Shown here: piece after piece, positions 1-64,000 of the stretch
Position numbering within the stretch: position 1 is the first letter of the stretch
How the letters are laid out: each line of letters begins with the position of its first letter
Assembly (NCBI GenBank): GCA_022843585.1
Contig: JALHNJ010000001.1
Coordinates: 1-64,000, forward strand
DNA: 64,000 bases
Origin: Chitinophagaceae bacterium
GTDB lineage: Bacteria; Bacteroidota; Bacteroidia; Chitinophagales; Chitinophagaceae
Direction: 5' to 3'
Made by a program: the position numbers and the translations under genes
The notes under the pieces: generated by a model
Database searches by the model: none
Seen by the model: only the letters and a program-made list of their open reading frames with translations
Told to the model about the DNA's origin: nothing

Positions 1-360
1 TATCATGTTAGAAAGGCTCTAAGGCCTATGGGGTTTTACGGTCTTATTCCACCTCTTGTTCTTTCTATATCTGTTCTTTTACTGTTACTAAATTTATTGA
101 TTTGTAAACATAGGATGGGGGTTTGCTGCTATGCTGGCAGACGAATAAATCCTCATCTTATTGTTCGCTATCAGCTGCAGTTCGGTCTCACCGAATTCTA
201 TTGAGCTTTTGTTATTATCTTCATCATCAGTAATTCTATTGGGCTTCAGTACCGGGCTGGACGAACATAAATTCCAGCACATCAGCAAGCCCTGAACGTT
301 ATCTCCTAATCTTCGCCAACAGCTTTGTCTTACATTTTAAAAAAGGCACACCGACTATTA

Positions 361-1593
361 TTACTTCGCCACAAGAGTAGTTGAAAAAGTAGTTACACCC
401 TTTGTTAGCTTCAGCAGGTACATACCTTTTGTAAGATGTTTATCTAATTCTACCACTACTAAATTTCCATTAAGCTCTTTACTAAAAGAAGTAACAAGTT
501 TTCCTTCCATTCCATATAATTGTATAGTGTACGAACCGGCAGGAAGAGAAATAGCATTAATAGTAAAGCGATTTTCGGTAACTGGATTTGGATAAACCAG
601 TAATTGTAATTTATTATCCATTACGATAGACCGGGTAACAGAATAACGAACAACTCCATTCTTATCGGTTTGTTTGATACGATAAAAGTTTCTCCCTTGT
701 ATTGGCCATGCATCTGTATGTACATAAACATGGGGACCGCTTCCCCCCGTCGCTGCGGTGATGCCAATAGAAAAAAAGTTGTTGCCATTCACACTTCTTT
801 GTACTTCATAATTTTGTACGTCCGCTTCGTCGGCGGTCTTCCATTGTAACCTAACGTTGTTTTCCTGCCGCTCTGCCATGAACGAGATAAAACGAACAGG
901 CAACGCAACGCTTTCTCCCATTAATGACCACCATTTATAAAGATCAGTATCGGCGATGCTTGCAACAGTTACGGTGTTACTGTTTATGTCGGCCACACCT
1001 GTTGGAGCAAAATCATCCCAGGTGTTGGTATCATCATTCCACCTCAAAGCATCAACAGTTGGTTCTGCAATGGTATTAGGCGCAGCATGTTCTGCATCTA
1101 TATAGCCAAATTGCACATTGCTGAACGAAGGTTTTACAGTATAGCCTTGTGCATTCAGTTGCCAAAACCGGTCAATAAAATAAAGTGAGTGATCGGTACC
1201 ACTTCGGTTAAGATTAGTAACACCGGTGGGAAGAGTTAAACTGTTTTGTGGGGCCGTTGAAAAAGTTGAAAAGAGAAAATTGCCTGCGCCAGTGCCAGCA
1301 TTTTTGGTAAACGTCAATGGCATATAAGTAGTGCCATCGCTCCAGGGAATGGTATAGGTTCCGATGGTTTGTCCAATCATCCACTGTACTTTATTATTTT
1401 CTCCTTCACTGATGATGCTACCGTCGAATCTTGTTATAGCATTAGCATCATCATTTGCAATAACAAGGGTGGCGTTATTTGCAATGACCATTTGTGCACC
1501 ATTTACTACAAGCCTTGCCTGGCCCGAAGCGGTGAATGCTATCATTACCATAACAGGTAATAACAGGTGTTTTATTACGGCAATATTTTTCAT
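361..1593 (-). CDS. Secreted protein with C-terminal type IX secretion (Por) sorting domain
   Basis: ORF 410 aa; N-terminal signal peptide; C-terminus 'LLVYPNPVTENRFTI...GMYLLKLTKG...' is typical of T9SS type A sorting domains. Confidence 0.85.
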   Translation of the reverse strand: MKNIAVIKHLLLPVMVMIAFTASGQARLVVNGAQMVIANNATLVIANDDANAITRFDGSIISEGENNKVQWMIGQTIGTYTIPWSDGTTYMPLTFTKNAGTGAGNFLFSTFSTAPQNSLTLPTGVTNLNRSGTDHSLYFIDRFWQLNAQGYTVKPSFSNVQFGYIDAEHAAPNTIAEPTVDALRWNDDTNTWDDFAPTGVADINSNTVTVASIADTDLYKWWSLMGESVALPVRFISFMAERQENNVRLQWKTADEADVQNYEVQRSVNGNNFFSIGITAATGGSGPHVYVHTDAWPIQGRNFYRIKQTDKNGVVRYSVTRSIVMDNKLQLLVYPNPVTENRFTINAISLPAGSYTIQLYGMEGKLVTSFSKELNGNLVVVELDKHLTKGMYLLKLTKGVTTFSTTLVAK

Positions 1594-1613
1594 AAGGTTG
1601 AATTCAAATGATG

Positions 1614-3032
1614 TTAGTCGGTTATTCTAAATTGTAATTCCTCAACTATAATATTTGTAGTGCCATTATTATTCCGGATAAAAACTTCCAGATAATCACC
1701 GGTGATAAGTCCCAATTCAGTGATTAAAGTAATTTGAAAACTTTGGTTATTGGTAGCAGTAGCCATGGACCCATTAGGCGTGGGAATGATCGTCCCGTTT
1801 TTGGCAATAGCGATGGTAAAGTCGCTGCCATTGCTGGGAGCTTTGGCACCCATAACCACAGTTACTTCAACAGTAATTGGATCTTTTCCCGTATACGTTA
1901 ATCTGTTAGTTGCAGCCGTAAACCGTTTGGTATTGATAGAACTAGTTGTTCCCGCAATTTTATAAAAAATATCCTCCGCTGATATGGTGGTTGACGAGGT
2001 GTTACCGCTCATAAAAATAAAGCCAAATGCCCTCGAGTTGGGGATACCGGTATTTTGACGCATTTCCCATTCCGGTGTATAGGAGTCAAAGCCATTGGTA
2101 TAAGTACCCACACCACGAAACATATTGGTGGTCATTCTACCTCTGTCAATAGTAGCACCGGCATTTACTTTTACTCCTGTGTTCCCGGGATAAATAAAAT
2201 AATTGTTGGAAAGATCAATATCGTTGATGGTGAGTCCAGAAAGAAATTCAATGCCAGCACCGCCATTAATACCTATTATAAAATTATAAGCGGAAGCAAA
2301 TTTACCTACGTTGCCAGTAACCTTCATACCATCGCTGCAGTTCCAATAATTTTTCACCGTAGTTATAGCCTGAAAGCCGCTTATTTGACCAACCCCCAAA
2401 GAAGGAATACCGATTTCCACTACAGAGGAGCCGGAAAAAATATTGCAATATTTTGTTCCCGTAGCGTCTGCAAAATCATATGCTTTTGTGGAGCCGCTGG
2501 CTGGAATTACTGCCAGATTCTCTATAAATACAGAAACGCCGGTGCTACGTAGCACACCACCACTTACAGTTGACATCACTCCATCTTTACCGGGATCAAC
2601 ACCTCTTAGGCCGGCACCGTTCAAGTTGAGATAGTTCGGAGAGATATTTATAATTCCTGAAAAGACATACATCTTGGAGGCATCTAATGTAATAGCATTA
2701 CCAACAGGCGTGGGCAGATCTGCCAATGAATAAACATTTATAAGGTTGGAAGAAGTTGGAGAATAAGCCAAAGCTTGCCACGCAACACCTTTATATATTT
2801 CCAGTGTATTGGTTGTGGTATTATATATCTGTAAACCATTCGGCGGCGTTGTTATTGCATCTCGTTGGGTTGTCGTCATTCGTGGAATAAGCAGTCCGGT
2901 AGTTGTAGAGGCAATGTCGAGCATGGCTTTTGCATCAGGCAAAGCTCCGGTGGCGTTGATGCCGATATTTTGCGACGACCCGTTTATAAATAGAACGGTC
3001 ATTGCAACAAACAGCAGTGTTAGTTTTTTCAT
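1614..3032 (-). CDS. Secreted surface/adhesin-like hypothetical protein
   Basis: 472 aa, signal peptide, 'AMLDIASTTTGLLIPRMTTTQRDAI...NGLQIYNTTTNTLEIYKGVAW' motif common at the N-terminus of Bacteroidetes surface proteins. Confidence 0.6.
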   Translation of the reverse strand: MKKLTLLFVAMTVLFINGSSQNIGINATGALPDAKAMLDIASTTTGLLIPRMTTTQRDAITTPPNGLQIYNTTTNTLEIYKGVAWQALAYSPTSSNLINVYSLADLPTPVGNAITLDASKMYVFSGIINISPNYLNLNGAGLRGVDPGKDGVMSTVSGGVLRSTGVSVFIENLAVIPASGSTKAYDFADATGTKYCNIFSGSSVVEIGIPSLGVGQISGFQAITTVKNYWNCSDGMKVTGNVGKFASAYNFIIGINGGAGIEFLSGLTINDIDLSNNYFIYPGNTGVKVNAGATIDRGRMTTNMFRGVGTYTNGFDSYTPEWEMRQNTGIPNSRAFGFIFMSGNTSSTTISAEDIFYKIAGTTSSINTKRFTAATNRLTYTGKDPITVEVTVVMGAKAPSNGSDFTIAIAKNGTIIPTPNGSMATATNNQSFQITLITELGLITGDYLEVFIRNNNGTTNIIVEELQFRITD

Positions 3033-3277
3033 AGTGTTATTTTGGATTTTAGGATTTCAGCGCAAACTTAGTCTGCCCATAACGGAATTAATTTTTATTA
3101 TGGAGAACTAAGGGAAACCGCTTATGCTTTAGGTATGTTAAACCCTATTAGAATTGTAGCGCAGACCATAAAGCTATTCTGCACTTTTTCAACAAAGAAA
3201 AGAATAGTGTTATATGAATGAAGAGATAAATAATTAATTTAATGAAGTGTTTTGATAGCATCGGCCCGTATTAATCG

Positions 3278-4927
3278 TTACTTAATGATCTCTGCCAACA
3301 CCATCGTCTTACACTCTTTCTCTCTCTTCGCCGGGTTCATAAACTTCAGATCAAGTTTTGTTATTTCATAATCAGGAGTAGAAAATTGTTTGTCGAGCTT
3401 GTACCCTGCATCCAGTAATTCTTTTTCATCCCGGGTATCATAAATGATCCAGGTGGTTTGTCCGGGTTGCAACACAGAATCTGCAAAATTTTTATGGAGT
3501 GTGGCGGTGTAAAATGCAAATGACGAGCTATAATCTTCCTGCCAGTAATACACTTTGGCCGGATCTATTTTTCCCTTAGAAGCAAAAGCCAGTTCGTTGC
3601 CTCCCTGGTAGGTAAGCAGCTGCGGGTAGAAATTGCTGTTCAATAAAAAGAAGCTAAAAGACATAGCCGCTACCGGAACGATTATATTTTTTTGTGCAGT
3701 ACTGTACGATTTGCTTTTTACAAAATGGAAGACAATAGCTAATAAAAGAATAGTACCAATAATTACAGCAACAGACCGCACCGGGAAGGCCCAGCCATTA
3801 ATAAAGGCAGATAAGAGCAGCAAGAAGAAAACCAAAATGCTTTGAATGATGAGTATTGTTCTTATCCATTTTTCATTATGCCGGTGCTTCAATATAAATG
3901 TTGCCGCCGCCACCGCCGCAGTTGGAAAAACGATATTGATATAATGGGGCAACTTAAACCCCGCAAAGGCCACCACTAAGAACATAGTAATAAAAACACC
4001 CGTTGTCAGCCACTCATCTGTGCGCTGTAATAAATTTTTAATTCTTTCTATAAATGCAATTACGGTAATAATGCCCCAGGGAGCAAAGGCCCATAAAAAT
4101 GAATGCAAAAAGAACAGGTAATCTTTTTTACCGGTAGTGCCCATGCCGCCACCAAATCGTTCAATACTTTGGTTCAATAAAATAAAAGCAACGCCGTCGA
4201 TATTATTTTTTCCCCGCACTACTTTTTCAGGATGCAGGTTGTATTGCAGGTAATAACAATACACTACCGGGGAAATAAACAAAGCAAAAAGTAAAAGCAG
4301 TATTAACCATTTCCAGTCATAGAGCAATTTCCAATCTTTGCGATACAGTATATAGAAGAGAGCTGCAATGGCCGGAACAAATACAGCAATATGTCCCTTT
4401 GTGCAAAACCCAATTGCTAATCCGAGTGCAGCAGCAGCTACGTTTAATAGTTTTTTAGCTTGTATAAATATCACCAACTGCCAGGTAGCAAAAGCAATAC
4501 AGGCGGTAAGTATTGCATCCATCCGCACATCATTGTTGGCTAATATAAATGCAAAGGCAGAAGCTGCTATTAGTGCGGCCAGCTTTCCGGTTTCCGCATC
4601 ATATAATGCTTTGCCTAAACGGTAAACGGAATAGATACCACCGATAGTAAATAAGAAAGAAGGAAGTTTATAAGCGAAGGTTGTTACACCAAACATTTCA
4701 TAGCTCAATGCGCATAACCAAAAGTGTAAATGGGGTTTATCTAAATAGTCTTTTCCAAAGTCAATAATATTTACGTAATCGCCTGTGAGATACATTCGCA
4801 ATGCAATATTGCCATGGTGTGCTGAGTCATTATCCATCAACGGGACAAACAGGCCGATGCTATACACTAATCCCAACAGGGAAAACAAGAAAAAATAAGT
4901 GTTACGGGAAAGAAAGGGAGTATTCAA
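3278..4927 (-). CDS. GT39/ArnT-like membrane glycosyltransferase
   Basis: 549 aa polytopic protein; 'DNDSAHHGNIALRMYLTGDYV...DYLDKPHLHFWL' N-terminal motif of the PMT/ArnT superfamily. Confidence 0.8.
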   Translation of the reverse strand: MNTPFLSRNTYFFLFSLLGLVYSIGLFVPLMDNDSAHHGNIALRMYLTGDYVNIIDFGKDYLDKPHLHFWLCALSYEMFGVTTFAYKLPSFLFTIGGIYSVYRLGKALYDAETGKLAALIAASAFAFILANNDVRMDAILTACIAFATWQLVIFIQAKKLLNVAAAALGLAIGFCTKGHIAVFVPAIAALFYILYRKDWKLLYDWKWLILLLLFALFISPVVYCYYLQYNLHPEKVVRGKNNIDGVAFILLNQSIERFGGGMGTTGKKDYLFFLHSFLWAFAPWGIITVIAFIERIKNLLQRTDEWLTTGVFITMFLVVAFAGFKLPHYINIVFPTAAVAAATFILKHRHNEKWIRTILIIQSILVFFLLLLSAFINGWAFPVRSVAVIIGTILLLAIVFHFVKSKSYSTAQKNIIVPVAAMSFSFFLLNSNFYPQLLTYQGGNELAFASKGKIDPAKVYYWQEDYSSSFAFYTATLHKNFADSVLQPGQTTWIIYDTRDEKELLDAGYKLDKQFSTPDYEITKLDLKFMNPAKREKECKTMVLAEIIK

Positions 4928-5032
4928 ACGTATGCTTTTGGCAAAGTACGTAAAGAATGAGCAGTTTTTAAATATCGTCGGGTCTCTGATAGGGAACCCA
5001 ACTATTAATTCCTAAAGAAATGGCTGGCGATT

Positions 5033-5428
5033 TTATTTTAGCGATGCCAATAAATCAGACACCAGCCCTTTTATATAATCTCTTACTTTATTAAACTCTG
5101 CTGGTTCCATGTGTTTAGGATCAGGTATTTGCCAGTCAATAAATTGTTTGGCTGGCATCCACGGACAAGCATCGCCGCAACCCATCGTTACCACTGCATC
5201 AAAAGGAGCATATTGTTTTACTTCTTCTAAGGATTTTGAATCATGCAGACTCAGATCATAGCCCAGTTCTTTCATTGCAGCAATTGCTTTAGGATTTACG
5301 ATGCCTGATGGTTTTGAACCGGCACTGTAGGCTTCTACACTTTCGCCCCCCAACATTTTTGCAAAAGCCTGGCTCATTTGCGAACGGTTCGAATTTTCTA
5401 CACAAACAAAAAGTAATTTCTTTTTCAT
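5033..5428 (-). CDS. arsC: Arsenate reductase, LMW-phosphatase type
   Basis: 131 aa; 'LFVCVENSNRSQMSQAFAKML' P-loop, 'VVTMGCGDACPWMPAKQFIDWQIPDP'. Confidence 0.9.
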   Translation of the reverse strand: MKKKLLFVCVENSNRSQMSQAFAKMLGGESVEAYSAGSKPSGIVNPKAIAAMKELGYDLSLHDSKSLEEVKQYAPFDAVVTMGCGDACPWMPAKQFIDWQIPDPKHMEPAEFNKVRDYIKGLVSDLLASLK

Positions 5429-5446
5429 TCTTATAAATTTTAAAAG

Positions 5447-5470
5447 AGGAGAGGCGATTAAGCCTCTCCT
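5447..5470 (-). terminator. Intercistronic hairpin (terminator/attenuator-like) between the Cys-rich peptide gene and arsC
   Basis: Perfect 9-bp inverted repeat AGGAGAGGC-GATTAA-GCCTCTCCT; followed on the minus strand by CTTTTAAAATTT (weak T tract). Confidence 0.55.
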
Positions 5471-5476
5471 GAATTG

Positions 5477-5572
5477 TTAGCAGCAACCAATATCACCGCC
5501 ATCGTTTCCACAGCAAATACTGCCGGGTTCACAACAGGTTGGGTCTTTCTGCATTTGATTGTTTGTTTTCAT
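5477..5572 (-). CDS. 31-aa cysteine-rich peptide in ars operon (not in ORF track)
   Basis: ATG...TAA on minus strand: MKTNNQMQKDPTCCEPGSICCGNDGGDIGCC; 6 Cys in three CC pairs; in-operon position; the sequence before its ATG resembles that before arsM (TAAAGCCATG). Confidence 0.65.
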   Translation of the reverse strand: MKTNNQMQKDPTCCEPGSICCGNDGGDIGCC

Positions 5573-5607
5573 GGCTTTACTTTTTATAATGAAACAATAA
5601 GAGACGA

Positions 5608-6465
5608 TTAACAGCAACCGCTTCCTGGCTCACAACAATTTCTATCATCCTTAGCCGGCTTTTCTGCATAAACTGTAATGCTGGTGATTTTTGTATTGCC
5701 TTTTTTGTAAGCCGCTATTTCTTCCGCACTTAAATAATCGGCTAGTATAGAATCAGGGATTACAATTGCTTTATCTTTTTGCAATACGATGTTTTTGAAA
5801 CCGGCTTCTTCAATTATACCGAGGTATTCTTTTTTTTGAATAGCACCCGATACACATCCGGCATATAATTCGGCCACTTCTTTCCATTTCGCAGGAAGCT
5901 CACCTTCCAATACGATGTCAGAGATGGAAAAATGACCGCCGGGTTTTAAAACCCGGTACACTTCGCTAAATACTTTGTGTTTATTAGGAACAAGGTTCAG
6001 CACACAATTACTTACGATCACATCGGCTTTGTTAGCCGTCACCGGCATGTCTTCAATATCTCCTTGTCTGAACTCAACATTATTGAACCCCAATTTTTCT
6101 GCATTATCTCTTGCACGGGCAATCATGGCATCGGTAAAATCAATACCGATTATTTTTCCTTTTTCGCCGGCTAGTTTACGAGCAACAAAGGCATCGTTAC
6201 CAGCTCCGCTGCCAAGATCAATTACTGTATCGCCGTCTTTAATTTTTGCAAACTCAGTTGGCAAGCCGCAGCCTAATCCGAGGTCGGCATCAGGATTATA
6301 GCCGTCGAGTTTGGTATAATCATCGGCCATTATATTATATACCCCATCGCCACAGCAGGCAGATGTTGCACCGCAGCAAGAAGCTGCATTGGTGTCTTTC
6401 GACTGGTTTGCGATTTCGCTGTATTTTTCTTTTACCAGCTGTTTAAGTCGAGAATCGTTATTCAT
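5608..6465 (-). CDS. arsM: Arsenite S-adenosylmethionine methyltransferase
   Basis: 285 aa; 'GCGLPTEFAKIKDGDTVIDLGSGAGNDAFVA' SAM motif; conserved Cys motifs; Cys-rich C-terminus CCEPGSGCC. Confidence 0.93.
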   Translation of the reverse strand: MNNDSRLKQLVKEKYSEIANQSKDTNAASCCGATSACCGDGVYNIMADDYTKLDGYNPDADLGLGCGLPTEFAKIKDGDTVIDLGSGAGNDAFVARKLAGEKGKIIGIDFTDAMIARARDNAEKLGFNNVEFRQGDIEDMPVTANKADVIVSNCVLNLVPNKHKVFSEVYRVLKPGGHFSISDIVLEGELPAKWKEVAELYAGCVSGAIQKKEYLGIIEEAGFKNIVLQKDKAIVIPDSILADYLSAEEIAAYKKGNTKITSITVYAEKPAKDDRNCCEPGSGCC

Positions 6466-6490
6466 GGCTTTATTTTTTAGTAATTAATTA

Positions 6491-6826
6491 TCAGCAACAA
6501 GCTTTTTCGTTTTTTAATTTCAGGTTGGCGAAGAGAAAGCTAAACTCGCTATTGAATTTTTCAAAGGCTTTCCAGTTAATGCAATAGCAGCTGCGGGGAC
6601 CATCAATGGTTCCGGTAATAAGTCCGGCGTTCTTTAATTCTTTTAAATGTTGAGAAACGGTGCTTTGTGCCAATGGCAACAGGTCAACTATTTCACCACA
6701 AATACAAGCATTACGCTGTGCCAGCACTTTTAGAATTGCAATGCGGGCAGGATGTGCCATTGCCTTGGCAAAATTGGCCAGATCTTGTTCTTTCTGAGTA
6801 AATTCTTCTTTCTTGTGAATCGCCAT
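6491..6826 (-). CDS. arsR: ArsR/SmtB-family transcriptional regulator
   Basis: 111 aa winged helix; '[31 protein letters not shown]'. Confidence 0.9.
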
Positions 6827-6838
6827 TTTATAATCTTA

Positions 6839-6856
6839 TATCGCAAATATACGATA
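6839..6856 (-). promoter_or_regulatory. Putative ArsR operator flanking a Bacteroidetes -7 element
   Basis: TATCG-CAAATATA-CGATA: 5-bp dyad arms; the 8-bp spacer read on the minus strand is TATATTTG, matching TAnnTTTG. Confidence 0.6.
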
Positions 6857-6966
6857 AGACTATCCAGACAACCAAATTTTTTGAATATTATTTTTAGAGG
6901 ATGCTTTTACATTAACAGATACATTAACAGAAGTTGTTGGATATGCTTACATGAAATAGAATATGC

Positions 6967-8316
6967 TTATTGACCAATTGCGGGCCTTGTCCGGGGAATA
7001 AGATGAATTTGTTTTTGCCTTCCATTTATATAGCGAAAGCCCCTTTCGTCGAAATATCCGTCTTCTTCCAGCATTATGCGAATGCTCTTTTTCCATTCAG
7101 GAACATTAGTTGCCGCATTCAGCTCTATGGAATACACCGTTTTTTCGTATAACGGATAATCTCCCGATCCCGGAACCTTACCCTGGTTATCCCACATGCC
7201 AATAGTTGGTCCGGCAGCATGACCATGATAGCCCAATGGGTGTGTGTAGATGGTTGCCTGAATATTTTCCGCTTTTGATTGGGCTAATGCATCGGCTAAT
7301 ATTTGATTGCCTGTTTTTCCTTTTTTATACTGCCCCGTTAATATATCCTGCACCCGGCTGGCTGCGGCAAAAGCTTTTTCCAGATGTTCCGGCAATTTTA
7401 TTTCACCGGGTAATAATATATAAGCATGTTGCTGGCAATCTGTATTGAGACGTAAATAGGTAATACCAATATCAACATGCAATAAATCACCGGGTCTTAT
7501 CACATCATCGTTTGGCCGGTTAGAAAAGCTGCGGAGGTGTTCAAAGTTTGTACTATCACTTCGTTGTGCTGCTACCGATGGGTGAAACCAGGTATCCAAA
7601 CCAAGGTCTTTTATTTTTTTACGAAACCACCATACCACATCATCTGTTGTAGTAATACCCGGGATGATAACTTTTTCCGAAAAACCCTCTTCAATTATTG
7701 CATGAGTTATCGATACTAATTGAGGATACAATTGCATTTCTCTTTCTGTTCTTGTCTCGAGCCAGCGAACCGCCAGTTTTTCTGCCGAAACAACTTTTTG
7801 TTGAAAAGCAGCCGGTAATTTTTTCATCAGTTCGGTATAAGAAGTGTGATCAAGTCCATTAGCATGACCAAAGTTTTCTGAAATATTGATACCGATCTGT
7901 TTAGGATTTCTAGTTGTAATTACGTTGACCAACGCATCCCATTGATCAGGAAAACGTTTCATATCCCAGCTTGCTTTTATGTTTTCACCTACATTGTAGC
8001 GGGCAATGGCCAACTTTTCAAACTGATCATTTTGTTCATTGCGGTAAAACACCAGCATGGTAGTTCGCCGGGCCGACATCCAGGTTGCAGGAAGCATTGT
8101 TTTCAATACCGGGTCTTCATTGTATTCTTCACTGATCAGCACCCAAAGATCTATTCCCGTTTCTTTCATCAGGGAAGGAAGTAAATTATCCAACCTTTCA
8201 GCAAGCACTTCATCAATTACTTTGGCTTGTTCACGGGGAGAAAGAATTTGCTGCGCATCTGCTTTTACTACTAATAGCAAAAAGGAAATAAAGAAGAGTA
8301 GCCGGTAAAACATCAT
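6967..8316 (-). CDS. M24 family metallopeptidase (Xaa-Pro aminopeptidase-like), exported
   Basis: 'LLHVDIGITYLRLNTDCQQHAYIL', 'YTHPLGYHGHAAGPTIG', 'YSIELNAATNV'; start likely at internal Met (MMFYRLLFF signal peptide). Confidence 0.8.
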   Translation of the reverse strand: MMFYRLLFFISFLLLVVKADAQQILSPREQAKVIDEVLAERLDNLLPSLMKETGIDLWVLISEEYNEDPVLKTMLPATWMSARRTTMLVFYRNEQNDQFEKLAIARYNVGENIKASWDMKRFPDQWDALVNVITTRNPKQIGINISENFGHANGLDHTSYTELMKKLPAAFQQKVVSAEKLAVRWLETRTEREMQLYPQLVSITHAIIEEGFSEKVIIPGITTTDDVVWWFRKKIKDLGLDTWFHPSVAAQRSDSTNFEHLRSFSNRPNDDVIRPGDLLHVDIGITYLRLNTDCQQHAYILLPGEIKLPEHLEKAFAAASRVQDILTGQYKKGKTGNQILADALAQSKAENIQATIYTHPLGYHGHAAGPTIGMWDNQGKVPGSGDYPLYEKTVYSIELNAATNVPEWKKSIRIMLEEDGYFDERGFRYINGRQKQIHLIPRTRPAIGQ

Positions 8317-8357
8317 AAACGGTTTGTTTACCGAATGTAAAAAACATGTTGCAGAAA

Positions 8358-9257
8358 TCAACTTTTTGTCTTGCTTTTGAACACCGAAATAATTACCCCG
8401 CTAAGAATTATACAAAGAATACCTGCAGAAGACATCAGGTCCGGAAAAGCATCGCCCAATGCCATTCCAATAAAAACAGAGAAAATGATATTGGCGTAAC
8501 CAATCGACGAAACAACACCTGCTTTATCTGCACCATACGCTTTGGTAACAAAGTATTGTCCAAATAAAGCAGCCAGGCCGAGCCACAACACATAAAACCA
8601 TTCAATACCGGATGGCCATTTCCATTGTATAAAGAATACATCGTCGGGAGTAATATTAAAAATATAACCAATAAACATTAAGATGGTTGGTACTAACACT
8701 CCGGTGCCGATAAAAGCCAACACAATTATTCTTGAATCATAATAACCGGCCAGCCTGTTTACAGTTATGTAGGCTAAGGCAGAAGTAATACCGGATAACA
8801 ACCCTGCCATATGATAATACCACGGAAAGTGCATGGCGGGTTTATAGATCAGCAACATTCCGGCAAAGCCGAGCAGCACAGCCAGTAAAACTATTCTGCC
8901 ATGATACTCCCGGAATAATAAAAATGAAAACACCGCAATGAATAATGCAGAAGTGAGATTATACGTCATGGCAGTGCCCAGCGGCAGATGAAGTATACAA
9001 TACAATAAGGTGTACAATGCAGTGGTGCCCATCATCCCCCGAAAGATCAGCAAACGAAACTTTCCGCCTTTGTTCTCTGGCGGTTTTGCAAGAAAGCCGG
9101 CAATTAAAACAAGCAACCCAACGGCGTTTCTCCAGAATACTAATTGGCCTGCACCAAAACTTCCTTTTAATAATTTAGCGGCTCCTCCCATTAATGAAAA
9201 GCCAAGTGCTGCTAACAGCATGTATAAAATTCCTTTGTATCGGGAGTCGATAGCCAT
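8358..9257 (-). CDS. EamA/DMT family transporter
   Basis: 299 aa, 10 TM-like, two EamA-type repeats. Confidence 0.85.
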   Translation of the reverse strand: MAIDSRYKGILYMLLAALGFSLMGGAAKLLKGSFGAGQLVFWRNAVGLLVLIAGFLAKPPENKGGKFRLLIFRGMMGTTALYTLLYCILHLPLGTAMTYNLTSALFIAVFSFLLFREYHGRIVLLAVLLGFAGMLLIYKPAMHFPWYYHMAGLLSGITSALAYITVNRLAGYYDSRIIVLAFIGTGVLVPTILMFIGYIFNITPDDVFFIQWKWPSGIEWFYVLWLGLAALFGQYFVTKAYGADKAGVVSSIGYANIIFSVFIGMALGDAFPDLMSSAGILCIILSGVIISVFKSKTKS

Positions 9258-10441
9258 TAGAACCAGGACAATTTTTCAACAGCGGCTTCTAATGTTTCTT
9301 TCTTTTTAGAAAAACAAAACCGCAAAACTTTATCATCTTTTCCATTATGATAAAAGGCAGATACAGGAATGGTGGCTACGCCAGCCTCTTTTGTTAACCG
9401 TATGGCTAACTCTTTATCCGTTTCGTCACTTATCCGTTCGTAGGTGCCGCAAATAAAATAACTGCCCGAAGATTGTTGCAGGGTGAATCTTGTTTGCTTC
9501 ATTAACTCCGTAAAATAATCTCTTTTCGCTTGCATAAAAGAAGATAAAGACAAATAGGCTTCTTTATTTTTTAAAAATTCTGCCAACGCAACTTGTGCAG
9601 GGGTAAAACAAGAGAAGCAATTATACTGGTGTACTTTTCTAAACTCTTTTGTTAGCTCCGCAGGGGCAATACAATAGCCCAACTTCCAGCCAGTGCAATT
9701 ATATGTTTTGCCGAATGAAGAGCAAACAAAGCTGCGTTGCAACAAATCGGGATAGCGTAAAATACTTTGGTGAGGAATATTATCAAATATCAAATGCTCA
9801 TACACTTCATCGCTGATGATAAAAATATTTGTTCCGTCCACGATCTTTTTTAATTCTTGAACATCATTTTCACCAATCACACTTCCGGTTGGATTGTGCG
9901 GTGAGTTGATAATGATAGCTTTTGTTTTAGCACTAATGGCGGCTTGTACTGCCTCCCAATCAATATGATAGTCGGGATACACCAAATCAATGGTTATGGC
10001 TTTAGCACCGTTGATCTCAATATTGGGGATGTAACTATCATACGCCGGTTCAAAAACAATTACTTCATCACCCGGTTGCAGAATAGAAGTAAATGCAGAA
10101 TAGATAGCATAGGTACCGCCGGGTGTGATGGTAATTTCAGTAGCAGGATTAATAGTCGCCCCATATAAAAAACTCGCTTTCTCCGCAATAGATTCCCGCA
10201 AAGGCATCCAACCCGGCATTGGTGAATACTGGTTAAAATCATTTTTCATGGCCTTATTCACCAAACTGGTTAATTCATCACTCATGGAGAAATCCGGAAA
10301 ACCCTGCCCAAGATTAACCGCATTATATTCGGTGGCCAGCCCACTCATTATCGTAAAGATGGTAGTGCCAACATTGGGTAATTTTGAATTAATATGCAAA
10401 AGGAATAGATTGAAGATGAATGATGGGTAAAAATAAATCAA
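9257..10441 (-). CDS. PLP-dependent aminotransferase, class I/II (methionine aminotransferase-like)
   Basis: 'YNAVNLGQGFPDF', 'INSPHNPTGSVI', 'SFGKTYNCTGWKLGY' (PLP Lys); true start probably an internal ATG. Confidence 0.85.
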   Translation of the reverse strand: MIYFYPSFIFNLFLLHINSKLPNVGTTIFTIMSGLATEYNAVNLGQGFPDFSMSDELTSLVNKAMKNDFNQYSPMPGWMPLRESIAEKASFLYGATINPATEITITPGGTYAIYSAFTSILQPGDEVIVFEPAYDSYIPNIEINGAKAITIDLVYPDYHIDWEAVQAAISAKTKAIIINSPHNPTGSVIGENDVQELKKIVDGTNIFIISDEVYEHLIFDNIPHQSILRYPDLLQRSFVCSSFGKTYNCTGWKLGYCIAPAELTKEFRKVHQYNCFSCFTPAQVALAEFLKNKEAYLSLSSFMQAKRDYFTELMKQTRFTLQQSSGSYFICGTYERISDETDKELAIRLTKEAGVATIPVSAFYHNGKDDKVLRFCFSKKKETLEAAVEKLSWF

Positions 10442-10508
10442 AAGCGTTTATCAACTGGGACAAACCATTTGCAGCAAATACCCGTTGGTAATAGCAAGGG
10501 AAATCGTA

Positions 10509-11480
10509 ATGAAAAAACAACTACAAGCTTTTTTTAACCCGGAGCAGTTTCATGGCTGGGGAAAAACCAAAAATTACTTTGAGGGATGGTATTTTAAAGT
10601 AGTGAATGAAGCAGAAACAAAAGCTTTGGCATTTATCCCCGGTGTTGCGATGGACACACAGGGTAACCAGCAATCGTTTATTCAAGTATTGGACGGAAAA
10701 GACAAAACAGCTATTTACCACAAGTTTGATAGAAAAGATTTTATACCAACTGGCGGCAGGTTCTTAATTGATATTAAGAACAATCATTTTACGGCAGAGC
10801 AAATTTATCTTGATTTACCCGGCATTAATGGGCGGCTGAACTTTTCAGGAAATGTTCCATGGCCCAATAAAATTTATTCCCCTGGAATTATGGGCCCGTT
10901 TGCATTTGTTCCATTTATGGAATGTTATCATGGTATTGTGAGTATGGATCATCATGTCGAAGGACAATTAACAATCAACAACGAGTTGGTTGATTTTACC
11001 AACGGCCGTGGGTATATTGAAAAGGACTGGGGCCGGTCTTTTCCCTCAGCCTATGTATGGATGCAAACAAATCATTTTAGTGAGCCCGGCATTTCGCTTA
11101 AAACATCTGTGGCAAAAATTCCGTGGATCAGAAAATCCTTTGTGGGTTTTATCGGCGGTCTTTGGCTGCACGATAAACTATACCAATTCACTACTTACAA
11201 CAGCTCATCTTTACGTAAATCTGCAATCACAGAAGAAAAAGTGGAACTGGTTATCGAAAACAAAAACTACCGGATTGAAATTTTGGCGCATCGGGACGAA
11301 GCAACCGCACTAGCATCTCCCATTGGCGGACTAATGGATGGACGGGTTGAAGAAAGTATGACAGCCAAGGTGGATGTACAATTGCTTAATAAGAAAACAA
11401 AACAGATTGTGTTTGAAGATTCTGGCAGAAATGCCGGGCTTGAAGTAGCTGGCAAAATAGAAGAAATACAGGTGGGATAA
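10509..11480 (+). CDS. Tocopherol cyclase family protein
   Basis: 'FHGWGKTKNYFEGWYFKVV', 'GYIEKDWGRSFPSAYVWMQTNHF'; start at MKKQLQAFF. Confidence 0.75.
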   Translation: MKKQLQAFFNPEQFHGWGKTKNYFEGWYFKVVNEAETKALAFIPGVAMDTQGNQQSFIQVLDGKDKTAIYHKFDRKDFIPTGGRFLIDIKNNHFTAEQIYLDLPGINGRLNFSGNVPWPNKIYSPGIMGPFAFVPFMECYHGIVSMDHHVEGQLTINNELVDFTNGRGYIEKDWGRSFPSAYVWMQTNHFSEPGISLKTSVAKIPWIRKSFVGFIGGLWLHDKLYQFTTYNSSSLRKSAITEEKVELVIENKNYRIEILAHRDEATALASPIGGLMDGRVEESMTAKVDVQLLNKKTKQIVFEDSGRNAGLEVAGKIEEIQVG

Positions 11481-11807
11481 TTATTTTTTCTTTTTTGAAA
11501 CGAGATCATACGAATGGTCGATCCACTCTTTCACTTGTTTTGTAGCAACAGAACCATCAACAACTACTGTATTCCAATGTTTCTTATTCATGTGATATCC
11601 GGGAAGAACACAGGGAAACTCTTCTCTTAGCTCAATGGCTTTATCCGGATCACATTTTACATTAAAGCTAAGCTGTTCACTATCCAGCCCCGTTAGTAAA
11701 AATATTTTTCCCGACACTTTAAATACCAGTGTGTCCGGACCAAAAGGAAGCGTTTCCTCCACATCGGGTTTTGACAAACAATAATGTCGTAAGGATTCAA
11801 TGTCCAT
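11481..11807 (-). CDS. MmcQ/YjbR family DNA-binding protein
   Basis: 108 aa; 'LSKPDVEETLPFGPDTLVFKVSGKIF...PGYHMNKKHWNTV'. Confidence 0.85.
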   Translation of the reverse strand: MDIESLRHYCLSKPDVEETLPFGPDTLVFKVSGKIFLLTGLDSEQLSFNVKCDPDKAIELREEFPCVLPGYHMNKKHWNTVVVDGSVATKQVKEWIDHSYDLVSKKKK

Positions 11808-11808
11808 A

Positions 11809-12198
11809 TCAGGAAGTAATTATAGCCGTTGCTTCAATCTCAATTAAATATTCCGGAGCAATAAGTCCTTTCACTTCTATCATGGAAGTGCAAGGCTTTA
11901 TTGCTGAAAAAAATTCTCCATGTGCTTTACCATATTCTTCCCAACGACTGATATCCGTTACAAACATTCTTGTTCTTACCACATTTTTTAAAGAAGCACC
12001 AGCATTTTGCAAAACCCGTTCTATTTTTTCTATAATGAATTTTGTTTGTGCATAGGCATCGTCTTCACCAACCAGCAAACTGTTTTCATCAACAGCCACA
12101 GTGCCTGTTACTTCAATAGTGTTTCCGACTTTTACAGCACGGCTATAGCCAACAACGTCTTCCCATTTGGCTCCGGAGGAATAGTTTATACGCTCCAT
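11809..12198 (-). CDS. RidA/YjgF family protein
   Basis: 129 aa; 'VRTRMFVTDISRWEEYGKAHGEFF', 'IEIEATAI'. Confidence 0.85.
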   Translation of the reverse strand: MERINYSSGAKWEDVVGYSRAVKVGNTIEVTGTVAVDENSLLVGEDDAYAQTKFIIEKIERVLQNAGASLKNVVRTRMFVTDISRWEEYGKAHGEFFSAIKPCTSMIEVKGLIAPEYLIEIEATAIITS

Positions 12199-12920
12199 TA
12201 GTTTTTTATTTCTATGTTTTCTTCTTTTATTAATTGTTCACCATTCATTCTCAATAAAATTTGTGCCACTGTTACTACATCTTTCTGGCAGTAGGTAACG
12301 ATGCGCTGCAAATTTTTTTCTATCCAATATACTTCCCACACCCTGCTTCCGTCAATATCATCTTTGGGTGTTTTAATACCTAGTGTATGTGCCAGCAGGT
12401 TTAATGAAGTAAAACTTTTATAATCACCAAACTTCCACAACTCCAATGTATCATAATGATAAACCTCCCAGGGTTTCTTACCCGACATATTTAAGATGGA
12501 AGGAATAGAAAGGTTGTTAATTATCATTCTTCGGCATAAGTAAGGAAAATCAAATTCTTTTCCATTGTGGGCACAAAGAAATTTTGGTTCACCTGTTGCC
12601 CATTTGCTGAGCATATCAATAAACTGTTGCAACAGAAGTGCTTCATCATCGCCAAAAAAGCTTTTTAGAAGAAGCTTTTTACTATCTCCGTTTCCATGTA
12701 ATATGCCACAACTAATACATACTATTTTTCCAAACTCAGCATAGATCCCAGCACGGGGGTATAAACTTTCATTGGTTTGTCCTTCATGATATTTTGAAAG
12801 CGAATTTGATTTGGTGTCCCATAATTGTTTCCAATCTTCGGGCAATTGGGTGTAGTCTGGATATTGTGGCACGGTTTCAATATCAAGGAAGAGAATATTA
12901 TTGATTGGTAGTGCAGCCAT
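12198..12920 (-). CDS. 3'-5' exonuclease (PolB-exo-like RNase H fold)
   Basis: 'NNILFLDIETVPQ', 'LCAHNGKEFDFPYLCRRM', 'YCQKDVVTVAQ' exo I/II/III motifs. Confidence 0.85.
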   Translation of the reverse strand: MAALPINNILFLDIETVPQYPDYTQLPEDWKQLWDTKSNSLSKYHEGQTNESLYPRAGIYAEFGKIVCISCGILHGNGDSKKLLLKSFFGDDEALLLQQFIDMLSKWATGEPKFLCAHNGKEFDFPYLCRRMIINNLSIPSILNMSGKKPWEVYHYDTLELWKFGDYKSFTSLNLLAHTLGIKTPKDDIDGSRVWEVYWIEKNLQRIVTYCQKDVVTVAQILLRMNGEQLIKEENIEIKN

Positions 12921-12942
12921 AAAAAAGTTTGTCTATAAAAGT

Positions 12943-12965
12943 AAAAAACCCCGGACAAACCGGGG
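12943..12965 (-). terminator. Rho-independent terminator of manC (minus strand)
   Basis: CCCCGG-ACAAA-CCGGGG with TTTTTT on the minus strand. Confidence 0.85.
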
Positions 12966-12992
12966 CTATTACTTTTAGGTAATTTTTATCTG

Positions 12993-14114
12993 TTAAAGGA
13001 ACTTGTCGCCTTTGTTCCGCTTTACTTCCGCCACATATTCTTTTATTTCCTGCTCTTTATCTTTTTTGCAGATCAGCAACACATCCTTGGTATCAACTAT
13101 AATATAGTCTTTTAGACCCTGCAACAATACCAATTTGTTATCGGGAACATGTACCATACAATTATTGGCATCCACCACCATTACGTTTTTTCCTACTACA
13201 GCATTGCCAAAATAATCCTTTTCTTTATTGTCCCAGGCACTGTTCCAGGTTCCCAGGTCGCTCCAGGAAAAAGAGGCTGGTATTACAAAAACATTATCCG
13301 CTTTTTCCATCACAGCAAAATCGATGGAGATATTGGTGCATTGCGGATAAATGCTTTCAATCGCTTCTTTCTCTTCGGCAGTATTAAAACGTTCTTTTTC
13401 CGCCGCAAATAATTCATATAATTCGGGTTCAAGCTTTTCAAGTGCTTTTAAAATGTTTTTTACTTTCCAGGTAAAGATGCCGGCATTCCATAAAAAATCA
13501 CCACTTGCGATGAAGGCCTTTGCAATATCAATATTTGGCTTTTCGGTAAATGTTTTTACTTTATAAACAGCAGGTGCTGCTTCGGCAGTTTCATGCTGTA
13601 TATAACCATAGCCAGTGTTTGGATAAGTTGGGGTTACTCCAATAGTAACCAGCGCATTAATATGGTCAACAAAATCAAATGCTTTTTTTGCTGTTTTTAC
13701 AAACTCATCTGTTTCAAGAATTAGATTATCAGCAGGTGCTGCAATCATCAAGGCTTTAGGATCTTTCTTAATAAGCTTAAAAGCGATATAAGCAATGCAG
13801 GGTGCTGTATTTTTCCTGGAGGGCTCAGCTACAATATTTTCTTCGGGTAAATCGGGCAGTTGTTTTTTTACCAGACCTACATATTCCTGGGCGGTTACGA
13901 TGTAAATATTTTCTTTTGGAACCAGTTTACTGTAGCGTTCAAATGTTTGCTGTATCAGCGTTTTGCCAATACCGAGAATATCTAAGAATTGTTTGGGGTA
14001 AGCCGTACGGCTCATTGGCCAAAACCTACTACCGATACCCCCGGCCATTATTGCTACGTAGTGATGTTTGTTCATGTTGATTAGTGAGTGGTAAATAAAG
14101 AATGAAACCTTCAT
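12993..14114 (-). CDS. manC: Mannose-1-phosphate guanylyltransferase
   Basis: 'VAIMAGGIGSRFWPMSRTAYPKQFLDILG', 'VAEPSRKNTAPCIAY', 'FTEKP'; start likely MNKHHYVAIM. Confidence 0.88.
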   Translation of the reverse strand: MKVSFFIYHSLINMNKHHYVAIMAGGIGSRFWPMSRTAYPKQFLDILGIGKTLIQQTFERYSKLVPKENIYIVTAQEYVGLVKKQLPDLPEENIVAEPSRKNTAPCIAYIAFKLIKKDPKALMIAAPADNLILETDEFVKTAKKAFDFVDHINALVTIGVTPTYPNTGYGYIQHETAEAAPAVYKVKTFTEKPNIDIAKAFIASGDFLWNAGIFTWKVKNILKALEKLEPELYELFAAEKERFNTAEEKEAIESIYPQCTNISIDFAVMEKADNVFVIPASFSWSDLGTWNSAWDNKEKDYFGNAVVGKNVMVVDANNCMVHVPDNKLVLLQGLKDYIIVDTKDVLLICKKDKEQEIKEYVAEVKRNKGDKFL

Positions 14115-14130
14115 TCTTTAGTTGCCGGTT

Positions 14131-15093
14131 TTATATCAATCCCTCTCTTATTAAATCATGCAAATGTATAATCCCTAAATACTTTCCGTTTTCTGATACC
14201 GCCAGTTGTGATATTCCTTTTTTTCGCAATTGATCCAGTGCATTAACAGCCATTTCATCTGGCCCAATGGATTGCGGATTTTTTGTCATAATATCATCTG
14301 CAATAATTTTATCAATAGCCGTGTTCTTTTCCAGCATTCTTCTCAGGTCACCATCGGTAATGATGCCGAGTAAATCATTTTCCTTGTTTACAACAGCTGT
14401 TATACCCAATCTTTTTTTGGTCATTTCAACAATCACTTCTTTTAGTGATTGTCCGGACAAAACCTTTGGTTTCTCGTTGTCTTCATATAGGTCAGCAACC
14501 CGTAAGTATAATTTTTTGCCCAACATTCCGCCGGGGTGAAATTTAGCAAAGTCATCTGTTTGAAACCCTTTTAACTCCATCAGGCAAACTGCCAACGCAT
14601 CGCCCATTACTAACTGTGCCGTGGTACTGGTTGTTGGCGCCAAATTATTCGGACAAGCTTCTTGTTCAACCGTAGTGTTTAAAACTATTGTTGCATTTTT
14701 AGCAAGGTAGGAGTCTATGCTACCCACCATTCCAATTAGTATATTACCAAAATTTCTTAGCAGCGGCACCAATACTTTAATCTCCGGGCTTTCGCCGCTT
14801 TTGCTGATTACAATAATAATATCATCTTGTTGCACCATTCCCAAATCTCCATGAATGGCATCTGCGGCATGCATAAAAACAGAGGGGGTGCCGGTTGAAT
14901 TAAAAGTCGCGACTATTTTTTGTGCTATAACGGCGCTTTTGCCTATGCCACTAACAACCACACGGCCTTTGCATACAGCAATGGCGTTTACGGATTTTTC
15001 AAAATCATCGTTGATGAATAAGGCAAGACCAGCAACGGACCGGGCTTCTAATTCAATCGTTCTGAGTGCAACCTGTTTTATTGATAGCGACAT
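14131..15093 (-). CDS. kdsD: KpsF/GutQ-type sugar-phosphate isomerase (arabinose-5-phosphate isomerase)
   Basis: SIS domain 'VVSGIGKSAVIAQKIVATFNSTGTPSVFMHAADAIHGDLG' plus CBS pair. Confidence 0.88.
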   Translation of the reverse strand: MSLSIKQVALRTIELEARSVAGLALFINDDFEKSVNAIAVCKGRVVVSGIGKSAVIAQKIVATFNSTGTPSVFMHAADAIHGDLGMVQQDDIIIVISKSGESPEIKVLVPLLRNFGNILIGMVGSIDSYLAKNATIVLNTTVEQEACPNNLAPTTSTTAQLVMGDALAVCLMELKGFQTDDFAKFHPGGMLGKKLYLRVADLYEDNEKPKVLSGQSLKEVIVEMTKKRLGITAVVNKENDLLGIITDGDLRRMLEKNTAIDKIIADDIMTKNPQSIGPDEMAVNALDQLRKKGISQLAVSENGKYLGIIHLHDLIREGLI

Positions 15094-15497
15094 AATATAT
15101 CTAAATACCGGTTATTTTGTCCAAACGAAAGTCCGAGAGCTGAACACAACAACCGGTAACGGCGGCAAATTTAGAGTTTTTGCAATGAAGAGCCTGTTAT
15201 GCAATCGTTGTACCTGAATTTTAACTGATTCTCCTTTCGACAGCCGATAAAATAGCATAAATTTGCTCTCCTCTTTTTGACGGGTGCAGTTTTGTGCGAC
15301 AAGAATACTTGCCTCTTGTTTATCATCTATAAGCATCTACCCGCCATTCAGACAGAAAAACACTTAGTTATCCGACGATTATATACCGTGTGAAAAAATA
15401 TGTTTACCCGGTAAACTCCATTCGGGTAAAAAGAAGTATCTTAAACAATAGGCAATAGTAGCCCCGGAATTTTCGGAATGAAAGAAATAAATGAGTA

Positions 15498-17783
15498 ATG
15501 GGAACATCAACAGTGAAGAAGGCAACAACCAAATCCAATCCAACTAAAACCGTTAAAGCGGTAAAAGCAAAGGAATCCGTTGCGCTTAAAAAGCGTTTTG
15601 ACTTGCACAAAGCATTGCATGAACACTTTGGGTTTGACAAATTCAAAGGCACACAGGAAAAAGCAATCGAATCTTTATTGGCCGGCCATGATACATTCGT
15701 TATAATGCCAACCGGCGGAGGCAAAAGTCTTTGTTATCAACTGCCCGCAATGGTTAGTGAAGGCGTAGCGTTGATCGTTTCTCCTTTAATTGCATTGATG
15801 AAAAACCAGGTGGACCTGGTTCGTGGATACAGCAGCAATGATGAAGTAGCCCACTTCCTTAACTCCACCCTCAATAAAAAAGAAATTAAAGAAGTGCATG
15901 ATGATTTGCTGTCGGGTAAAACAAAAATGCTCTATGTTGCTCCAGAAACAATGACCAAACAGGAGAACCTTGAATTTTTCTCTGATCTTAAAATTTCTTT
16001 TTTCGCAGTAGATGAAGCACACTGTATTTCAGAATGGGGACATGATTTTCGTCCGGAGTATAGAAGGCTGCGGGAAATGATGATTCAGATAAATCCTGAT
16101 GCACCGGTTATTGCATTAACAGCAACGGCTACCCCAAAGGTGCAAAGTGATATTGTAAAGAATCTGGATTTGCGAAATCCAAATATTTTTATCTCCTCCT
16201 TTAACCGGGCTAATCTTTATTACGAAGTACTGCCAAAAATTAAGAAATCGCAGACCGATGAAAATATTGTTCGCTTCATAAAAAGCATGAAGAAGAAAAG
16301 CGGAATTATTTATACGTTAAATAGAAAGACAACAGAAGAGTTGGCGGATATTTTAAATGCCAACGGTGTAAAGGCAGTAGCATACCATGCAGGATTGGAT
16401 AGTAAAGTAAGAGCAGCAAGACAAGACCAGTTTTTGGGGGAAGATGTGCAAGTGATTTGTGCCACCATTGCCTTTGGTATGGGTATTGACAAGCCAGACA
16501 TCCGTTTTGTTATTCATTATAATATTCCTAAGTCTATTGAAAATTATTACCAGGAAACCGGCCGTGCAGGAAGAGATGGATTGGAAGGAAAATGTGTTCT
16601 TTATTACTCTCACAAGGATGTAAGCAAACTGGAACACCTGATGCGGGATAAGCCACTTAGTGAAAGAGAAGTGGGAGCACAGTTGATAAACGAAACCGTT
16701 GCTTTTGCAGAAACAGGAGTTTGTCGCCGTAAGATTTTAATGAGTTATTTCGGCGAAGAGTATGAAAAAGAAAATTGCGGACAATGCGATAACTGCAAAC
16801 ATCCAAAGGAAAGAATAGAAGCGAAGGACGACGTAGTGATTGCCCTAAAAGCTATTAAGGAGTTGGATGAACGTTTTGCTACGGACTATGTAGTACAAAT
16901 CATCAGCGGTAAGCTTACACCACAGATACAAATGTTCCGCCATGATGTTTTAGGATCTTTTGCCAGTGGTAACGACAGGGATAATCATTTCTGGAACTCG
17001 TTGTTACGACAATTAATTTTAGAAGGATTACTGACAAAAGATATTGAAGAGTACGGTGTGCTGAAATTCACTAAAAAGGCAGAGGCTTTTTTAAAAAAGC
17101 CCAAATCATTCCAAATCGTTTTGAACAAATTGTATGATGATGCGAATGCAGATGATGAAGAGACAACCGAAACCACTGGCGGTGCGGCATTAGATGAAAA
17201 GCTAGTTGACATGTTGCTGGAGCTTCGCCAAAAAGAAGCAAAGAAGAAAAATCTTCCGCCGTTTGTTATTTTTCTTGAATCTTCATTGCAAGACATGGCC
17301 ACTTTCTATCCAATTACTATGGAAGGATTGGAAAAATGCCAGGGAGTAAGTAAAGGCAAGGCGAATAAGTATGGTAAGCCATTTGTTGAATTGATTCAAC
17401 GCTATGTTGAAGAAAACAATATTGAAAGACCGGATGATTTTGTAATGAAGAGTGTGGTGAACAAGAGCGGCAACAAAGTGTACATTATCCAAAATACCGA
17501 TAAGAAGGTTTCTCTCGAAACCATTGCTAAAAATAAAGGATGGAGAATGGATGAAATGCTGGAAGAAATGGAAACCATTGCAGCCAGCGGAACAAAACTC
17601 AATCTCACCTACGCCATAGATGAAATGCTGGATGAAGATGACCAGGATGAAATTATAGAGTATTTCAAAAGCTGCGAAACTTCTTCATTACAGGTAGCGC
17701 AGGAAGAGCTTTCCGACTATAATTTTAACTGGGAGCAGTTGAAAATCATGCGGATCAAGTTTTTAAGCGAATACGGAATGTAA
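15498..17783 (+). CDS. recQ: ATP-dependent DNA helicase RecQ
   Basis: 'FRGTQEKAIESLL'-like Q motif, 'TGGGKSLCYQLPA', 'DEAHCISEWGHDFRPEY', zinc-binding CRRKILMSYFGE...CGQCDNC, RQC/HRDC regions. Confidence 0.95.
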   Translation: MGTSTVKKATTKSNPTKTVKAVKAKESVALKKRFDLHKALHEHFGFDKFKGTQEKAIESLLAGHDTFVIMPTGGGKSLCYQLPAMVSEGVALIVSPLIALMKNQVDLVRGYSSNDEVAHFLNSTLNKKEIKEVHDDLLSGKTKMLYVAPETMTKQENLEFFSDLKISFFAVDEAHCISEWGHDFRPEYRRLREMMIQINPDAPVIALTATATPKVQSDIVKNLDLRNPNIFISSFNRANLYYEVLPKIKKSQTDENIVRFIKSMKKKSGIIYTLNRKTTEELADILNANGVKAVAYHAGLDSKVRAARQDQFLGEDVQVICATIAFGMGIDKPDIRFVIHYNIPKSIENYYQETGRAGRDGLEGKCVLYYSHKDVSKLEHLMRDKPLSEREVGAQLINETVAFAETGVCRRKILMSYFGEEYEKENCGQCDNCKHPKERIEAKDDVVIALKAIKELDERFATDYVVQIISGKLTPQIQMFRHDVLGSFASGNDRDNHFWNSLLRQLILEGLLTKDIEEYGVLKFTKKAEAFLKKPKSFQIVLNKLYDDANADDEETTETTGGAALDEKLVDMLLELRQKEAKKKNLPPFVIFLESSLQDMATFYPITMEGLEKCQGVSKGKANKYGKPFVELIQRYVEENNIERPDDFVMKSVVNKSGNKVYIIQNTDKKVSLETIAKNKGWRMDEMLEEMETIAASGTKLNLTYAIDEMLDEDDQDEIIEYFKSCETSSLQVAQEELSDYNFNWEQLKIMRIKFLSEYGM

Positions 17784-17882
17784 TTCACAATAGATAATTT
17801 TTTAGATCCCTAAAGTCAATTCTGATTGTCTGATTTTGATGCTTGTTTTCTTAATAATTTCAATTATCAAAGCTTACTGCAC

Positions 17883-18686
17883 ATGAAGAAACTTTTAGTT
17901 TGGTATTGTATGCTTGTAATGGCAGCATGTACATCAAAACCCCGGTCAGCATCTATTCCAACCGACTTTCAGTGGATTGATTTGACTTACAGTTTCGATA
18001 GCACGACTCTCTATTGGCCCAATAATACCAAACCATTTTTGCATAGTACCGATGCAGAAGGTTTTACTGAACAAGGATATTATTATTCATCTTATTCAAT
18101 TTGCACTCCCGAACATGGCGGAACGCATTTGGATGCACCAATTCATTTTGCCGCAGGAAAATATACAGCCGACCAAATTCCATTAAGCAGTCTTACAGGT
18201 GCAGGAGTAGTGATCGATGTATCGGAAAGAGCATTGAGGAATCGAGACTATCTTATTAATAAGGAAGATATAATTAAGTGGGAAGAAGCAAATGGAAGAA
18301 TCGGGGACAGCACCATCATTTTATTCCGAACGGGCTATGGACAATATTATCCCAATCGGGAGAAATATTTCGGTACTGCTAAAACAGGTGCCGGGGCACT
18401 ACCTGAGTTGCATTTTCCCGGTATTGATCCGACCGCAGCCGAGTGGTTGGTAAAAGAACGGAAAGTAAAGGCCGTTGGACTCGACACACCAAGCCTGGAC
18501 TATGGACAATCTACAGATTTCAAAGCCCACCAGGTATTGATGGGCAACAATGTGCCGGGTTTTGAAAATCTCGCCAATCTTGACCAGTTACCGGCAAAAA
18601 ATATCTATGTAGTTGCGCTACCCATGAAAATAGGTAATGGAAGCGGAGGCCCGCTACGAATTATTGCAGCAGAAATGAACCTTTGA
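17883..18686 (+). CDS. Cyclase family protein (kynurenine formamidase-like), lipoprotein
   Basis: 'CTPEHGGTHLDAPIHF', 'GLDTPSLDYG'; lipobox-like 'MLVMAAC'; start at MKKLLVWYC. Confidence 0.8.
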   Translation: MKKLLVWYCMLVMAACTSKPRSASIPTDFQWIDLTYSFDSTTLYWPNNTKPFLHSTDAEGFTEQGYYYSSYSICTPEHGGTHLDAPIHFAAGKYTADQIPLSSLTGAGVVIDVSERALRNRDYLINKEDIIKWEEANGRIGDSTIILFRTGYGQYYPNREKYFGTAKTGAGALPELHFPGIDPTAAEWLVKERKVKAVGLDTPSLDYGQSTDFKAHQVLMGNNVPGFENLANLDQLPAKNIYVVALPMKIGNGSGGPLRIIAAEMNL

Positions 18687-18813
18687 TAAGGCAATATTTG
18701 ATTATAATGCGCTGATTTGCCTGTTTTATCCACCAAACCTTTTATATTTGCAGCCCCGAAGCACAAAAGCGAGGATAGGCTTCCACTTACCCAAGTCAAT
18801 GTGTTTCAGGAAT

Positions 18814-18886
18814 GGTGCGGTAGCTCAGTTGGTAGAGCAATGGACTGAAAATCCATGTGTCGCCGGTTCAACCCCGGCCCACACCA
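18814..18886 (+). tRNA. tRNA-Phe (GAA)
   Basis: 73-nt cloverleaf: acceptor GGTGCGG/CCACACC, D-arm GCTCAGTTGGTAGAGC, anticodon arm ATGGA-CTGAAAA-TCCAT, T-arm GCCGG-TTCAACC-CCGGC, discriminator A; CCA not encoded. Confidence 0.93.
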
Positions 18887-18893
18887 CTTAAGA

Positions 18894-18919
18894 CCTCAAC
18901 AGAAATGTTGGGGTTTTTT
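18894..18919 (+). terminator. Terminator after tRNA-Phe
   Basis: CCTCAAC-AGAAAT-GTTGGGG followed by TTTTTT. Confidence 0.85.
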
Positions 18920-19008
18920 GTTTTAGTGTGGTATCGATCTAAATATTGGTAAAGACAACGAAATTATCAATCTTTAAGAAATCAAGACATCTTCTAAACT
19001 CCCAAACC

Positions 19009-20406
19009 ATGGACTCAAAACTCTCCCGTCGCAATGCGTTAAAACTTTTTGGAATTACAGTGGGCGGTACTTTCTTTCCAATTTCTTCCTGGGCAACCAA
19101 TGAAAATGGAGAACCCTTGCTGCTTCCGGAAAATAGGGAGCACCAACCATTGGCAAAAGCTGTAACCGCAATTACATTAGGTGCAGGGTCAAGAGGCAAT
19201 GTATATGGCGGCTTTGCGGTAGAGTTTCCTGATCAGTTAGATATTGTAGGAGTAGCAGAACCTATTGCTCTTCGCAATGAACGATACAGTAAGAAACATA
19301 ATATACCTGCAGAAAATCGTTTCAACACCTGGGAAGATGTTTTTAAGCGACCAAAATTTGCAGATGCGATCATTATTACCACACCAGATTATTTACATTA
19401 TGGTCCTTGTATGGCGGCATTAAAAATGGGGTACGATGTGTTATTGGAAAAACCAATTTCACCATCAGAACAAGAGTGCAGAGATATATTGGCTTTAGCA
19501 AAAAAGACGGGACGAATTGTAGCCGTATGCCATGTGCTTCGCTATGCGCCTTATTTTATAAAGTTGAAAGAGTTAATTCAAAACGGCTCCATTGGCGAAG
19601 TAGTAAGTATGCAACACTTTGAGCCAATCGAACATATTCATATGAGTCATTCTTATGTTCGGGGCAATTGGCACAACAGTAAAAAAACAACCCCGATCAT
19701 TTTAGCAAAGTCTTGCCATGATCTTGATATTATTAAGTGGATGTTGGGAAAAGAATCAAAAAAGATACAGGCATTCGGAAATTTGAAATGGTTTCGTAAA
19801 GAAAATGCACCGGCAGGAAGTACTGAACGCTGTGCAGATGGTTGTTCTGTTGAAAGCACCTGCCCATACTCAGCACAAAAAATTTATTATCGGAAACGTA
19901 ACTGGACTTATGTATTTGATCTACCCGAAGAAAAAGAAAAACAAGGCGATGCTATTTTGAATTATTTAAAGACCACCAACTACGGCCGCTGTGTTTATAA
20001 AATGGAGAATGACCAATGCGATCATTACGTAAGCAATATTTTATTTGAAGATGGTGTAACGGCCAGCTTTAGTATGGAAGCTTTTACTCCATGGGGTGGC
20101 CGTCGCACAAGAGTGATGGGCAGCATGGGTTTTATAGAAGGTGATATGAATAAATTTACGATCCATGATTTTCGTACCGGCGAAACAAAAACCTACGAAT
20201 CAAAAGCACTGGACCAGGAAAATTATAAGAATCAGGGACATGGTGGTGGCGATTGGCGACTGGCTGCAGATTGGGTGCAAGCCGTTTCAAAACAAGATGC
20301 TTCATTACTTTCCTCAACCATTGATGCTTCTATCGAAAGCCATGTAATGTGTTTTGCGGCAGAAAAAAGCAGGAAAGAAGATAAAGTGGTGGAAATAAAA
20401 GTCTAA
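19009..20406 (+). CDS. Gfo/Idh/MocA family oxidoreductase with Tat-like signal
   Basis: 'MDSKLSRRNALKLFGITVGGTFF' leader; 'DAIIITTPDYLHYGPCMAALKMGYDVLLEKPIS'. Confidence 0.88.
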   Translation: MDSKLSRRNALKLFGITVGGTFFPISSWATNENGEPLLLPENREHQPLAKAVTAITLGAGSRGNVYGGFAVEFPDQLDIVGVAEPIALRNERYSKKHNIPAENRFNTWEDVFKRPKFADAIIITTPDYLHYGPCMAALKMGYDVLLEKPISPSEQECRDILALAKKTGRIVAVCHVLRYAPYFIKLKELIQNGSIGEVVSMQHFEPIEHIHMSHSYVRGNWHNSKKTTPIILAKSCHDLDIIKWMLGKESKKIQAFGNLKWFRKENAPAGSTERCADGCSVESTCPYSAQKIYYRKRNWTYVFDLPEEKEKQGDAILNYLKTTNYGRCVYKMENDQCDHYVSNILFEDGVTASFSMEAFTPWGGRRTRVMGSMGFIEGDMNKFTIHDFRTGETKTYESKALDQENYKNQGHGGGDWRLAADWVQAVSKQDASLLSSTIDASIESHVMCFAAEKSRKEDKVVEIKV

Positions 20407-21332
20407 TTTTTTACTGAAGCATAATTAACGGCTATCTCGGCTCCCACTTTCGCATTGTGTTTTATTAATGCGATGTTCGCTTCGAGGCTTTCACCTTTTG
20501 TATGCCCGGCTATATATTGTAGAAGAAATGGTGTTACATTTTTGCCAGTAATGTTTTTCTCTTTCGCTGCATTCAATGCCTGCAGAATATGTACTTCCAT
20601 TTCAGCAGCATTTATTTCATATTCGGCAGGAACTGGATTGGCAATAAGTATGGTCCCGTTTAATCCCAGCTTCCATTTGGTATCAATCAGCGCAGCAATT
20701 TCCTTTGCTGTATCCAATCGCAACGGAGAAGCAAAACCACTTTTGCGGGAGTAGAAACTCGGAAACTCATCTTGTCCGTATGTAACAACAGGAATTCCCA
20801 ATGTTTCTAAATATTCCAAGGTTAATCCAATATCTAAAATAGATTTTACCCCGGCTGATACAATTGCAACGGATGTTTGTGCCATCTCTGTAAGGTCAGC
20901 AGAAATATCCATTGTTTTTTCTGCTTCCCGATGCACACCACCAATGCCGCCGGTTACAAAAACTTTTATGCCCGCCATGGATGCAATTCGCATCGTAGCG
21001 GCCACCGTTGTTGCTCCATATAAATTTTGACTGATTACATAGGGCATATCCCGCAGACTTACTTTCCAAACATCTTTTGTCTCGCCTGAGGCGAGACCGA
21101 AATATTCCAATTGCTCTTTAGTCAACCCAACATGGCATTTTCCATTAAAGATGGCAATCGTTGCAGGTATTGCACCGTTGTCTCTTACCGCTTGCTCCAC
21201 TGCGATGGCGGTTTCTACATTTTTTGGGTATGGCATTCCATGCGAAATGATAGTGGACTCCAATGCAACAACAGCTTTACCATTTGTTAGTGCTTCGTTT
21301 ACTTCTGGATGTATAGTGAGAAATGAATTCAT
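20403..21332 (-). CDS. psuG: Pseudouridine-5'-phosphate glycosidase
   Basis: 'VVALESTIISHGMPYPKNVETA', 'VFVTGGIGGVHREAE', 'VVSAGVKSILDIG'-like motifs. Confidence 0.93.
   Translation of the reverse strand: MNSFLTIHPEVNEALTNGKAVVALESTIISHGMPYPKNVETAIAVEQAVRDNGAIPATIAIFNGKCHVGLTKEQLEYFGLASGETKDVWKVSLRDMPYVISQNLYGATTVAATMRIASMAGIKVFVTGGIGGVHREAEKTMDISADLTEMAQTSVAIVSAGVKSILDIGLTLEYLETLGIPVVTYGQDEFPSFYSRKSGFASPLRLDTAKEIAALIDTKWKLGLNGTILIANPVPAEYEINAAEMEVHILQALNAAKEKNITGKNVTPFLLQYIAGHTKGESLEANIALIKHNAKVGAEIAVNYASVKN
21079..21097. repeat. Perfect short palindrome inside psuG
   Basis: GTCTCGCC-TGA-GGCGAGAC, 8-bp arms, 3-nt loop. Confidence 0.8.
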
Positions 21333-21333
21333 C

Positions 21334-21726
21334 TTAAATACCAGGAATATTTTCAATTACTAATTTGGCTCCATTTTTATCTAAGTAGGTAACCGTCATT
21401 TTATCCAAATCTGTAACCCATTTTTCTACCCCCGCTTCGGCTGATTGTAAACAGAAGGTTGGGTAATCCGATTGCCCGGCCTGGTGGATTTTTAGTGCTA
21501 CTCTTAGATTTTCTGCTGACGATTCGTCTTTTACTATCATTAAGGGCTTGCCATAAGTTATTTTCAAACCCTCTCCTGATGCATCGTAAAAAACATTGGC
21601 ACTTTCTGCCACCCAATGTTCATAGTTAACAACTCCCAATGCTTTAAAAGTTTTTATTAAGCCGGGAAAGTCTTTTCCACTTTTTACTTTAGACTGTGCT
21701 TCCAGTATTTGATCTTTTGTAAACAT
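21334..21726 (-). CDS. DUF1398 family protein
   Basis: 'MFTKDQILEAQSKVKSGKDFPGLIKTFKALGVVNYEHWVAES' pattern; lies between psuK and psuG. Confidence 0.7.
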   Translation of the reverse strand: MFTKDQILEAQSKVKSGKDFPGLIKTFKALGVVNYEHWVAESANVFYDASGEGLKITYGKPLMIVKDESSAENLRVALKIHQAGQSDYPTFCLQSAEAGVEKWVTDLDKMTVTYLDKNGAKLVIENIPGI

Positions 21727-21739
21727 TTTGGTTTGATTT

Positions 21740-22666
21740 TTATTCAGGATAATATTTGGAAACAAGTCCCAATAATTTTTCTTGTGAAAGATGTGTGGCA
21801 ATAGCACCATTCACTTGCAATATTTCTGCAGACAGCGTATGTGCCAGCTTTAAACAGTCAATTGCTTCTTTGCCAAGATGTTTGCCCAAAATATAGCCCG
21901 ACAAAGAACCATCGCCGGCTCCGGTGCAATCAACTACTTCAATGGAAGGAGCATTCAGACTAATTGATTTTTCTTTAGTGTAAAGCGCAGAACCATGTTT
22001 GCCATTATGCAACCAGATATTTTGTACGCCACGGTTCAACAATTCTTCTACTTGTTGCTGTGTAAAGAAGGCTTTATCAGAACAAAGCACCGGTAACTCA
22101 TCTTCATTTGGGGTGATCATATGCAAGCCGTTAAGATTTGCATTTTTATATTTTCTTGCAGGAGGAACGGAAACAGGTTCAATTACAAAGGGAATTTCTG
22201 TTTCGCAACTAAAATTTAATATCCATTCGGCAGTATCTACATTGATATTGGCATCGGCTAATATATAAGAAGCCGTTTTCAATAAGTCAATATGCTTTTC
22301 TAAATGCTGTGGCGTTATTAAATGATTGGCCGCATTAGTAAGAAATGCTGTGTAGAGTGAGCCATCTGGATTTAGAATGCCGGTATATTTTCCTGAGAGT
22401 CCTGTCCGGGTAATTGTTGCATCCAGTTTAACCCCAGCAGAAGTACAAACCTGTTTTAACCAGTCGCCATCACTATCGTTTCCAACAGCAGTTATTAGTT
22501 GAACAGGCACACCCAATAAGGCCAATTGATGAGCAATATTGCGACTTACACCACCGGCGCTTTTAGTTATGGTAGCATCCGTTGTAGTGGAGAGCAATAA
22601 TTCTGTTGTAGTATGGAACAATTCATCAACCAGCGCAGCGCCGATACAAATAACAGGTCTTGGCAT
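21740..22666 (-). CDS. psuK: PfkB-family carbohydrate kinase, probably pseudouridine kinase
   Basis: 'KSAGGVSRNIAHQLALLG', 'VDCTGAGDGSLSGYI'; operonic with psuG. Confidence 0.85.
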   Translation of the reverse strand: MPRPVICIGAALVDELFHTTTELLLSTTTDATITKSAGGVSRNIAHQLALLGVPVQLITAVGNDSDGDWLKQVCTSAGVKLDATITRTGLSGKYTGILNPDGSLYTAFLTNAANHLITPQHLEKHIDLLKTASYILADANINVDTAEWILNFSCETEIPFVIEPVSVPPARKYKNANLNGLHMITPNEDELPVLCSDKAFFTQQQVEELLNRGVQNIWLHNGKHGSALYTKEKSISLNAPSIEVVDCTGAGDGSLSGYILGKHLGKEAIDCLKLAHTLSAEILQVNGAIATHLSQEKLLGLVSKYYPE

Positions 22667-22854
22667 GTTGCAAATGTAATAGTGTGTTTTTGTTTTTTGA
22701 TCATACAGGAAGAGATAAACAGGTCATTGCGGGTAGTAAAATCCACAATACACCCCAGCCCTCATCCGATTTAGGGAATATGATGGCCTGTTTTATACTA
22801 AAATCAATTGGCACGGAATTCACATTTATATCTATAAACCTAAACACAATTTGT

Positions 22855-23079
22855 ATGAAACATTGGATAAACAAGAAAATCAGTTTGCTTGCGTTGGGAG
22901 TCATTTCGTCTTATTATTTGCTGGCGCAGGATGATAAGAAATTGGATATTGATATAGATGTGAATAAAGGAGATAATAGTACCTGGTACCAACAGCCTTG
23001 GGTATGGATAGTAGGTGGAGCTGTTTTTATTCTATTGCTGGTAGCTATGTTAAAAGGCAGTGGGAGAAGAAAAGACTAA
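22855..23079 (+). CDS. Small single-pass membrane protein
   Basis: 74 aa from internal Met (MKHWINKKISLL...); signal peptide plus C-terminal TM 'WVWIVGGAVFILLLVAML' and a basic tail. Confidence 0.6.
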   Translation: MKHWINKKISLLALGVISSYYLLAQDDKKLDIDIDVNKGDNSTWYQQPWVWIVGGAVFILLLVAMLKGSGRRKD

Positions 23080-23105
23080 AGAGTTGTAATGAAGATTCAC
23101 CACTC

Positions 23106-23137
23106 GGTCATTTCCTGAAAAGGGAATGGCCTTTTTT
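23106..23137 (+). terminator. Rho-independent terminator
   Basis: GGTCATTTCC-TGAAAA-GGGAATGGCC (10 bp with G.T wobbles) then TTTTTT. Confidence 0.75.
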
Positions 23138-23142
23138 ATTCT

Positions 23143-23520
23143 CTACTCTTCTTTCTTTTTTACGATCAGGAACCAATCATTTTCAAGCGGCAGGTATCCA
23201 TAGTCATAACAGTAGTAATAAGTTTTACCTGTTTTGGTAGTATAAATATGTGTGAGGTATTTAAACTGAAAGCCCAGCCGCTGCAATTTGTCTTTATTTG
23301 CTTTTGCTGTTTCTTCTGTTTCGGGAAGAATCGACTCTAACACTTTTCTGTTCTTCAATAAGGCATTATTAATGTTTCTTACCAAACTGCTGTGACTGCC
23401 CTTTGCTTTTTGAAGGTTGTTGTAGTTGTTTCGGCAATAATCATCGCAAAATTTTTTATCAGCACGGCCTTTTATTGTTTTGCCGCAGGCAAGGCAGTTT
23501 TTTGTATCTAATGCAGTCAT
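23143..23520 (-). CDS. Small zinc-ribbon protein of unknown function
   Basis: 'NCLACGKTIKGRADKKFCDDYCRNNYNN' CxxC...CxxxC zinc ribbon; start at MTALDTKN. Confidence 0.65.
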   Translation of the reverse strand: MTALDTKNCLACGKTIKGRADKKFCDDYCRNNYNNLQKAKGSHSSLVRNINNALLKNRKVLESILPETEETAKANKDKLQRLGFQFKYLTHIYTTKTGKTYYYCYDYGYLPLENDWFLIVKKKEE

Positions 23521-23729
23521 AGCAAGGGTTTCAGCCCATGAATATAGCAAATATTATCCGTGTGCAAACGTTTTTACACGTTTAGCTTCGGGAGTAAACG
23601 GGTAAAAACCGATTAAGGCTTCATCGCACTATCATCTTTGTGTTGTCAATCGGCAGTTAACAAACCGGTTGGTTGAAATAAATAAATTTTAAAATCGTCT
23701 CGCAATGGCGGGGCACAAAACACAAAGTT

Positions 23730-24074
23730 ATGTACGCATTAAAAAACAAAGTTCAATTGATTGGTAACCTGGGCAACGCACCAGAGGTTAAAACCTTAGA
23801 AAGTGGAAAGAAGATGGCCCGTTTCTCCGTAGCCACTAGTGAAAACTATCGCAATGCAAAAGGCGAGAAAGTAACAGAAACACAATGGCACAGCCTCGTT
23901 GCCTGGGGTAAAGTGGCAGAGCTTGTAGAAAAGTATCTGACCAAAGGAAAAGAAGTTGCCATTGAAGGCAAGCTGATCAACCGCAGTTACAATGACAAGG
24001 AAGGCAACAAAAAGTACATCACCGAAATACAGGTGAATGAATTGCTGATGCTTGGTGCTAAAGCAGAAGGATAA
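23730..24074 (+). CDS. ssb: Single-stranded DNA-binding protein
   Basis: 114 aa OB-fold; 'NKVQLIGNLGNAPEVKTLESGKKMARFSVATSE...WHSLVAWGKVAELVEKYLTKGKEVAIEGKL'. Confidence 0.93.
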   Translation: MYALKNKVQLIGNLGNAPEVKTLESGKKMARFSVATSENYRNAKGEKVTETQWHSLVAWGKVAELVEKYLTKGKEVAIEGKLINRSYNDKEGNKKYITEIQVNELLMLGAKAEG

Positions 24075-24091
24075 TAAATTGGTAATTATTC

Positions 24092-24137
24092 AGGAACATT
24101 GCAAAGGCGAGAGCCGGGGCAATGTTCCTTTTATTTT
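24092..24137 (+). terminator. Terminator after ssb
   Basis: 11-bp perfect stem AGGAACATTGC/GCAATGTTCCT with a T-rich 3' side. Confidence 0.8.
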
Positions 24138-24151
24138 AGGCTAACTACTGT

Positions 24152-26674
24152 ATGATAAAGTATGATACTGATAACGAAATGTTTCAACTGGCTATTCAAT
24201 TAGTCAATCAAAGCAATCGAAACATATTTTTGACCGGCAAGGCCGGTACGGGCAAAACAACTTTTCTGAAATACATCCGGGAGAATTGTCCAAAGCAAAT
24301 AGCTGTTGTAGCACCAACAGGTGTTGCTGCTATTAATGCGGGAGGAGTTACTATACATTCTTTCTTTCAACTACCATTAGCACCATTTATTCCTGATGCA
24401 AGAGGAATGGGTTTTGGAGCGGCCGGACAAGAGATTTCTAATAAACATAGTTTGTTGAGTCGCCTTCGCTTTAATAGCGATAAAAAGAAAGTACTGCAAC
24501 AATTAGAAATATTGGTGATAGATGAAATAAGTATGGTTCGTTGTGATACATTGGATGCTATTGATACAGTACTTCGTCATATCCGCCAGCGACCCAATGA
24601 ACGTTTTGGCGGTGTACAAGTATTATTCATTGGCGATATGCTACAATTACCTCCAGTAATCAAAGAAGAAGAATGGAGTTTATTGTCCGAGTATTACAAA
24701 GGACAATATTTCTTTGATAGTAAAGTGCTGGAAGAAGATCCACCGGTATATGTGGAGTTCAACAAAATTTACCGGCAGCGGGATGAAAAATTCATCACTG
24801 TTCTCAACCAGGTTCGCAATAACGAACTGGATGAAGACGGAATGAACATTTTAGACAGTCGCTTTCAACCAACGTTCCGGCGAAAGAAGCAAGACGGATA
24901 TATTATTCTCACTACACATAATCTTAAAGCCGCAGAAATAAACTCAAACGAATTAACCAGTCTTGACACTCCCATCTTTAGCTACGAGGCAAAAGTCCTA
25001 GATGAATTTTCGGACCGGGCATATCCGGCAGAACACACATTATATCTAAAAGTGGGTGCACAGGTAATGTTTATCCGAAATGACCCAGCGGAAAAAGGAA
25101 AGAGATATTTCAATGGAAAGATTGGAATAGTGTCTAAACTGGAAGCAGAAAAGATATTTGTGCAGTGTGAAGATGGCCCCGAAATAGAGGTAACAAAAGA
25201 AACATGGGAGAACATTCGCTATACCATGAATAAAGCTACCCGGCAATTAGATTCTGATGTGCTGGGCTCATTTACTCAATACCCATTACGGCTGGCTTGG
25301 GCAATCACTATCCATAAAAGCCAGGGATTAACGTTTGAAAAAGCAATTATTGATGCGGGGGCAGCCTTTGCTCCGGGACAAGTATATGTTGCACTCAGCA
25401 GATGTACGAGTATGGAGGGAATGGTGTTGCAAAGTAAGGTTAGGGCAGGAAGCTTATTTAGCGACAGACGAATAGTTGAGTTTTCACAACGCAGCGCATC
25501 TAGCGGACAACTACAGAAGGAATTAGCTATTGCTAAAAAGCACTACCAGCAAGTTCTATTGTTACAGACATTTGATTTTGCCATTGCTATTAATAGCGGA
25601 AAAGAATTGATGGAGTATTTGCTGGAACACACTTCTTCTTTTAACCCGGAGTCATTTACCTGGACTCAAGACCTATTGGATAAAATAGATAAACTACAGA
25701 ACACTGCGGTTAAATTCCAGGCAAGATTGCAATTTTTATTTCAGCAATCCGAATCGCCGGAGGAAAATGAACAATTGCAGGAACGGATAAAAGCGGCAGC
25801 AAACTATTTTGTTACTGAAATAAATTCTATTGTTGAATTTATACAGCAATCTCCTGCTGTTACTGATAGCCGTCTTCATTCTAAAGAGTATAACGACAGT
25901 ATTAAAGAAGTGTTTGCGCAATTAGCTATGAAACGATTTATGATGGAAGGGTTTACGGGTAAGTTCGATATGGAAGCTTTCCATCGGCGTAAGGCGAAAT
26001 TTGTAGTTCCTCCCATTGCTATAAATGCATATGCAGGTTCGGCAGATAAGAAAACGCAAAGCCCCAGACCGATCCTTCATCAACAACTAAGAAAACTAAG
26101 AGAAAGCATTTGTGCAAAGAAAAACCTGCCCATATACATTGTAGCCAGCAGCATTACTATTGATGAAATGGCAATGTATCTCCCCCAAACATTAGAAGAA
26201 CTAAGAAAAATAAGCGGCTTTGGCGATGCAAAAGTGAAGCAGTACGGGCAACAGTTCTTAGATGTGATTACTGCTTATAGTCAGGCCAATCATCTTTCAT
26301 CTTTGATTCATGAGAAAAATCCCAAGCGGGAAAGGAAGGAAAGTACGGGTGTGGCAAAGAAGAAAGGCGATACACATGCCGAAACATTTAAACGCTATAA
26401 AGAGGGTAAAACAATTACAGAAATTGCTAAAGAACGAAGCCTTGCCGTAACAACTATTGAAGGTCATCTTACCAAATTTGTACGCAGTGGCGATATTAAG
26501 ATCCATGAATTAGTAAGCAGTGAAAAATTCGTTTTAATTGAATCAGCACTTAAAGGCTTTAATGGAGGGAGCATAACAAACATTAAGAATCAACTGGGTG
26601 AAGGAATTAGCTTTGGAGAAATTAGGTTGGTAATGGCCGGACTTGGTATTGACCAGCAGAAAGAATCCGAATAA
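24152..26674 (+). CDS. PIF1-like helicase with HRDC and C-terminal HTH domains
   Basis: 'FLTGKAGTGKTTFLKYI', 'LVIDEISMVR', 'IHKSQGLTFEKAIID', 'VYVALSRCTS'; HRDC and HTH-like C-terminus. Confidence 0.88.
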   Translation: MIKYDTDNEMFQLAIQLVNQSNRNIFLTGKAGTGKTTFLKYIRENCPKQIAVVAPTGVAAINAGGVTIHSFFQLPLAPFIPDARGMGFGAAGQEISNKHSLLSRLRFNSDKKKVLQQLEILVIDEISMVRCDTLDAIDTVLRHIRQRPNERFGGVQVLFIGDMLQLPPVIKEEEWSLLSEYYKGQYFFDSKVLEEDPPVYVEFNKIYRQRDEKFITVLNQVRNNELDEDGMNILDSRFQPTFRRKKQDGYIILTTHNLKAAEINSNELTSLDTPIFSYEAKVLDEFSDRAYPAEHTLYLKVGAQVMFIRNDPAEKGKRYFNGKIGIVSKLEAEKIFVQCEDGPEIEVTKETWENIRYTMNKATRQLDSDVLGSFTQYPLRLAWAITIHKSQGLTFEKAIIDAGAAFAPGQVYVALSRCTSMEGMVLQSKVRAGSLFSDRRIVEFSQRSASSGQLQKELAIAKKHYQQVLLLQTFDFAIAINSGKELMEYLLEHTSSFNPESFTWTQDLLDKIDKLQNTAVKFQARLQFLFQQSESPEENEQLQERIKAAANYFVTEINSIVEFIQQSPAVTDSRLHSKEYNDSIKEVFAQLAMKRFMMEGFTGKFDMEAFHRRKAKFVVPPIAINAYAGSADKKTQSPRPILHQQLRKLRESICAKKNLPIYIVASSITIDEMAMYLPQTLEELRKISGFGDAKVKQYGQQFLDVITAYSQANHLSSLIHEKNPKRERKESTGVAKKKGDTHAETFKRYKEGKTITEIAKERSLAVTTIEGHLTKFVRSGDIKIHELVSSEKFVLIESALKGFNGGSITNIKNQLGEGISFGEIRLVMAGLGIDQQKESE

Positions 26675-26803
26675 TTGGATTGATGATTTAATGCCAGGAA
26701 CTTGAATTTTAGTAGTTGTATCAATAGCTATTATTATTCCAACCTAAATATTTATTTAGAACTATTACAGTGAATGATCAATGATTAATACCTGTAATCA
26801 TAG

Positions 26804-26831
26804 TTCACATTAATAATTAATTATTCACATT
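26804..26831. promoter_or_regulatory. Direct repeat plus palindrome upstream of the SET/ATP-grasp operon
   Basis: TTCACATT at 26804-26811 and 26824-26831 (20-bp phasing); palindrome AATAATTAATTATT at 26812-26825. Confidence 0.4.
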
Positions 26832-26899
26832 TAACGGGTACAAATTTTTTACATTAAACAATATATCTATCTTTCTATTACAATACTACTAACCCCTTT

Positions 26900-27406
26900 A
26901 TGGATACATTAACCGCTCCTGCTTATCGCACAATAAGCAACCATCAAATTGCCGAGGTTCGGCAAAAATTATCCAACGAACAAAACGCATTATTTGCTCT
27001 TCGGTCCTATCAGCCGGGAGAAATTATTGCGGATTTTTCTGCCGGAACTATTTCTGCCGAACCAACGTATTTAACAGTGCAGGTGGGAGTTAATAAGCAC
27101 ATCACACTACAACCAGAGTTTTTGCAATACATCAATCATAGTTGTAACCCCAATGTTTTTTTTGATACCAGTGCTATGCAATTAGTAGCATTAAATGAGT
27201 TACAGGCAGAAGACGAATTAACCTTTTTCTATCCTTCTACCGAATGGCAAATGACTCAGTCATTCAATTGCTATTGTGGAAGCAATGCATGCATTGGTGA
27301 TATACAAGGAGCAGCTTATCTATCCAAAGAAGTACAAGAAAGATATCGCTTTACAGATTTTATACAACAACAACTGGCCAAACGGGCGGCAAGAAAAGTA
27401 GCCTGA
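26900..27406 (+). CDS. Stand-alone SET-domain protein with post-SET Cys motif
   Basis: 'NHSCNPNVFFD', 'EDELTFFYPSTEW', 'CYCGSNACIGD'. Confidence 0.85.
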   Translation: MDTLTAPAYRTISNHQIAEVRQKLSNEQNALFALRSYQPGEIIADFSAGTISAEPTYLTVQVGVNKHITLQPEFLQYINHSCNPNVFFDTSAMQLVALNELQAEDELTFFYPSTEWQMTQSFNCYCGSNACIGDIQGAAYLSKEVQERYRFTDFIQQQLAKRAARKVA

Positions 27407-27409
27407 ACT

Positions 27410-28579
27410 GTGATGAAGATTTCAGAAGCCTCCAGGTTATTAAAACCATACGTTATTTGGGTGTTGGCACCGCATCTGGAAACAGACGACCCCAATATTC
27501 AACACTACTACGATTTTACCCAAAGCATAAAAGAATACACAAAGGTTTTTGAAGAACTGAAGGCCGAATGGAAATGGCAGCCGGTTACAATGGACAACTT
27601 CAAAACAATAATCAAATCAATTGCTGATAGTAAGAACGGAAAAACTCCCTTGGTTTTAAATCTCTGCGATGGAGATGAAGTAAATGGCACTCCCGGTGTA
27701 TCCGTTATTTATGAATTAGAAAAATACGGATTGATCTATACAGGATCGGATGCCCATTTTTATAATATTACCACTTCGAAAATACCCATGAAGAAGGCTT
27801 TTGATAAAGCCGGGGTAACAACGGCCAATTGGCGGGTAATTACGGATAAGAAAGGTTCAACAAAGGGATTGGCAAAAAGAGTGGGAACGCCTATTATCAT
27901 AAAACCAGCGGTTTCAGGGGGCAGCATGGGTGTGTCCGTAAAAAATGTAGTGCATACAGAAGAAGAATTAAATAATAGAGTTCAGGAAATTTATAAAGGC
28001 TACCGTGGTTGGAATTTATTGGTAGATGGCCTTTTTGTAGAACAATTCATAACCGGTGCCGAGTACACCACTTTCATAACTGGCTCAGCTGATGATCAGG
28101 AAAATTGCATTGTATACGAACCTGTAAAAAGGGTTTTTCATGAATCACTTCCGGAGGCCGAAAAGTTTTTATCATTCGATCGTCTCTGGGAAATATATGA
28201 GGATGAATCGCCAATGCCGCAGAATGAAAATTTTTACGAGTATCGCCCAGCAGAAGCCGAACTCATACCCGAGCTGAAACAACTAAGTTTGGATGCTTAC
28301 AAATCTTGTGGTGGAAAGGGCTATACAAGAATTGACATTCGCCAGGATTCGGCAACAGGTAAATTATATATGCTGGAAGTAAATGCCCAGTGTGGTTTAA
28401 GTGAAGATGAGGACTATACTTCTATTGGTGCTATTCTTAAGGTTTCCAACGTTTCTTTTACTGAAATAATGGGGGAGATTTTGAAAGATGCGCTGAGAAG
28501 AAGTGTTGTTAATACTGCTCCTGTAAAACGAACAACCGGCAAAAGATCAACTACTAAAAAAACCGCTTCGGTTAAATAA
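27410..28579 (+). CDS. Ddl-like ATP-grasp ligase with Lys/Arg/Thr-rich C-terminal tail
   Basis: 'IIIKPAVSGGSMGVSV', 'YTRIDIRQDSATGKLYMLEVNAQCGLSED'; tail VKRTTGKRSTTKKTASVK. Confidence 0.85.
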   Translation: MMKISEASRLLKPYVIWVLAPHLETDDPNIQHYYDFTQSIKEYTKVFEELKAEWKWQPVTMDNFKTIIKSIADSKNGKTPLVLNLCDGDEVNGTPGVSVIYELEKYGLIYTGSDAHFYNITTSKIPMKKAFDKAGVTTANWRVITDKKGSTKGLAKRVGTPIIIKPAVSGGSMGVSVKNVVHTEEELNNRVQEIYKGYRGWNLLVDGLFVEQFITGAEYTTFITGSADDQENCIVYEPVKRVFHESLPEAEKFLSFDRLWEIYEDESPMPQNENFYEYRPAEAELIPELKQLSLDAYKSCGGKGYTRIDIRQDSATGKLYMLEVNAQCGLSEDEDYTSIGAILKVSNVSFTEIMGEILKDALRRSVVNTAPVKRTTGKRSTTKKTASVK

Positions 28580-28624
28580 CTATTTACCATTTTTATATTA
28601 CTCTACTCATTACCTTAGCGGTGC

Positions 28625-30055
28625 ATGAAAGTATGTGTACTACAACCTGATTATTCCACCACCGGAGTCGATTATAAAAATTACGATCCACCCAGGGACT
28701 TAACCCCATTCTTACCCGACGCAGAAGTGAACAATGTTTTTCTCAATAAGCTTACTACTTACAAACAACTGAAAGAACTTGGAAAACAGGGCTACGATAT
28801 TTTTGTAAATCTCTGTGAGGGTTATCTGGAATGGGAAGTCCCAAGCATTGATGTTATTTATACATTGGAACTTTTGAATCTTCCATTTACCGGACCATCC
28901 ACTAAACTTTACGACCCGCCAAAGGAATTAATGAAATACCTGGCTTATTGCGAAGGTGTAAAAACGCCGGGCTATGTAATCATTAATGAATTGAAAGATG
29001 CAGACGAAGCAGTAAAACATTTAAAGTTTCCGCTGTTTGTAAAACCCGCTAAAGCCGGCGATAGCCTCGGCGTAGATGAACATTCACTGGTGCATAATAA
29101 AATAGAGCTGCAACAAAAATGTATCAGCATTCTTGATGAGTATGGACCCTTGCTGGTAGAAGAATATATTGCCGGAAGAGAGTTTACTGTTTTAGTTGCT
29201 GCTAATACCGATGTTCACACTTGTACTGTATTCCGCCCGGTAGAATATTTATTTCCCGAAGGAAGAGAGTTTAAAACCTATGCTTTAAAAACATCTGAAC
29301 TGCATCCGGACTGCAATGTACCTTGTACTGATGAGGTGTTGGACAAACAACTTCGCATCGACACAGAAAAAATATTCAAAGGCTTTAATGGGGTTGGCTA
29401 TGCAAGATTAGATTTTCGTGTAAATGATAAGAACGAGATTTATTTTTTAGAGATCAATTTCACATGTTCTGTTTTTTATAAAGATGGATATGAAGGGTCG
29501 GCTGACTATATTTTAAAGCATGACGGTATTGGGCAAGCCGGGTTTTTAAAGCACATGATCGCCGAAGGCATTGCCCGACATAAACGGAGCAAGAAGCCTT
29601 TTATCATGAAGGGCAATTCAATTGCTGGTTATGGTATTTATGCTAATCGGAATATAAAGGAAGGCGAGACTATTTTTAAAGGCGAAGGCCGTTCACAACG
29701 AATCATCACTAAACGATTTGTGGAGAAAAATTGGAATGAGGATGAGAAGCTGCATTTCCGTCGCTATGCCTACCCTGTTAGCGAAGAGCTTTTTATTTTA
29801 TGGGATGATGATCCTTCTGAATGGGCACCTCAAAATCATTGTTGCGATCCCAACACAGCATTCGATGGGTTAAATGTTCTGGCACTAAAAAATATTTCAG
29901 CGGGAGAAGAACTCACACTCGACTATGCCCATTTCCTAGATGAAAATATGGAGCCTTTTCAATGCCAATGTGGTGCAAAAGAATGTCGTGGTTTGATTGA
30001 AGGAATTCCTAGTAATTCGCTTACAATAAGAGAAAAAGACATGTCGAAACTATAA
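28625..30055 (+). CDS. ATP-grasp ligase fused to C-terminal SET domain
   Basis: 'LFVKPAKAGDSLGVDE', 'YARLDFRVNDKNEIYFLEINFTC' followed by 'GYGIYANRNIKEGETIF', 'NHCCDPNTAFDG', 'GEELTLDYAHF', 'CQCGAKECRG'. Confidence 0.88.
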   Translation: MKVCVLQPDYSTTGVDYKNYDPPRDLTPFLPDAEVNNVFLNKLTTYKQLKELGKQGYDIFVNLCEGYLEWEVPSIDVIYTLELLNLPFTGPSTKLYDPPKELMKYLAYCEGVKTPGYVIINELKDADEAVKHLKFPLFVKPAKAGDSLGVDEHSLVHNKIELQQKCISILDEYGPLLVEEYIAGREFTVLVAANTDVHTCTVFRPVEYLFPEGREFKTYALKTSELHPDCNVPCTDEVLDKQLRIDTEKIFKGFNGVGYARLDFRVNDKNEIYFLEINFTCSVFYKDGYEGSADYILKHDGIGQAGFLKHMIAEGIARHKRSKKPFIMKGNSIAGYGIYANRNIKEGETIFKGEGRSQRIITKRFVEKNWNEDEKLHFRRYAYPVSEELFILWDDDPSEWAPQNHCCDPNTAFDGLNVLALKNISAGEELTLDYAHFLDENMEPFQCQCGAKECRGLIEGIPSNSLTIREKDMSKL

Positions 30056-30061
30056 TAGATT

Positions 30062-31924
30062 TTATCTCCCCATAAACACCATCAATATCTGCACATCACT
30101 AGGGTTAATACCTGAAATTCTACTTGCCTGGCCAAGTGTTCTTGGTTTTATTTTAGCCAGCTTTTCTCTTGCTTCATTACCAAGGGAAGCTATTTTTTTA
30201 TAGTCAAAAGTCTCTGGAATTTCAAGCTCTTCCAATTGAGACATTCTTTTAACTAATTCCTTTTCTTTCTCTATATACGTGTCGTATTTGATTTGTATAG
30301 AAGCTTGTTCAAGTGAATCAGTAGTGAAACGACTTAATGCATCTTTCAACTTTGGAATGCTATTGGCTAGTTCATCCAATTCAACATCGGGTCTCAATAA
30401 TATTTTTTGAGCTTTTTGTTTTTCTGTTATGGCCGCTGAATTGATAGTAGCAAAATAGGAATTTATTTCCTCTGGCTCTACAGCAAAATCTTTTAAAATA
30501 GTTTTTATTTCTTCTACACTATTTCTTTTATTAATCACTTTATCCATTCTTTCTTGCGATGCAAGTCCGAGGCGATAACTTAATTCTGTTAGTCGCAGAT
30601 CCGCATTGTCTTGTCTAAGCAATGTTCTAAACTCCGCTCTCGATGTAAACATGCGATATGGTTCTTTTGTTCCTTTTCCAACAAGGTCATCAATCAACAC
30701 TCCTATATATGCATCGCTTCTTTTTAAAATAATAGGCTCAAGAGCTTTTGCTTTTTGATGTGCATTGATTCCCGCCATTAATCCCTGGCAAGCAGCTTCT
30801 TCATAACCGGTAGTACCGTTTATTTGTCCGGCAAAGAATAAGTTTTGAATGAGATTTGTTTCAAGAGTGTATTTCAATTGTGTCGGCGGAAAGAAATCAT
30901 ATTCTATTGCATAACCCGGTCTGAACATTTTCACATTTTCAAAACCCACTATATTACGAAGGGCTTCGTATTGTGTTTCTTCTGGTAGCGATGTAGAAAA
31001 TCCGTTCACATAAATTTCAACCGTATTCCATCCTTCCGGCTCAACAAATAATTGATGTCTGTCTCTTTCTGCGAAGCGATTGATTTTGTCTTCGATGCTC
31101 GGGCAGTATCTTGGTCCTACCCCATCAATTCTTCCCGCAAACATGGGGCTTCTGTCGAACCCGGTTTTCAGCACATCATGAACAGCCTGGTTCGTATAAG
31201 TTATCCAGCAACTACGTTGTGTTTTCGGTTTTTCAATATCCAGGAATGAAAAGCCAACCACCTCATCATCTCCTGGCTGTTCTTCCATTTTACTATAGTC
31301 AAGACTTCTTCCGTCAATTCTTGGCGGTGTTCCGGTTTTAAGCCGGTCGCTTTCAAAACCGAGGGAAACTAATTGTTCAGTAATTCCTGTGGCTGCTTTC
31401 TCAGCCATCCTACCTCCGCCGAAGTTTTTTTCTCCTATATGTACGATCCCGTTAAGAAATGTTCCATTGGTAAGTACCACCGACTTCCCTTTTATCTCAT
31501 GGCCCAAACCAGTTATAACTCCTGTACACTTACCATCTTTGATCAGCATTCCCTTCACCATATCCTGGTAAAAATCAAGATTGGGAGTGTTCTCCAGCAT
31601 TTCTCTCCATTTCAAATGGAAAAGCATGCGGTCGTTTTGGGTTCTTGGGCTCCACATGGCCGGACCTTTACTCCGGTTCAACATTCTAAACTGGATGGTG
31701 GATTGGTCGCTTACAATTCCAGAATATCCGCCCATAGCATCAATCTCCCTTACAATTTGTCCTTTGGCGATACCTCCCATGGCCGGATTGCAGCTCATTT
31801 GCGCAATTGTTTGCATATTCATGGTTACCAAAAGCGTTTTGGAACCAAGATTTGCTGCTGCCGCCGCCGCTTCACAGCCCGCATGGCCGGCACCTACTAC
31901 TATTACATCATACTCTGGAAACAT
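30062..31924 (-). CDS. mnmG: tRNA uridine-5-carboxymethylaminomethyl(34) synthesis protein MnmG (GidA)
   Basis: 'YDVIVVGAGHAGCEAA', 'CNPAMGGIAKGQIVREIDAMGG', 'GQINGTTGYEEAACQGL'. Confidence 0.97.
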   Translation of the reverse strand: MFPEYDVIVVGAGHAGCEAAAAAANLGSKTLLVTMNMQTIAQMSCNPAMGGIAKGQIVREIDAMGGYSGIVSDQSTIQFRMLNRSKGPAMWSPRTQNDRMLFHLKWREMLENTPNLDFYQDMVKGMLIKDGKCTGVITGLGHEIKGKSVVLTNGTFLNGIVHIGEKNFGGGRMAEKAATGITEQLVSLGFESDRLKTGTPPRIDGRSLDYSKMEEQPGDDEVVGFSFLDIEKPKTQRSCWITYTNQAVHDVLKTGFDRSPMFAGRIDGVGPRYCPSIEDKINRFAERDRHQLFVEPEGWNTVEIYVNGFSTSLPEETQYEALRNIVGFENVKMFRPGYAIEYDFFPPTQLKYTLETNLIQNLFFAGQINGTTGYEEAACQGLMAGINAHQKAKALEPIILKRSDAYIGVLIDDLVGKGTKEPYRMFTSRAEFRTLLRQDNADLRLTELSYRLGLASQERMDKVINKRNSVEEIKTILKDFAVEPEEINSYFATINSAAITEKQKAQKILLRPDVELDELANSIPKLKDALSRFTTDSLEQASIQIKYDTYIEKEKELVKRMSQLEELEIPETFDYKKIASLGNEAREKLAKIKPRTLGQASRISGINPSDVQILMVFMGR

Positions 31925-32000
31925 AAGTTGGCAAAGGTAATATAGGAATGGTGATTAACGAGATTAGATTGGATGAACAGGGCAGGATAAAATGTCTTAA

Positions 32001-32053
32001 TGTTTCCCGTGAAATGAAAAATGTTTCAGGGTGAAACAGTTCCACGTGAAATC
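32001..32053. promoter_or_regulatory. Cluster of three parS-like sites
   Basis: TGTTTCCCGTGAAATG (32001-32016), TGTTTCAGGGTGAAACA (32022-32038), AGTTCCACGTGAAATC (32038-32053) vs parS TGTTNCACGTGAAACA. Confidence 0.65.
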
Positions 32054-32064
32054 GACCGTTTGAA

Positions 32065-32496
32065 TTATTTGAAATACTTCAAAAGATAAAAGGATTCTTT
32101 TTCTCTCATTTGCAAAGCCTCCTGTTTGCTTTTGTCCTTATATCCACACAAATGAAGTGCCCCATGAAATATTACCCGGTGGAGTTCCGATTTGAAAGAA
32201 ACTCCTTCTGTTTTAGCATTATCCTTCACTCTATCTATACTTATATAAATTTCTGCCTGGGTAAAATCAGTTTCTGAAAGATCAAAAGTGATAATATCCG
32301 TATAGTAATCGTGGCGGAGAAACTGCTGGTTAATCTCCAACAGTCTTTTGTCGGAGCAAAATATATAATTGATAGAGCCCAGTTTCTTCTTTTCCTTTTT
32401 AAACAAGATTTCGATGAAAGCTTTCAATTCCGCCCGGCTTTGCAGACTAAACCCCTTTTCCTCAAAAAAGAAGCAAACTTTTGATTTTGAATGCAT
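32065..32496 (-). CDS. ybeY: Endoribonuclease YbeY
   Basis: 143 aa; 'HRVIFHGALHLCGYKDKSKQE' (H-x3-H zinc motif variant), 'LLEINQQFLRHDYYTDIITFDL'. Confidence 0.9.
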   Translation of the reverse strand: MHSKSKVCFFFEEKGFSLQSRAELKAFIEILFKKEKKKLGSINYIFCSDKRLLEINQQFLRHDYYTDIITFDLSETDFTQAEIYISIDRVKDNAKTEGVSFKSELHRVIFHGALHLCGYKDKSKQEALQMREKESFYLLKYFK

Positions 32497-32563
32497 AATT
32501 TCAAAATTCGTAAAGAAAAACCAACCAACAAGGGTAGTTTTGCTTTATTAATAAATAAGGCTA

Positions 32564-32794
32564 ATGATTGCGAGGTTATCGGAATTAAAACCAGGACAGG
32601 AAGGAATTATTAAGGAGTTTAATAGTGATGAGATTTCTCTTAAACTCATGGAGATGGGCTGTGTACCAGGTGAAAGAATTATGATGGAACAGGTAGCACC
32701 TATGGGAGATCCTATCTCTGTAAATGTAGCCGGATACCACTTAAGTCTTAGGATAAACGAGGCTGAACATATCTTGGTCGAAATAATATATTGA
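32564..32794 (+). CDS. feoA: FeoA-domain protein
   Basis: 76 aa; 'LSELKPGQEGIIKEF...LMEMGCVPGERI...GDPISVNVAGYHLSLRINEAEHI'. Confidence 0.88.
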   Translation: MIARLSELKPGQEGIIKEFNSDEISLKLMEMGCVPGERIMMEQVAPMGDPISVNVAGYHLSLRINEAEHILVEIIY

Positions 32795-32810
32795 TAATCA
32801 ATGTTTTAAA

Positions 32811-33383
32811 ATGAAAATAGGGCTTTATTTTGGTTCTTTTAACCCTGTTCATGTTGCTCATCTTATTATTGCCAATCATATTCTGAACGAAACAGATATA
32901 GAGCGGATCTGGTTTGTAATTTCTCCGCAGAACCCATTCAAAAGCGAAACCTCTTTATTAAATGAATACCATCGCCTTCACCTGGTAAACCTTGCTACAG
33001 AAAATGACAACCGCATAAAGGCATCTGATATAGAATTTGCTTTACCCAAACCATCCTACACAACAGCTACGCTAGCGTATTTAAAAGAGAAAAATCCAGA
33101 ACATGAATTTTGCATAATCATGGGCAGCGATAGTTTTCAAAACTTACACAAGTGGAAAAACTATGAAGTAATTGTGAAGGACTATAATGTGTATGTTTAC
33201 CTGAGACCTGGCTTTGATGTAACCAATCATGTAAATGCAAAACTGCATATAGTTGAAGCTCCATTATTACAACTTTCGGCTACACAAGTACGTAAGTATA
33301 TTAAAGAAGGAAAATCCATTCGTTACCTGGTTCCGGCGAATGTAAGAGAAGAAATTGAAAGAGGCGGGTACTATAAAAAATAA
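32811..33383 (+). CDS. nadD: Nicotinate-nucleotide adenylyltransferase
   Basis: 'GLYFGSFNPVHVAHLIIA', 'IIMGSDSFQNLHKWKNYE', 'LQLSATQVRKYIKEGKSIRYLVP'. Confidence 0.93.
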   Translation: MKIGLYFGSFNPVHVAHLIIANHILNETDIERIWFVISPQNPFKSETSLLNEYHRLHLVNLATENDNRIKASDIEFALPKPSYTTATLAYLKEKNPEHEFCIIMGSDSFQNLHKWKNYEVIVKDYNVYVYLRPGFDVTNHVNAKLHIVEAPLLQLSATQVRKYIKEGKSIRYLVPANVREEIERGGYYKK

Positions 33384-33385
33384 TC

Positions 33386-34630
33386 TCAAAAAACAAATCC
33401 CAAAGCCAGACAACCTAATACAATAAGTGGGGGTGCAATCTTTGTAAATTTGAGCAACAGAAATGTTCCAAGTATAGTAAGAACATTAATAATACTGACT
33501 GTTTTAAATTCTGATACGGATATATCTTTCATGATATAAAAAGTGGAAGCGATCATTATACCAATAACTACGGCATTAATTCCCTCAAGGGAACGATACA
33601 CGGCGGCGTATTTTTTCAAATTATTCCAGATTGGAAAGAAGAATAATACGAGCAGTGCGCTAGGAAGAAAAATAGCAATCATTCCGATCAGACATCCCAC
33701 CACTTGCATCTCGGTTCCCATATCCTTTAATGCCATTCCTCCGGCAAATGAAGCAATGGAAAAAACGGGTCCGGGAACGGCTCTTACAATTCCCATAGCT
33801 GTATACATGTCTCTTTCGTCTATCTGCACCACATTCGGATTTTTCACTTTCACTTTTTCTATTTCTGGCCGCACACTCCATTGCTCATACATCATCGGCA
33901 TCAACACTTGTCCGCCACCAAATACCAGGCTGCCCATACGATAGGTATTTTCAAAAAGGTTGATCGGTTTTCTATTAGGCCACTCGTCAATTCTTGCCCG
34001 TTCACTTATAAACCCTGCCGCAATGAAAATGATTCCGAAAAGCCAAAAATTCCACCACTTGATTTTTTTTGGCTTTTGCTCAGTTTGAGGAATACGTTTT
34101 CGGCTGAGGTTGGTGGTAATTCCCCCAGCTATAATTAATGCAGGGATTACCCAAGGCTGGCCAAACAAGAAATAAGTTGCTACTGTACTTACAATCATTA
34201 TTACCCAGGTGATCGTATTTTTTATAGCTAATGGAAAAGCAACGAATGCGGCATACACCAAAAAACCGGCGGCCATCGGTGGAATGAACTTAAAAATATC
34301 AGTTCCTAATTGTCGCTTATCGATATACTGTAATAAGAATGATAAAGCCCCCATTAAAATGCAGGCAGGCAAAATCCAAACCAATAGTGTAACAATTGCC
34401 AGCGGAACACCGCCTCTTTTATAACCAATCAATGTTAGTGTTTGGGTTGAAGAAGCGCCGGGTAGCAACTGGCAAAATGCATTGTATTCCATCAACTCCT
34501 GTTCTGTAACATAAGGCCGTTGCTGCACAAAAGTTTTCATCATCATACCTATATGCGCCTGTGGTCCGCCGAAAGCAGTAACACTATGCAAAAGAACAGC
34601 CTTTAAAAATGGTATATGGCGCAGCAGCAT
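33386..34630 (-). CDS. chrA: Chromate transporter family protein
   Basis: 414 aa polytopic; '[11 protein letters not shown]', '[22 protein letters not shown]' and second-half '[15 protein letters not shown]', '[13 protein letters not shown]'. Confidence 0.88.
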
Positions 34631-34804
34631 GGTAGATTAAATATAAATAAAATCACAAGGGCACACACATTAATATATATTAGATTTTTTTCATGAAGAA
34701 ATGATTCAGGATTGCTCTTCAAATTCTAATGTACAAAAGAGGTGCGCCGGGAAAATAATAACAAGCAAAAGACTATTTGCAGTAAATTCATAAAAAATCA
34801 ATTC

Positions 34805-36109
34805 ATGCGCAAAATCCTTTTACCAGCTCTGCTCTTTATATCATGCTTTGAATTAACTGCACAGGCAGATGTTGCTAAATTAAAAGAGAAAGCTGCTGCC
34901 GCTGCTGATAAAATGGAAGCAAAAACGATTGCCTGGAGAAGAGATTTTCATGAATACCCGGAATTGGGAAACAGAGAAACAAGAACGGCAAAGATCATTG
35001 CTGAGCATTTGAAAAAATTGGGTCTTGATGTGCAAGAAGGCGTTGCTAAAACAGGAGTGGTAGCAATTTTGAAAGGAGGAAAACCGGGTCCATGTGTTGC
35101 ACTTAGAGCAGATATTGATGCATTACCCGTCACAGAAAGGGGCGATCTAACCTTCGCATCCAAACAAAAAACAACTTACAACGGACAAGAAGTAGGAGTA
35201 ATGCATGCCTGCGGACATGATACGCATACTGCAATGTTAATGAGTGTGGCCGAAATTCTGGCGGGAATGAAAAGTGAGATAAAAGGTACCGTGAAATTTA
35301 TTTTTCAACCGGCAGAAGAAGGTCCACCTGAAGGAGAAGAAGGCGGTGGCTATTTAATGGTAAAAGAAGGGGTAATGGACAATCCGAAAGTAGATGCCAT
35401 TTTCGGGTTACATATTTGGACGCATATTGAAGTGGGAAAGATCCACTATAAATCAGGCTCATTAATGGCATCATCCGATTGGTTTACAATTAAAGTAAAA
35501 GGAAAGGGAAGTCACGGCTCACAACCATGGGCAGGAATCGACCCGATACAAGTGTCTGCTCAAATAATTGATGGTTTACAGGCAATTGTTAGTCGTCAGT
35601 CTGAATTAACAAAAGCTCCTGTTGTAATTACAGTAGGAAAAATACATGGGGGTGTAAGAAATAATATCATTCCGGAAGAATGTATAATGGATGGAACGAT
35701 ACGAACTCTTGATTCGGATATGCAGAAAGAGGTGCATAAAAAAATAAAATTGACAGCAGAAAAGATTGCAGAAGCATCCGGTGCCACAGCAGAGGTAACG
35801 ATCGATACTAAAACATTAGTAACGTATAATACTCCTGAACTCGTTAAAAAAATGCTTCCTACATTACAAACGACGGTTGGAGCAAATAATTTGGTTGAAA
35901 CAGAATGGGTAACTAGTGCAGAAGATTATTCATATTATGGAACAAAGGCACCTTCCTTCTTTTTCTTTTTAGGCGGAATGCCCAAAGGGAAAGATTCAAA
36001 AACAGCACCGCCACATCATACAGCGGATTTTTATATCGACGAAAGTGGAATGAAAACAGGGATTAAAGCGTTTTGTGACCTGGTGTTTGATTATATGAAT
36101 ATGAAATAA
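34805..36109 (+). CDS. M20 family amidohydrolase (hippurate hydrolase/N-acyl amino acid amidohydrolase-like), exported
   Basis: 'WRRDFHEYPELGNRETRTA', 'ALRADIDALPV', 'MHACGHDTHTAML', 'FIFQPAEEG'; start at MRKILLPALL. Confidence 0.9.
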   Translation: MRKILLPALLFISCFELTAQADVAKLKEKAAAAADKMEAKTIAWRRDFHEYPELGNRETRTAKIIAEHLKKLGLDVQEGVAKTGVVAILKGGKPGPCVALRADIDALPVTERGDLTFASKQKTTYNGQEVGVMHACGHDTHTAMLMSVAEILAGMKSEIKGTVKFIFQPAEEGPPEGEEGGGYLMVKEGVMDNPKVDAIFGLHIWTHIEVGKIHYKSGSLMASSDWFTIKVKGKGSHGSQPWAGIDPIQVSAQIIDGLQAIVSRQSELTKAPVVITVGKIHGGVRNNIIPEECIMDGTIRTLDSDMQKEVHKKIKLTAEKIAEASGATAEVTIDTKTLVTYNTPELVKKMLPTLQTTVGANNLVETEWVTSAEDYSYYGTKAPSFFFFLGGMPKGKDSKTAPPHHTADFYIDESGMKTGIKAFCDLVFDYMNMK

Positions 36110-36117
36110 TTTTCCGT

Positions 36118-37002
36118 ATGAGAAAAGCTATCCTCGCAATTTTGTTCTTACTTCCTTTTGTTGTTACAGCACAAAAAACGGATAAGAAATTACAATCCAA
36201 ATTAGAAGAAGCTGTAAAAGGCTTCAACGGAGATATTGGTATTTATGTAAAAAACTTACGTACGGGTAAAACCTTTGCTATTAATGCCGCTACCATTTTC
36301 CCTACTGCCAGTATTGTAAAAGTGCCGATACTGGTTGGCATAATGGATAAAATAAATAGTGGCGAACTGAAATACGATTCTCTACTAGTTTACAAGGACT
36401 CATTACTTTATGCTGGCTCGGATATATTAGGGTCATTTAAAAACAATGAAAAAATATTGCTAAAAAAAGTAATGATGCTGATGCTTACTACCAGCGACAA
36501 CACGGCAAGTTTGTGGTTACAAAGCCTGGCCGGAACCGGAACAAGAATAAACGAAATTATGGAAGCCATCGGCTTAAAGAGTACAAGAGTAAACTCCAGA
36601 ACACCCGGCAGAGAAGAGAACAGAACTCAGTACGGCTGGGGACAAACAACTCCCGCAGAAATGGGAACACTGTTTGAAAAAATATACCGCAGCGAAATAA
36701 TTTCTGCCACCGCCTGCGAACGAATGATGCGAAGCCTCGGTAGAAATTATTGGGATGTTGATGAAGCGATTTCAATGATTCCACCTACCATAGAAGTATT
36801 CAGCAAAAATGGTTGTGTTAATGCATCAAGGAGCGAAGTACTATTGGTAAATGCACCGAACAACCCCTACATCTTTTGCATTTTTACGAAAAATAATAAA
36901 GACGTTAGTTGGACCCATGATAATGAAGCCTGGACAATGGCAAGAAAAATTTCGAAGATGTTGTGGAATTATTTTGAACCCGGAAAAAATAATATGAATT
37001 AA
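36118..37002 (+). CDS. Class A beta-lactamase-like serine hydrolase
   Basis: Signal peptide; 'PTASIVKVPIL' (SxxK), 'TTSDNTASLWL' (SDN). Confidence 0.8.
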   Translation: MRKAILAILFLLPFVVTAQKTDKKLQSKLEEAVKGFNGDIGIYVKNLRTGKTFAINAATIFPTASIVKVPILVGIMDKINSGELKYDSLLVYKDSLLYAGSDILGSFKNNEKILLKKVMMLMLTTSDNTASLWLQSLAGTGTRINEIMEAIGLKSTRVNSRTPGREENRTQYGWGQTTPAEMGTLFEKIYRSEIISATACERMMRSLGRNYWDVDEAISMIPPTIEVFSKNGCVNASRSEVLLVNAPNNPYIFCIFTKNNKDVSWTHDNEAWTMARKISKMLWNYFEPGKNNMN

Positions 37003-37040
37003 TAAAAAAGGGAAAAAACCCGATTTCAAAAAAATTTTAT

Positions 37041-37295
37041 ATGAAACCGCTACTGTTTTTAATTAGTATCAGTTTGATTTTTTTATCCTGCCAAACACAT
37101 TCATCCATAAAACCGCATTCCAATTTAAAGACTACAGAAAAACAAAGGCAAGCTATCATACAATCTATTAATGGACATTTAAAAGTTTTAGACACTCGCC
37201 TTATAGATTCTCCAATGAATCAAAAATTAATTGTTTTAAAACGACTTATGATGGAAAAGCTTCAGAAATGGGAGTTAATTGCCGCATCAAAATAA
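37041..37295 (+). CDS. Small lipoprotein, chorismate mutase-like helix possible
   Basis: 84 aa with lipobox 'LIFLSC'; weak similarity only. Confidence 0.4.
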   Translation: MKPLLFLISISLIFLSCQTHSSIKPHSNLKTTEKQRQAIIQSINGHLKVLDTRLIDSPMNQKLIVLKRLMMEKLQKWELIAASK

Positions 37296-37313
37296 TGCAC
37301 ACTTTGTATTTAC

Positions 37314-39476
37314 CTACTTAAACAACTGATACACCACCCAACTCATCAAATACGCCAACCCCGTCATATAGATCAATTGAATAACAGGCCATTTCCAGCT
37401 TTTGGTTTCTCTTTTTACAACAGCCAGTGTGCTCATGCACTGCATCGCAAACACATAAAATATCATTAGCGATAATCCGGAGGCGAGATTAAATACTGGT
37501 GTACCATCTGGTTTTACAGCCGCTTTCATTTTTTCTTTCAGTAACAAACTTCCTTCATCTTCATCACCCACACTGTACAAAGTTGCCATGGTTCCCACAA
37601 AAACTTCTCTTGCTGCAAATGATGTAATTAAGGCAATACCGATCTTCCAATCATAACCCAGTGGTGTAATAACAGGTTCAATCGCCTTTCCCATTCTGCC
37701 GGCATACGAGTTTTCAAGCAGGTCGGTTTGGTAATTTTTGCGTAGTTGGTTTATATCTGCACCAGGCTGAACTTTCTGCACTTCGTATCGTTGGGTAACT
37801 TGCTGCATGGAATTGCCGGGACCAAAGGATGATAAAGCCCACAACACCAAACTGATTATCATAATCACTTTACCTGCATCAAACACAAAAATTTTGGCCT
37901 TGCTTATCATGGTTGGCAACACATTGTTCCAGCGGGGAGAACGATAAGTAGGCAATTCAAGAATGAAAAAGCTCTTCTCGTTTATTCTTATAAACCACTT
38001 GGCTATATAAGAAACGATCAACGCCATCACCAACCCCAGTAAATACAATCCCATCATGACCAAGCCTTGTACACCCAAAAACCCTAACAAATACGTTTTA
38101 GGAATTACCAATCCTATTAAAATGGTGTACACTGGCAGTCTTGCCGAACAACTCATCAAAGGAGTAATTAAAATTGTAAGCAACCGTTCTTTTCTATTCT
38201 CAATATTTCTTGCACTCATAATGGCCGGAACGGCACAGGCAAATCCGCTGATCATCGGCATTACACTTTTTCCATTCAAGCCCACACTTCGCATTAATCT
38301 ATCCGAGAGAAAACTGATACGGGCCATGTAACCAGTGTCTTCCAGCAATGTAATTAGCCCAAACAAGATCATTATCTGCGGCACAAAAATTAAAATGCCG
38401 CCAAGCCCCGCGATTACTCCATTTATTAATAAATCCGTCCAGCGACTTTCGGGCAATGCATCGGAAAGGGATTGTGATAATTCCGCAAAACCAATTTCAA
38501 TCCAATCCATTGGATATTGCGCCAGCCAGAACACACTTTGAAACAACAAAAACAAAACACCCAGTAATATTATATAACCCCACACCCGGTGCAACAATAA
38601 ATTATCCAGCTTTTCTGTGAATAATGTTTTTTGCAATGGATCTGGCTCCGACACGGCTTGTTGCATAATATGCCGGATGCGGCTGTATCGCTGTAAAATT
38701 TCTTCTGCCTGTGTTTTGGTCGGGTTAAAATTATTTCGCTTTTCGATCCGCTCTATTTTTTGTTGTAATAGTTCATCCAGTTCAAAACCTTCATGATTGA
38801 TGAGGTAGTGAATAGCAGCATAATCGCTTATATGCGGAATTTCTTCTTTTACTTCTTCAATAGCCAGGGAGCAGAGTGCATTATTATCTATAAAATCACG
38901 GGCAGGGATATGATAAAGATGCTGAGCTGTTTGCTCAATTGCTTTTTTTAATTGGATAATGCCTTTATTTTTTCTGGGGTTAACAGCCACCACGGGCACA
39001 CCCAGCTCTCTCTCCAATGCAGGAATATCAATTTTTATTCCTTTACGATTGGCCAGGTCCATCATCGTCAGTGCAATCACCACCGGAGCTTTAAGATCAA
39101 TGATCTGTGTGCAAAAAAGCAAATTTCGCTTCAAATTACTTGCATCGGCCACTACAACCAACACATCAGCTTTTATATCCTTATCCTGGCTTAGCAGCAC
39201 TTTGTAGCTTACCCACTCATCCAGCCTTTTGGGGTAAAGACTATAAGTTCCAGGCAGGTCAATTATTTCGGCATTTAAACCCTCTGATATAGAAGTAGAG
39301 CCGGTTTTTTTGTCAACCGTTACTCCCGGAAAATTGCCTACTTGCTGATTTAGCCCCGTCAAACAGTTAAACAACGAACTTTTTCCGCTATTGGGGTTGC
39401 CCACTAAGGCGATATGTAGTTTACCTGTTTTCAACTTGTTATAGCCTGCAAATGTAGAATTGCAGGGGCAAAACAC
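37314..39476 (-). CDS. feoB: Ferrous iron transport protein B (GTG start)
   Basis: 'HIALVGNPNSGKSSLFNCLTGLNQQVGNFPGVTVDKKTG', 'DLPGTYSL', Gate motifs. Confidence 0.95.
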   Translation of the reverse strand: MFCPCNSTFAGYNKLKTGKLHIALVGNPNSGKSSLFNCLTGLNQQVGNFPGVTVDKKTGSTSISEGLNAEIIDLPGTYSLYPKRLDEWVSYKVLLSQDKDIKADVLVVVADASNLKRNLLFCTQIIDLKAPVVIALTMMDLANRKGIKIDIPALERELGVPVVAVNPRKNKGIIQLKKAIEQTAQHLYHIPARDFIDNNALCSLAIEEVKEEIPHISDYAAIHYLINHEGFELDELLQQKIERIEKRNNFNPTKTQAEEILQRYSRIRHIMQQAVSEPDPLQKTLFTEKLDNLLLHRVWGYIILLGVLFLLFQSVFWLAQYPMDWIEIGFAELSQSLSDALPESRWTDLLINGVIAGLGGILIFVPQIMILFGLITLLEDTGYMARISFLSDRLMRSVGLNGKSVMPMISGFACAVPAIMSARNIENRKERLLTILITPLMSCSARLPVYTILIGLVIPKTYLLGFLGVQGLVMMGLYLLGLVMALIVSYIAKWFIRINEKSFFILELPTYRSPRWNNVLPTMISKAKIFVFDAGKVIMIISLVLWALSSFGPGNSMQQVTQRYEVQKVQPGADINQLRKNYQTDLLENSYAGRMGKAIEPVITPLGYDWKIGIALITSFAAREVFVGTMATLYSVGDEDEGSLLLKEKMKAAVKPDGTPVFNLASGLSLMIFYVFAMQCMSTLAVVKRETKSWKWPVIQLIYMTGLAYLMSWVVYQLFK

Positions 39477-39569
39477 TTTACGAATTGCGATTTTTAGACT
39501 GCTCTATCGGGAGAAGTTTTTTAGCCATCGTCCTGTTCTTTGGGCATCGTCCTTTGGGAACTTGTTCTG

Positions 39570-39601
39570 TTATTCTTTCCTTTTGGGAAAGGGAAGAATA
39601 A
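39570..39601. repeat. Strong intergenic hairpin
   Basis: TTATTCTTTCCTTT-TGGG-AAAGGGAAGAATAA, 14 bp with one T.G wobble. Confidence 0.8.
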
Positions 39602-39778
39602 TCACCCTTCATTTTTCCGTTCATTGGTAATCAACTCACCACATTTTCTGAAAGCGATAAAATTTCCTTAATTCGCCTTCTCTAACTGGCGCAAGGAGAA
39701 GCCTCGAAAATTTTACAATAATTAGCATTAACCGTCTTCCTGCTCCAATACCTTTGCAGCTCAATAACCAAACAAAAC

Positions 39779-41425
39779 ATGTTTTCTAATATTTCCAGGT
39801 CTGTCGTAGTAATATTATTCTTATCTGCCTGCTCATCGTCAAAAACTATTACCAAAACAGACACACAAACACTTGACAATTTAAAAGCACATATTCAATA
39901 CCTGGCAGACGATAAATTAGAAGGCCGCCGCACAGGAACAGAAGGCGAAAGACTTGCCATGGAATATATTACCAACCAATTTAAAGCAATTGGGCTTTCT
40001 CCTAAAGGCACGGAGTATTATACGCAAACATTTATAGTTAATGATGGCAAGCAAATAGGGGCTGTCACTACTTTTTCAATTAATGGAGATACATTAGAAA
40101 CAGGTAAAGATTTTTTTCCATTTCCCTACAGCCCGGATATTAATTTAGAAGCACTGCCTGCCATTGCTGTTCAAGAAGCAGAAATGCCCTGGTTTTTTGA
40201 TTTAAAGGAATCGCTGGAAGAAAATAAAACTAACCCACATTTCGATTTACCGGATTATATCAGAACAAATGCAAAAAAAGCAAAAGAAAGAGGCGCTTCG
40301 GCAGTAATATTATATAATACATCTGCTATAGATGATAAACTGGTATTTGATGGTAAAGACAAATCTGCACAACAAGCAATCCCTGTTGTGTATGTTGCAA
40401 AAGCCCCAGCAAAAAAATATTTTAGTGATAATGCTGCTTCGTTAAATATAAAGTTGCGAGTGTCAATTGACGAAAAGAACAGGCAGGGCTTTAATGTGCT
40501 TGGATACATTGATAACAAAGCGGCGACAACTGTAGTACTCGGTGCACATTACGACCATCTTGGTTATGGTGAAGATGGAAACTCAAGACATACTGCACAT
40601 GAATTAGCGATACACAACGGTGCAGATGATAATGCAAGTGGTACAGCTGCATTAATTGAACTGGGAAGAAAATTAAAATCATCAAAAGCCACTAGTAACA
40701 ATTATTTGTTCATTGCTTTTTCCGGCGAAGAGCTTGGCTTATATGGTTCTAAATATTTTGTGGAAAATCCTACTATCGATTTAAAGTCGGTGAACTACAT
40801 GATCAATATGGATATGGTAGGACGACTAAACGATAGTTCAAAAACAGTGACTATTGGTGGCTATGGCACATCCCCAATCTGGAGCGAAGTGATCAACAAT
40901 CAATCGGCTCCATTAGCAATAAAAATTGATAGCAGTGGTACAGGCCCTAGTGACCACACTTCTTTTTACAGAAAAGATATTCCGGTGTTGTTTTATTTTA
41001 CCGGCTTGCATACAGATTATCACAAACCATCTGATGATGCAGACAAAGTAAACTATGAAGGCGAGCAACAAATAATCAACCACATCACTAAGTTAATTGA
41101 ATCAGTAAATGATAAAGGCAAGCTTGCATTTTTAAAAACAAGGGAAGCACAAACAACTACCTCTGCCCGTTTTAGTGTTTCTATGGGTATTATGCCAGAT
41201 TATACCTATTCCGGAGAAGGCGTAAAAGCCGATGGTGTAAGCGAAGGCAAGCCGGCACAAAAAGCAGGATTAAAAGCCGGCGACATTATTCTTCAAATAG
41301 GTGAGTACAATATTTCATCTATGGAAACATATATGCAAACTCTCGGTAAGCTTAAAAAAGGTGATAAAGCAAAAGTGAAATTCAAAAGAGGTAACGAAAC
41401 CTTAGAGGTGTTGGTTGAGTTTTAG
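39779..41425 (+). CDS. M28 family metallopeptidase with PA-like insert and C-terminal PDZ domain, lipoprotein
   Basis: 'VVLGAHYDHLGYG', 'NGADDNASGTAALIELGR', 'FSGEELGLYGSKYF'; PDZ 'SEGKPAQKAGLKAGDIILQIG'. Confidence 0.9.
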   Translation: MFSNISRSVVVILFLSACSSSKTITKTDTQTLDNLKAHIQYLADDKLEGRRTGTEGERLAMEYITNQFKAIGLSPKGTEYYTQTFIVNDGKQIGAVTTFSINGDTLETGKDFFPFPYSPDINLEALPAIAVQEAEMPWFFDLKESLEENKTNPHFDLPDYIRTNAKKAKERGASAVILYNTSAIDDKLVFDGKDKSAQQAIPVVYVAKAPAKKYFSDNAASLNIKLRVSIDEKNRQGFNVLGYIDNKAATTVVLGAHYDHLGYGEDGNSRHTAHELAIHNGADDNASGTAALIELGRKLKSSKATSNNYLFIAFSGEELGLYGSKYFVENPTIDLKSVNYMINMDMVGRLNDSSKTVTIGGYGTSPIWSEVINNQSAPLAIKIDSSGTGPSDHTSFYRKDIPVLFYFTGLHTDYHKPSDDADKVNYEGEQQIINHITKLIESVNDKGKLAFLKTREAQTTTSARFSVSMGIMPDYTYSGEGVKADGVSEGKPAQKAGLKAGDIILQIGEYNISSMETYMQTLGKLKKGDKAKVKFKRGNETLEVLVEF

Positions 41426-41534
41426 TTTTTAGCAAGAGACAAGACTTTCGGCACAATGAATAGCTTATTCTGTACTTATCTGTGTAGTCAGTGGCTAACT
41501 CAAAATGAATTAACTTGTACTAGAATTTTATTCT

Positions 41535-41981
41535 ATGGCTGAACGTAATCAAAAATTAATTCTGGATACCGACCAACTCACCGAGGAGTTTTTTGAAGAC
41601 ACCCGGCTGCTTGGCATCATGGCGTCGGTTAAAGGGTATCAATTCTGCTGGCATCTCAACAACAGCATCGGCGTAAACTTTCACGATAACAACCTCGAAA
41701 TACAACTCAATAAAAAGAAACGAAATTATTTTTTTACGGTGTATGAATATGCAGAGTCTACCCGTTTTCTTTCTCATTACCTATATAACAATCAAAGAGA
41801 TGGCGAATATTTATTGCCTGAATTCAAGCACTTGGACTTTTTGTGGTTAATGAAAGGCGATGAAGTAAGTGATGATTCCTTGCAGGAAACAATTCAAACT
41901 ATTAAAACAATCAATACGGTTCAATTAGTGGTCGAGTTAACAAATGAAAAGATTAAAAACAAAGAGCATTTAGTTTTTTAA
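41535..41981 (+). CDS. IPExxxVDY family protein
   Basis: 148 aa; '[17 protein letters not shown]' corresponds to the family motif. Confidence 0.7.
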
Positions 41982-41995
41982 ATTTCAAAAAACCT

Positions 41996-42013
41996 ACCTG
42001 TCGGCAGACAGGT
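41996..42013. repeat. Perfect intergenic palindrome
   Basis: ACCTGTC-GGCA-GACAGGT. Confidence 0.8.
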
Positions 42014-42022
42014 TCCAAATTC

Positions 42023-42259
42023 ATGTGGCAAGAAATTGATAATAAACTATATAAAAAAGTTGAGTTCAAAAACTTCAGCGAAGCTTTTGCATTTATGACC
42101 AGGGTGGCTCTTGAAGCAGAAAAAATTGACCATCACCCATTATGGACCAATGTATATAATACTGTTGAAATTTGGTTAAGCACACATGATGCCGGTGATA
42201 TTGTAACGGAGAAAGATCATCAATTGGCTAAAAAAATTGATTTATTAATAGAACGCTGA
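42023..42259 (+). CDS. phhB: 4a-hydroxytetrahydrobiopterin dehydratase
   Basis: '[41 protein letters not shown]'. Confidence 0.92.
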
Positions 42260-42322
42260 TATTTATGATTGTGATGATTTGCGCAGCAAAATCATAAACC
42301 TTCTTGACTATCATAATAATCT

Positions 42323-43261
42323 GTGTTCCCCGAAACTAACAAATTGCCACTCGCTTCCACCATATTGATGGTTAGTCCTGCTGCATTTGGTTTCAATGCA
42401 GAAACCGCAGCGAATAATTATTTTCAAACCAAACCGGCACTTAGCAAAGAAGAAATACAGCAAAGAGCTTTAGTAGAGTTTGACAATATGGTGCAATCTT
42501 TACGCAGTCATGATATTGATGTGCTTGTAATCGAAGACACAAAAGAGCCTCCTAAACCAGATGCTATCTTTCCTAACAATTGGCTCAGCACTTCACCTGG
42601 TGGAAAGTTGAATATTTTCCCCATGTATGCGCCAAGCAGAAGAATGGAAAAGAGGGAGGAAATATTGCAAGAAATCGGAAAACATTTTATAATTCAAGAT
42701 GTACAAGACTGGAGTGAGTACGAAGTAGAAGGAAGATTTTTAGAAGGAACCGGAAGTATGGTTATTGATTATGAAAACAGTATGATCTATGCCTGTATTT
42801 CAGAAAGAACAAGTTTGCCGGTGTTGGAAAAATATGCCGCTACCAATCATTTTCAAGCTATTGTTTTTTTAGCAACAGATAAAAATGGAATGCCCATTTA
42901 TCATACGAATGTAATGATGGCATTGGGAGAAGGCTTTTGTGTGCTCTGCGAAGAATCTATTGAAGAAGAATGGGAACTGATTGCAGTGCGTCAACTATTA
43001 GAATCAACTAATCATACTATTATCCCTATTACCCGTGTGCAGATGCATTGCTTTGCTGGAAATATGTTGCAGGTTAAAAATAAAAAAGGGGACAAAATAT
43101 TGGTGATGAGCAAAGCAGCCTTTGATTCACTGCGAAAAGAGCAAAAGGAAATGCTGGAAGCTTATTCAACCCTGTTACCTATTGCAGTTCCTACCATTGA
43201 AGAAGTTGAAGGCGGCAGCGTAAGATGTATGATAGCAGAGATTTTTTTGCAAAAACAGTAA
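42323..43261 (+). CDS. ctlX: Arginine deiminase-related / CtlX-like amidinotransferase-fold hydrolase
   Basis: 'MVSPAAFGFNAETAANNYFQ', 'PDAIFPNNWLSTSPGGKLNIFPMYAPSRRMEKR', 'EVEGGSVRCMIAEIF'. Confidence 0.85.
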   Translation: MFPETNKLPLASTILMVSPAAFGFNAETAANNYFQTKPALSKEEIQQRALVEFDNMVQSLRSHDIDVLVIEDTKEPPKPDAIFPNNWLSTSPGGKLNIFPMYAPSRRMEKREEILQEIGKHFIIQDVQDWSEYEVEGRFLEGTGSMVIDYENSMIYACISERTSLPVLEKYAATNHFQAIVFLATDKNGMPIYHTNVMMALGEGFCVLCEESIEEEWELIAVRQLLESTNHTIIPITRVQMHCFAGNMLQVKNKKGDKILVMSKAAFDSLRKEQKEMLEAYSTLLPIAVPTIEEVEGGSVRCMIAEIFLQKQ

Positions 43262-43273
43262 CCACCTCTACCG

Positions 43274-43360
43274 TCATTTTCTTTTTATGCTATCCTTTTT
43301 TACGTTTAGTACAAAAGCAATAAATAATATAACAAAAAGAAAAAATAGTGTAAGACCCAT
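43274..43360 (-). CDS. Putative 28-aa single-TM micropeptide (not in ORF track)
   Basis: ATG...TGA on minus strand: MGLTLFFLFVILFIAFVLNVKKDSIKRK; hydrophobic helix plus basic tail in an intergenic gap. Confidence 0.35.
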   Translation of the reverse strand: MGLTLFFLFVILFIAFVLNVKKDSIKRK

Positions 43361-43395
43361 TTCACTCTCTTCGTTTATTTTTGTTGCCCGTAGAA

Positions 43396-43728
43396 ATGAT
43401 TGCACAAAACACACAGGAACTTCAAAAATTTATCTCAGACAATAACCTAAAAAGAAAGGATGGTATCATTCTTTTTAGCGCCATTATTGATTTGTATAAA
43501 CCGGATGAAACTTCTCATTTTACTTCGGAAATAGAAGTACTTACGCTACCAGAGGAAATGGCTTTGTATATACTTGAATTTTTTGGAGCTGAAAAACCGG
43601 AAAAAGAAATGTATCGAACCAGCCAACAGCAGTTTGTGTGTTCGGATCAGAATCAACTTCAAATCCTTGATAAAGAATCCGGTATCAGACTGACAATTTC
43701 TTTGAAACAGGCTGAGAGCTCCCAATAA
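43396..43728 (+). CDS. Hypothetical protein
   Basis: ORF flanked by operon-like neighbours; start MIAQNTQELQ likely; no family recognised. Confidence 0.5.
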   Translation: MIAQNTQELQKFISDNNLKRKDGIILFSAIIDLYKPDETSHFTSEIEVLTLPEEMALYILEFFGAEKPEKEMYRTSQQQFVCSDQNQLQILDKESGIRLTISLKQAESSQ

Positions 43729-43782
43729 AATCAGAAGATTTCAAATATTATTATACATTTAAGTTTCAAACTACTTATTTGA

Positions 43783-44340
43783 ATGAAGCTGTATATACGC
43801 AATATGGCCTGTGAGAGCTGCAAAGTGTTGGTAAAAGAAGAACTTATAAAACTGGGCAAGCAACCCTTACATGTGGAGTTGGGTGAGGTAGATGTTAAAG
43901 AAAGGCTTTCCGAAAAGGAAAAGAAACAATTTTCCGCTGCCATTAAAAAAGCCGGCCTTGAACTTACAGTCAGCAAAGAAGGAGTGCTGATTGATAAAAT
44001 AAAAGCTACCATTACGGAGTATGTGGCCAATGCAGATCAAATCAGAAGCAAGCTCTCTACCTACCTTAGTAAGAAGTTGAACTACGACTATGCTTATCTG
44101 TCATCCTATTTTTCTACGATGCAAGCCAATACCATTGAGCAATTTACCATAAGCCTGAAAATTGAAAAAGCAAAAGAAATGCTGGCGGTAGATGGACTTA
44201 CACTTACGGAAATAGCTCACAAGCTAAACTATAGCAGCGTAGCTCATTTGTCGGCACAATTTAAAAAAGTAGCGGGTCTGCCTGCTTCGCATTTTAAAAA
44301 TCTGAACAAGGTGCGCCGGATAACTATACAGAACCTTTAA
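43783..44340 (+). CDS. AraC-type HTH regulator with N-terminal HMA-like domain
   Basis: 'MKLYIRNMACESCKVLVKEEL' followed by AraC HTH 'EIAHKLNYSSVAHLSAQFKKVAGLPASHFK'. Confidence 0.82.
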   Translation: MKLYIRNMACESCKVLVKEELIKLGKQPLHVELGEVDVKERLSEKEKKQFSAAIKKAGLELTVSKEGVLIDKIKATITEYVANADQIRSKLSTYLSKKLNYDYAYLSSYFSTMQANTIEQFTISLKIEKAKEMLAVDGLTLTEIAHKLNYSSVAHLSAQFKKVAGLPASHFKNLNKVRRITIQNL

Positions 44341-44350
44341 AATCGAAAGC

Positions 44351-45385
44351 CTACATTTTCACCAAAACAATTTTTTCATTTTGCTTTGTCATTCTTCCAA
44401 TGGGAGAATCCAAAATGTCTTTTACATCCTCCAGATTATCTTCCCTTACACTCACCAACAATCCTCCATTTGTTTGAGGGTCGGGTAATAATGTAAAAGC
44501 TTCCATCACATTCACTCCCTTTTCAAATTTTACTTTATCGCTATAGCCATTCCAGTTTCTGGTGGTAGCATCAGGGAAAATTCGTTGAGCAATATATTCT
44601 TTCACACCTGCTGCAAAGGGTAACTTGTCATAATAAATTTCTGCACTTAACCCACTGCCTTCCGCCATTTCTATTAAGTGGCCCAACAAACCAAAGCCTG
44701 TAACATCCGTCATGGCCGTTACACCTTTTATTTTTCCCAACTCTTCACCAATTTTATTAAGTGTTGTCATTTGCTCTATCATTAAAGGCAAATGTTCTTC
44801 TTTTAGCAATCCTCTTTTTTGTGCAGTAGATAGAATGCCAACGCCGAGTGGTTTGGTCAAAAATAAATAATCACCTTCCTGCGCAGTATTGTTTTGTTTC
44901 AGGTCTTCTATTGGAACAATTCCTGTAACTGCAAGGCCAAAAATCGGTTCCTGCGAATCAATACTATGTCCTCCTGCCAATGGAATACCTGCTTCGGCGC
45001 AAATGCTTCTTCCTCCTTCAATTAATTTTTGTGCTAACTCAACAGGTAATTTCTCAACCGGCCAACCAAGAATGGCAATCGCCATTAATGGTGTTCCACC
45101 CATTGCATATACATCGCTGATAGAGTTGGCAGCTGCTATTCTTCCAAAATCAAATGCATCATCTACGATCGGCATAAAGAAGTCGGTAGTGGATATTAAT
45201 GCCATACCATTTCCCAGATCATACACCGCTGCATCATCTTTACTATGATTACCGACCAACAGTTTATTATTATCCGGCACAACAAAACTGCTTTTCAAAA
45301 TTTCATCTAAAACTTGGGGAGCAATTTTGCAGCCGCAGCCTGCACCACGGGAGTATTGTGTGAGTTTGATTATGTCTTGCGTCAT
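44351..45385 (-). CDS. selD: Selenide, water dikinase (Cys form)
   Basis: '[16 protein letters not shown]', '[48 protein letters not shown]'. Confidence 0.95.
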
Positions 45386-45397
45386 TATTCAGCAAAG

Positions 45398-46183
45398 TTA
45401 GTCTTTCAGCTGATCAAAGATTCTGTCAACTGCTGGCTTACGAATGCTGAAGTGATTGGCATTGCCAATTTCATCTTTTATAATGCGAAGGCCGTTGTAT
45501 TTTCTACTGGTAACAGTAATATAAAAACTTCGGGTAGAATATAGAACCTTGTTTAGAAATTCTAATCCGCCTACATAAATAGTGACATTCGCTTTTAGCT
45601 CTTTATTCTTTTTAAAGTATTCCGCTTCAATTTTATCAAGCTCATAATAATTAGCCCAGCAAGAAGGACTGATGGCGAAATGCCTGTCAAATAGTTTATC
45701 CTCTTTAAACAAAGTATATAAACAAAACAGCCCACCGAATGAATGACCGAAAAAAGCCCTCGACTTTTTATTATTCATCTTCTTTTCTACCCGGGGAATA
45801 AGTTCATTTTTCATGAACAGGTAAAACTTATCGGCCTTGCCAAAATTTGTTTCTACATTATTACTAATATCAGCAGGAATAAAATCTCGAGGACGTTTTA
45901 CATTATAATCACCAATATGCCCGATGGCGATGATAACACAACTCGAAGGAATGGTAGCAGCCCATGATTTACTTTTTCCAAATACATAGTCGCCAATACC
46001 AATGCCGCCATCTGTCATGTATACATGATGATATTTTTTTGCAGCACCGAAGCCAGCAGGTTTTCGAACAGTGATTACATATTTGTCTTTTGTATTGATA
46101 GAATAGACAGTGTCAATCTCAATTGTTTGGCCAATTGTAATAATCGGAAGAAGAAAAAGGAAAAACCGGAATACATTTTTCAT
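45398..46183 (-). CDS. Putative esterase (EsterD/Fes-like alpha/beta hydrolase)
   Basis: 'RAFFGHSFGGLFCLYTLF' GxSxG nucleophile elbow; signal peptide. Confidence 0.8.
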   Translation of the reverse strand: MKNVFRFFLFLLPIITIGQTIEIDTVYSINTKDKYVITVRKPAGFGAAKKYHHVYMTDGGIGIGDYVFGKSKSWAATIPSSCVIIAIGHIGDYNVKRPRDFIPADISNNVETNFGKADKFYLFMKNELIPRVEKKMNNKKSRAFFGHSFGGLFCLYTLFKEDKLFDRHFAISPSCWANYYELDKIEAEYFKKNKELKANVTIYVGGLEFLNKVLYSTRSFYITVTSRKYNGLRIIKDEIGNANHFSIRKPAVDRIFDQLKD

Positions 46184-46307
46184 TCATTTAAGGTACTTCA
46201 TTCTCTTAAACACAGCATCTTCATTTTTTGTACAGATATATCTGTTAATAGGATATGCCAAACCCAATAATTCAAGAATGCGTTTTCAAATAATCAGAGT
46301 ACAAGAA

Positions 46308-46322
46308 CCCTCCTTCGGAGGG
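46308..46322. repeat. Perfect intergenic palindrome
   Basis: CCCTCC-TTC-GGAGGG (embedded in CCCTCCTTCGGAGGGCAGGGAGG). Confidence 0.75.
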
Positions 46323-46333
46323 CAGGGAGGCCG

Positions 46334-48259
46334 TTATTTTTTTCGCCTGAAAACGATTCCCGTATTTTTCTGAAAGTCGGAACTAAACCGAAGGTTGTAC
46401 ACATCATCCCCATCCCGAACAACAAGCAACCCAGTATTCGGAGGATATTTCCCCAAATTTTCTGCAAAAAGCACCAGCGTAAATTCTTCCTGGTCGGGAG
46501 TTAAGTAAATTGTTTTGCGGATAGCAGATGATTTTAATCCTTGTTTCGCCATGATGACCTCGCCGTTCATAAAGACACTCACGGTATCGCCATCAATTTC
46601 GCCATTATCATAAAGCGATACTTGTAAACTGTCTGATTTGAAATTTACCTGTTGTGAGAATTCAGATTTTCTTCCGGCAATGATGGCAGCTTTCAGTGTT
46701 ATATCAATAGAAGGTGTTTTTATTTCAGGCTTTGTCGGGGTAATTGGCGATTCCGCTTTCACAATTTTATTTTCAGAAATAGTATTGCCTGTTGTTTCTG
46801 TTTTAGCTGCTGGTTTAGAAGTAGCAGTAATATCTTGCTTTACTGAAGTATTATTTTCTTTCTTGTTCGTATTGGTTGAAGCTGTTGAATTAGTTTTTAC
46901 AGATGCTGAGTTCTGTGTTGGTTGAGTGGACGAATTATTATTTTTTATTTCTGTAGTTGTAGTAGTAGGAGTTTCTGTTTGTGAAACCGGTTTTGTATTT
47001 GCAGTAACATCTTGCTTAGTAACCGTTTCTTTCTTTTCAGACGCTACAGGAGCCGCAGTATTCGGTACCGTTTCTTTTTTTGTAATTATACCTACATCCT
47101 GTTTTTGGGTATTGTTATTATCTTTCTTATCAACAGTCGTCGTATTTGTTTTTACAACTTCTGGATTAGAAGATGGAGTATTACTAACCACTGCTTGATT
47201 TTTATTTGCAATAGCCTCTTGTTTTACAGTATTGTTTTTTGTGGCCGCAGAAGCTGTTTCATTTTTCTTTTCTAATACAGGAGAAAAAACAACATCAGGT
47301 ACTACGGTACTATTTTTTTCTTCTGCAACAGGTTTCGTTATTGCTCCTATTTTGTTAGAAGAGGGAACTACATCAACTTTTGAAGACGAAATACTTTTTG
47401 TTTCTGTCTTCTGTGTATTATCAGTTCTTTTTACAGAAGCGAGATCTGTATTAACTACTGGCTCTTCTGTAGTTGTTGTATTTTTTTCGATTGAAGTTGA
47501 AGGTTGTTCTTTCTTTATTTCTTTAACAGCCACTGTTGTTTCAGTGCTGGTTGAGCTGCCTACTGATGAAGTTGTATTCTTCATTACTATGGGCTTATCC
47601 GCAATAACAATCGCATCGCTGTTAGTTGTTAGTGGAGCAATACTTGTTGAAACATTCGAACTTGTTTTTTCTGGCTTTGCAATTTTTACAATCGGTTGCC
47701 CTTCTTTTCTTTCTTTATAAAAAACTACTGCATCAGCTAGCTTCAATTCTTCCAGGTGAGGAAAAATTTTGGATGCAGTTAAATCTTTTTCTTCTTCCAG
47801 GTCTACACGGCCACTTACAGAGTAATATTTTTTGGTAACATTCGTTTTCCATTTGCCGGCCAAATACCATACACTATCTCCCTTATCTCTTCTAAAAGTG
47901 CTGGTCACTTTTACTTTTTTATCCAGCAGCTTGGGAAAATTATACGAAACGATTTCATCATCTGTTACTTCACATACATCGCCTTCAATCGTTCCGCTAA
48001 CTCTTTTTACAATATAGTAGAGCACATCATCTACAATAAATTCGCTGCGGGAGTAGCCATATACTTTGCCTTTGTATTCCGTCAATGCAATTTCAAATGA
48101 CTGATCTTTTCTTACCGTTGTACTGTCGTTACTAACGGTTCCAATCCACAATCCTGTAAGTGATTGCCCAAAAAAGAATAAGGGTAAAAAAAGAAATAAA
48201 CAGGTAAGCTTAATGCTTTTGCGGCGCAGGCCGGCTTTTGAGTAAAAGTTGGTTGGCAT
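46334..48259 (-). CDS. Exported protein with long Thr/Asn/Ser/Lys-rich low-complexity linker
   Basis: 641 aa; signal peptide; folded-looking N- and C-terminal regions separated by degenerate KQDVTANTKP-type repeats. Confidence 0.7.
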   Translation of the reverse strand: MPTNFYSKAGLRRKSIKLTCLFLFLPLFFFGQSLTGLWIGTVSNDSTTVRKDQSFEIALTEYKGKVYGYSRSEFIVDDVLYYIVKRVSGTIEGDVCEVTDDEIVSYNFPKLLDKKVKVTSTFRRDKGDSVWYLAGKWKTNVTKKYYSVSGRVDLEEEKDLTASKIFPHLEELKLADAVVFYKERKEGQPIVKIAKPEKTSSNVSTSIAPLTTNSDAIVIADKPIVMKNTTSSVGSSTSTETTVAVKEIKKEQPSTSIEKNTTTTEEPVVNTDLASVKRTDNTQKTETKSISSSKVDVVPSSNKIGAITKPVAEEKNSTVVPDVVFSPVLEKKNETASAATKNNTVKQEAIANKNQAVVSNTPSSNPEVVKTNTTTVDKKDNNNTQKQDVGIITKKETVPNTAAPVASEKKETVTKQDVTANTKPVSQTETPTTTTTEIKNNNSSTQPTQNSASVKTNSTASTNTNKKENNTSVKQDITATSKPAAKTETTGNTISENKIVKAESPITPTKPEIKTPSIDITLKAAIIAGRKSEFSQQVNFKSDSLQVSLYDNGEIDGDTVSVFMNGEVIMAKQGLKSSAIRKTIYLTPDQEEFTLVLFAENLGKYPPNTGLLVVRDGDDVYNLRFSSDFQKNTGIVFRRKK

Positions 48260-49355
48260 TTTCAGGAGTTACGGATTTACACGGAATTGTATGTAATAAC
48301 GAATTTATCCCTTCCCGATTGTGTAAAGATTTGAAATAATGCTTGTCGTAATAGGCCAACAGGATTTCGAAACTTTCGGCAATTTTACCCTCTTTTTGCA
48401 GTAAAATGGCCGTTTTTGCATTCAAATGACCCAATTTCTGGCTAATTCTGCTAATTGCATCGATGATCATTTGCGGGTCCAGTTGTCCATATTCCTGTAC
48501 AATATGCGCAAGCCGTTCGGCAAAAGGAATGTCTAAAAAGTAAACCGGACTTTTTCTCATGGTCTTCCACAATTCATGGGGAATGTTTACATGGCCGATG
48601 CGCTGAGATTCGTCTTCGAGCCAGATGGCAGTTGTGGGTTGTAGGCTGTCTGTTGTCGGGATTTGAGAATTAGCCTGACACCACACAACTCGCAACTGAC
48701 ACCCGAGTAAATTTTCAAACATTTCCTGCCCCGGTTGCGGTAGCATTCCAATGCTCCCAAAAGCAGAGCCTTTGTGACTGGCAGCGGCTTCCAGGTCAAG
48801 AACGGCCTCATTTTTCGCTTTTAAGGCGTTTAATAATTCCGTTTTTCCAGAGCCGGTATAGCCCCCCAATATGTTGAATTGAAAAGGAAGTTTGAACGTA
48901 TTAAGCACATAATTTCTGAACTTTTTGTACCCGCCAATCAATGTATACACCTTAAATCCATACATATCCAACAACCATGAAACGGCACCACTGCGCATAC
49001 CACCCCGCCAGCAGTAAACGAGTACGGAGTTCGGAGTCTGGAGTCTGGACTCGGCTTCATCAGGTTTCAGGTTTTTAACTCCCGACTCCTGACTGCTGAT
49101 TAAAGACTCCACTTCCTCCACCATCTTTCTCATTTTCGGTCCAAAATAATCAAGTCCGATTTTTATGGCAACTTCACGACTTTGTTGTTTGTAAGCAGTA
49201 CCAACTACTTTTCGTTCTTCATCTGTAAATAATGGTAGTGACTTTGCACCCGGAATACAGGCATGTGTATATTCTCCCGGCGAACGAACATCAATGACGG
49301 GATGATGTTTCGCCAGTTCAAGAAACTGTTCAATATGTATTCGTTCTGCCGCCAT
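48210..49355 (-). CDS. mnmH: tRNA 2-selenouridine(34) synthase
   Basis: Rhodanese 'HPVIDVRSPGEYTHACIPGAKSLPLF', 'VYCWRGGMRSG', P-loop 'LGGYTGSGKTELL'. Confidence 0.95.
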   Translation of the reverse strand: MAAERIHIEQFLELAKHHPVIDVRSPGEYTHACIPGAKSLPLFTDEERKVVGTAYKQQSREVAIKIGLDYFGPKMRKMVEEVESLISSQESGVKNLKPDEAESRLQTPNSVLVYCWRGGMRSGAVSWLLDMYGFKVYTLIGGYKKFRNYVLNTFKLPFQFNILGGYTGSGKTELLNALKAKNEAVLDLEAAASHKGSAFGSIGMLPQPGQEMFENLLGCQLRVVWCQANSQIPTTDSLQPTTAIWLEDESQRIGHVNIPHELWKTMRKSPVYFLDIPFAERLAHIVQEYGQLDPQMIIDAISRISQKLGHLNAKTAILLQKEGKIAESFEILLAYYDKHYFKSLHNREGINSLLHTIPCKSVTPENANQLLLKSRPAPQKH

Positions 49356-49413
49356 ATAATTAATAAGCCGATTAGCAAATTAGTTAATTTGAAAATGCCG
49401 CTATTTGTACAAT

Positions 49414-49442
49414 AAAAAAAGCTGCTCGTTTTATAGAGCAGC
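49414..49442 (-). terminator. Rho-independent-like terminator downstream of rho
   Basis: GCTGCTC...GAGCAGC 7-bp stem with TTTTTTT on the minus strand. Confidence 0.8.
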
Positions 49443-49484
49443 CTGTATTTAATTATCTAATTGGCTAATCATCAAATTGCCTAA

Positions 49485-51143
49485 TTATCTATTCATCGAA
49501 GCAAGAAACTCTTCGTTATCTTTCGTTCCTTTCATTCTGTTTTGCAATTCTCTCATCGCTTCTTCTACATTCATATCGTTCAGGAATACTCGGAGTAGGT
49601 TCATGCGTTGCAATACATCTTTATCAAGCAACAGATCATCACGACGGGTGGATGAAGCTACCAGGTCAATAGCAGGATAGATACGTTTGTTCGACAAACG
49701 ACGTTCCAGCTGCAATTCCATATTACCGGTTCCTTTAAATTCTTCAAAGATCACCTCATCCATTTTACTACCGGTATCCACCAATGCAGTAGCGATGATA
49801 GTTAGTGAACCACCAAATTCTATTTTACGGGCAGCACCAAAAAACTGTTTTGGTTTCTGCATTGCATTTGCTTCCACACCACCAGATAACACTTTACCAG
49901 AGGAAGGTGCGACAGTATTATGTGCCCTTGCCAAACGGGTAATAGAATCCAGAAGTATAACAACATCATGCCCGCACTCAACCAAACGTTTTGCTTTTTG
50001 CAAAGCAATAGTAGAAACTTTCACATGTTTTTCAGCAGGCTCATCAAAGGTTGAAGCAATTACTTCTCCTTTAATGCTTCGCTCCATATCGGTAACCTCT
50101 TCCGGACGTTCGTCAACAAGCACCACCATTAAGTAACACTCCGGATGATTTTCTGCAATAGCATTCGCCACTGCTTTCAACAACATGGTTTTACCAGTTT
50201 TTGGCTGTGCTACTATTAGTCCACGTTGTCCTTTACCTATTGGTGTAAACAGATCCATGATCCTAGTTGAAAGATCCGTAGGCTTTGTAAACAGGTTTAA
50301 TTTTTCAAATGGGAAAAGCGGAGTCAGGTAATCAAATGGCACACGGTCTCTTACTTCTTCGGGACTTTTTCCATTGATCGTATCCACTTTCAATAAAGCA
50401 AAATATTTCTCCCCTTCTTTCGGTGGACGTACTGCACCATGTACCGTGTCACCGGTTTTTAATCCGAATAATTTTATTTGAGAGGGAGAAACATATACAT
50501 CATCGGGTGAGGATAAATAGTTGTAATCGGATGAACGAAGAAAACCATAACCATCCGGCATCATTTCCAAAACACCCTCACCTAATATCACACCATCAAA
50601 CTCCACATTGAATTGTTGTTCTCTGCGGGGAGGGTACACTTTATTTTGTCCGCCGTTGTTCTCGCCCTGTTGGGGCTGATTAGGTTGCTGCTGCTGTACC
50701 TGTGAATCACCAGCTTGCAACATTTCTATTACTGCTGCAGGAGTTGGGGCTGGTGGCGGTGGCACTATAAACGCAGGTTGTTGTTCTGGTTGTTGCGCCT
50801 CTTCTTTTTCTTCAGGTTTTTTTCGGGCCCGTTTAATTGGCGGCGTCTTGTCTTCTTTTTTAGGGGGCATTGGAGATTTTTTTATAGGTTTTTTATCGTC
50901 ATCATCATCTTCTACCACAGCCTCTTCAGTAGAGTTACTGGTAGTAGCTTTAATAATTCGCTTACGTTTCCCATCATCGCTGCTAGGTTTAGCACCTTTT
51001 GAGCCGGCAAGAGCCTGGCTATCTAATATTTTATAAACTAAATCCTGTTTAGCCAGCTTTTTAGCATTGGGAATTTTTAATTGCTCAGCAATGTCAAGCA
51101 ACTCAGGAACGAGCATGTCGTTCAGTTGTAGAATATCGTACAT
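49485..51143 (-). CDS. rho: Transcription termination factor Rho with extended low-complexity N-terminus
   Basis: '[27 protein letters not shown]', '[19 protein letters not shown]', '[12 protein letters not shown]'. Confidence 0.97.
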
Positions 51144-51458
51144 ATAATCATCTTGAGGTTAGTCACAACTCGGGGTGAACCAGTCTTGAAATCAGAAAAA
51201 AGTTTGAATTTATGTTGAATGAAATCGGCAGGTAAAATGAGCTAAAAGCCATGGAGAACAAAACTTATCGGCCTCTTTCCAATGCAATTATAGGCTAAAA
51301 TCGGCAAAATCAAAAATTTTTGGGTTTAGCCAGCCTCAGTTCCCTGATTAGGCAGATGTTGCGATGCTCCGTTCTGGGTTCTGTTCGCTTTTAGCCAGTC
51401 AAAATCCTTTTTAATCCGCATAATCAGTAGTTATCTTTGCCGACCTTAAATAAAGGAT

Positions 51459-52913
51459 ATGTTCAACAAACGAATCAAGATCAAAGAGCTCCTTTCCCAA
51501 GAACCAGAAGGGCAAGAAGTAACAGTAATGGGTTGGGTGCGAACTTTTCGCAACAATCAGTTTATCGCATTAAATGATGGCAGCACCAATAATAATATAC
51601 AGGTAGTAGTGGCTCTCGGAAGCCAGGATGATGAATTGTTGAAACGTATCACCACATCCGCCTCTTTAAAAGTAACCGGCACTGTTGTTCCTTCTCTTGG
51701 AAAGGGACAAAAAATGGATTTGAATGCCACTTCAATTGAAATACTCGGTGATAGTGATGCAGAAAAATATCCGCTGCAACCAAAGAAACATAGTCTGGAG
51801 TTTTTAAGAGAGAAAGCACATCTGCGGTTTCGTACCAGCACATTTGGTTCCGTATTCCGTGTACGTCATGCACTGGCATTTGCAGTACATAAGTTCTTCA
51901 ACGAAAAAAGATTTGTGTACATGCACACTCCCATCATCACCGTCAGTGATGCAGAAGGTGCAGGCGAAATGTTTAAAGTAACAACCTTACCGCTTGATGG
52001 AACGGCCCCAAAGAATGAAGACGGCTCAATAAATTTCAAAGAAGATTTTTTTGGTCGTAGCACTAACCTAACAGTGAGCGGACAATTAGAAGGGGAGTTA
52101 GGGGCAACTGCCTTTGGCGATATTTATACATTCGGTCCTACCTTCCGTGCAGAGAATAGTAACACTGCAAGGCACCTGGCCGAGTTCTGGATGATAGAAC
52201 CAGAAATGGCTTTTTATGATCTGGAAGACAATATGAATTTGGCAGAAGAATTCATCAAGTACATTATCAAGTATGCGTTAGAGAATAATAAAGAAGATCT
52301 TGAATTTTTGGCGCAACGTTTAGCAGAAGAAGAAAAACAATTGCCACAGGATAAGCGCAGCGAAATGGGCTTGTTGGAAAAATTAGAATTTGTATTAAAC
52401 AACGGATTTGAACGATTGACTTATACGGATGCCATTCAAATATTAAAAGAAAGCAATCACAATAAGAAAAAGAAATTCCAGTACGAGATAACCGGTTGGG
52501 GCATGGATATGCAAAGTGAACATGAAAGATACCTGGTAGAAAAACATTTCAAGAAACCAGTTATATTGTATAATTATCCTGCTGCCATCAAAGCTTTTTA
52601 TATGCGGCAGAATGATGGATGCGAACCGGGAAAAGAAACGGTTGCTGCAATGGATATATTAGCTCCCGGCATCGGTGAAATAGTTGGCGGCTCTCAGCGG
52701 GAAGAAAGACAAGAAAAGCTGGAAAGAAGAATGACTGAAATGCATATACCACTGGAAGAACTTTGGTGGTATCTCGATACCCGACGTTTTGGCACCGTAC
52801 CACATGCAGGCTTTGGCCTCGGTTTTGAACGCATGGTACAATTCGTTACCGGCATGACCAATATCCGTGACGTAATTGCGTTTCCGAGAACACCGGGAAG
52901 TGCGGAGTTTTAA
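51459..52913 (+). CDS. asnS: Asparaginyl-tRNA synthetase
   Basis: OB domain '[22 protein letters not shown]', class II motifs '[25 protein letters not shown]', '[30 protein letters not shown]'. Confidence 0.96.
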
Positions 52914-52936
52914 TCAAAAAAATTGAAAGAAAGACG

Positions 52937-52957
52937 GCACCGGGAGGTGCTTTTTTT
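52937..52957 (+). terminator. Terminator of asnS
   Basis: GCACC-GGGA-GGTGC then TTTTTTT. Confidence 0.85.
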
Positions 52958-53034
52958 GTAGCCATACCCGAGAGTGGGTATTGTGTGTGCCGTATCTATT
53001 CTTTACATTGTAATAAATGACACTAACTAAATCC

Positions 53035-56000
53035 ATGAAATACATATTGACTTCATGGTTGGTATTACTTTTTTCTATTGCTGGTTTTGCACAGACATGG
53101 GATGAGCTAAGCGAACAGGCTTTAGGATTTTACAAGAATGGCAATTTCAAGCAGGCGATTTCTCTTGGAGAGAAGATGGTTGAAGCCGCTAATAAGGAGT
53201 TCGGATCCGAACACAAAAATTATATATTTAGCCAGGAGTTTTTGGGGTTTTTGTATGAAGGAGATAATCAGTACAAAAAAGCTGAGCCACTATACTTGCA
53301 GGTAAAAGAATTCAGGAAAAAAAAGCTGGGAGAAAATCATCCCGATTACGAAACAAGTCTTGCAAATCTTAGCAGGGTTTATTCTGGAATGGGAGACTAT
53401 GGAAAGGCCGAGCCTTACTATATTCAAATAAAAGAATACCGTGAGAGAACAGTAGGGAAGACTCATGCCAATTACGCAACCAGCCTCAATAATCTGGCTT
53501 TGCTATATTCAAATATGGGGCAATACAATAAAGCAGAAACGTATTATCTCGACTGCATTGAAATCGATAAAATTAATTTAGGAGAATCCAATCCTGAATA
53601 CGCAATAGGCATAGCTAACTTGGCTTCTTTATATGTACAAATAGGTGACTATGAAAAAGCAGAACTTTTTTTTGTAAAAGCAAAGGATATAATTTATAAC
53701 ACATTGGGAGAAAATCAGGAGAGTTATTGGACAATTCTCAATAACCTGGGTCTTTTGTATAATAAAATTGGAATGTTTGAAAAAGCAGAAGCTTCTTATC
53801 TCCGGGTAATAGAATCCCGGAAGAGAGTTCATGGTGAACACCATCTTGGTTATGCATTATCCCTCGCTAATCTGGCAGATTTATACAAGGAGATTGGCCA
53901 ACTTTCAAAGGCCGAACTGTTTAGTTTACAAGCAATGGATATCAGAAAAAAAGTTCTTGGAGATAACCATCCCGACTATGCGCTTAACCTGAATAGCCTG
54001 GGTGTATTATATTTTTCAATGGGATTATTTGAAAAAGCTGAAACTTTTTATAAAAAGTCCATAGAAATCAGGAAAAAAATTCTTGGAGAAAACCACCCTG
54101 AGTATGGAGTTAGCTTAAACAATTTGGCTGTATTATATAATAATATGGGTCAATTTTCGAAAGCAGAAACACTTTACCTCGCCGCTTTAAAAATTACAAA
54201 GAATACAGTCGGCGAGAACCATCCTGAGTATGCGTTGAATCTTGACAATCTTGCGGCTTTGTACCACTCTTTTAAAGAATATGAAAAGGCCGCAGAACTT
54301 ATGGCTAAAGCAATAGAGATTAAAAAGAATTCTTTAGGTGAAAACCATCTTGATTATTTGACAAGCCTAAACAATCTTGGTTCAGCTTATCACTCGATGG
54401 GTCAATTTAAAAAGGCAGAATTGTATTATACTGAGGCAAAAGATGGCAGAAAAGGAATATTAGGTGAACACCATCTTGATTATGCGGCAAGCCTGGATAA
54501 TCTTGGTTTATTATATAATGAAATGGGGCAACCCTCTAAGGCAGAGAATTTCTTCCTACAAAACAGCCAAATTGTTATAGACAATATAACATCCGCTTTT
54601 ACCATATTGTCGGAAAAGGAAAAAGGAAGTTATTTGGCCAATAAAGTTTCTTTAAACAACCAGCACAATAGTTTTTTATATAATTATCGGGCAGCAAGCC
54701 CCACTTTCTATTACCATAACTACAATTTGCAGTTGTTGCTAAAGTCACTCTCATTGGCAGATACAAAAAGTACACTGCAAACGATACGAAATAGCACCGA
54801 CACATCGGTTAAAAGATTGCTCGAAGAATGGCAAAAAAATAAAATCCTTTTGTCGAAGCAGTATTCCTTACCTGTAGAGAAAAGAAAAGGAGATATAAAA
54901 GAGATGGAAGCCAGAACAGAGAGTTTTGAAAAACTGCTAAGTCGAAAATCATCAGAATTTAGAAATCAGCAAAATGCTACAAAAATATCGTTAGAGAATA
55001 TTCAAAAAAACTTACAATATGACGAAATAGCAATAGAGTTTGTAAATTTTAAATTGTATAATAATAGATGGACGGATACTATAATCTATGCTGCATACAT
55101 TTTGAGGAATAATGATTCGGTTCCGGTATTCGTTCCCCTTTGCGAAGAAAAACAACTGCAAAAGCTTTTTGATAGTGCAGGAACAACAGCTACTACAATG
55201 GTCAATAGTTTTTACCGAGGTTTAAAAGTAGAAAATAAAAATGCCACTACTTTTGGTAAAGAACTGTACCAATTAGTTTGGCAACCATTAGAGCCCTATT
55301 TAAAAAATGTAAAAAAAATTAGCTACTCACCTGCAGGTAAATTGTACAGTATTGCTTTTCATGCTTTACCAGTTGATAGTAACAGCATACTAATGGATAA
55401 ATACCAGCTTCAGCAATACACCAGCACCAGGCAAGTAGTATTAAGAGAGCAAGAAAAACAAAATAGTAAGCCCCAGAATATTGTATTATTTGGCGATGCA
55501 ACATTTGATTTAGATAGTTTGCAAATAGTAAAAGGAAAAACAGAAAGTACATCAACAAATATTTACTCGCCAGTAAAAAAGGGAACAAAAGGCGACGTAT
55601 GGAACAATCTACCCGGAACCGCAAAAGAAGTAAAAACAATTCAATCGCTTTTTGAAAAAAATCAGATGACTACAAAGATTTTTACACAAATTGCAGCATC
55701 CGAAGAAAATCTAAAAGCATTAAATGGTAACTCACCACAAATTTTACATATTGCAACGCATGGCTTCTTTTTACCCGAACCAGATAAAAAGAAAATGGAA
55801 TCAGGATTTGATGAAGGCAATACTTACACATTAGCTGACGACCCCCTACTAAGAACTGGCTTAATACTTTCCGGTGGCAATTATGCGTGGAGCGGCAAAG
55901 CACCAATAGATGGAGTAGAAGATGGCATTGCCACTGCGTATGAAATCTCTCAACTCAATCTCAGTAATACCGAGCTAGTTGTCCTCAGTGCCTGCGAAAC

Positions 56001-56250
56001 TGCATTGGGCGATGTAAAAGGAAGTGAAGGTGTATTTGGTTTGCAAAGAGCTTTTAAAATGGCAGGAGTAAAAAAGATGATCGTAAGTCTTTGGCAGGTA
56101 CCGGATAAAGAAACCGCCGAACTGATGACAGCTTTCTATACTTACTGGATGAAAGGAAAAACAATCAACGATGCATTTGCCCAGGCCCAGGCTGATATGC
56201 GCAAGAAGTATTCTCCCTTTTATTGGGCAGCATTTTTGTTGGTGGAATAA
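53035..56250 (+). CDS. TPR-CHAT protein 1, predicted exported
   Basis: Signal peptide MKYILTSWLVLLFSIAGFAQ; ~42-aa kinesin-light-chain-like TPRs; CHAT motifs 'ILHIATHGFFLPEPD' (His) and 'LVVLSACETALGD' (Cys). Confidence 0.92.
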   Translation: MKYILTSWLVLLFSIAGFAQTWDELSEQALGFYKNGNFKQAISLGEKMVEAANKEFGSEHKNYIFSQEFLGFLYEGDNQYKKAEPLYLQVKEFRKKKLGENHPDYETSLANLSRVYSGMGDYGKAEPYYIQIKEYRERTVGKTHANYATSLNNLALLYSNMGQYNKAETYYLDCIEIDKINLGESNPEYAIGIANLASLYVQIGDYEKAELFFVKAKDIIYNTLGENQESYWTILNNLGLLYNKIGMFEKAEASYLRVIESRKRVHGEHHLGYALSLANLADLYKEIGQLSKAELFSLQAMDIRKKVLGDNHPDYALNLNSLGVLYFSMGLFEKAETFYKKSIEIRKKILGENHPEYGVSLNNLAVLYNNMGQFSKAETLYLAALKITKNTVGENHPEYALNLDNLAALYHSFKEYEKAAELMAKAIEIKKNSLGENHLDYLTSLNNLGSAYHSMGQFKKAELYYTEAKDGRKGILGEHHLDYAASLDNLGLLYNEMGQPSKAENFFLQNSQIVIDNITSAFTILSEKEKGSYLANKVSLNNQHNSFLYNYRAASPTFYYHNYNLQLLLKSLSLADTKSTLQTIRNSTDTSVKRLLEEWQKNKILLSKQYSLPVEKRKGDIKEMEARTESFEKLLSRKSSEFRNQQNATKISLENIQKNLQYDEIAIEFVNFKLYNNRWTDTIIYAAYILRNNDSVPVFVPLCEEKQLQKLFDSAGTTATTMVNSFYRGLKVENKNATTFGKELYQLVWQPLEPYLKNVKKISYSPAGKLYSIAFHALPVDSNSILMDKYQLQQYTSTRQVVLREQEKQNSKPQNIVLFGDATFDLDSLQIVKGKTESTSTNIYSPVKKGTKGDVWNNLPGTAKEVKTIQSLFEKNQMTTKIFTQIAASEENLKALNGNSPQILHIATHGFFLPEPDKKKMESGFDEGNTYTLADDPLLRTGLILSGGNYAWSGKAPIDGVEDGIATAYEISQLNLSNTELVVLSACETALGDVKGSEGVFGLQRAFKMAGVKKMIVSLWQVPDKETAELMTAFYTYWMKGKTINDAFAQAQADMRKKYSPFYWAAFLLVE

Positions 56251-56301
56251 ATGAACCCACGGGATATTTCTTATATTTAAGTACAACCTTTCTTTCCGGC
56301 A

Positions 56302-59271
56302 ATGAAAAGTTTTTGCATAATATGTTTTTTGTTTTTTCTTCCATTTGCCGGGGTATCGCAAACATTGCTTGATCTTAATAAGAAATTTGTTGAACTTTTT
56401 CAGCTAGGAAAATATGAAGAAGCAATTCCTTTTGCAGAAAAGGCATTTGCAATGGCTAAGAAGGAGTTGAGCATTGATCATCCCGATTATTCTACTAATC
56501 TTGAAAACCTGGGCTGGGTATATTTAACTGCAGGATATTATCCTAAAGCAGTGCCTGCTTACACAGAACTAATTACAATCAAAGAAAATTTATTAGGGAA
56601 GGAACATCCTGCTTATGCTACGATGGTAAATAACCTGGCTACTCTCTATTATTATATGGGTGATTATGTAAAAGCGAAACCATACCATCTAGAAGCACTA
56701 CAAGTGAGAAAAAAAGTGTTGGGTGAAGAGCATCCTGATTATGCTACCAGCCTGGATAACCTTGGCGCATTATATGCAGCAGTAGATGAGTATGAAAAAG
56801 CAGAACCTCTTTACAGACAAGCCATGGAGATTAGAAAAAAAGTACTGGGAGAAACGGATGATGATTTTGTTACCAGCCTGAATAATCTTGCTTCTTTGTA
56901 TTTTTCGAATGAAAATTATGCTAAATCTGAACAGTTGTATTTAAAGGCTGCCTCTATCCGAAAGAAAACAAAGGGAGAAAGTAGTATTGAATTTGCCACC
57001 AGTATAAATAATTTGGGAGCATTGTATCTCGCAATTGGCCAGTACGACAAAGCGGAAGCAGCATTTGTTGTGTCGAAGGAAATAAGGGAAATTGTATGGG
57101 GGCAAAACCACCCTTCTTTTTTTATCAGTATCAATAATCTTTCTCAACTATATGCCGCTACTGGTCAGTATGAAAAAGCTATTCAACTTTGCCAGCAAAC
57201 AATTTCTAACAGAAAACAAGTATTGGGTGAAGACCATCCTGATTATGCTACCAGTCTTAACAATCTTGGTGTTTTGTATATAGAGCTTGGAGATTACGAA
57301 AAAGCAGAACCCTTTTGTACGGAAGCAATCGGGATTCTAAAGAAAATATTTGGTATTAATCATACAGAATATGCCAACAGCCTCAACAACCTGGGAATGA
57401 TATATAAAGGAAAAGGGCAATTCGAAAAAGCAGAGTCGTGTTACAATCAGGCTAAAGAAATTTTTAAAAAATTGCAAGGTCAGTATAGTTCTGCATATGC
57501 TTCAAGTCTAAACAATCTTGCAGTCTTATATATAACGGTGGAAGAATATGCTAAAGCCGAACCAGCTGCTGTTGCGGGGAGCAGCATCGCTTTAAATAAT
57601 CTTATCCAAATATTTCCAACTCTTTCTGAAAAGGAAAAAGGAAATTATTTGGCTAACAAATCGGCAATTAACGAGATTAATAATAACCTGATCTATAGTT
57701 ACCCTAAAGCCTCCTCAGCTTTACGGTTAAATAATTTTAATCTTCAGTTAGCACTAAAATCGCTGGCTCTTTCCGATACAAAAAATATGATTGCTACTGT
57801 TCGCAATAGTAAAGACAGTGCGGTAATACAAATGCTCTCTCAATGGATGACAGCAAAGAATTTTCTTGCAAAACAATACTCCCTGCCAGTGGATAAAAGG
57901 CAATTAAATTTAGAGGAGTTGGAAGTAAGAACAGAAAAAGTTGAGAAAGATCTTAGTCGCATGTCAGCCAGCTTTCGTCAACAACAATTAGCAGAACGAA
58001 TTTCAATTACTGAATTACAAAAGAATTTACAGAAAGATGAAATAGCAATAGAATTTGTCAACTTCAATTTGTATAATAAAGGTTGGACAGATAGTGTGTA
58101 CTATGCGGCGTATATTCTTAGTAAAGAAGATGCAGAACCTTTATTTGTTCCTTTGTTTGAGGAAAGACAATTGCAGCAGTTATTTAAGAGTGCAGGAACA
58201 ACAGCTACTGCAATGGTTAATAGTTTTTACCGGGGGTTTAAAGTAGGTAATAATGCTAACTCCACTTTGGGTAAAGAGCTTTATCAATTAGTATGGCAGC
58301 CATTAGAACCCTATTTAAAAGAGGTGAAAAAAATTTCTTACTCGCCGGCCGGTAAATTATACAACATAGCTCACCATGCGCTGCCGATTGATAGCAATAC
58401 AGTGTTGATGGATAAATATCAATTACAGCAATATACCAGTACCAGACAAATAGTATTAAGGGAAAGTGAAAAGCAAAATACGAAACCACAAAATATTGTA
58501 TTGTTTGGCGATGCCAGTTTTAGTATGGACAGTGTAACATTGACAAAAAACAGAGTGAGTAAAGAAAGTAACAGTACAAGTATTTATGCTGTACAGAGCA
58601 GAGGAATAAGGGGAGGTACCTGGAGTAAACTTCCCGGAACAGCACAAGAGGTAAAAACCATACAATCTCTACTAACAAAAAATAAAACAAGTACAAAGGT
58701 TTTTACACAGGCTGATGCATCCGAAGAAAATCTAAAAGCATTAAGCGGCGTCTCACCACAAATTTTACATATTGCTACGCATGGTTTCTTTTTGCCCGAG
58801 CCAGATAAAAAGAAAAAAGAAACAGCATTTGATGAAGGCAATACTTACACTTTAGCCGACGATCCACTACTGCGAAGCGGATTAATATTAGCAGGTGGCA
58901 ACTATGCTTGGGGCGGCAAAACACCTATCGATGGAATAGAAGATGGAATTGCAACAGCCTATGAAATCTCCCAACTTAATTTAAGTAACACTGAACTCGT
59001 AGTACTCAGTGCTTGTGAAACAGCACTAGGTGATGTAAAAGGAAGTGAAGGAGTATTTGGTTTGCAAAGAGCTTTTAAAATGGCAGGTGTAAAGAAAATG
59101 ATCGTAAGCCTTTGGCAGGTACCTGATAAAGAAACAGCGGAATTGATGACAGCCTTTTATAGTTATTGGATGAAGGGCAAAACAATTAATGATGCCTTTA
59201 CACAAGCCCAAGCTGATATGCGAATGAAATATTCTCCTTTTTACTGGGCCGCATTTGTACTTGTGGAATAA
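56302..59271 (+). CDS. TPR-CHAT protein 2, paralog, predicted exported
   Basis: Signal peptide MKSFCIICFLFFLPFAGVSQ; same TPR type and CHAT His/Cys motifs. Confidence 0.92.
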   Translation: MKSFCIICFLFFLPFAGVSQTLLDLNKKFVELFQLGKYEEAIPFAEKAFAMAKKELSIDHPDYSTNLENLGWVYLTAGYYPKAVPAYTELITIKENLLGKEHPAYATMVNNLATLYYYMGDYVKAKPYHLEALQVRKKVLGEEHPDYATSLDNLGALYAAVDEYEKAEPLYRQAMEIRKKVLGETDDDFVTSLNNLASLYFSNENYAKSEQLYLKAASIRKKTKGESSIEFATSINNLGALYLAIGQYDKAEAAFVVSKEIREIVWGQNHPSFFISINNLSQLYAATGQYEKAIQLCQQTISNRKQVLGEDHPDYATSLNNLGVLYIELGDYEKAEPFCTEAIGILKKIFGINHTEYANSLNNLGMIYKGKGQFEKAESCYNQAKEIFKKLQGQYSSAYASSLNNLAVLYITVEEYAKAEPAAVAGSSIALNNLIQIFPTLSEKEKGNYLANKSAINEINNNLIYSYPKASSALRLNNFNLQLALKSLALSDTKNMIATVRNSKDSAVIQMLSQWMTAKNFLAKQYSLPVDKRQLNLEELEVRTEKVEKDLSRMSASFRQQQLAERISITELQKNLQKDEIAIEFVNFNLYNKGWTDSVYYAAYILSKEDAEPLFVPLFEERQLQQLFKSAGTTATAMVNSFYRGFKVGNNANSTLGKELYQLVWQPLEPYLKEVKKISYSPAGKLYNIAHHALPIDSNTVLMDKYQLQQYTSTRQIVLRESEKQNTKPQNIVLFGDASFSMDSVTLTKNRVSKESNSTSIYAVQSRGIRGGTWSKLPGTAQEVKTIQSLLTKNKTSTKVFTQADASEENLKALSGVSPQILHIATHGFFLPEPDKKKKETAFDEGNTYTLADDPLLRSGLILAGGNYAWGGKTPIDGIEDGIATAYEISQLNLSNTELVVLSACETALGDVKGSEGVFGLQRAFKMAGVKKMIVSLWQVPDKETAELMTAFYSYWMKGKTINDAFTQAQADMRMKYSPFYWAAFVLVE

Positions 59272-59305
59272 TTTATTATCTGTATCTCATAAGCAAACTA
59301 CGCTT

Positions 59306-59863
59306 ATGTTACATATTGAAAGCACAAACAATAACAACTCGATATTCTTCCGAAAAAAAGCAGGTGTAAGAAGAATGGTAAAACATAACCTGAAAATTGA
59401 TATGACACCGATGGTTGATTTGAGTTTTCTCCTCATTTCGTTTTTTGTCATCACCACGGAATTAAGTAAGCCTATAGCAATGGATTTAATTATGCCAAAG
59501 GAAGGCATACCTATGAAAGTCCAGGAATCAAATGCCTTAACTGTTTTAGTAGGCGATAACAATTCTATTTATTTTTATGAGGGTACATGGGAAGAAGCGA
59601 TACAAAACAACATGATTTCCAAAACACAATATGCCGGGGCAAATGATCTTAGAACTATAATTAGTGCAAAACAAAACAAATTAGCGATGACAACTGCCTT
59701 GAAAGGAGGTAAAGATGGCTTGGTGCTAATTATTAAGCCTGGCAAAGGAGCCAGCTATAAAAATGTGGTGGATATACTCGATGAGGTAACTATCAACCAG
59801 GTAAAAAAATATGTTATGGTAAACCAATCAGCAGAAGAAAAAGAATGGCTAAAGAATCAATAG
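59306..59863 (+). CDS. ExbD/TolR-family biopolymer transport protein
   Basis: 'HNLKIDMTPMVDLSFLLISFFVITTELSKPIAMDLIMPKE'; start at MLHIEST. Confidence 0.88.
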   Translation: MLHIESTNNNNSIFFRKKAGVRRMVKHNLKIDMTPMVDLSFLLISFFVITTELSKPIAMDLIMPKEGIPMKVQESNALTVLVGDNNSIYFYEGTWEEAIQNNMISKTQYAGANDLRTIISAKQNKLAMTTALKGGKDGLVLIIKPGKGASYKNVVDILDEVTINQVKKYVMVNQSAEEKEWLKNQ

Positions 59864-59864
59864 T

Positions 59865-60917
59865 TTACTGTTTCCAAAACATATCGATTCTTCTTTTTAC
59901 ATTTTCCCGGATGTTCATATAGTATAGATTAATATCTCCAACATGATAGTTGCGGGTTAAGTAAAAAAAGCTTCCAGGGAATTTGGGTCTATTCACATAC
60001 AGCAAACCATTACTTATTTGTGCATCAGTAGTATTGGTATATACTTTATTGAAATTAATCAATATACTTCCTTTGTTTAAAGATCTGTGAGCATATGATG
60101 AGTTAGTTGTCCACGTAAGAGGGTTGGTAACAAATGAATTTCCATTTCCAAAAGAATTCTTCGAATTGGAATTTTCTTTTTTCATGTATGAAGGCACATA
60201 GCCTTTTCTAAAAGTGCGCCAACTACAGATGCATCCTGTTTGTAAAGAGTCTTCACACATTTTCAAAGTAGAAAAATAATCTTTAGGTACCGGCCAGCCG
60301 ATTATATACGCCACTACTAATCTGTTGTGTAAAGTCTTGCCCTCAAAAAATTCTTTCAATAATCGTTCTGCTAAAAAACTTCCCTGGCTGTGAGATGCAA
60401 TAATGATTGGACGGCTGCCGTTCCAACTTTGTAAATAAAATTCAAACGCATTTTTTACATCTTCATATGCCAACTCAAACGCCGCTGCGGCTTTTTCTTT
60501 ATCTTTTGAAAAAAAGTTAGAGATATGTGCTTGTCTGTATCGTGGAGCAAACACTCTGCATTGCTGATTAAAAACACTGGCTTGGTATAAGATAGATGAG
60601 TAATCAGTCTTTGCATTGATATAATCATCATCAATTAATGCATTGTTATTTCCATCCTTTTTTTTCTTCGTGTATGATGTAGGATATAAAAAGAAAACAT
60701 CTACCATTGAATCTTTTATTTCAGGTTTTAATGGTTGCGGTACACTATCCGAAGGGTCCCATTTCCAGGGATGAGCAGCCCAATAATTAAGATTGCTGTA
60801 ATCTGGTTGCCCATCCATGCTTTTAAATTGATACTTGCTTCGATAAGCCTGGTATTTATCCGAACAAGAGTAAAATGTAATGATCAAAAATAAAAATGCG
60901 GGAAAAAATTTCTTCAT
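59865..60917 (-). CDS. DUF3089 family lipoprotein (alpha/beta hydrolase-like)
   Basis: 'VDVFFLYPTSY', 'FAPRYRQAHI', 'RPIIIASHSQGSFLAERLLKEFF'. Confidence 0.88.
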   Translation of the reverse strand: MKKFFPAFLFLIITFYSCSDKYQAYRSKYQFKSMDGQPDYSNLNYWAAHPWKWDPSDSVPQPLKPEIKDSMVDVFFLYPTSYTKKKKDGNNNALIDDDYINAKTDYSSILYQASVFNQQCRVFAPRYRQAHISNFFSKDKEKAAAAFELAYEDVKNAFEFYLQSWNGSRPIIIASHSQGSFLAERLLKEFFEGKTLHNRLVVAYIIGWPVPKDYFSTLKMCEDSLQTGCICSWRTFRKGYVPSYMKKENSNSKNSFGNGNSFVTNPLTWTTNSSYAHRSLNKGSILINFNKVYTNTTDAQISNGLLYVNRPKFPGSFFYLTRNYHVGDINLYYMNIRENVKRRIDMFWKQ

Positions 60918-61182
60918 GTAGAATAGTGAGCTGTAAAAATCGGCAAAATTTTCTCCCCGCCCTAAAGGGTTTTTCGCTCGGCTAAACAGATATTTTGCCT
61001 TTTGTGGAAGAGCAAAAAATTATTTTGTTTGAAAAAAAAAATCGTAAATATTTGATAATAAAGATATTAGAACTCGAAAATGTCCATTTTTATTAACCAT
61101 TACCTCAAAATATTTAGTACTTTGTGTTGCATAGTACCAAATATCGCCTTATCTTTGAGTCATATTAGTAAAACGAAGGGCT

Positions 61183-61533
61183 ATGAATATTGAAAATACA
61201 CAGAGTCAGATGCGGAAAGGGATACTGGAATTTTGTATTCTTTCCATCATCCGCCGGGGTGAAGCTTATCCGAGTGATATAGTAGAAGAGATGAGGGCTG
61301 CTAATCTTCAAATATTGGAAGGAACTTTATACCCGCTGCTAACCCGGCTCAAGAATGCAGAAATGCTAACCTATCGTTGGGTAGAAAGCAACTCCGGCCC
61401 GCCCCGCAAATATTTTATGTTAACCGAAAAAGGAGAAAGCTTTTACAAGGAACTGGAACAAACCTGGAACGAGCTATCAAACGGAGTAAACGCTTTAACC
61501 AGTAAAAAAGTCAGCGAACCACTAAGTGAATAA
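61183..61533 (+). CDS. PadR family transcriptional regulator
   Basis: 'EFCILSIIRRGEAYPSDIVEEMR...LEGTLYPLLTRLKNAEMLTYRW...PRKYFMLTEKG'. Confidence 0.92.
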   Translation: MNIENTQSQMRKGILEFCILSIIRRGEAYPSDIVEEMRAANLQILEGTLYPLLTRLKNAEMLTYRWVESNSGPPRKYFMLTEKGESFYKELEQTWNELSNGVNALTSKKVSEPLSE

Positions 61534-61568
61534 CCAACATAAACCTACTTCAACCAAAATAATATACA

Positions 61569-63827
61569 ATGAAAAAGATCATCAACATAAACTTAAGCGG
61601 CCGGGTAATACCGATTGAAGATTCTGCTTATGAAAAGCTGCAAAGCTATATTGAAAGTTTACGGCGATACTTTGCCAATGAAGATGGCAGAGACGAGATC
61701 ATTAATGATATTGAAAGCCGTATTGCAGAATTGATGAGTGATAAAGTTCGTAAAGGCACCACAGCTATTATAGATGCAGATGTAGAAGAAATAATCAGCT
61801 CTATGGGAAGAGTAGAAGATTTTGAAGCAGCGGATAAAGAAACAGCTTCCACAGAATCTGCACAGGCAACATCTGCATCTACTTCTCAACAATCTAATAC
61901 TAGCTATACAAATACTGGTACTGGTGCAGGTACTAAAAGAGAAAGAGGAAGATTGTACCGTGATACCAGCGATAAATTTATTGGTGGTGTATGTAGTGGT
62001 ATTGCAGCATACATGAATGTTGATCCTGCTATTGTAAGAATTTTATTTGCCATCATCACATTCGGTGGTTTTGGATTAGGCTTTTTAGCTTATTTAATAT
62101 TATGGGTTGTGTTGCCACCAAAAGACCTGGAAGGGTTTGCCGGTAAAAGATTATATCGCAATCCGGATGACAAAGTAATTGGTGGTGTAGCAGGTGGACT
62201 TGCTGCATACTTTGGTAAAAAAGCAACTAACATCCGGTTGATTTTTGCTGCTCCTATTCTTTTTAGTATCCTGATGGGTATTCTTAATACGGACAACTGG
62301 CACAATGATTTTATAGTTGTTCCCAATATTGTATTTGGTTCATTAACGGGTACTTTCATTCTGATTTATGTGGTATTGTGGATGGTGTTGCCTGAAGCTC
62401 ACAGCACATACGAAAAAATGGAAATGCGTGGCGAAAAAGTGGATGTGAACAGAATTCGCCAAAATGTAAAAGAAACTACAGCGGGTATTAAAGAAAGAGC
62501 TAAAGAATGGAGCGAAGAAGTAAAAGAGTCAGCGCATAACTTTAGTGAAAGGGCAAAAGAATTTGCGAATACAAGAGGTAAAACATTTGCTTCAGATGTA
62601 AATGAAACGGTGCGCAGTGGGGGAAGAGGATTAGGTCATGTAATAGGCGTATTATTCAAAGCTTTCTTCTTATTTATTGCAGGTACCATTGCATTTTCAT
62701 TATTTGTTGCATTGATTGCATTGCTGTTTGGTGGTATTGCCTGGTGGCCAGTTAATAATTTTTTATGGACCAGTAAGTGGCAGCAAATATATGCCTGGGG
62801 TACGTTGATCTTCTTTTTAATAGTACCACTAATTGGATTTATCATCTGGGTGTTCCGTCGTATCACAAGAACAAAATCCCGTAACAATTATTTGGGCTGG
62901 ACATTTGGTGCCTTATGGACTGTTGGTTGGGTAGCAGTAATTTTATTAGCATCCAGTGTTACCAAAGATTTCCGTGAATATGAGCATACGGATACTCCAA
63001 TTACGATTACTCAACCTGCAAAAGGTAAAATGATTGTGGCGGTGTCTGCGCCGGAGCTAGAATACACAGGTCGCTTTGGCTGGATGAATGATGGTGGTAG
63101 CACCGGATGGGATTTATCATCAGACACTTTGAAATTATCAACCGTAGAATTTGATGTAAAAGCAAGTGCGGATTCTTTCTATCATGTAACCATGAAGCGA
63201 TACAGTTTTGGCAGATCAGAAACAATAGCATTGGACAGGGCCGAAAAAATTAAATACACCGTTACTTCAAGAGATAGTGTTCTGGATCTGGGAAATGGAT
63301 ATGTTATTGATAAAGACAGCAAATTTCGTGGGCAGCATGTGGAAATAGAAATACAAATTCCGATTGGTAAAAAAATAAGATTTGATGAATCTGTGAACGA
63401 TAAATTAAACCCGGTTAATGTAAGAGTAGAAAGAGGCCGTAGGAGAAACAGGGTTGTTAACTTTGATATTGAAAGTGATTACAGGTCGAATCGCTATCGC
63501 TCAGGTGTTGACTATATAATGGATATGAATGGCCGCCTGAAAGATGAAAATGGAACTGAGGTAAAAGAAGAGGTTGTACCGGATAGTAATTATCGTTATC
63601 CTGGTAATAATACCACACCTGTGAAAGTGGAAAAAAGTGATATTGAAAAGCAAATTGAAATAGAAAAAAAGAAAAGAGAGGAAAGCGATAAAAAAATAAA
63701 GGACCTCGAAGAAGCGCAGAAAAAAACGCAAACCAGTATTAAGAAAACAATCAACAAGGCAAATAACCAAGAAAAAGCATTTGCAAGTGGTCCGTTGCCG
63801 GCTTCTTCATTAGTTCAATGGTTTTAA
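61569..63827 (+). CDS. PspC-domain membrane protein with two PspC repeats
   Basis: 'RLYRDTSDKFIGGVCSGIAAYMNVDPAIVRILF' and 'RLYRNPDDKVIGGVAGGLAAYFGKKATNIRLIF'. Confidence 0.92.
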   Translation: MKKIININLSGRVIPIEDSAYEKLQSYIESLRRYFANEDGRDEIINDIESRIAELMSDKVRKGTTAIIDADVEEIISSMGRVEDFEAADKETASTESAQATSASTSQQSNTSYTNTGTGAGTKRERGRLYRDTSDKFIGGVCSGIAAYMNVDPAIVRILFAIITFGGFGLGFLAYLILWVVLPPKDLEGFAGKRLYRNPDDKVIGGVAGGLAAYFGKKATNIRLIFAAPILFSILMGILNTDNWHNDFIVVPNIVFGSLTGTFILIYVVLWMVLPEAHSTYEKMEMRGEKVDVNRIRQNVKETTAGIKERAKEWSEEVKESAHNFSERAKEFANTRGKTFASDVNETVRSGGRGLGHVIGVLFKAFFLFIAGTIAFSLFVALIALLFGGIAWWPVNNFLWTSKWQQIYAWGTLIFFLIVPLIGFIIWVFRRITRTKSRNNYLGWTFGALWTVGWVAVILLASSVTKDFREYEHTDTPITITQPAKGKMIVAVSAPELEYTGRFGWMNDGGSTGWDLSSDTLKLSTVEFDVKASADSFYHVTMKRYSFGRSETIALDRAEKIKYTVTSRDSVLDLGNGYVIDKDSKFRGQHVEIEIQIPIGKKIRFDESVNDKLNPVNVRVERGRRRNRVVNFDIESDYRSNRYRSGVDYIMDMNGRLKDENGTEVKEEVVPDSNYRYPGNNTTPVKVEKSDIEKQIEIEKKKREESDKKIKDLEEAQKKTQTSIKKTINKANNQEKAFASGPLPASSLVQWF

Positions 63828-63836
63828 AAAATAGTG

Positions 63837-64000
63837 ATGAAGAAAAATAAATTAGCCTCGCTGGTACTTTTGTTATTAATACTTTCTGCTTTTACAGGAA
63901 AGAAGAATAGTACAAGCCCATCTGATGAAAAGGACGAATTGTACAAAGAGATTGCATATATGGATAGTGTAATGTTTGCTGCCTTTAATGCACATGACCT
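63837..64000 (+). CDS. Partial exported protein, possibly SnoaL/DUF4440-like (truncated by window end)
   Basis: MKKNKLASLVLLLLILSAFTGKKNSTSPSDEKDELYKEIAYMDSVMFAAFNAHD; signal peptide; similarity to the start of a DUF4440 fold. Confidence 0.5.
   Translation, partial: MKKNKLASLVLLLLILSAFTGKKNSTSPSDEKDELYKEIAYMDSVMFAAFNAHD

Follow-up and report, generated by a model that had tools for sequence, protein, structure and literature searches.

The DNA analysed here, a 64,000-nucleotide stretch that we call the window, comes from a Chitinophagaceae bacterium with a genome of 4.49 Mb, and carries three co-directional open reading frames separated by gaps of only 3 nt (A-B) and 45 nt (B-C) in an operon-like arrangement (Table 1). 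The ORF list and Pfam searches placed these genes, here called A, B and C, exactly where a sequence-only reading of the same DNA had put them, as a SET gene, a Ddl-like ATP-grasp gene and an ATP-grasp::SET fusion. Gene A matched the SET model (E 4e-8), gene B matched Dala_Dala_lig_C (2.7e-15), and C combined the two within one open frame, with Dala_Dala_lig_C at aa 126-278 (1.2e-19) and SET at aa 335-434 (2.5e-10). The start codon of B is GTG, and the next codon, an ATG at 27413, is also a possible start. The module is flanked upstream by a gene for a PIF1-type helicase and downstream by mnmG, which lies on the opposite strand. In the gap between the helicase gene and A, neither a conserved small ORF nor an Rfam match was found, and a riboswitch search of the window and four related loci returned nothing except one tRNA.

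Table 1. Position and anatomy of the A-B-C module and its parts (window coordinates).
Feature	Position	Strand	Length and basis
Gene A: stand-alone SET methyltransferase, BurB-type	26900..27406	+	168 aa; ORF, PF00856, 23-sequence alignment, BurB the top PDB match
Gene B: stand-alone Ddl-like ATP-grasp ligase	27410..28579	+	389 aa; ORF, PF07478, 26-sequence alignment, alignment with the genome's own Ddl
Gene C: ATP-grasp::SET fusion protein	28625..30055	+	476 aa; ORF, Pfam, alignment, AlphaFold2 model
ATP-grasp catalytic region of C	28922..29461	+	aa 100-279; K140, E179, R261, D263, E276, N278 invariant; Ddl structures the top fold matches
SET + post-SET region of C	29627..30013	+	aa 335-463; GxG 335-337, N404-H405, Y434, Cys407/447/449/454
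Gap between helicase gene and A	26675..26899	.	225 nt; presumed (predicted) module promoter

The closest named relatives of C fall in Chitinophagaceae, Terrimonas, Sediminibacterium and Ferruginibacter. Six SET matches were found in the source genome (G000), A and C included; the other four are small proteins (C15:40568, C12:23012, C10:81460 and C3:170552; frames of 140-155 aa), and the two of these that were aligned group with neither A nor C. Elsewhere in the window (20403-22666), a pseudouridine-5'-phosphate glycosidase-like gene and a PfkB-type kinase-like gene, named from their sequences, flank a gene for a small protein, and these genes are syntenic with the module in some relatives.

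To gauge how widely the arrangement is conserved, we searched 148 genomes of the family with C at a threshold of E <= 1e-20. Matches were obtained in 48 genomes, one of which (G134) proved to be B at a contig end, leaving C itself in 47: the source and 46 others, in which it is nearly always full length and 60-87% identical. A whole-genome search likewise recovered B in 48 of the 148. Among these B carriers, 47 have C, the exception being G134, where the contig ends after B, and 47 have A, the exception being G140, where the contig starts at B; one further family genome has a contig-end copy of A only. Fisher tests counting the 48 carriers gave p values of 5e-40 and 2e-36 for co-occurrence across the 148 genomes, figures that shared ancestry inflates. 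The sequence-only reading had named non-conserved neighbours and a fusion unique to this strain as the outcomes that would speak against it, and these counts, together with C fusions in four other families, dispose of both. Since the two domains were present in all 26 aligned relatives, as well as C in the 46 other family genomes, we rejected a sequencing or frame artefact as the source of the fusion, which that reading had rightly taken for a single polypeptide.

The neighbourhood survey that the same reading had proposed was carried out on 41 loci (40 fetched loci plus the window), and SET and two ATP-grasp genes do co-occur: B lies immediately or almost immediately before C in all 41, and A lies inside the cluster in 36. 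A and B overlap by 29-32 nt in several loci, B and C by 4 nt in several, and other gaps are short, which fits a single operon. About a third of the loci share the helicase/mnmG setting of the window and the rest lie elsewhere in the chromosome; since the A-B-C order persists while the settings vary, it is conserved far beyond chance. In addition, four genomes in which A is remote from B-C or on another contig (G022, G053, G094 and G119) have nevertheless kept it, implying that the link is functional and not merely positional. It is thus very likely, as had been proposed from this unit of SET, ATP-grasp and ATP-grasp::SET genes, now seen to be conserved, that ligation and methylation belong to one pathway.

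The pairwise distances of A, B and C track those of MnmG and NadD (r 0.76-0.88), indicating that the module has been inherited mostly vertically. Given these distances, and a module GC content (36-40%) equal to that of its flanks, a recent acquisition was rejected. Spread by plasmids was rejected as well, because the plasmid relatives are ATP-grasp-only or SET-only, with no fusion among them, as was carriage by phage, because no relative was found among viral contigs. A known anti-phage defence system was discarded because neither A, B and C nor D (a neighbouring gene described below) matched any PADLOC model.

Ddl-type ATP-grasps couple small amino acids. Both B and C retain the ATP/Mg site of Ddl (Lys, hinge Glu, Asp, Glu, Asn), and the residues concerned are invariant across 26 sequences of each protein, as listed for C in Table 1 and comprising K165, E211, R307, D309, E323 and N325 in B. 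The structure prediction suggested for the fusion yielded an AlphaFold2 model of C with a pLDDT of 87 and a pTM of 0.83, whose best fold matches were Ddl structures. The catalytic triad of Ddl, which we take to be Glu15-Ser150-Tyr216 in E. coli DdlB numbering, is a different matter. In an alignment with the genome's own Ddl, the Ser150 position (GSS) is occupied by Asp146 in C and by Gly in B, and the Tyr216 position (AKY) by Thr223 in C and lost in B; at the Glu15 position B and C are too divergent to align. The NTIPG of Ddl (NT.PG motif) is replaced by NFTCS in C (NFTCSVFY) and by NAQCG in B, giving an N-x-x-C pattern. Against TIGR01205, the Ddl model with a cut-off of 245.65 bits, B and C scored 80.9 and 83.1 bits, about a third of that cut-off, and a canonical Ddl is encoded elsewhere in the genome (G000:C12:8485-9081; 169.6 bits versus 73 and 58). 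For these reasons we rejected B and C as D-Ala-D-Ala ligases; that they might prove to be functional Ddl enzymes had been the third point raised against the sequence-only reading, and as far as sequence can tell it falls away.

The usual reading of a SET domain is that of a protein-lysine methyltransferase, and those of bacteria have mostly been discussed as effectors directed against host chromatin. In both A and the SET half of C we found the NHxC motif, a catalytic-type Tyr and the post-SET cysteines, with Pfam SET scores above cut-off. N79-H80-S81-C82, Y111 (the catalytic-type residue) and the post-SET cysteines C124, C126 and C131 of A are invariant in 23 sequences, as are G335/G337 and the other SET and post-SET residues of C given in Table 1 in 26. 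When a profile of A was compared with the PDB, BurB came first, at 3.9e-19 versus 8.8e-9 for the best histone enzyme, a difference of ten orders of magnitude. A Foldseek search with a model of A (pLDDT 94) gave the same ranking (BurB 6e-10, TM 0.67, versus 3.4e-6 for the best histone enzyme), and alignment revealed T-x-Q-like and Y-x-[ST]-T-E signatures common to A, BurB and several plasmid-borne SET proteins. A tree of SET domains placed A with this BurB/plasmid group and not with the SET half of C, deep support being weak; the latter matches MLL-type SET domains (2e-11) about as well as BurB (9.6e-12). BurB and MSMT are SET-domain methionine S-methyltransferases of DMSP synthesis, and BurB methylates free methionine, which it holds deep in the SET channel via main-chain atoms (PMC12542666).

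Because BurB is the nearest solved relative of A, protein methylation is no longer the default reading, and a small peptide or free amino acid becomes a more expected substrate than protein lysine. At the same time, three of the four SAM-contacting side chains of BurB differ in A (R133 to Q120, H138 to Y125 and H72 to L58), H93 alone being kept, as H80, so that BurB chemistry is not simply transferable and A should be called a BurB relative only. Since BurB binds methionine through main-chain atoms, the sequence of A is uninformative on its substrate. Among the plasmid relatives of A, which sit in small-molecule clusters, one lies in a polyketide cluster with DMSP-type neighbours, and on a plasmid of Tabrizicola piscis (L217:1124-6128) a BurB-like SET gene adjoins genes for a GHMP kinase, a PLP-dependent enzyme, a DMT transporter and an alanine racemase, a candidate for another SET small-molecule pathway.

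In 15 of the 41 loci C is followed, on the same strand, by a fourth gene, D, whose product of about 290 aa has a six-helix membrane domain of ABC type (PF13748, E 4e-43) but no ATPase domain. Taking matches of 130 bits or more as strong, we found D in 20 of the 148 family genomes, every one of them module-bearing (20 of 48 carriers versus 0 of 100 non-carriers; p 6e-12, with co-occurrence inflated by shared ancestry); in two of these (G045 and G134) it is unlinked, on another contig. Judged by this distribution, the presence of D depends on the module. No D was found in the source genome, whereas in G258, a genome of the same genus, it directly follows C (locus L195). Its absence from 28 of the 48 carriers means that export is no fixed part of the module.

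Within a phylum-wide sample of 396 genomes, full-length C fusions were also present in four further families: f28 (L187), f24 (L188), f54 (L192) and f18, in the last case in many genomes of one genus. We found no B beside C in these distant relatives outside the family. In the f18 genus, A is followed by C, then by a full-length ABC exporter (PF00664 + PF00005) whose closest models are MsbA-related and peptide exporters, and lastly by another small SET protein, ~120 aa long. One locus of this genus adjoins bchI, bchD and bchH, which suggests a green sulfur bacterium. An ABC-exporter-type partner of C is thus seen in two separate lineages, as D in Chitinophagaceae and as the full ABC exporter in the f18 genus, and export of the product by either may be envisaged. 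The sequence-only picture captured the three-gene unit but neither the link to D and export, nor the fusions outside the family, nor the kinship of A with BurB.

Several further arrangements came to light in these searches. The second small SET gene that follows the ABC exporter (L190:12256-12612 and L194:6812-7174; 118-120 aa) brings the number of SET domains per cluster to three. In the f24 locus (L188:4541-10292), C adjoins genes for an N-formylglutamate-amidohydrolase-like protein, a MATCAP-type peptidase and a GshB-like ATP-grasp. In Bacteroidota outside Chitinophagaceae (L200, L201, L204 and L205), recG recurs with two Ddl-like ATP-grasp genes (~355 aa each), several of these runs adding a gene for a GNAT acetyltransferase and one of lysine-2,3-aminomutase type (AblA model, 464 bits in L204), and together they look like a beta-amino-acid ligation pathway. 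On plasmid pTHIMO01 of Thioflavicoccus mobilis (L215:2485-7966), a Ddl-like ATP-grasp gene adjoins genes for diaminobutyrate/2,3-diaminopropionate synthesis and a KamA-family radical SAM protein.

Conserved order, near-obligate co-occurrence, invariant motifs of catalytic type, the relation of A to BurB and the dependence of D on the module are what the sequences themselves provide. The reading that we favour, at a probability of about one half, is that A-B-C form a pathway dedicated to making a small metabolite that is methylated and peptide-like (amide-linked). In such a pathway, A would act first, as a BurB-type enzyme: a free amino acid bound in its SET channel would be methylated on the side chain with SAM, either methionine being S-methylated, as BurB does, or a basic amino acid N-methylated. 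B would then use ATP to activate a carboxylate as an acyl phosphate and join it to an amine, and the ATP-grasp half of C would form a second amide bond, its SET half methylating the substrate or product of that step. In many relatives, the product would finally be passed to an ABC-exporter-type membrane protein, D in the family and the full ABC exporter in the f18 genus. The substrates, the number and order of the amide bonds, the methylated atom and the export step in this scheme are our suppositions, and both domains of C may act on one molecule.

The main rival, which we regard as unlikely, is protein modification: a cellular protein would have an amino acid or peptide attached by B and/or C, in the manner of RimK or TTLL enzymes, and its lysines methylated by the SET domains. 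Most characterised SET domains do act on protein lysine, the SET half of C matches MLL-type enzymes (2e-11), eukaryotic TTLL12 likewise joins SET-like and ATP-grasp (TTL) domains (PMC3520985), and a housekeeping role would fit the largely vertical inheritance. What tips the balance away from it is that A is closest to a free-amino-acid methyltransferase, that the ATP-grasps of B and C are Ddl-like and not RimK- or TTL-like, that D and the ABC exporter point to a small product that leaves the cell, and that no conserved target gene was found in the cluster across the 41 loci.

Less likely still is modification of the cell envelope, in which a peptidoglycan or lipid precursor would receive a methylated amino acid or dipeptide from the ligases and be flipped by the ABC-type membrane protein. 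The Ddl ancestry of the ligases, the clade-wide and largely vertical inheritance, and an exporter-type partner with a full-length version similar to MsbA-related and peptide exporters are all compatible with this; yet no recurrent mur, lipid or cell-wall genes adjoin the module in the 41 loci, and the membrane protein is missing from many carriers. That the locus encodes a graspetide-like RiPP, with a precursor peptide modified by the ATP-grasps, then methylated and exported, seems very improbable, since no conserved small ORF lies within 500 bp on either side in the 41 loci and the ATP-grasps match Ddl models, even if two ATP-grasps and an ABC exporter recall graspetide loci (PMC8939145). The least probable reading of all, that one or both domains of C have become non-catalytic or regulatory, as in the catalytically dead TTLL12 with its same two domain types (PMC3520985), is at odds with the ATP/Mg and SET/post-SET residues, which are invariant in 26 of 26 C sequences and kept in B and A.

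Returning to the small-metabolite pathway, A-B-C most likely represent a mostly vertically inherited, previously undescribed route in which amino acids are methylated and joined, with the product often exported. The wider proposition of a new pathway class in several Bacteroidota lineages, in which methylation of an amino acid by one SET enzyme is combined with its ligation and methylation by a bifunctional ATP-grasp::SET protein to give an exported, methylated peptide-like compound, is one that we put forward more tentatively, at somewhat less than even odds. The module points to a metabolite, probably undescribed, that roughly one in three sampled genomes of a large family from soil and freshwater would share, and it opens a direct way to test whether SET chemistry is widely applied to small molecules.

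A search of the open full-text literature for ATP-grasp combined with SET returned two papers naming both, neither with a description of such a system and only the one on TTLL12 relevant; an earlier mention in subscription journals, for example in surveys of ATP-grasp amidoligases, is possible. Each part of the module has known counterparts. Like BurB and MSMT, A is a protein of the same size with a full SET and post-SET region, shared signatures and the SAM-contacting histidine of NHxC, whereas it adjoins two ATP-grasp ligases in place of DMSP-pathway neighbours, and three of its four SAM-contacting side chains are changed. B and the N-terminal two thirds of C have the fold and the ATP/Mg residues of Ddl/Van ligases, but lack Ser150 and Tyr216 and carry N-x-x-C instead of NT.PG. 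BacD, the bacilysin-type L-amino-acid ligase, also performs ATP-grasp dipeptide synthesis within a small pathway and weakly matches B (1.5e-5), yet it belongs to another ATP-grasp subfamily and has no SET partners, while the module has no anticapsin genes. ATP-grasp ligases are also found in graspetide loci, frequently accompanied by an ABC exporter and a methyltransferase (PMC8939145), but the module has no precursor peptide, its ligases are Ddl-like, and SET takes the place of an O-methyltransferase. TTLL12, a eukaryotic, catalytically dead protein with SET-like and tubulin-tyrosine-ligase-like domains, is the only described protein that we found to join SET-like and ATP-grasp domains (PMC3520985). 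In TTLL12, however, the SET-like domain precedes the TTL-like one and catalytic residues are missing, whereas in C a Ddl-like ATP-grasp precedes the SET domain and the residues are intact, so that the two would represent parallel inventions and not a homologous fusion. Thus, although the parts are of known kinds, their combination, the fusion (apparently active by its motifs) and the module as a whole appear to be undescribed; gene order, co-occurrence and a single fusion tie SET domains to Ddl-like amide ligases in a conserved bacterial setting, and, should the proposed pathway prove true, C would be the first bifunctional enzyme of ATP-grasp/SET type that is catalytically competent.
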